The notes below the pieces were generated by a model, which saw only the letters and a program-made list of their open reading frames with translations, made no database searches and was not told the origin of the DNA. DNA of 21,518 nucleotides from IMG/VR virus record IMGVR_UViG_3300032797_000433, positions 1-21,518 of that record. One strand, given 5' to 3'. This document shows, piece by piece, positions 1-21,518 of this stretch (position 1 is the stretch's first letter; every line of letters begins with the position of its first letter). Origin of the DNA: a virus. The translations under genes were made by a program, and so were the position numbers.

Positions 1-56
1 ACGGCATACGAGATCAAGTCGTGTGACTGGAGTTCAGACGTGTGCTCTTCCGATCT
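1..56. other. Illumina sequencing adapter plus index (artefact)
   Basis: Bases 1-14 match the 3' end of the Illumina P7 flow-cell oligo, 15-22 look like an index, and 23-56 match the TruSeq read-2 adapter ending in CTCTTCCGATCT. Read on the minus strand this stretch encodes the peptide RKSTRLNSSH, a well-known database artefact of adapter contamination. Biological sequence therefore starts at about 57, and nothing can be inferred about a natural genome end here. The tiny reading frame 57-80 that ends in TAA may be the tail of a gene cut off by the adapter junction. Confidence 0.97.
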
Positions 57-80
57 ATGGAAACAGCAGAAAAACAATAA

Positions 81-293
81 TTGAAGAATGCCACAACCGA
101 GATCGGCAAACGTCTCGGCGTCACCTCCGTTTTTGTTGACCTGCCAAGGGTCCAGGAGTTAGTCAAAGTGGTCAGCGATGCGATTGGTTTTGAAGGCTTA
201 AAGTGTAATGGCAAAGCCGAGCTCAGAGCCTACTGCAACGGAATCCAGAAGCAAGTCGATGCGCTCAGACGAGTAGCGGAGAGCGAGGAGTAG
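81..293 (+). CDS. Small hypothetical protein, 70 aa
   Basis: I do not recognise this protein. It is soluble and mixed-charge, predicted mostly helical toward the C terminus (QKQVDALRRVAESEE), with two cysteines at about residues 41 and 51. The only in-frame start is TTG at 81, directly after a TAA at 78-80, and the Shine-Dalgarno (SD) match upstream is weak; because the contig is artificially cut at 56, the true start could be different. It is the first of a row of small plus-strand genes, and its stop lies 2 bases before the next ATG. It is probably an accessory or early viral gene, but no function can be assigned. Confidence 0.55.
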   Translation: MKNATTEIGKRLGVTSVFVDLPRVQELVKVVSDAIGFEGLKCNGKAELRAYCNGIQKQVDALRRVAESEE

Positions 294-295
294 GC

Positions 296-448
296 ATGCC
301 GAAAGGACTGAGATATCGCCTGAGCATCCGCGTGTGGGTCAAGCAAGACCCGCTCTACAGATCATGGAAAGAAGCAGTTGACGCTGGCCGCAAACTAGTC
401 GAAAACGAAGAGGATTATCGAGTTGACCCGGAGGCGGTTGAGGAATGA
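296..448 (+). CDS. Small hypothetical protein, 50 aa
   Basis: ATG at 296 opens a 50-codon frame (MPKGLRYRLS... to ...DPEAVEE) ending TGA at 446-448. The protein is basic at the N terminus and acidic at the C terminus, with two tryptophans and a central helix-like stretch. An SD-like GAGCGAGGAG lies just upstream. The stop overlaps the next ATG as ATGA (445-448), typical of translationally coupled phage genes, and this is the main support for such a short frame. Function unknown. Confidence 0.6.
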   Translation: MPKGLRYRLSIRVWVKQDPLYRSWKEAVDAGRKLVENEEDYRVDPEAVEE

Positions 449-639
449 GTTGCTACATTCAGCGTGGCGAGGAATGGGTCAAGTCAAACGGCCTGCCCAC
501 AATCATTCTTGATGACGTCAGCAAATTCTGGATAGTGCTCAAACGACAAGCATCCACGAAGCCCGAAGTTGTCAGCGTGCATAGTCACCGAGTTGGCGCC
601 TGGATTGGCCTAGTCAAAACAGTCTTGAGGGTGCCCTAA
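445..639 (+). CDS. Small hypothetical protein, 64 aa
   Basis: The ATG at 445 overlaps the stop of the previous gene as ATGA and has GGAGG at 430-434 upstream. The 64-residue product has a short hydrophobic strand pattern (TIILDDVSKFWIVL) and a second hydrophobic stretch near the C terminus (GAWIGLVKTVL), but no clear membrane span and no motif I recognise. It ends TAA immediately before the next ATG at 640, keeping the back-to-back packing of this module. Function unknown; probably a small accessory viral protein. Confidence 0.6.
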   Translation: MSCYIQRGEEWVKSNGLPTIILDDVSKFWIVLKRQASTKPEVVSVHSHRVGAWIGLVKTVLRVP

Positions 640-849
640 ATGGCAAGCAAGAAAATCGCTGAAACCAACGATGACCGCGTGGAAGAATTCCTTGAGAAGC
701 GAGGCCTCAAAGCCATCCAGGTTAAGGCGCCAGCGTCCTTCGACATCGCGGAAATCGAAGTGCAAGGTGACTTGGTGTTACTACGAGGATGGACTAGCGC
801 CTTCGGCAAAACCCGGGAGATCACCCGTGTCTACAAGAGGGTGAAGTAG
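640..849 (+). CDS. Small hypothetical protein, 69 aa
   Basis: ATG at 640 directly follows the previous stop and has GAGGGTG at 627-633 as SD with 6-base spacing. The 69-residue product is charged: an N-terminal helix (DDRVEEFLEKRGLKAI) is followed by beta strands (IAEIEVQGDLVLLRGW) and a basic end (REITRVYKRVK). The helix-strand pattern suggests a compact alpha/beta fold. I do not recognise the family. It belongs to the same co-directional small-gene string. Confidence 0.65.
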   Translation: MASKKIAETNDDRVEEFLEKRGLKAIQVKAPASFDIAEIEVQGDLVLLRGWTSAFGKTREITRVYKRVK

Positions 850-851
850 GC

Positions 852-971
852 ATGCCAGCAGATCATCATCGTTGTAGGCATGGTGCCCATGAAGCAGACG
901 AATGCCACTGTCAACCAGGGCCACAGCGAGTATTCTTCGACTGCGATAAATGCCAGGAGGTGCCGCAATGA
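852..971 (+). CDS. Mini zinc-binding-like protein, 39 aa
   Basis: This short frame has a near-ideal SD, GAGGGTGA at 837-844, seven bases before the ATG. The product is very rich in Cys and His: a cluster HHRCRHGAH near the N terminus, then CHC, then a C-terminal CDKC (CxxC). That density fits a metal-binding knuckle. Its stop overlaps another ATG as ATGA at 968-971; that ATG has its own strong AGGAGGTG (955-962) but opens only 11 codons. The stop-to-start sequence GTAGGCATGCC is shared with the 290-300 junction. Function unknown; small zinc-finger proteins in viruses often bind nucleic acid or host regulators. Confidence 0.55.
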   Translation: MPADHHRCRHGAHEADECHCQPGPQRVFFDCDKCQEVPQ

Positions 972-1040
972 CTAAGGAAACAGTGCTTTGCTCATCTGCA
1001 TAGTTTGGTTTGGCGAGAAAAAAGCGAAGGTGAAAACAGA

Positions 1041-1904
1041 ATGAAGCTCTACTTTGACGATAGGCTTGTCAAATACAAGACCACTAAAATCAATCCCTTG
1101 TCCACGAAGGCTGAGATAGATGGCTTGTTGGCTTCGTATGGCATCAAGAAAACTATGTGGGAGTGGGACATCGCAAACAACAAGGTTATCCTCAGCTTCC
1201 AGATCTCTGAACTCATTGGCGACAAGGCTGTGGAGCCTGTTATTCGAGTGGAGCCACCTAGGATCTGGAACAAGGGGAACAGAAAGAGAAAGGAAGAGAT
1301 CAATTGGGCAGTCAGCATGAGATACCTTCATTGGTTTCTCAAGAGCCATCTCGAAATGGCTTACAGCTTTCAGTCAGACAAGACCACAGAGTTTCTGCCA
1401 TTTATTCAGGTCACTGAGGATGGCAAGACTCTGAAGGATATTGTTGTTCCAAGGCTTGATGAAATCAAAACCTTGAGGGCTTTGCCCTCAGCTTACGGAC
1501 TCAAGGGAGACGACAAGATGACAAGTCCAAAGCCTGACACCACAGTTCGATGCAGCAGATGTGGCAAGTCTGAGAAGGTGAATTTTCAGGAAAGCTTGAC
1601 TCGTGGATGGAAAGAATGTTGTGGTCAGCAGATGGCTGTGATCGTGACTCATGCTGATGTGGAGAAGGCTGTGCAGGGAGCTTTGGCTGCTAAGGTTTGC
1701 TTTCTTTGCAGTCAGGATGCTGATTGGAGAATCGTCTATAAAGTTCCAGATGGGGAAGACACGACTATTGCTGCCTTTTGCTGTGATGTTCACAGGTGGA
1801 ATCTAAGGGATGCTTTGAAGTGGAAGCTTGTGAGCGATGGCTTGTGGTATCCTCACTGCATAACAATGGAGAATATTCTGCTACCACACATCATTGAGGA
1901 ATGA
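1041..1904 (+). CDS. Hypothetical protein with two C-terminal zinc ribbons, 287 aa
   Basis: The ATG at 1041 is chosen over an upstream in-frame TTG at 1005 because GAAGGTGA sits at 1026-1033 with suitable spacing. Residues 1-155 form an unrecognised alpha/beta domain rich in Trp and aromatic residues (WEWD, INWAVSMRYLHWFLKSHLEMAY). From about residue 168 come two zinc-ribbon-like units: C171-x2-C174 with C193/C194, then C220-x2-C223 with C247/C248 and H251. An internal Met at 160 separates the parts, so it may be a fusion of two once-separate proteins. Its end overlaps the start region of the radical SAM gene downstream, suggesting a two-gene unit. Base use (many AAG, GCT, TTG codons) differs from the flanking small genes. 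Function unknown. Confidence 0.8.
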   Translation: MKLYFDDRLVKYKTTKINPLSTKAEIDGLLASYGIKKTMWEWDIANNKVILSFQISELIGDKAVEPVIRVEPPRIWNKGNRKRKEEINWAVSMRYLHWFLKSHLEMAYSFQSDKTTEFLPFIQVTEDGKTLKDIVVPRLDEIKTLRALPSAYGLKGDDKMTSPKPDTTVRCSRCGKSEKVNFQESLTRGWKECCGQQMAVIVTHADVEKAVQGALAAKVCFLCSQDADWRIVYKVPDGEDTTIAAFCCDVHRWNLRDALKWKLVSDGLWYPHCITMENILLPHIIEE

Positions 1905-1908
1905 GAGA

Positions 1909-2496
1909 ATGGGCTTGATGTTTCCTTTCGTCACTAAGACGTGGAATCCTATCGCTATGAAGTGCAAGCATGGCTGCTGTTACTGTTGGTCTGAAGCCTT
2001 GAAGAAGGGCAGGCTGAAGGATGCTCAACGATACCAAGACCTTGAGAGATCCCACGACTCTGCAATGCTCGTAGTAAAAGAGCTTAACAAGTCCTTCAGT
2101 AAGCAGGACTTTGTGTTCGTTGAAGACATGGGAGACTTGTTTGGTTCTTGGATTCCTGTGCCTTGGATCTACAATGTCATGGAAGTCATCGAGAAGTTTC
2201 CACTAACGAAGTTCCTGCTCTTGACCAAGAATCCTGCAAGGATGCTCGAATACAAGTTCCCTGATAATGTTCTCTGTGGAGCCACCATAGAGACGACGGA
2301 ATCAACGAGAGCTTGGAGTTTTGCTCCTGCTCCTCAAAACAGATATACATCGATGAGATTGCTGCCACACGAGCATAAAATGATCTGCATCGAGCCTGTT
2401 ATCAATTTTAACCTTGAGAAGTTCTTTCAATGGCTCACTTGGATCCCGAACCTAGAACTCGTGGTAATTGGTTGCTTCGAGACGGCGAGGTCATAA
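1909..2496 (+). CDS. DUF5131 / Gp37-Gp68-like radical SAM protein, 195 aa, shortened C terminus
   Basis: The N-terminal region reads TWNP, then C19-x3-C23-x2-C26 (CKHGCCYCW), the canonical radical SAM iron-sulfur motif and the TWNP...GC..CYC signature of the phage Gp37/Gp68 (DUF5131) family. Further family-like blocks are DMGDLFGSWIP, FLLLTKNPARM, NVLCGATIE and MICIEPV. The family usually ends after a GGESG..ARP block; here the frame stops at VIGCFETARS, so the tail is short. The ATG at 1909 has GAGG at 1896-1899; an in-frame TTG at 1894 is an alternative start. Substrate is unknown for the family. Homologues are, as I recall, often next to a three-Cys-motif partner (TcmP) gene, which I do not see here. 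Family confidence is high, role unknown. Confidence 0.88.
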   Translation: MGLMFPFVTKTWNPIAMKCKHGCCYCWSEALKKGRLKDAQRYQDLERSHDSAMLVVKELNKSFSKQDFVFVEDMGDLFGSWIPVPWIYNVMEVIEKFPLTKFLLLTKNPARMLEYKFPDNVLCGATIETTESTRAWSFAPAPQNRYTSMRLLPHEHKMICIEPVINFNLEKFFQWLTWIPNLELVVIGCFETARS

Positions 2497-2521
2497 TCCG
2501 TAAGGCTGGAGGTGACAAACA

Positions 2522-3007
2522 ATGAAAGTAACTACGTTCGAAGTTGCCAAAGGCACAAACGTAAACGGACGCCAAGTCAGTTATCGCCTAGTCATAGACA
2601 CCAGCGACTTGGACCCAAAAGACATGCCAGGAGTCCGCCTAGGCGCCGAGTCTATGATTGATGGATGGCTCGCTGAATTCGCCCCAAGTCACCCAGTCCA
2701 AATGCCACAACCAGCAACGATGCCGCAGGCACCCAACGGCAAAACTGATTTTCCAGACATCGCAGACATCGAGGCATTGCCCTGGAAGGCTAGGGACAAA
2801 AGCCCAGCAGCTAAGGGCGCCTGGGGATGGATGCTCAGTGACCCGCGGAAGAATCCTGAAAACTGCTTTGAGACAGTGCGCAAACTAATGGCTGGCCTTG
2901 AGCAGAATCCAAAAGGCATCGACATCGGAGAATATGTCCTAGTGCTAAAGGGTGACAAGAAGCAGTTTATCAACCGCGAGCCAAAGAAGCAGGAAAGCGC
3001 ACGCTAA
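2522..3007 (+). CDS. Hypothetical protein, 161 aa, last gene of the plus-strand module
   Basis: ATG at 2522 has a strong GGAGGTGA (2508-2515). The product starts with a beta-rich stretch (TTFEVAKG, VSYRLVIDTSDL), followed by a flexible Pro/Gln/Met-rich linker (about residues 58-75) and a C-terminal part with the Trp-rich segment LPWKARDKSPAAKGAWGWML. The end is basic (FINREPKKQESAR), compatible with nucleic acid contact, but there is no motif I can name. It is followed by a clear terminator at 3016-3050, so it closes the transcription unit. Unlike the pair before it, it shares codon use with the early small genes. Confidence 0.75.
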   Translation: MKVTTFEVAKGTNVNGRQVSYRLVIDTSDLDPKDMPGVRLGAESMIDGWLAEFAPSHPVQMPQPATMPQAPNGKTDFPDIADIEALPWKARDKSPAAKGAWGWMLSDPRKNPENCFETVRKLMAGLEQNPKGIDIGEYVLVLKGDKKQFINREPKKQESAR

Positions 3008-3015
3008 ACGTGCAC

Positions 3016-3050
3016 ACCCGGACCTGGATTCCGGGTCCTTATTTTGTTTT
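3016..3050 (+). terminator. Hairpin plus T-tract terminator of the plus-strand module
   Basis: ACCCGGA (3016-3022) pairs perfectly with TCCGGGT (3030-3036) around a 7-base loop, followed by TTATTTTGTTTT (3039-3050). It lies 8 bases after the stop at 3005-3007. The form is that of an intrinsic terminator; archaeal polymerases also stop at T-tracts. Confidence 0.8.
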
Positions 3051-3076
3051 CATAAACCATATTGCCTCAGCCCGGG

Positions 3077-3098
3077 TCCTGCTGGTTGCAGGAGGTGA
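3077..3098 (+). promoter_or_regulatory. Hairpin touching the ribosome-binding site of the 33-aa membrane protein
   Basis: TCCTGC (3077-3082) pairs with GCAGGA (3088-3093) around a 5-base loop. The SD GGAGGTGA (3091-3098) begins inside the 3' arm, so folding would hide its first three bases. This could damp translation of the downstream gene. Pairing is visible; regulation is inference. Confidence 0.4.
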
Positions 3099-3103
3099 AA
3101 AAC

Positions 3104-3205
3104 GTGCAAGTCACTTTTGAGCTAACCGAGACGGCTATTCTCATCTTGGCCGTAGTCATAGTGCTAGCAGCTGGGTTGCTTAGGAAAAAGCGAGCTGAGG
3201 ACTAG
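3104..3205 (+). CDS. Single-span small membrane protein, 33 aa
   Basis: A GTG at 3104 sits five bases after a perfect GGAGGTGA. The product has a short acidic N-terminal segment (ELTE), one long hydrophobic span (residues 11-26, AILILAVVIVLAAGLL) and a basic tail (RKKRAED): a type III or N-out single-pass topology by the positive-inside rule. It is after the module terminator and before the convergent terminator, so it may be transcribed by read-through or from a weak promoter in 3051-3076. Small proteins of this shape in viruses include holin-like, lysis-inhibition and superinfection proteins; none can be chosen from sequence alone. Confidence 0.65.
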   Translation: MQVTFELTETAILILAVVIVLAAGLLRKKRAED

Positions 3206-3244
3206 CCTGGTGTCCTCGTAGTAAAAGTGTAGCCCGGCAAACTT

Positions 3245-3294
3245 CTTTCTGTTCTTTTCAACTTATAGTTTTTGCGGTTGAAAAAAAGAAAAAG
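3245..3294. terminator. Bidirectional terminator between converging gene units
   Basis: CTTTCTGTTCTTTTCAAC (3245-3262) faces GTTGAAAAAAAGAAAAAG (3277-3294); the inner 8 bp (TTTTCAAC/GTTGAAAA) pair perfectly, and both arms supply a T-rich tract, one on each strand. It sits between the plus-strand gene ending at 3205 and the minus-strand gene ending at 3327. The remaining sequence of 3206-3326 shows nothing else. Confidence 0.65.
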
Positions 3295-3326
3295 GGATGG
3301 GATTTGTTTGACCCTAATTGTTTGGT

Positions 3327-3659
3327 TTAACCCGGTCTCGGTGATTCTGTCAGAGTTTGGACTGGTGTCCTGGTCTCTAGATACTGCTTAACAACTTTCG
3401 TTAGTGATCTGACGAAGTCCAGGACTGTGGCGATGGCAACGGAGTATTTCACTGGCAAGTCTGCTGCTGTGAGCAAAAGCAGAACAGTCTCCCACAACGC
3501 CAGAGTCTCAAGCAACTTGTAGCCATCATAAGGAATGAAGCGTTTGGCTTCAAGACTGCTGTAAATGTAGCCTCCGATGTTTCTGACAATCGCTAGGACT
3601 GCAAAGAGAAACGCTGGATTGCTCAGCAGGGCCATTATGGTTTCAGTCACTGTTGGCAT
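3327..3659 (-). CDS. Small membrane protein, holin-like topology, 110 aa
   Basis: Two to three hydrophobic segments are visible: about residues 9-35 (LLSNPAFLFAVLAIV...) and 50-68 plus 72-83 (LALWETVLLLLTAADL, YSVAIATVLDFV), followed by a charged, Pro-containing C-terminal tail. Length, two or three spans and a polar tail fit holins or other small viral membrane proteins, but this is topology only. GAGAGG stands about 7 bases before the ATG at 3659. It is the last minus-strand gene, after the tail genes, a usual place for lysis functions; I see no endolysin next to it. Confidence 0.65.
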   Translation of the reverse strand: MPTVTETIMALLSNPAFLFAVLAIVRNIGGYIYSSLEAKRFIPYDGYKLLETLALWETVLLLLTAADLPVKYSVAIATVLDFVRSLTKVVKQYLETRTPVQTLTESPRPG

Positions 3660-3709
3660 AGTGTATCCTCTCAGTAATTTCTGAGTTTTGTGCTTATCTA
3701 TTTTTGCCT

Positions 3710-4174
3710 TTAGCCGCTTGCGACAATTATGATGTCGAAGCTGAAGTTAGTGATCCGCTGGTCTGCTGGAAGCGTGTTGATAACCGAAGACGTGTCCAAG
3801 TAGAAAGTTACGCCTATGAGGTCACCGGGCGCCAAGGTCTGATTTTGATAGCTCCAGGACAATATGATGTAGTTGCTCGCTTGACTTGGTGTCCACAGGT
3901 CCGTGTAGAGCGTCAACTTACTTGGCACGTTTGAAGTGCTCTCAATCCAGCAAGAGCGATTGGCTGACCGCCCCGCTTCAATGATGCCCCAATCAATTGC
4001 CTTCAGCTCTGTCTTCTTATCGGATGCAGTGTAGACTTTGACTCCTACGGTTTTGATTCTGCCCACGCTGGTAATCCGGGTGTAGTATGTCATGAGAAGA
4101 TATGCCGCTAGAATCGCCAGCAAAGTCACGCCAACAATGGTTATGGCTTTTGTTCGGGTTGATGAAGTGCTCAT
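3710..4174 (-). CDS. Membrane-anchored beta-rich surface protein, archaeal type, 154 aa
   Basis: A short basic N terminus (MSTSSTRTK) precedes one transmembrane helix (about residues 10-30, AITIVGVTLLAILAAYLLM), then an outside domain with the pattern IDWG..EAG.S.N.S.WI.S....P..L.LYTD.W.P..ASNYI.LSW, then TLAPGD and the ending NFSFDIIIVASG. I associate the pattern WG-x-PG-S, W-x-P, LSW, PG, ITNFSFDI with secreted or membrane-anchored proteins in archaeal genomes, notably uncultured Thermoproteota; this is from memory and not searched. Possible N-glycosylation sequons are present (NRS, NQT, NFS). GAGG stands upstream of the ATG. It may be a host-surface or virion-surface protein. It is the main protein-level hint of an archaeal host. 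Confidence 0.75.
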   Translation of the reverse strand: MSTSSTRTKAITIVGVTLLAILAAYLLMTYYTRITSVGRIKTVGVKVYTASDKKTELKAIDWGIIEAGRSANRSCWIESTSNVPSKLTLYTDLWTPSQASNYIILSWSYQNQTLAPGDLIGVTFYLDTSSVINTLPADQRITNFSFDIIIVASG

Positions 4175-4188
4175 TTCAGAGCCTCGCT

Positions 4189-4320
4189 CTATTTTGCGCG
4201 GATTTCGCTTTTATGTTTTAGCTTATCCATCAGCTTCTGCCTGTTCTGCTTTGACCAACGGCAGATGATGCACTCTTGGAAGTTGTCTGTTGCTAAACAG
4301 TGGTGACAACGTTGCATCAT
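4189..4320 (-). CDS. Mini zinc-ribbon protein, 43 aa
   Basis: ATG at 4320 (an ATGATG pair) opens a 43-codon frame with C5-x2-C8 and C17-x2-C20, the layout of a small zinc ribbon, followed by a strongly basic helix (SKQNRQKLMDKLKHKSEIRAK). AGGTAA lies 9 bases upstream, after the stop of the preceding gene at 4336, and 14 bases separate its TAG from the next ATG, so the packing matches a real gene. Zinc ribbon plus basic tail suggests nucleic acid binding. Specific role unknown. Confidence 0.7.
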   Translation of the reverse strand: MMQRCHHCLATDNFQECIICRWSKQNRQKLMDKLKHKSEIRAK

Positions 4321-4335
4321 TCAATATTACCTGAT

Positions 4336-4563
4336 TTATTGCTCTTCAACTAATTCCCAGAGAATTCCATTTTTCAGCAGATTTTGTAATGCCTGTTTTT
4401 CACCAGCATTTATCTCGATGGCTCTGCCACGCTCATCTACATCTTCGAATTCAATGATTAGTTCTTCGCCTCGCCAGCCAGCATTTTTGATTTTCTTGGT
4501 CACGCCACTCAGCCTTTTGAGATTCTCTGGATTAGGGAAAACTTTTCTCAAGACTAATCTCAT
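4336..4563 (-). CDS. Hypothetical protein, 75 aa
   Basis: ATG at 4563 overlaps the hub-gene stop as ATGA (4560-4563), so this start is preferred to the in-frame TTG at 4569. The product is small and charged: basic first half (RLVLRKVFPN, TKKIKNAGWRGEELIIEF), acidic second half ending WELVEEQ. Strand-helix pattern suggests a compact alpha/beta fold. It is translationally coupled to the baseplate hub, so it could be a small tail or hub-associated protein, but the sequence gives no recognised family. Confidence 0.65.
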   Translation of the reverse strand: MRLVLRKVFPNPENLKRLSGVTKKIKNAGWRGEELIIEFEDVDERGRAIEINAGEKQALQNLLKNGILWELVEEQ

Positions 4564-6992
4564 TGCCAATTCTCCGTTGCTGATTGATAGAACACTTCTA
4601 AGGTGTAGTTGACCGCGTCATTACCATTGGCTATCAATGCCCAGAAGGTTCTGAAGTCCCCGGTTATGCCAGGGACCGTGGCGAGTTTTGCTCCATCAAC
4701 CCAAAACTCAACCTGCGTGGGCGAGATATACCGAATCTCCAGAACATAATATCGGTTTGCCTCATATTTCAGGAGCCTAGTCGCGGGACCAGTGCCGCCT
4801 ACAGCCCAAAGCCATTGGTCATACGGGGGGTCAAAATCCGACATAAAACGAAAACAGATTATGTGGGTGTCATCACGCATGAACCCTATGTATCCTCCCA
4901 AGTAGCGACCAAGAGTGTTCCATCTGACTCTGCATTTCCAGTGTGGTTGAAAGGTTGCGTTTAAGTTCAATGCCAATGTGCGCATGTCCGCTTGGCTGCC
5001 GGCTGATGCGCCACATTCAAGTTTAACATAGTTTGCGCTCGCAGTCACCTGCCCAGACCCGGCACAATGGCTTGTGTCATAACCGAATAGGGACTCAGCA
5101 GTTAAGACGAATCTATTGTCAGCGTAGTATGACATCCGCGGGAATACTTGGTCAACTTTTATGAACGTGAGCGTTCCATTAAGAATTTTCAAGTCAGTTA
5201 TTGTGGCATCTGCTATTTTAGCGTTGTCAACTGCCAGATTTGCAATTTTAGCGTTGGTCACAGCTAAGTTCGCGATCTTAGCAGATTCGACAGCTAAATC
5301 TTTGATCTTGGCTGTGAGGACAGATAGATCCTCAAGCTGGTCCGAGCCTATTCTACCTAAGCTGCCAGTGACAAAAGTGGCAGCGTAGGGACCGCCTTTC
5401 AACCTAGCTAGTTTTTCAACGGTCACGGTATATGGCCGTAATCCATAGATGTAGTCTGCTAATAATGGCGGCTCGTAGCCTAATTCAAGGGTTAACTTCA
5501 AGGTTTGGGCTTCACTGTCGAATGCCATTTCCACGAATATAACCCGATAATCACCATCCACATTCTCGTTTGGCAAGTGACAGTGCGCTAGGTCCCCCGC
5601 CCTCATCGGGTAGCTACCATAATCGATGATCTCGCTTTCCAGAACTATGTGTTCCTGGGGACCGTTGAGGTTAGCATAGAGCGCTTTGGCCCTGAGCATA
5701 CATTCCTCGTCACTGTAGAGTTCATCGTCTGTTTCAGTGTATTCCCTGGTTCCTGCTCCATAGGTTGCTTCGAATCTTTTGCCGTTGAAGTAAAGGTCAT
5801 CAACCCAGAAACTTCCCGTTCCCGAAGGTAACGGTTGTCCGCCTGGGAACCAAAGCTCCCAAATAATCGCGGCAATAGAATTCCAAGCGAAGTTGTCAAT
5901 TACGTCTGGGCCGCCGTTCCAGTTGTCTCTATTTCGGAAGCCTGCTAAGAATTTTTTGCGCATCCATTTGTTTTCTTCCAACTGAAAGTCCTGGTAAACT
6001 GTGGCCCCGAATGCGTCTTGAAGGTAGATAACGCATTGCCCTGAGAAGCCATCACCTCTTCGTATGAGGAAGTTGAAGTTTGGAAACTTGTTTGTGTTTG
6101 GCCTAAGAGACGCTGGAATATTCAGTCGCAACTGTGCATAGTAATCGGGCGTGTTAGTTGTATGGCGTATGCTGTATGTTCCTTTCTGTTTGATTGAGCT
6201 GCTGAGGGCAACCGTGCCTGTGCCTGTGCCGCTGATCCAATCATTCGTGCCATCATCGTTGATATCTAGTTTCTCTGTCCATGATTCGTCTGTGGGGAGT
6301 TTTTGGAGGGCGGCGCCGAGGACCTTAATTTTGTCTCGCTTCCTTGAGACGCTTTTGGAGTAGGATGCTACTGCGAAGTTTTCGTTAAGAAGGAATGGAG
6401 CTGCTTTGGAGCCTTTTGGGAACCATTCAACGTTGCCATCTCCTGCCACCCGGAATTCGTAGCCTATGATTCCGCTGAGGTCAGCGGTTTCGCTTATGTA
6501 TTTGATGATGTCCCATGCTGGCGTGTCCTCGTATTCAAGCAAAGTGTATGTGGTGTCGCAATCTTCGACAAGCTCGTCAACGCCTCGAGTGTGCCCTAGG
6601 CCGAGGTAATTGTCCAGCAAGTCTTTGATTATAACATGGCCTTTTGTGTTGACGTAAGTTCTAGTGATGGTTTTGCGGAAGCATTTTTCTCCGTTGCATC
6701 GCCCGGCAATCACGATAGTGTTAGTTGTGGCCTGAGCTTGACAGTCAATATCCTCCACGATCCCGGTTAGAACACGCGGCGCAGATGGCTCTCTGCCAAG
6801 ATAAATCGTAGTTGTTACGCCTAAATTAATCGGGTTGATGACCGTATATTTCTGGTCAAAATTCCACAAAATAACTGAATAGCTGGAGACTTCTTTTGTG
6901 GCGCCTAAGTGGACTTTTATTTCTTTGATGTCTGCAATGTCTGGTGTGACCGCGCCGAAAACTGCGGACCCTTTTGGGAGGGCAACGCTCAT
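4560..6992 (-). CDS. Baseplate hub / tail tip protein with carbohydrate-binding-like insertions, 810 aa
   Basis: Residues 1-235 and about 405-540 resemble the split hub domain of tail-associated proteins (gp27/Tal-type: beta-rich start, GIVEDIDCQ, TYTLLEYEDTPAWDIIKYISE, then AGDLAHCHLPN). Between them, about 240-405, lies a beta-sandwich-like insert ending FWVDDLYF, typical of carbohydrate-binding modules. A ten-residue repeat follows at 562-601 (KIANLAVTNA type). The C-terminal 200 residues look like a concanavalin/LamG-type jelly roll (YYVLEIRYISPTQVEFWVDGAKLATV). No peptidase or lysozyme motif is seen. The ATG at 6992 overlaps the tape-measure stop as ATGA. It sits right after the tape measure, the usual hub position. 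Likely role: tail-tip assembly and host envelope contact. Confidence 0.75.
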   Translation of the reverse strand: MSVALPKGSAVFGAVTPDIADIKEIKVHLGATKEVSSYSVILWNFDQKYTVINPINLGVTTTIYLGREPSAPRVLTGIVEDIDCQAQATTNTIVIAGRCNGEKCFRKTITRTYVNTKGHVIIKDLLDNYLGLGHTRGVDELVEDCDTTYTLLEYEDTPAWDIIKYISETADLSGIIGYEFRVAGDGNVEWFPKGSKAAPFLLNENFAVASYSKSVSRKRDKIKVLGAALQKLPTDESWTEKLDINDDGTNDWISGTGTGTVALSSSIKQKGTYSIRHTTNTPDYYAQLRLNIPASLRPNTNKFPNFNFLIRRGDGFSGQCVIYLQDAFGATVYQDFQLEENKWMRKKFLAGFRNRDNWNGGPDVIDNFAWNSIAAIIWELWFPGGQPLPSGTGSFWVDDLYFNGKRFEATYGAGTREYTETDDELYSDEECMLRAKALYANLNGPQEHIVLESEIIDYGSYPMRAGDLAHCHLPNENVDGDYRVIFVEMAFDSEAQTLKLTLELGYEPPLLADYIYGLRPYTVTVEKLARLKGGPYAATFVTGSLGRIGSDQLEDLSVLTAKIKDLAVESAKIANLAVTNAKIANLAVDNAKIADATITDLKILNGTLTFIKVDQVFPRMSYYADNRFVLTAESLFGYDTSHCAGSGQVTASANYVKLECGASAGSQADMRTLALNLNATFQPHWKCRVRWNTLGRYLGGYIGFMRDDTHIICFRFMSDFDPPYDQWLWAVGGTGPATRLLKYEANRYYVLEIRYISPTQVEFWVDGAKLATVPGITGDFRTFWALIANGNDAVNYTLEVFYQSATENWQ
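5190..5309 (-). repeat. Four tandem 30-bp / 10-residue repeats in the hub gene
   Basis: Four successive decapeptides start KIKD, KIAN, KIAN and KIAD, with consensus KIANLAVxNA. Similar AxIANLAV repeats occur in tail fibres as shafts between a tip-binding base and a receptor-binding head. Codons differ between copies, so the array is old or selected at protein level. Confidence 0.8.
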
Positions 6993-7537
6993 TCAGCTCC
7001 TCTCCGTAGAAACGCCTGTTCGCCTGCCCTGGTCAGACTGCGGCGTTGAGACTTCTCCTGCTCTTCATTAAACTCTGATGTGGCTGCTGCGGCGTCCCTA
7101 GTGGCGGCTGCCAGCCACATCATGTAAGCCGCTGTTGCTATGACTAGGCCAACTCCAAGTGTCAGGAGGCTGACTTTCATAGCGAGGGATGCGTTGAGTA
7201 GCCAAGTGGCTGCTGCGCTGACTTTCGCGGCCACCGCGTGCGCTAGCAGGCTTATGGTGCTAGTTTGGGTTGTCGTGTTCGAGGTTGCTTGCCAAAGTAC
7301 GCCAGCTTCGGTTGCTGTGGTGTGGGCGGCTTGGGCTGTTGCTGCCATGTTCAATGCCGTGCGTAGAGTCGTGAAGAGGCGAACCAATGAGAAAAGTTGC
7401 ATAACAGTGCGCCCAGTTTGCGAGTCCAGGGCGCCAAAAGCGTAACCTAAATGCATGAGGTCCGAACCTACCATTCTGAAAACAGACGTTGCCCGGTTTT
7501 CAGCTCTGATGGCGATACTGACTTCATGGAAGCTCAG
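6989..7537 (-). CDS. Minimal tape measure protein-like, 182 aa, probable CTG start
   Basis: The frame is Ala/Thr-rich and helical with one hydrophobic span (about residues 122-144, VSLLTLGVGLVIATAAYMMWLA), between the tail chaperone/gp10 genes and the hub, exactly the tape-measure slot. The first ATG (7474) has no SD and would cut a typical N terminus; the frame stays open upstream through VSIAIRAENRATSVF. The best start is CTG at 7537: GAGGTG lies 8 bases upstream, and CTG overlaps the previous stop as CTGA, like other junctions here. At 182 residues this is far shorter than usual tape measures (several hundred to thousands). By the rule of about 0.15 nm per residue it would specify a very short tail. 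Start codon is inference. Confidence 0.6.
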   Translation of the reverse strand: MSFHEVSIAIRAENRATSVFRMVGSDLMHLGYAFGALDSQTGRTVMQLFSLVRLFTTLRTALNMAATAQAAHTTATEAGVLWQATSNTTTQTSTISLLAHAVAAKVSAAATWLLNASLAMKVSLLTLGVGLVIATAAYMMWLAAATRDAAAATSEFNEEQEKSQRRSLTRAGEQAFLRRGAE

Positions 7538-7908
7538 GTTCGTCCCACCTCGAGGATTACCTTCCTGACTATATAGTCGACTCTAGATTTAAGCCTCGGC
7601 CACTGTTCCTGGAATGCCCGGCTAAGAAAACGCTGTGCCGGGATATAACGTGTGCCAAACTCCTGAAACTTAGCGTAATAACACCAGGCGCCCACTTTGA
7701 AATGCAGGAATGCAGTCACGACTGCGTAGATTGTGGACCGTAGAAACCCGGTGCGAATCGGAGCGTAGAATTGAGCGCGGCTGGCGATTAGATTGGCTTC
7801 GCCCTGGAGAGTATCCTGTATCTCAAGAAAAAGTTGGGTGTCAAGCCTCGCCATCTTCTCCTCGAGCTCATACAGACCAAAGACATCGGAGTCAATTTGG
7901 ATGCTCAT
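7534..7908 (-). CDS. HK97 gp10-like tail/neck protein, 124 aa
   Basis: The core pattern API-RTGFLRSTI, followed by VGAWCYYAKFQEFGTRYIPAQRFLSRAF, is the hallmark of the HK97 gp10 family (P..TG.LR..I ... Y..+.E.GT....+.PFL..A). These proteins act at the head-tail joining or tail-completion step. Length (124 aa) is normal. The ATG at 7908 overlaps the stop of the frameshifted chaperone frame as ATGA. The place, between chaperone and tape measure rather than before the tail tube, is unusual. Confidence 0.85.
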   Translation of the reverse strand: MSIQIDSDVFGLYELEEKMARLDTQLFLEIQDTLQGEANLIASRAQFYAPIRTGFLRSTIYAVVTAFLHFKVGAWCYYAKFQEFGTRYIPAQRFLSRAFQEQWPRLKSRVDYIVRKVILEVGRT

Positions 7909-8434
7909 GGGTTTCGCCCTTGCTTGGCCTTCTCCATTGCCTTATGCGCTTCCTCGTCCAACTGGTTAAGAATCACCAAGAAGGACTCGATGACTTTAGC
8001 AGGTTGTCTTCTCAGCTCGAGGGGGGTCCAGCCGAATTCTTTGCATAGCCGAAACTCTGAAAGAGCTGGATGCGGTCTTCCTCGCTTAACTGCTCCAATA
8101 AAAAATGCAAGTCTTGTTTGGTCAGGGTGCACAAGCGACTGACTACCTGGCTGAAAAGTTCGCCTACTTCCACGGGCACGCCATTATCTGTTTCGTCCAG
8201 CAGCATAGCAAGTGTCAAGGGTGACTTGGCGGGTTTTCTACCCCTTAGGCTTGCCCACACTAGTTCTGCCTGGATGGAGACGTTGTCGCTGGATTCGACT
8301 TGGCCTGTGGCACTGCTGTATTTGGTGTATTTCTGCAGGATGCGGTTGCGTTTTGCCCAGGAGATTTCTGAGAACACGTATTCGCCCTCGAGGGCGCCCC
8401 ATTCAGGGCTGAGAATTACTTTTTCCTCTTTCAC
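7905..8434 (-). CDS. Tail assembly chaperone, long form by -1 frameshift (G-T-like), about 176 aa
   Basis: Inferred join: codons 8434-8021 in the first frame, then a one-base back-step at the C6 run and reading 8021-7905 in the -1 frame. The added 38 residues begin LELRRQPAKVIESF and end in a helical, charged tail (LDEEAHKAMEKAKQGRNP). The second frame has no convincing start of its own, and its stop overlaps the ATG of the next gene as ATGA, which argues that it is translated. Short and long chaperone forms made by -1 slippage just before the tape measure are the rule in tailed phages (lambda G/GT). The slip is not proven here. Confidence 0.6.
8012..8434 (-). CDS. Tail assembly chaperone, short form (G-like), 140 aa
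   Basis: Starts at GTG 8434 with GGAG about 10 bases upstream inside the end of the tail-tube gene. The protein is mostly helical and acidic (AMLLDETDNGVPVEVGELFSQVV, LLEQLSEEDRIQLFQSFGYAK), and ends shortly after the C6 run with SAGPPSS. Position directly after the tail tube, size, helical content and an overlapping -1 frame together identify it as the tail assembly chaperone that coats the tape measure during tube assembly. The sequence itself has no strong family signature that I recognise; the call rests mainly on context. Confidence 0.7.
   Translation of the reverse strand: MKEEKVILSPEWGALEGEYVFSEISWAKRNRILQKYTKYSSATGQVESSDNVSIQAELVWASLRGRKPAKSPLTLAMLLDETDNGVPVEVGELFSQVVSRLCTLTKQDLHFLLEQLSEEDRIQLFQSFGYAKNSAGPPSS
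8021..8027 (-). promoter_or_regulatory. Candidate -1 frameshift slippery site, A CCC CCC
   Basis: On the minus strand the zero frame reads GGA CCC CCC TCG and then stops two codons later. A one-base back-step on the six C residues re-pairs the A-site codon fully and the P-site codon in two of three positions, and enters the long -1 frame. It is not a classic X XXY YYZ heptamer, and I see no strong downstream stem-loop. A sequencing indel in a homopolymer is the main alternative. Confidence 0.5.
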
Positions 8435-8440
8435 TTTGGC

Positions 8441-9277
8441 CTAACTCTCCGTAAGAGTTAATGCGTCAAACTCCAACTTCTGCGCAACCAGGTCCTCAAT
8501 CTTGGTGGGCTCGCTGGTCTTTTTCCACTTGCAGTTGCCAAACGTGAAAATCTTTTTCTGCGCCCCGGCGCCCACCTCGAATGCTACGGCCCTGGATGTG
8601 TCAGCGATGATGTCATCAATTTCTGCTTTGCTTTCGAAGTCGGCTGTGATGGACCCGGATAACTCGAGGTGACGTCTTGGCAGCGCCTTGAGTAGGTGCG
8701 GATTTGTGCTTCGTATGACAGGTTGCCTTTTCAGGTTGTTGGTCACTGTGAAGGAGAAGCCGCTGAACCTGGTGACTTCGACAGCGGCCACTTTGACCAC
8801 GCAGTCTGTGCTCATGATTGGCTCGGCTGCTGGCGTGCTCTCGTAACTGTTGCCTATCTTGCTGGTCCCGGGGGCCACGTCCTGTGCCATGCCTTCGATG
8901 CCGATTTTGACAGGCTCGTCTATTGACCCGGTGATTGTGGCTTTGTTGATTTTGAGTCCCTTGTGGTTCAGGCTGATTATGGCCGCAGCCTTCTCATAAA
9001 ATACTTCGAGGCTCACGCTTTTGTCATTGCCCACGTATGCCCAGAAATCCCAGTCTCGAGGAACATAGTTTAGGGTCAAGTCGACGGTGCGCAGTGTCTT
9101 TCTGATGCTTTGGACGTTGCGAGATCCGAGTCCGCGTACAAGGATGTTCTTTGGGTCCAGGCTTGGTTCTGCGTCTTGGATGATGCCGATATAAAGCATC
9201 GCTGGTGTTACAGGAGTCTGGCCGTATGTGACCTCTTCAACATAGTATGCATTAGCCTCTTCTCCGATGTAACTCAA
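8441..9277 (-). CDS. Major tail tube protein, 278 aa
   Basis: A beta-rich protein beginning SYIGEEANAYYVEEVTYGQTPVTPAM, with a central pair of homologous-looking halves (TLRTVDLTLNYVPRDWDFW ... RHLELSGSITADFESKAEIDDI) and a FTFGNCKWKK strand near the end. This layout (Gly/Thr start, ELSGSI and D-x-x-D patterns) is typical of tail tube proteins of siphoviruses. It comes before the chaperone pair, as expected. The start is TTG at 9277 with GGGAGGT 8 bases upstream; the next ATGs are too far inside. No sheath gene is near, so a non-contractile tail is likely. Confidence 0.75.
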   Translation of the reverse strand: MSYIGEEANAYYVEEVTYGQTPVTPAMLYIGIIQDAEPSLDPKNILVRGLGSRNVQSIRKTLRTVDLTLNYVPRDWDFWAYVGNDKSVSLEVFYEKAAAIISLNHKGLKINKATITGSIDEPVKIGIEGMAQDVAPGTSKIGNSYESTPAAEPIMSTDCVVKVAAVEVTRFSGFSFTVTNNLKRQPVIRSTNPHLLKALPRRHLELSGSITADFESKAEIDDIIADTSRAVAFEVGAGAQKKIFTFGNCKWKKTSEPTKIEDLVAQKLEFDALTLTES

Positions 9278-9281
9278 AATT

Positions 9282-9701
9282 TCAGACCTCCCTGAACGTT
9301 TGAATGGTTATGCGTATTTGCTTTAAATCACTGTCGGTAAGCTCATCGATGCGCTCAGCGCGGATTACTTTCGCCCAGGTGACCAGGCCGCTTAAGGTTC
9401 TATTGGTGCGAATGTTGGCTTCGATGGCTTCCGTGGCATCGCACACGAATTGCTCAGCCACATCCTGCTTAGCTAGACGATGGCAGACAGTTACGCGGTA
9501 GTTGTGGTCCTTGCGCACGCTTGAGCCACCGAGACCCATGAGGGCAATCGGCCCGCCCTCAAATTCAACAAAGATGCAAGGAAAGCGATTGAGCTGGGGA
9601 GGGCGCCCAAAATAGTATTCCCGGATAATGTTCGGTTTCTTCAGGGCCTCGTCTGCACTGAGCAAGTCGATGATCTTCTGAATAATCTCCTTATAGGTCA
9701 A
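9282..9701 (-). CDS. Tail terminator / tail completion-like protein, 139 aa
   Basis: The N-terminal helix (YKEIIQKIIDLLSADEAL) followed by IIREYYFGRPPQLNRFPCIFVEFEGGP and then a conserved strand region (HNYRVTVCHRL) matches the usual pattern of minor tail/terminator proteins (lambda gpU or DUF3168-like: index helix, PYIFV..E, strand with tail). It starts at TTG 9701, overlapping the previous stop as TTGA, and ends just before the tail tube's SD, which lies inside its last codons. Gene order connector, terminator, tube is canonical. Family assignment is by pattern and position. Confidence 0.65.
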   Translation of the reverse strand: MTYKEIIQKIIDLLSADEALKKPNIIREYYFGRPPQLNRFPCIFVEFEGGPIALMGLGGSSVRKDHNYRVTVCHRLAKQDVAEQFVCDATEAIEANIRTNRTLSGLVTWAKVIRAERIDELTDSDLKQIRITIQTFREV

Positions 9702-10036
9702 TCCGCGTCAGCTTCTCCCTGCACAAATTCTGCTTCGCCCGTGGATGTGGCTGTGCCCATTGCTGTGAATAGGGCCACGCCGCTTTCGTAGAAGTGCTGG
9801 GAGTTAGTCTCGCCTGCTTCACGTTTCCTGAAAAGCCATGCGGCGAAGAACCGGGCAATCTGCTCAATGATTGCCGGGGTTGGCGAGGCAATGGTCACGC
9901 CTGCCGCTGTTGCCATTGCATCAACCATGCTGCTTGCGGTGCTGATATCCTGATCGATCTCCTCGTCTGCTGTCAGGTCTGATGCATCTATTCGCAACTC
10001 TTTTTTGACTAACTCAATAGTTGTGTACCTGGTCAA
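9698..10036 (-). CDS. Head-tail connector-like protein, 112 aa
   Basis: Pattern TTIELVKKELRIDASDLTADEEIDQDISTASSMVDAM at the N terminus and a following helical bundle (AIIEQIARFFAAWLFRKRE) resemble the gp6/gp15 type of head-tail connector: an ELR-I start, an acidic D-x-x-I-D-x-x-I helix, then long helices. The last 25 residues are acidic and Ala/Gly-rich (GEAEFVQGEADAD). Start is TTG at 10036 with GAAGGTG upstream. It lies between the Ig-like protein and the tail terminator, where a connector is expected. Confidence 0.65.
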   Translation of the reverse strand: MTRYTTIELVKKELRIDASDLTADEEIDQDISTASSMVDAMATAAGVTIASPTPAIIEQIARFFAAWLFRKREAGETNSQHFYESGVALFTAMGTATSTGEAEFVQGEADAD

Positions 10037-10039
10037 GGC

Positions 10040-10348
10040 TTACACCTTCAATGCGCATACCGTGAAGAAAAACTGCTCCGTTTCAACCATCGAACCGAGG
10101 GTGCCCTTAACTGTGTAACTCCAATCACCATAAGCAGCATCAGTTGGGATGGCATAGTCGTAGTGAAACTTGCCTGTGCTGTCTTTGGTGAATTGAACAT
10201 CAGTGACAGTAGCCTTGAGGGCCCCGGCTGGATCATAAATCTTCATTTCTTTAGTACCTGAGTCTGGGTCCTGGTATTGCCCGGTAACCTCGTTTTTATA
10301 CCAGGCGTTAATTCTGCGGGTATCTCCACGATGGATTTTCTCAACCAT
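10040..10348 (-). CDS. Ig-like beta-sandwich virion protein, 102 aa
   Basis: A compact all-beta protein: VEKIHRGDTRRINAWYKN, then MKIYDPAGALKATVTDVQF, GKFHYDYAIPTDAAYGDWSYTVKGTLG and a final FFFTVCAL strand. The order GDT.R-I, Y.DP.GA, G.F.Y.Y..P.DA..G.W.Y.V.G is seen in small Ig-like domains attached to or encoded beside virion structural proteins. It is only 6 bases downstream of the giant propeller/repeat gene, so it may decorate the head or link the fibre to the particle. Role inferred from fold and place. Confidence 0.65.
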   Translation of the reverse strand: MVEKIHRGDTRRINAWYKNEVTGQYQDPDSGTKEMKIYDPAGALKATVTDVQFTKDSTGKFHYDYAIPTDAAYGDWSYTVKGTLGSMVETEQFFFTVCALKV

Positions 10349-10354
10349 GCTCTA

Positions 10355-13300
10355 TCACTTTACCAGCGTCTCAATTGTTACGAGCTGAGACACTGCAGAC
10401 TGTATATCCACCACTTGTGTTATTGAGCTTTCTATCAGTAGTGGCTCTGATTCTGGACCGCTTATCGATGCCATACCGCTGATTACCTGTGCTGTTACCA
10501 CATTCTTAATGAAACCATACCCGCTGATTTCTTTCTGAGTTATTCCTTTGAGCCATGCGTTGCCAATGATTGTTTGCAACGTGTAGCCAGCACTGACAAG
10601 CCACGCATAACCTGATATCTCTCGTTCAGTTGAGGTTTTCAGATGAGCATTTCCACTAATTTGCTGTAAGCTTTCGCCTTTTATTTGGGCATAACCACTA
10701 ATCTGCTGGCTTGCGGCTGTCGAAAGTGCTGCGTACCCACTGATTTGTTGTGATGTCATGCCTTTCAGCCAGGCTTCACCGCTAATCTGCCGTTCAGTTA
10801 AAGTCTTGAGCCAAGCATATCCATCTATTGTGCGCGTTTGGACAGTGCCATACCAAATTTCCGCCATGCCGCTGATTTCTTGAGTGGTTGTTCCTTTTAT
10901 GTGAGCATTGCCAGATACCTGTTGAGAAGATACATGTTTAAGCGTTGCATATCCGCCAATAGTTTTGGATTGCCCCACTTGTTTGATATGTGCACTCCCA
11001 GAGATTTCTTGAGAGGCACCTGTTTGTTTTAGCCATGAGTAGCCTGAGATGTTCTTCTCAGTTATTGCCTTAATGTTAGCGTAACCTTCAATTTCCTTTG
11101 AGGTTGTAGCTTTCAGCCAGGAGTAGCCCTCAATTGGTTTTGGGAGCCCGGGTATCAAAAGAACGTGGTGAACTGCCATTAGTGGTAGTGCGTTTCCGCT
11201 TTCTATTTCATAGAAAACAGGCACTTTGGATGAAGTTAAATCTGCAACATAGCCGCACGTGAAATTATCGTAGTATAGAATGGCGTTTAACCATTCATCA
11301 GCGAATAGACTCTCGCTTCCCCATGCGCCGCTTTGGTACAGTTGATAGTAGTAGGACTCTCCGTAACTGCCAGATGCGCCGCCTGTGTCTTTAACATAGA
11401 TGGCGATTAAATCGTTAACCGATGGGACCGAAATTAATGATATTCCCATGCCGCCTGTGCCGAGAGTTCCTGCGATTACGGCTTCAGTTAGCCAACTTGA
11501 ACCGTTATATTGCATGTGGCGAAATTCAGCGGTGCTTCCATTCAACCAGCGGTATGCCACATGAACATTGTTGCCGTTTGATGTGCATGATAGGGCTGTT
11601 CCTCGATCTGAAATTTGTGCGGATGTGTCAGCAGGCGCTGCCCACGAATCAGTACTGTAAGTGTATTTTGATGTTCTTACTTTTGCCCCGGTTATAGACC
11701 AGATTGCCATTATGTCTCGATTTGTCATGAAGGCAAGAACAACGCCTATAGACCCAGAATAAGTTGCTGCACCATCGAGTTCTTTTGGAAAACCTGAGGC
11801 AGTAGTCCAAGTGCCATCATTCGTTGTTGAACGGCAACATAAAGGACGGTTTTTGTTGTCGCCTGAACGGTATTCTGTCCAACTTATCCATGGGTAACCT
11901 GATGAATCGATTGTGATGTAGGGAGTTATATATAGTTTTGTTGCATCGGCGGCGATTACGGTTACCCAATCTGAAGTCCAATCGATTGATCCGTCTGAAA
12001 CAAGGAGACCGCGCCTGTACTGCAAAGCGTTATTGTAAGTTGGAATGCTAAATACGCAGTGGACATAGTCTGTTGATCGGTCATGCCACATGGCGAAGGT
12101 TTTTGAACCGTTAATTCCTGGTGAGTTTTTTGCTACTGCGGAACCTTTCCATGTTTTGCCGTCATCAGGTGTTGAATTATAAGCAATGTCGGTGCCATCG
12201 CAGTAGAAAAGCCAGTCTCTTGATAGAGCCCTACATGCTTTGCGTTGGAGTGATGGTCCTATTGTGTATCTTTGAGTGCTTAACTTGGAGACATATAATG
12301 GAAGTTCTGCTGCTTTGATTGTGTATGGCGATGCGTTGTCAGTTAAATAAACAATCTCGCATCGCATGCCATTATGGACATAACATCCCGAAATATGACC
12401 TGCGGGCAAGGTCGCAGTGGATTCGTCAAGCCAATCGACCTCTGCATCCCATGTTTTTGCTACGGCACTATATTTGAGGTAGTAAATGTGGTTAGATATG
12501 GCGTAGAAGACGTATTCATCGCCATTGCTGATGACTATCAGACATGGACATGTGGATGAACTACTACCGCTGCGGATGATCACTTCAACTTCAGCTGCTG
12601 TGTTCCATTTCTTAGTGATTGCTATAAGATTGTTGCTTGATGATTTGTTGAAGACTATTCGGCTTTCATCATTTTGGAGAAACCCACTGACACCGACATA
12701 GAATGCACTTGCAATTGTACTTGAGGAAACGTCAATAGGTCCACTTAATCCGCCGCTTGGGTCCCATTCTTTACAGCGGATAATCGCGGCATTGTAGAAA
12801 TAGAAGAATACTAATTTGCCAGCACTTAATCTTGTAATCGTGCCCATGTGGGTTGATGAAGTTGTTTCTGAAAGATTTTGAGGGTAGCCACTACGGTTTG
12901 ACCATGTTCCATCGCGGTTAGCGTTTATGGCAACTCGAGGTTTCTGCGATAGTTGATAAATGACTGCAGGGTAACTTTCTGAACTAACCCTGATCGCTGG
13001 ATAAGTCATCGCTAATCCAGCTTGGGTTTCGATGGTTTGATCGGCACTCCATGTGATCGTGCCATCGGCTTTCATTTCCCCCCTTTTGTATTTTAAGGGG
13101 TCGCCGTTTACACCATCATGCCAAATACAATGAATGAAGAATAAGCCATAGTCTGCGCCATACTTTCCTCTCTCAATGTCAAAGTCAACATTGCGCATGT
13201 TACTGATGCCTGAAAGAACGGGCGTTTTGCCTGACCATGTTGAATAATTAGTGCTTGTGCGGAAGACTATGTCAGTGCCATCTGAATAAAACACCCACCA

Positions 13301-14026
13301 TCTTCCACAAATGTAGAATACTCTGTGTTGAGGTCCCGATGCGATTGCAGTGGTTAATGTGGTGTCGTCCACTGCTACCGTAGTGGATTTGCTGAACGTT
13401 AAAGTTTGGCTGAATTCAATCCACGGGTTATATAGGCTTGTTGAAGTATCATCCTCAGGCAAGTCATTAGGGCTATTATCTCCAAAAGTGATTGCGGCGA
13501 GTTGTTGATTTACGTTTTCCTCTCTGAATCCGATTTCAACGATTAAGCGGTCTCCGTTTTGGGCGACAACACTTGACAACGAAACAGGAGTGCTTTCAGC
13601 AGCATTGAGAAACCTTCTGTTAATGAAGTCTGATGTTGCAAATTCTGGTGGGGTAGTGTCAGTTTTATCTGAAGCGGTTATAGCAAGGAGAGTTCCTCGA
13701 ACTGTATCACCATCATAGGACACTACACGAATGCCTATAGCCAATGTTGCATTCTGGGCGGCGTACATTTCCTTGCATTTCATTTGCGCCTTAACTGTTC
13801 CCGTTATCGTCTGCGCTGTCAAGGGATCTGAAATATACTGTTTGAGAAGTGTGTATTCCGCGCCAGCGCCAGTTGAACTAAAACCTGGTTGATTTCCAAA
13901 GGCTGAATTGATCTTTGCTGTCAGCATTTTTTGGCGAGCGACTTCGCTTGTGCGAGTCCAACCTGCATCATAAGCTGGTGTAATAGGGGCTTCGCCTGTG
14001 CTTGGCAGATAGAATCGTGTTACCAT
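10355..14026 (-). CDS. Giant spike/fibre protein: duplicated beta-propeller-like domains and a 16-copy repeat shaft, 1223 aa
   Basis: Residues 1-225 form a beta-rich N-terminal domain (probable particle attachment). Two homologous units follow, about 228-580 and 588-955, each opening with GP...R.....W.FY.DGTDI....S....TW.G and repeating aromatic/Gly/Asp motifs such as YKRG...DG.I.W and DGTW....G.P; they look like sialidase-type propellers but I see no full catalytic set. Residues 963-1193 are 16 tandem repeats (consensus QEISGYAxLKxxTS), and the last 30 residues are hydrophobic (ITQVVDIQSAVSQLVTIETLV). It is encoded in the neck/head block, between the capsid and connector genes, rather than after the tail tip. 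Likely a surface adhesin, head fibre or whisker; ligand unknown. It takes about 17 percent of the window. Confidence 0.8.
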   Translation of the reverse strand: MVTRFYLPSTGEAPITPAYDAGWTRTSEVARQKMLTAKINSAFGNQPGFSSTGAGAEYTLLKQYISDPLTAQTITGTVKAQMKCKEMYAAQNATLAIGIRVVSYDGDTVRGTLLAITASDKTDTTPPEFATSDFINRRFLNAAESTPVSLSSVVAQNGDRLIVEIGFREENVNQQLAAITFGDNSPNDLPEDDTSTSLYNPWIEFSQTLTFSKSTTVAVDDTTLTTAIASGPQHRVFYICGRWWVFYSDGTDIVFRTSTNYSTWSGKTPVLSGISNMRNVDFDIERGKYGADYGLFFIHCIWHDGVNGDPLKYKRGEMKADGTITWSADQTIETQAGLAMTYPAIRVSSESYPAVIYQLSQKPRVAINANRDGTWSNRSGYPQNLSETTSSTHMGTITRLSAGKLVFFYFYNAAIIRCKEWDPSGGLSGPIDVSSSTIASAFYVGVSGFLQNDESRIVFNKSSSNNLIAITKKWNTAAEVEVIIRSGSSSSTCPCLIVISNGDEYVFYAISNHIYYLKYSAVAKTWDAEVDWLDESTATLPAGHISGCYVHNGMRCEIVYLTDNASPYTIKAAELPLYVSKLSTQRYTIGPSLQRKACRALSRDWLFYCDGTDIAYNSTPDDGKTWKGSAVAKNSPGINGSKTFAMWHDRSTDYVHCVFSIPTYNNALQYRRGLLVSDGSIDWTSDWVTVIAADATKLYITPYITIDSSGYPWISWTEYRSGDNKNRPLCCRSTTNDGTWTTASGFPKELDGAATYSGSIGVVLAFMTNRDIMAIWSITGAKVRTSKYTYSTDSWAAPADTSAQISDRGTALSCTSNGNNVHVAYRWLNGSTAEFRHMQYNGSSWLTEAVIAGTLGTGGMGISLISVPSVNDLIAIYVKDTGGASGSYGESYYYQLYQSGAWGSESLFADEWLNAILYYDNFTCGYVADLTSSKVPVFYEIESGNALPLMAVHHVLLIPGLPKPIEGYSWLKATTSKEIEGYANIKAITEKNISGYSWLKQTGASQEISGSAHIKQVGQSKTIGGYATLKHVSSQQVSGNAHIKGTTTQEISGMAEIWYGTVQTRTIDGYAWLKTLTERQISGEAWLKGMTSQQISGYAALSTAASQQISGYAQIKGESLQQISGNAHLKTSTEREISGYAWLVSAGYTLQTIIGNAWLKGITQKEISGYGFIKNVVTAQVISGMASISGPESEPLLIESSITQVVDIQSAVSQLVTIETLVK
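10448..11140 (-). repeat. Sixteen tandem ~42-bp coding repeats (14-16 residues each)
   Basis: Residues 963-1193 of the giant protein repeat with consensus [KQ][EQ]ISG[YN]A.[IL]K..TS. Eleven copies are 14 residues, four are 15 and one is 16. The invariant Ile-x-Gly and alternating hydrophobics suggest one beta-solenoid turn per repeat. Nucleotide identity between copies is limited, so this is not a fresh expansion. Confidence 0.9.
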
Positions 14027-14028
14027 TT

Positions 14029-14532
14029 TTAGCTCAACGTCACTTTCCCATCTTGGTGAATATAGAGGATGTGTTTGATGTTTCTTTTCTCAAGATGATA
14101 GCATTGCATGCTGTGGTCCGAAATTGGAATGTCAACTGTAGCTTGCCAGCCTATCGCATAGATGTGAAAGCCCGGAATATACTCTGCAGTATCACTTGGT
14201 AGTAACATGCGGATGAAGTTTGTTCTGCGTCTATGGTAAATTGGCCGTAGTTCAGCTGCTTTCCAATCTCCGCCGCCAGTGATAGGATACTCAACGTCCG
14301 GGTGTTGTGCCCATTGTACGCCCATAGCTGAAAGCGATGAACCGTTTATGAAGAAATCGCCAGTGTCCAGGTCAACGCCATAACGGAATTCGCCAAGCTC
14401 ATCTCTTAAGATGAGTTTGCGCACTTCCATTGCAATTGGCACGATGTCCCTTGAGAATGTTAAGCCATCTATCTCTCGCTTGACTTCACCGTTGCGTAAC
14501 AAAACTTCCCAGAAAAACAAAGGTTGAGGCAT
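14029..14532 (-). CDS. Hypothetical virion-associated protein, 167 aa
   Basis: The product is beta-rich with aromatic and Trp residues: PLFFWEVLLRNGEVKREIDGLTFSRD at the N terminus, a central DLDTGDFFINGSSLS, a basic HRRRTNFIRMLL, and a His/Cys-containing C terminus (HSMQCYHLEKRNIKHILYIHQDG). I do not recognise the family. It is 2 bases upstream of the giant spike gene and therefore likely co-translated with it; a base, chaperone or attachment role for the spike is possible. There is no signal peptide or membrane span. Confidence 0.65.
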   Translation of the reverse strand: MPQPLFFWEVLLRNGEVKREIDGLTFSRDIVPIAMEVRKLILRDELGEFRYGVDLDTGDFFINGSSLSAMGVQWAQHPDVEYPITGGGDWKAAELRPIYHRRRTNFIRMLLPSDTAEYIPGFHIYAIGWQATVDIPISDHSMQCYHLEKRNIKHILYIHQDGKVTLS

Positions 14533-14555
14533 TGGATTGCCTTCTCAAATAAGGC

Positions 14556-15059
14556 TTAAGATTCATCGTATTTCAATGTCAATGTGTTAGGCCCGAATAC
14601 TCCAACGGCTGCAGTTACTAATGTTTGCATTTGCGTATGGATATAGGCACTGTATGTTGGGTTTGCGCTGTAGGAGTCATTTGTTGCGGTTTCGGGTGTG
14701 GCACCAAACTGCACGACTAAAGCTGACCCTTCAACTATGGGCATATCTTGTGCGCCAATGCTTGTTTTGGCAGGGGTTGCATAGACGATTACAACATACC
14801 CTTTCAGCTTCACATCAGCTGGAAGATTCTGTGTTGAATGCCAAACTTTACCATTAGGACCCACTTGCCCATTACCTGTAAAATGTCCGCCTATGTATTT
14901 GTCGAAGCTGTTTTCTCCGCGTGGGATTTTGTTGGCCTCGAGCGTGTAGTCAAGTTTATTTTGGTCAACGTTGCCCCAGTTTACGTTTGGCGCTGATGGC
15001 ATGTGGCTCTGGGTTTTTCCAGCGCCGTTCCATTCATCCCATTCAAAGCCTTTGACCAT
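14556..15059 (-). CDS. Hypothetical virion protein, 167 aa
   Basis: Starts at ATG 15059 with GGAG 9 bases upstream. The N-terminal third is Gly/Asn-rich and polar (GFEWDEWNGAGKTQSHMPSA, NVNWGNVDQN), followed by a beta-sandwich-like body (VKLKGYVVIVYATP, EGSALVVQFGA) and an end AAVGVFGPNTLTLKYDES. The equal length (167 aa) of its neighbour 14029-14532 is coincidental; I see no similarity between them. Its place between the capsid and the spike genes suggests a minor capsid or head-surface protein. Function unknown. Confidence 0.65.
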   Translation of the reverse strand: MVKGFEWDEWNGAGKTQSHMPSAPNVNWGNVDQNKLDYTLEANKIPRGENSFDKYIGGHFTGNGQVGPNGKVWHSTQNLPADVKLKGYVVIVYATPAKTSIGAQDMPIVEGSALVVQFGATPETATNDSYSANPTYSAYIHTQMQTLVTAAVGVFGPNTLTLKYDES

Positions 15060-15071
15060 GTCTTAACGCTC

Positions 15072-15329
15072 CTATTTCTTCCCGGACCGACGCGGCTCAG
15101 GGCGGGTTGGCTCGGGTTTGCTGGTCTCAGGTTCTACAGGTGGTGAAGGCGCCAACTCAGGTGCCGGGGCTGGTGCGGTTTTTGGCTCTTCTTTTGGTAG
15201 CTCCTGGAAATAGTCGCTACCCTTCATTTTGTCATAGGTTTCCTGTGGCACGTCCACGATATCGCCTGTTTGATAGATTTTTTCGCCTACCTTGAGCACG
15301 CTGACTTTGATAAGTCGAAACTTCGGCAT
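15072..15329 (-). CDS. Small head-region protein with Pro-rich acidic/basic tail, 85 aa
   Basis: Residues 1-45 form a small beta domain (FRLIKVSVLKVGEKIYQTGDIVDVP) of a type often encoded just after major capsid genes: strand, GEKIYQTGDIV strand pair, then a helix. The rest is a low-complexity linker of Pro, Ala, Glu and Ser ending RRSGKK, likely disordered. AGAGGAA (15337-15344) is 7 bases before the ATG, and a TATA-like TTTTAAAC lies about 42 bases upstream. Probably a minor head component; not certain. Confidence 0.65.
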   Translation of the reverse strand: MPKFRLIKVSVLKVGEKIYQTGDIVDVPQETYDKMKGSDYFQELPKEEPKTAPAPAPELAPSPPVEPETSKPEPTRPEPRRSGKK

Positions 15330-15364
15330 CTGCTCAATTCCTCTGGAAGAGTAATAGAGAGTGT

Positions 15365-15397
15365 TCTGTTTAAAAGAATTGCCATAAACAGAAAAAA
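15365..15397 (-). terminator. Terminator-like T-tract and hairpin downstream of the capsid gene
   Basis: Reading the minus strand after the capsid stop: a T6 run (15397-15392), then a perfect 8-bp inverted repeat TCTGTTTA / TAAACAGA (15392-15385 and 15372-15365) with a 12-base loop. The T-run precedes rather than follows the stem, so it is not a classic bacterial terminator, but T-tracts alone can stop archaeal RNA polymerase. It would limit read-through from the strongly expressed capsid gene. Confidence 0.45.
15368..15375 (-). promoter_or_regulatory. TATA-like promoter element for the post-capsid gene block
   Basis: TTTTAAAC on the minus strand is centred near 15371. With the usual archaeal spacing of about 25-27 bases, transcription would start near 15345, just including the SD of the gene that begins at 15329. 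It coincides with the loop and 3' arm of the hairpin at 15365-15392, so the same short stretch may end one transcript and start the next. Confidence 0.35.
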
Positions 15398-15430
15398 GAG
15401 GGGATGTTGGCTGCTGAGATGCTAGGTTGC

Positions 15431-16312
15431 TTAAGTCAGCGTGTTGATTTCCACGATGGCTTTTGGCCGCTTGATGTATGGCACTGCGACTTCCCAGACT
15501 TTGCCCCTGTAGTTCATGTCTGCCTTTTGATGCATGAAGGTTGTTGGGTTCTGCGCTATGCCTAAGACGAAGTTGTCAAATCCCGGTTGGCACACAACTA
15601 CACTGTCCTGGTCACCGTCGGCTGCAAATAGGTTGTCACTGACGATTACTTGGTCGACCATTTCCTGAATGACTTTGAGTAGCAATGTCCCGGTGTTTGA
15701 GATTAATGCGAGCAACTGTCCGTAGAATGTGCTTGGCATGATTGCTGCGTAGGGTCCATAGAATCCGTATGCCTGTAGAAGAGCGATGGCCGCGCCAACT
15801 TCAGTGACTGCTGTAGCACTCCAGTCTCCACCGTTAACTGCTTGGCGGCCTGTCGCGGTTGTTAGTCCCTGGATGCCGTAGGCTCGCCAGCCCGTGTATT
15901 CTCCTGTTAGGCATAGTTTGTCTTCTTCTTCAGCGCATTGAATAGCAGCGTTTCTTGCACTCATGACATCGAGCGGTGTTCCATAGCGTCTGCTCGAGGC
16001 GATGTCTCTGAAGAACAGGTCAAAGTTCTTGCTTATCATGGGCACAGTCACGTCTTTTTCAGCCAGGACTACTCGGTCACCTGAATCCGTTAAGCCATCC
16101 ATGTCGATGACAGCTTGTCCCATGTCAGTTATCGAATATTGTCTCCAGGTGCGGACGCCAATATCCGCGATGGGTGCCGGGGCGAAAATTCGCCTAGCGA
16201 TCAACTGAGGCCTCGCAGCGTCAATAACAGCGTTCTCGATTATGCGGATCTCTTCAGTTGTCAGTGATCCAGTGTCTACTCCGACTTTGCTTAAACCATA
16301 TTGTCCAGACAT
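15431..16312 (-). CDS. Major capsid protein, HK97 fold, encapsulin-like family, 293 aa
   Basis: The protein lacks a long N-terminal delta domain and has the layout of the encapsulin/linocin-like branch of HK97-fold proteins: N-terminal EEIRIIENAVIDAARPQLIARRIF, a P-domain-like stretch with RTWRQYSITDMGQAVIDMDG, the E-loop region, FDLFFRDIASSRRYGTPLDVMSARNAA, AEEEDKLCLTGEYT, IQGLTT and a C-terminal TTFMHQKADMNYRGKVWEVAVPYIKRPKAIVEI. ATG at 16312 is chosen because AGGAG stands 11 bases upstream; a GTG at 16321 is only 2 bases from it. It follows the decoration and scaffold genes. It forms the icosahedral shell. Confidence 0.85.
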   Translation of the reverse strand: MSGQYGLSKVGVDTGSLTTEEIRIIENAVIDAARPQLIARRIFAPAPIADIGVRTWRQYSITDMGQAVIDMDGLTDSGDRVVLAEKDVTVPMISKNFDLFFRDIASSRRYGTPLDVMSARNAAIQCAEEEDKLCLTGEYTGWRAYGIQGLTTATGRQAVNGGDWSATAVTEVGAAIALLQAYGFYGPYAAIMPSTFYGQLLALISNTGTLLLKVIQEMVDQVIVSDNLFAADGDQDSVVVCQPGFDNFVLGIAQNPTTFMHQKADMNYRGKVWEVAVPYIKRPKAIVEINTLT

Positions 16313-16326
16313 TCTTTTCACTGCTC

Positions 16327-16818
16327 CTATGAGGCTGCGGCTGGTTCGCCGCCTGTCACTAGCTTTGCGACAATGGTCTTGTCTGCGGCTGTTGGGTCAG
16401 CGGTTTCCAATGCACGTGCAAATACGGTTCCTTGTGAGCCCATTGCGGCTACGGCTTGCTTTGCGAATTTTCCGTCGGCTGCGGTTACCAGTGGGTCTCC
16501 TGGAGCGACTGCAGCGCTCCCGGTTACCAGGGTAACTACAACTTTGGCGCCTGAGCCTGCTTCTGCCAGGCGTGCCATTTCGCCTACAGCGTAAGCGTGC
16601 GTTATCAGTTCGTCTGGTTGATCTAGGAGAACGCCGAGCATGTTGTCTGCTTTGGCCGCGGCTTCTTTGACATCGCCATCGTTGGTGTCATGGATGACTG
16701 CTCGTCCTGGGAGCATTTTGGCTGCTGTGGCGTTGGCGCCTATTTCAACTTCTCTGACCTCGCTGGTGGATATGTCCACGATAACTGAGTTGCTTGGTTT
16801 AACAATTCCCTGTGGCAT
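16327..16818 (-). CDS. Capsid decoration-like protein (DUF2190-like), 163 aa
   Basis: Ala/Gly/Val-rich all-beta protein with repeated short hydrophobic strands: MLGVLLDQPDE, AVGEMARL, GAKVVVTLVTGSAAVAPGDPLV, DGKFAKQAV and TIVAKLV. The order GD.L. followed by an AxxG(x)V..A..T strand set is like head-decoration and DUF2190-type proteins encoded next to capsid genes. The C-terminal GGEPAAAS is flexible. It sits between the scaffold-like and capsid genes. The call rests on composition and place. Confidence 0.7.
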   Translation of the reverse strand: MPQGIVKPSNSVIVDISTSEVREVEIGANATAAKMLPGRAVIHDTNDGDVKEAAAKADNMLGVLLDQPDELITHAYAVGEMARLAEAGSGAKVVVTLVTGSAAVAPGDPLVTAADGKFAKQAVAAMGSQGTVFARALETADPTAADKTIVAKLVTGGEPAAAS

Positions 16819-16828
16819 TTATGGTCAC

Positions 16829-17206
16829 CTACTTTTTCTTCTCCCATGTATCCGCGAATATGCGGTTGAGAGGATGCTCTTCGGGCTCGTCAACGTTGGC
16901 GCCTGGGAAGTGAATGTTCTTGTGCGGCGTCTTTGTTTGCTGGGCTACGTTTGCCACAACCTCGAGCTCGTCCAGGCTCATCTTTGCCAGCTGATCGGGT
17001 GTATAGTTTGTCAAAGTGCGGATGCGCTGCGACAGTTTACTGCGCAAGTCTGCTTGCAGGATATCGGTGGCTGCGCTCAGCTGTTTTGTGACATCATCAA
17101 GTTGAATCTTGAGGTTGTCACGTTCAATGGTCAAGTCAGTGATCTGTTTTTCAGCTTCGTCAATGCTTATTCGTGTTGCAGATTCAGCGTTAGGTTTTTG
17201 ATCCAT
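16829..17206 (-). CDS. Scaffold-like coiled-coil protein, 125 aa
   Basis: Residues about 13-55 are a strong heptad coiled coil (DEAEKQITDLTIERDNLKIQLDDVTKQLSAATDIL region), highly charged. A small helical domain follows (YTPDQLAKMSLDELEVV) and a basic end (FADTWEKKK). Charged coiled-coil proteins encoded between prohead protease and capsid act as internal scaffolds in tailed-phage assembly, and length is in the lower range. GAGGAA lies 6-8 bases upstream of the ATG. No sequence signature is decisive. Confidence 0.7.
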   Translation of the reverse strand: MDQKPNAESATRISIDEAEKQITDLTIERDNLKIQLDDVTKQLSAATDILQADLRSKLSQRIRTLTNYTPDQLAKMSLDELEVVANVAQQTKTPHKNIHFPGANVDEPEEHPLNRIFADTWEKKK

Positions 17207-17286
17207 TTTGATTCCTCATTCGGAAATAGTTTGTCTGGAATCTTCTTAAAGCCTATGCACAATGGCACGGCAAAAAAGGGAAAGTT
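17207..17286 (-). promoter_or_regulatory. Possible promoter region upstream of the scaffold-capsid genes
   Basis: This is one of the few gaps inside the virion block. On the minus strand it contains a CTTTTTT tract soon after the protease stop, then GGCTTTAAGAAG, a TATA-like element about 45 bases before the scaffold ATG. It could give extra transcription of the scaffold, decoration and capsid genes. Evidence is weak. Confidence 0.3.
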
Positions 17287-18279
17287 TTAGCGGAGATTCT
17301 TCCGCTTTTGAAGAACGTTCTTCGCTCGTTCAACTTCTTTAGCTGGGTCCAATGTTGGCGGTGGAGGCGGTGGCGGATTCTGCTCGGCGCCCTCATCTAG
17401 GGGCTTCTGTTCGCCGTTGCCTGCTGCTGCGGCCATATCTCCCCATGCTTTGGTTATGGCATCGTTGTGTGAGCTGAACCATTCTTTCGCTGAGGCCATA
17501 GTCCAGCCCTCGCTCTTAGGGAATATGTAACTTTGAACATACCATTCGTCTGAGTCTTTCCGTTTGCAGTAGACAGCTTTGATCCCTTTTGGTAGCTTGC
17601 CATCGAAGTCAGTGGTTCTGCAGGTCTCGGCTTGGCTAGCGTCACCATGCCCACTGCGGATTGAGTCTTCGGTTTCCTCCCAGGGATCCGCATGTGCTTG
17701 CACGTCTTCAGGCAGAAAGACAGCGTCAACGCTGATCTCGCATGGAAATCCATCCCGGGTGCCTCTGCCCAAGGCCACGCCTGCGGCCACGTGGTTGACC
17801 ATGATGTTCTTCTGGACGAAGTCGTATTTTTCGCCCTTGTATTCGCCGGGCTCTAAAACGTCCTGGCTGAGAAAGCCGATGCTTACGTCTTTGCGTTTGT
17901 GCGTGCGCACTTCCTCGAGGAAGGCGGGGTCGCAACGGTCCTTCAAGAAGTGGACTTGCCCGCGCACGCCGGGCGTTGTGCCTTTGCCATCAGGTAGTGG
18001 TATAGCCTCGTCCCATTGGATGCTGCCTGTGTGACCCTTTACATCTGCCGGGTTTGTCAGGATCATGTAGGGCGGATGCTTGCCTGTGACCACCCAGGTG
18101 GCAAACGTGAGCATGCTGTTTTTCAGCTCGGTTGCTGGCCTGAATGACTTGCCGCTTGGATATCGTAGGACGGCTTCTCGGGCTAGGACCGCTGGTACAA
18201 CCAGCTCTTTCTCATCGTCCAGGATGATTTTTGTGGAGTCAATCTCAGCTATGCTTGTTCCAAACTTGCGCATGTTCAT
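17287..18279 (-). CDS. Prohead protease, DUF2213-like, with a C-terminal extra domain, 330 aa
   Basis: The frame is open further upstream, but ATG at 18279 overlaps the Mu gpF-like stop as ATGA and has GAGAGG 7 bases before it. Residues 30-190 carry family landmarks: H68-P69 (TGKHPP), GVRGQVHF, S133 in DVSIGF, and N162-H163-V in IMVNHVAAGVALGRG. His-Ser-His is the catalytic arrangement of assemblin-type capsid proteases; H68, S133 and H163 are candidates. A second domain, about 222-272 (YVQSYIFPKSEGWTMASAKEWFSSH), is a small module often found fused to phage head proteins. Then comes a P8-type linker (NPPPPPPPT) and a basic helical tail that may bind scaffold. It cleaves scaffold and/or capsid during head maturation. 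Confidence 0.8.
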   Translation of the reverse strand: MNMRKFGTSIAEIDSTKIILDDEKELVVPAVLAREAVLRYPSGKSFRPATELKNSMLTFATWVVTGKHPPYMILTNPADVKGHTGSIQWDEAIPLPDGKGTTPGVRGQVHFLKDRCDPAFLEEVRTHKRKDVSIGFLSQDVLEPGEYKGEKYDFVQKNIMVNHVAAGVALGRGTRDGFPCEISVDAVFLPEDVQAHADPWEETEDSIRSGHGDASQAETCRTTDFDGKLPKGIKAVYCKRKDSDEWYVQSYIFPKSEGWTMASAKEWFSSHNDAITKAWGDMAAAAGNGEQKPLDEGAEQNPPPPPPPTLDPAKEVERAKNVLQKRKNLR

Positions 18280-18578
18280 GCACGTTCCTCTCTGGTTTTT
18301 AGTTCTTGGAAATGAACGTCCCAGTGGCAGCGACAATTTGGATGCACAGGAATGTTGGGCACGAATTGGCCTCTTTTGTAGCGGCGCCCGGATTGGCTGT
18401 CGCAGTAGTCGCATGAGCGCTCGTCTACTTCGGTGATCCACTCAAATTCTGTAGCGCCTGCCTGCGTTCCCAGGACCTTCAATGATTCGTTGATGACCTG
18501 CCAAGTCATTGATTCTGCTAGGTCTTCGATGCGCACATAGAGACCCTCATTGGTCGACCAGAAGTCGCTGCTGCTCAA
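18276..18578 (-). CDS. Mu gpF / SPP1 gp7-like minor head protein, C-terminal domain only, 100 aa
   Basis: The signature FEWITEVDERSCDYCDSQSG (C56-x2-C59) followed by PVHPNCRC (H79, C82, C84) is the conserved MuF core. Family members usually have 200 or more residues with a helical N-terminal region; here only about 45 residues precede the core, so the protein is a stripped-down form. Start TTG at 18578 is the first possible one after an upstream in-frame TAA at 18603-18605; SD is weak (GGAA). It lies after the portal and before the protease, as expected, but is separated from the portal by a plus-strand gene. Confidence 0.85.
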   Translation of the reverse strand: MSSSDFWSTNEGLYVRIEDLAESMTWQVINESLKVLGTQAGATEFEWITEVDERSCDYCDSQSGRRYKRGQFVPNIPVHPNCRCHWDVHFQELKTREERA

Positions 18579-18649
18579 GGCGTATTCATTTCCATCGGAT
18601 AGTTATAGCCCTAGGATTGCTTAAAGTTTTTTGGGTTGGGCATTCTTCC
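18579..18649 (-). promoter_or_regulatory. Divergent intergenic region with minus-strand TATA-like elements
   Basis: On the minus strand this stretch shows CTTTAAGC (near 18622) and CTATAAC (near 18606). The first would place a transcript start near 18597, about 20 bases before the TTG at 18578. It may restart transcription of the virion genes past the inserted plus-strand gene. The candidates are short and degenerate. Confidence 0.3.
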
Positions 18650-18659
18650 TTATATATGG
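18650..18659 (+). promoter_or_regulatory. Archaeal-type TATA box for the plus-strand gene in the head block
   Basis: TTATATATGG preceded by CC (18648-18649) matches the archaeal TATA consensus. Its centre (about 18655) predicts a start near 18681, giving a leader of about 15 bases that ends in the GAGAGGGG ribosome site before ATG 18696. No other gene could use it on this strand. Confidence 0.6.
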
Positions 18660-18695
18660 AAGATTTAAGTGCAACATGTGTTTATAGAGAGGGGC

Positions 18696-18944
18696 ATGTC
18701 AGAAACTAAAGAAGTCTTCGTGAAGATGGTTTTTTCAGCAGTGAAGACATATCTTGACTACAGAAAGCGCAAGGTCTACGATCTGGAATTTCACGCGGTG
18801 GCAGGAGACAGCGAGGAAAATAAGAAGTTTTGGGAAGCAACGCCCAGCGGCGTATTCAATTTTCAGACAGTGAACGCGGAAGCAGCAATGATGTTCCAAT
18901 TCGGCCATGAGTACTATGTCAGTTTCAGAGAAGCAGGAGCCTAG
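18696..18944 (+). CDS. Small beta-rich phage protein encoded against the virion operon, 82 aa
   Basis: ATG at 18696 fits both the SD GAGAGGGG just upstream and the predicted transcript start; an in-frame GTG at 18669 would fall before that start. The product begins helical/basic (MVFSAVKTYLDYRKRKVY) and continues DLEFHAV, ENKKFWEATPSGVFNFQTVNAEAA, FQFGHEYYVSFREA. I recall the pattern NKxFWxATPxG...N..A...F..G.EYYV.F from uncharacterised small phage proteins, often encoded near head genes; unverified. It stops 4 bases from the portal stop, tail to tail, so its transcript and the portal transcript converge. Could be a minor structural protein or an independently expressed accessory gene. Confidence 0.75.
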   Translation: MSETKEVFVKMVFSAVKTYLDYRKRKVYDLEFHAVAGDSEENKKFWEATPSGVFNFQTVNAEAAMMFQFGHEYYVSFREAGA

Positions 18945-18948
18945 GGGT

Positions 18949-20526
18949 CTATAAACCAGCATCTTCTAAAATGCGTTTGAAATCCTGCATGTAACGTTTC
19001 TTGAGTCCTATGAAATAATGCTCTTGCTCTGGACTTAAGTCTCCGATGGGTTTGCCGATGCGAACCTCTAATTTAGACTTCACTGTTTGTTTCATTCTAT
19101 TGATATGCTCGTCTAAAATAAGGCTGACTGCCAACAACCCTTCCTCTCTGTCCATATCGTTTGCCCGGACTTTCTCAAAGATACGTTTAAGCTCAATAGT
19201 CAGATTTTTCTCAACCTCGGACACTGCATCTATTCCCGGAAGACTTGGCTGAAAACTAGAGGGTTGCTCTTGGCCGCGAATGCCCAGGATCACGTCTCCT
19301 CCAGGTATTTCTTTAAGGTCATAGACTTTCTTGCGCACCTCGTTGACTTGCATGATGGTTGTCATGTTCTTGGCGATCTCGGAGCGCATTAAGTCGACCT
19401 CTGCTTGCTCTCGCTCTGTGACCTCGAATGCGGGCACCCAGGCGATCTTGTAGTTTGGCAACTTTCCGCCCTCGCCGCCAATCGCTTTGTCGATAAGGCG
19501 TTTGAGAACAGGCTCGAACAATGTTTGCTGGTCACTAATCATCTTAAAGTAGGCACGTTCATTCACTTCGCTGCCTGTCAGGGCGCCTGCTTGCGCTCCT
19601 CGAAGCATTGGCTCGGGGATGCCCGTGCCAGTGCTTATGCTCTCCCGGCTGGGCGTTTGATATCTAGTTGGGTCCAGGGCATTGTTGCCGATGCCTTTGA
19701 ATTCCAGGGTCTTGTCTTCATCTGAAACGAAGTATTTTAGCTGGTTAAGATTGTCGAAGGGTTGCGTGTTAATGAAGGCGTTGATTTTGGTTTTGTCTGC
19801 GCCCTTGTATGTTACATGCGGCACGCCGCCGCCCATGCGGATCATAGCGAGAGCAGCAGCCCATCGGATATAGCGCAGGCTCACGCTGTCATCATAAATC
19901 AACTCGGCTATGCTTAATCCCTTGTACCGATGTAGGAAGAGGCGTGTGGCCGCGTGGCAGACTCTGCTGAAATGGATTTCTTTGAGGCCTGCCTTCTCTC
20001 CGCCTATCTTGTAGACTTCAGGCATGCCAGCACTGTCTTCTTGGACATCGGTGATATGGTAGTCTCCAGCGTAGACTTCAAGGTCAGAGATTTTGGCAGC
20101 TCCTCGTAGCTCTTCGTCCAGTTGTTCAGCGGAGTCTTCGGCGCCGAGCACTAGAATTGCCCATCCGAAAAGGCGTTCCAGGGCGGTCAGCTGTATTAAG
20201 TATGATTTGGCCTTGAGGTCCTCCAGCTTCCTTTGGACGTTTTTGTTGAATGTTTCGTCTGCCTCGTCATCTGTGTTTTTGACTGTGAACCAATTGTCCC
20301 AGACATCCAAGGCCACACCATAGGTGACTCGGAATAAGCCGGGTTCCCGGCGGACACCCCACACGATATCGGTCAAGTCAAGAGGCTGGCTGAAGAGGCC
20401 TTTTGTTTTGGAGGTCCCGCGGAGACTGGCTGTCTCAGCTTCGCCTGTCACTGCATCGACTTTTGCGCCGGCGACTGTTAGGGCTCGGCTTTTCTCTTGC
20501 TTGCGCTTGGGCTTTTTTTGGGTCAT
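18949..20526 (-). CDS. Portal protein (DUF1073-like), 525 aa
   Basis: Follows the terminase with an ATGA overlap (20523-20526). A basic N-terminal tail (KKPKRKQEKSR) leads to the clip/wing core: YGVALDVWDNWFTVKN, LTALERLFGWAILVLG, then a stem region and the conserved block SISTGTGIPEPMLRGAQAGALTGSEVNERAYFKMISDQQ, matching DUF1073-type portals (I-P...L-G...G...SG...D...Y...I...Q). The C terminus is a long charged helix set (EVEKNLTIELKRIFEKVR...). Length is typical. It forms the dodecameric ring through which DNA enters and to which the neck attaches. Confidence 0.88.
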   Translation of the reverse strand: MTQKKPKRKQEKSRALTVAGAKVDAVTGEAETASLRGTSKTKGLFSQPLDLTDIVWGVRREPGLFRVTYGVALDVWDNWFTVKNTDDEADETFNKNVQRKLEDLKAKSYLIQLTALERLFGWAILVLGAEDSAEQLDEELRGAAKISDLEVYAGDYHITDVQEDSAGMPEVYKIGGEKAGLKEIHFSRVCHAATRLFLHRYKGLSIAELIYDDSVSLRYIRWAAALAMIRMGGGVPHVTYKGADKTKINAFINTQPFDNLNQLKYFVSDEDKTLEFKGIGNNALDPTRYQTPSRESISTGTGIPEPMLRGAQAGALTGSEVNERAYFKMISDQQTLFEPVLKRLIDKAIGGEGGKLPNYKIAWVPAFEVTEREQAEVDLMRSEIAKNMTTIMQVNEVRKKVYDLKEIPGGDVILGIRGQEQPSSFQPSLPGIDAVSEVEKNLTIELKRIFEKVRANDMDREEGLLAVSLILDEHINRMKQTVKSKLEVRIGKPIGDLSPEQEHYFIGLKKRYMQDFKRILEDAGL

Positions 20527-21518
20527 GTTAATCCCAACCTGAATGCTTCCAAGTCAGGCGGTGGACGAAGCAATAAGGCATAGCGTAGCGCATCAACTGC
20601 GTGGTCACGTTCCTTTACTGCTTCATTATACTCGAATAACTCGTTAATCAGATTTGCGCACCTATTTGAAATGTAGATTCGCGGCTTGCCATCGCCAGCA
20701 ATCAGGAAGCGTCCGCCAAGCTCCCTGAGACCGTCCTCTCGCCTGTTTGCATATGGTTCTGCTGGCAGACCAGCGTGCCTTATGACCTCGATGGTCTCAG
20801 GGCTTGTCTTATCGCAGAAGATAGGCCCGGAGCCATATTCGCGGGCAAAGTCTTTCAACTCTTTGATTAAGGTCTCGGTGTGCGTTTGCGATTGGTAGAA
20901 TTCGTCCAGGGCATAGACGCGGTTGTCGCTGTCATGGGCAATCACGATTATGGCGCTGGGGTTTGTCCAGCCGAAGTCCACGCCATAACGGATTGTGTGC
21001 AGGAATTTTGGGTCAACGTCCTTAATGTGCACTGCGCTGTCGAATGGAAAGTTGCCTTCGCCAGCTCTAGCGAAGCGGCCATGCACGAATCGTTCAGCTA
21101 ATCCTCCTGTGTGGCTGCGCTTGATGTTCTCGATGTAGCCTGGAGGCAAGTTGTCTTTGTTAGCGTCTATGCTGAAGCGGTAGATTTTACTGAGAGGATT
21201 CCGGGTCTTTGGGTTCTCAAACTCGTTGAATAGATCGCTGCCCGGCATGTCCGGGGTGGTGGTGATCCAGGCGCCCACGCGGTTGCCAGGTCGACTGCCG
21301 CGCAGACGTCTTTGGCAGACTTGCCAGGCTAAGCTGAAATGTCGCACTAAGCGTGCCTCGTCAATGTGGATAGCGTCAACGCTAGGGCCTTCTGCCATTT
21401 CGGGTTCTTCGAGGCTGCCAAACCATAGTCGACTGCTAGGAGTCGTGTTCAAGTCCATGCGCAAGTCAGTGCGGTTAAACTCTTTCACGATTGGATTGGC
21501 CTCGACAGGGGCGCCCAG
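20523..21518 (-). CDS. terL: Terminase large subunit, partial (N terminus outside the window), at least 331 aa
   Basis: The frame runs open to the right edge. Numbering from the first visible residue: the Walker B VDAIHIDEA has D53-E54, the coupling motif is ITTTP at 86-90, and the RuvC/RNase H-like nuclease has GVDFGW with D181, FCDKT with D236, and DHAVDALRYAL with D306/D309. The Walker A motif should lie upstream and is not in the window. It pumps DNA into the prohead through the portal and cuts it at the end of packaging. The small subunit is not visible. Confidence 0.95.
   Translation of the reverse strand: MGAPVEANPIVKEFNRTDLRMDLNTTPSSRLWFGSLEEPEMAEGPSVDAIHIDEARLVRHFSLAWQVCQRRLRGSRPGNRVGAWITTTPDMPGSDLFNEFENPKTRNPLSKIYRFSIDANKDNLPPGYIENIKRSHTGGLAERFVHGRFARAGEGNFPFDSAVHIKDVDPKFLHTIRYGVDFGWTNPSAIIVIAHDSDNRVYALDEFYQSQTHTETLIKELKDFAREYGSGPIFCDKTSPETIEVIRHAGLPAEPYANRREDGLRELGGRFLIAGDGKPRIYISNRCANLINELFEYNEAVKERDHAVDALRYALLLRPPPDLEAFRLGLT

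Follow-up and report, generated by a model that had tools for sequence, protein, structure and literature searches.

The largest gene of the viral record IMGVR_UViG_3300032797_000433, analysed here over its positions 1 to 21,518 (hereafter the window), probably encodes a virion adhesin. In its full form, our reading is that this spike is a modular adhesin of a tailed Bathyarchaeia virus, carrying host-type glycan-binding propellers and probably mounted on the capsid or neck; taken as a whole, this statement stands at about even chances. The N-terminal domain would attach the spike to the virion, with the capsid or neck as the likeliest site, and both propellers would be exposed and would bind, or less likely cleave, archaeal surface glycans, as suggested by their fold and by their sharing with the host. 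Contact between propeller and glycan would then be the first, reversible step of adsorption, while the 16-repeat region, judged from its repeats, would form a fibrous, rigid and probably oligomeric stalk. One feature counts against this layout, namely that the shaft lies C-terminal to the propellers and so inverts the common order of anchor, shaft and tip. The positions of the spike, its parts and its neighbours are collected in Table 1.

Table 1. Features of the spike gene and of the surrounding late block in the window.
Feature	Coordinates	Strand	Remarks
Whole spike ORF	10355..14026	-	1223 aa, ATG start, without internal stop
N-terminal domain, residues 1-211	13394..14026	-	PepX_C/galactose-binding-like beta-sandwich; MATRFYLP family (name coined here)
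Propeller A, residues 224-585	12272..13357	-	
Propeller B, residues 584-954	11165..12277	-	homologous to A, ~28% identity
Shaft, residues 965-1192	10451..11134	-	16 repeats of 14-16 aa, ISGYAWLKxxTSQQ type
C-terminal tail, residues 1193-1223	10358..10450	-	beyond the repeats
Major capsid protein (MCP)	15431..16321	-	Linocin_M18/encapsulin Pfam family; phrog_264
167-aa protein	14556..15059	-	one relative: L118 18095-18568, 34%
167-aa protein directly upstream of spike	14029..14532	-	no relatives found
g102, 102-aa MG2/Ig-like protein	10040..10348	-	adjoins spike
Probable head-tail adaptor	9698..10036	-	weak HMM matches, position and homologues
Tail terminator	9282..9701	-	weak match
Tail tube	8441..9277	-	Phage_tube_2
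Tail hub	4560..6992	-	fibre-like C-terminal extension of its own; tail-fibre phrog_892 matched by residues 546-615

An earlier note on this DNA had described the gene as the largest of the window and its product as a 1223-residue spike with a distinct N-terminal domain, duplicated propeller-like units and a 16-repeat shaft, an architecture for which it knew of no named protein. All of these descriptions were borne out. The ORF was recovered on the minus strand as the longest of the window. Self-alignment of the two propeller halves gave a local score of 187, compared with 40 ± 6 (maximum 77) in 500 shuffles, and a propeller HMM matched residues 224–585 (1e-107) and 584–954 (4e-106), E-values that mark the boundaries and are not independent evidence, since both halves are among the rows of the HMM. 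The shaft consists of exactly 16 units, the final one shortened, and its lag-14 identity of 67/220 lies far beyond that of 2000 shuffles (17 ± 3.8, maximum 29); judged by sequence the repeats look beta-type, the beta-solenoid-like form that the note had given them being putative, and related ones occur in loci L080 and L103. For the whole spike, Pfam and PHROGs gave no family above threshold, which is no proof that the known N- and C-terminal families of tail fibres are missing from it, phmmer found no match among PDB sequences, and a scan of viral contigs with the complete spike as a single query returned none. Modular receptor-binding spikes are a kind already known; for the whole architecture of the window spike, no named match was found.

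The N-terminal domain was modelled with AF2 at high confidence (41-row alignment; pLDDT 92.6, pTM 0.90). Its best solved matches were the C-terminal beta-sandwiches of cocaine esterase and PepX (Z 11.3 over 160 aa at 3.0 Å), followed by birnavirus VP2 and carbohydrate-binding modules, while among viral models the best were proteins of uncultured Caudovirales (E 6e-18) and a fusellovirus end-filament protein matched weakly. The marks of the MATRFYLP family (the M-A-T-R-x-Y-L-P start, W23, G166, G182, D188 and W202) are present in the window copy, in which residue 2 is V. The domain was found at 47 IMG/VR loci, where it either makes up the whole protein or precedes Ser-rich linkers, arrays with a period of ~14, 20–23 or 36 aa, or globular inserts that were read by eye as a propeller-like stretch in L003 and as LamG-like elsewhere. 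Among 50,697 phage records it occurred in three distinct phages only, Muntaha, Wakanda and MW202601/MW202604. The gp27 proteins of the Streptomyces phages Muntaha and Wakanda and the 223-aa protein of MW202601 are ~35% identical to the spike domain; in contrast to the spike, these uncharacterised proteins of 220–250 aa stand alone, with neither propellers nor shaft. Only two weak partial matches were obtained across 257 genomes of the Bathyarchaeia class, and by sequence the domain is a virus-only module. Such a distribution is as expected of a virion base for exchangeable shafts, which suggests an anchor role. Lectin-like domains have this fold as well, which makes the role putative, and on its modelled galactose-binding-like structure the domain could be a lectin instead.

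Structure prediction of propeller A, from a 15-row alignment of the window and viral relatives, did yield a propeller (pLDDT 85, pTM 0.85, about 28 strands). The predicted fold is of the seven-bladed sugar-lyase/lectin type, with the blade count read off the strands and the structural matches, and propeller B is assigned the same nature by its sequence homology to the modelled unit. The closest solved structures were the Rha-GlcA lyase 7esk (Z 29.1) and the glycoside hydrolases BACINT_00347 and BT3686 (Z 28.6 and 26.5). Such resemblance to sugar-acting propellers agrees with the adhesin reading, and the top matches would also fit an enzyme-bearing spike, in which the propellers would cleave surface polysaccharide in the manner of a Rha-GlcA lyase or a GH145-type enzyme and serve as a depolymerase for penetrating the archaeal glycan coat. 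The residue pairs R242/R603, D283/D649, H299/H656 and R315/R672 point the same way, as they are conserved in both propellers and across host and viral relatives, and the R, D and H among them leave catalysis possible on sequence grounds. However, the non-enzymatic PLL fucose lectins score nearly as high (Z 27.8 at 3.1 Å) with a similar or lower rmsd, and the sole Pfam signal was a weak BNR_2 in two relatives, the window copy giving none, so that we consider the enzymatic spike unlikely. According to the model, the lectins, the lyase and the BT3686-type hydrolases share the fold of the propeller at Z 26–29 and 8–16% identity. Matches to viral models (BFVD) included tail-fibre and sialidase-type proteins, for example those of Serratia phage Parlo and Pectobacterium phage MA13, which are virus proteins of adhesin type with a related fold and 8–15% identity to the propeller, and which differ in their remaining domains. 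The propeller profile gave one weak match among PDB sequences and none that was close.

The window virus very probably infects Bathyarchaeia. This assignment follows from the MCP, whose relatives at 40–48% identity come from IMG/VR and from two Bathyarchaeota MAGs, and from the provirus L102, which carries a related tail module on a 324-kb contig of a Bathyarchaeia-class genome. Propeller relatives were present in 20 of the 257 genomes of this class, with ~23–37% identity and homology over most of the propeller. Many of the host carriers (L099, L101, L097, L106 and others) look, from their sequences, like exported proteins, in that they have a signal-like start and parts that were read by eye as Ig-, PKD- or dockerin-like or as membrane-like; unlike the spike, they bear no virus N-terminal domain. 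Two of the host genes adjoin ribosomal S9/L13e and PheS/PheT genes, so at least those two are chromosomal. When viral contigs were scanned with the two propeller halves of the window alone, no relatives were recovered, and widening the query by the Bathyarchaeia copies yielded 17 viral loci with a propeller. Host and virus copies are intermixed in the propeller tree, where viral monophyly was rejected (p-AU 1.8e-5) and a sister relationship of window propellers A and B was not rejected (p 0.73); long branches make finer statements from this tree unsafe. The propeller would have been exchanged between viruses and the surface proteins of their hosts. Its two copies in the spike would stem from a duplication within the gene or from a fusion, and might serve avidity or broaden specificity.

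The same intermixing, together with the exported and partly PKD/dockerin-bearing nature of the host copies, could also be read as partner mimicry, with the host-type propeller docking to the assemblies bound by the host's exported propeller proteins and not to free glycans. No such partner is known, however, and the dockerin-like ends occur on host copies only; we regard this kind of homotypic anchoring as improbable. Under the preferred reading, that of a glycan-binding adhesin, the spike provides two expressible candidate receptor-binding propellers, kin to host exported proteins, for a group of abundant uncultured sediment archaea. In the literature we found no description of virus attachment to Bathyarchaeia, and the publications consulted on Bathyarchaeia viruses made no mention of propellers.

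The spike belongs to a late block on the minus strand that reads from high to low coordinates. The order begins with terminase, portal, protease, a 125-aa gene, the decoration protein, the MCP, an 85-aa gene, the two 167-aa genes and the spike, and continues with g102, the probable adaptor, the terminator, the tube, two small genes (8012–8434; phrog_5 neck/tail-completion relative), a likely tape measure of 161 aa and the hub. The earlier note had placed the spike between capsid and connector genes, and this holds, as it is preceded by portal, protease, decoration protein and MCP and followed by the probable adaptor, the terminator and the tube. Among the fetched loci, relatives of g102 were present only in L052, L103 and L110, in each of which they adjoin, or lie one gene away from, a protein bearing repeats or a propeller. 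This Ig-like protein may be a mounting or assembly partner of the spike. A kinship of g102 with the small Ig-like proteins behind the N-terminal-domain spikes of L006 and L012 was unsupported by profile comparison.

From this position the earlier note had proposed a head fibre or neck whisker, of which the gene position stands, and the location is made less certain by related propeller proteins that lie behind the hub or within the tube. We lean slightly towards a mount on the head or neck and away from the tail tip. A propeller protein fills the same head/neck slot in five viruses, the window, L102, L110, L116 and L117, the occupants in the last four being independent propeller proteins. In the sibling viruses L051–L059 the slot between MCP and adaptor contains different large proteins of spike-like or surface type: L057 has a beta-helix protein there, L051 a protein with PKD repeats, and others have repeat or beta-rich proteins. 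In the Muntaha and MW202601 regions, likewise, the N-terminal domain gene has the MCP gene on one flank and adaptor or tail genes on the other, and in Wakanda and L006 it is placed between MCP and tail genes. The likely tape measure, 161 aa in the window and 180–181 aa in relatives, would make for a very short tail, so that a spike on the head or neck could reach the cell.

The main competitor is an ordinary receptor-binding tail fibre, at the tail tip or tail side, whose gene was shifted upstream into the head block. In L107–L109 and L123 the propeller protein directly follows the hub group, and L113 has a propeller inside its tube; the head block of L102 holds a cassette of a 75-aa gene, a 177-aa gene and the propeller gene similar to the one behind the hub in L107–L109, and in L003 and L038 the N-terminal-domain proteins are encoded amid distal-tail or lysis genes. 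Homologues in a tail-fibre position exist, and none of them has been characterised. Against this stand the recurrent use of the head/neck slot and the hub of the window, which already has a fibre-like extension of its own, whereas the hubs of L107–L109 and L123 measure only about 529 aa; moreover, the window spike gene is not downstream of the hub and lies upstream of the adaptor. Counts of PHROG families around the genes for the N-terminal domain gave a mixed picture that did not decide between head and tail. We therefore keep the tail fibre as a real, minority possibility.

The best precedent for the preferred head mount, by analogy, is given by the turrets of HFTV1. These consist of the base gp30 and the head gp31, numbered between the connector gp26 or completion protein gp29 and the tube gp35, and the turret head contains a galactose-binding-like domain, with S-layer glycans as its presumed ligand and reversible binding as the proposed role (PMC12494034). 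The HFTV1 gene order used here was inferred from the gp numbers. Likened by gene order and description, turret and spike are both large surface proteins of archaeal tailed viruses with a galactose-binding-like domain, and their genes precede that of the tube within the connector/neck block (in the window, between MCP and adaptor). They differ in that a deacetylase-like domain is part of the turret head, which as described lacks both propeller and 14-aa repeats. A polysaccharide-deacetylase-like C-terminal domain is absent from the spike, the C-terminus of which is the 14-aa repeat array with no Pfam family above cut-off. In addition, the position of the turret on capsid hexamers has been solved, while a head or neck mount of the window spike is putative.

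The changing place of the propeller allows a broader proposal, made tentatively and at somewhat less than even chances. One propeller, exchanged with host surface proteins, would have been moved by Bathyarchaeia-type viruses among the head/neck spike (window, L102, L110, L116, L117), the tail tube (L113) and the tail-tip spike (L107–L109, L123), the window copy being duplicated on a head/neck spike whose N-terminal domain serves a wide range of exchangeable shafts among viruses of archaea and bacteria. Because related viruses carry the propeller on different parts of the virion, gene order can do no more than shift the probabilities for the window spike, and is by itself insufficient to place an adhesin on the particle. 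With this propeller encoded in head/neck, tail-tip and tail tube genes within one virus group, adhesin relocation also becomes testable. A literature search for tail tubes with an inserted propeller returned nothing beyond one unrelated Staphylococcus phage paper, and a scan with the L116 tube detected no further tube with an insert. In L113, the ORF at 1593–3620 matches Phage_tube_2 and has the propeller within it; if the proposal holds, every tube subunit of this virus would display one propeller. When its flanks were searched separately, residues 1–163 were 66% identical to residues 1–158 of the L116 tube and residues 519–675 were 58% identical to residues 158–316. The flanks thus match adjoining halves of the L116 tube, indicating that about 355 aa were inserted at a single point. 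In L116 itself, the tube is uninterrupted and the propeller protein is situated just upstream of the adaptor.

The tail tube gene at positions 1593-3620 of L113 (a related virus, IMGVR_UViG_3300031862_000503) encodes a protein carrying an inserted propeller of the seven-bladed type of about 355 aa; in the relative L116, the tail tube runs without interruption. In the window, the product in the tape-measure position (6989-7474) comprised just 161 aa, which would imply a very short tail; its counterparts in L107-L109, viruses with a propeller protein behind the tail hub, measured 180-181 aa.

Regarding the head genes, the major capsid protein (MCP) of the window (15431-16321), a viral protein with a near likeness to encapsulins, matched the encapsulin family Linocin_M18 with 93 bits, far above the cut-off of 24.3. 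The protease ORF is listed as 17287-18441, and the start given there is overlapped by a short ORF (18276-18578) that carries a MuF-like motif of the HPNCRC type; the protease probably begins further in.

The N-terminal domain of the spike also occurred as tandem pairs of stand-alone genes in two relative loci, L046 (9962-11319) and L047 (2354-3682), and an NQLMMTGCGT-like motif frequently formed the C-terminal end of such stand-alone copies. Just past the MCP group, the sibling viruses L052, L053, L054, L055, and L057 bore apparent glycosyltransferase-methyltransferase fusion genes, read by eye, which shared the variable slot between MCP and adaptor with adjoining spike-like proteins. Behind the adaptor, related viruses shared a conserved product, about 460-560 aa long, that was absent from the window; the L107 copy gave no match in Pfam.

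Positions of the conserved post-adaptor protein in related viruses
Locus	Position (nt)
L053	16152-17774
L054	15458-17080
L055	15037-16656
L057	12243-13931
L059	15558-17171
L107	1556-3136

L103 (G238:C20) belongs to a genome of the Bathyarchaeia class; this contig of 10.4 kb, which looks viral, encoded a propeller protein, and ELLGKAxIRHSASA-type 14-aa repeats were found in two of its proteins. Finally, the contig start of the window (1-56) is presumably an Illumina TruSeq adapter (acggcatacgagat...gtgctcttccgatct), translated as VTGVQTCALPI; this adapter-like stretch is an assembly artefact at the contig end.
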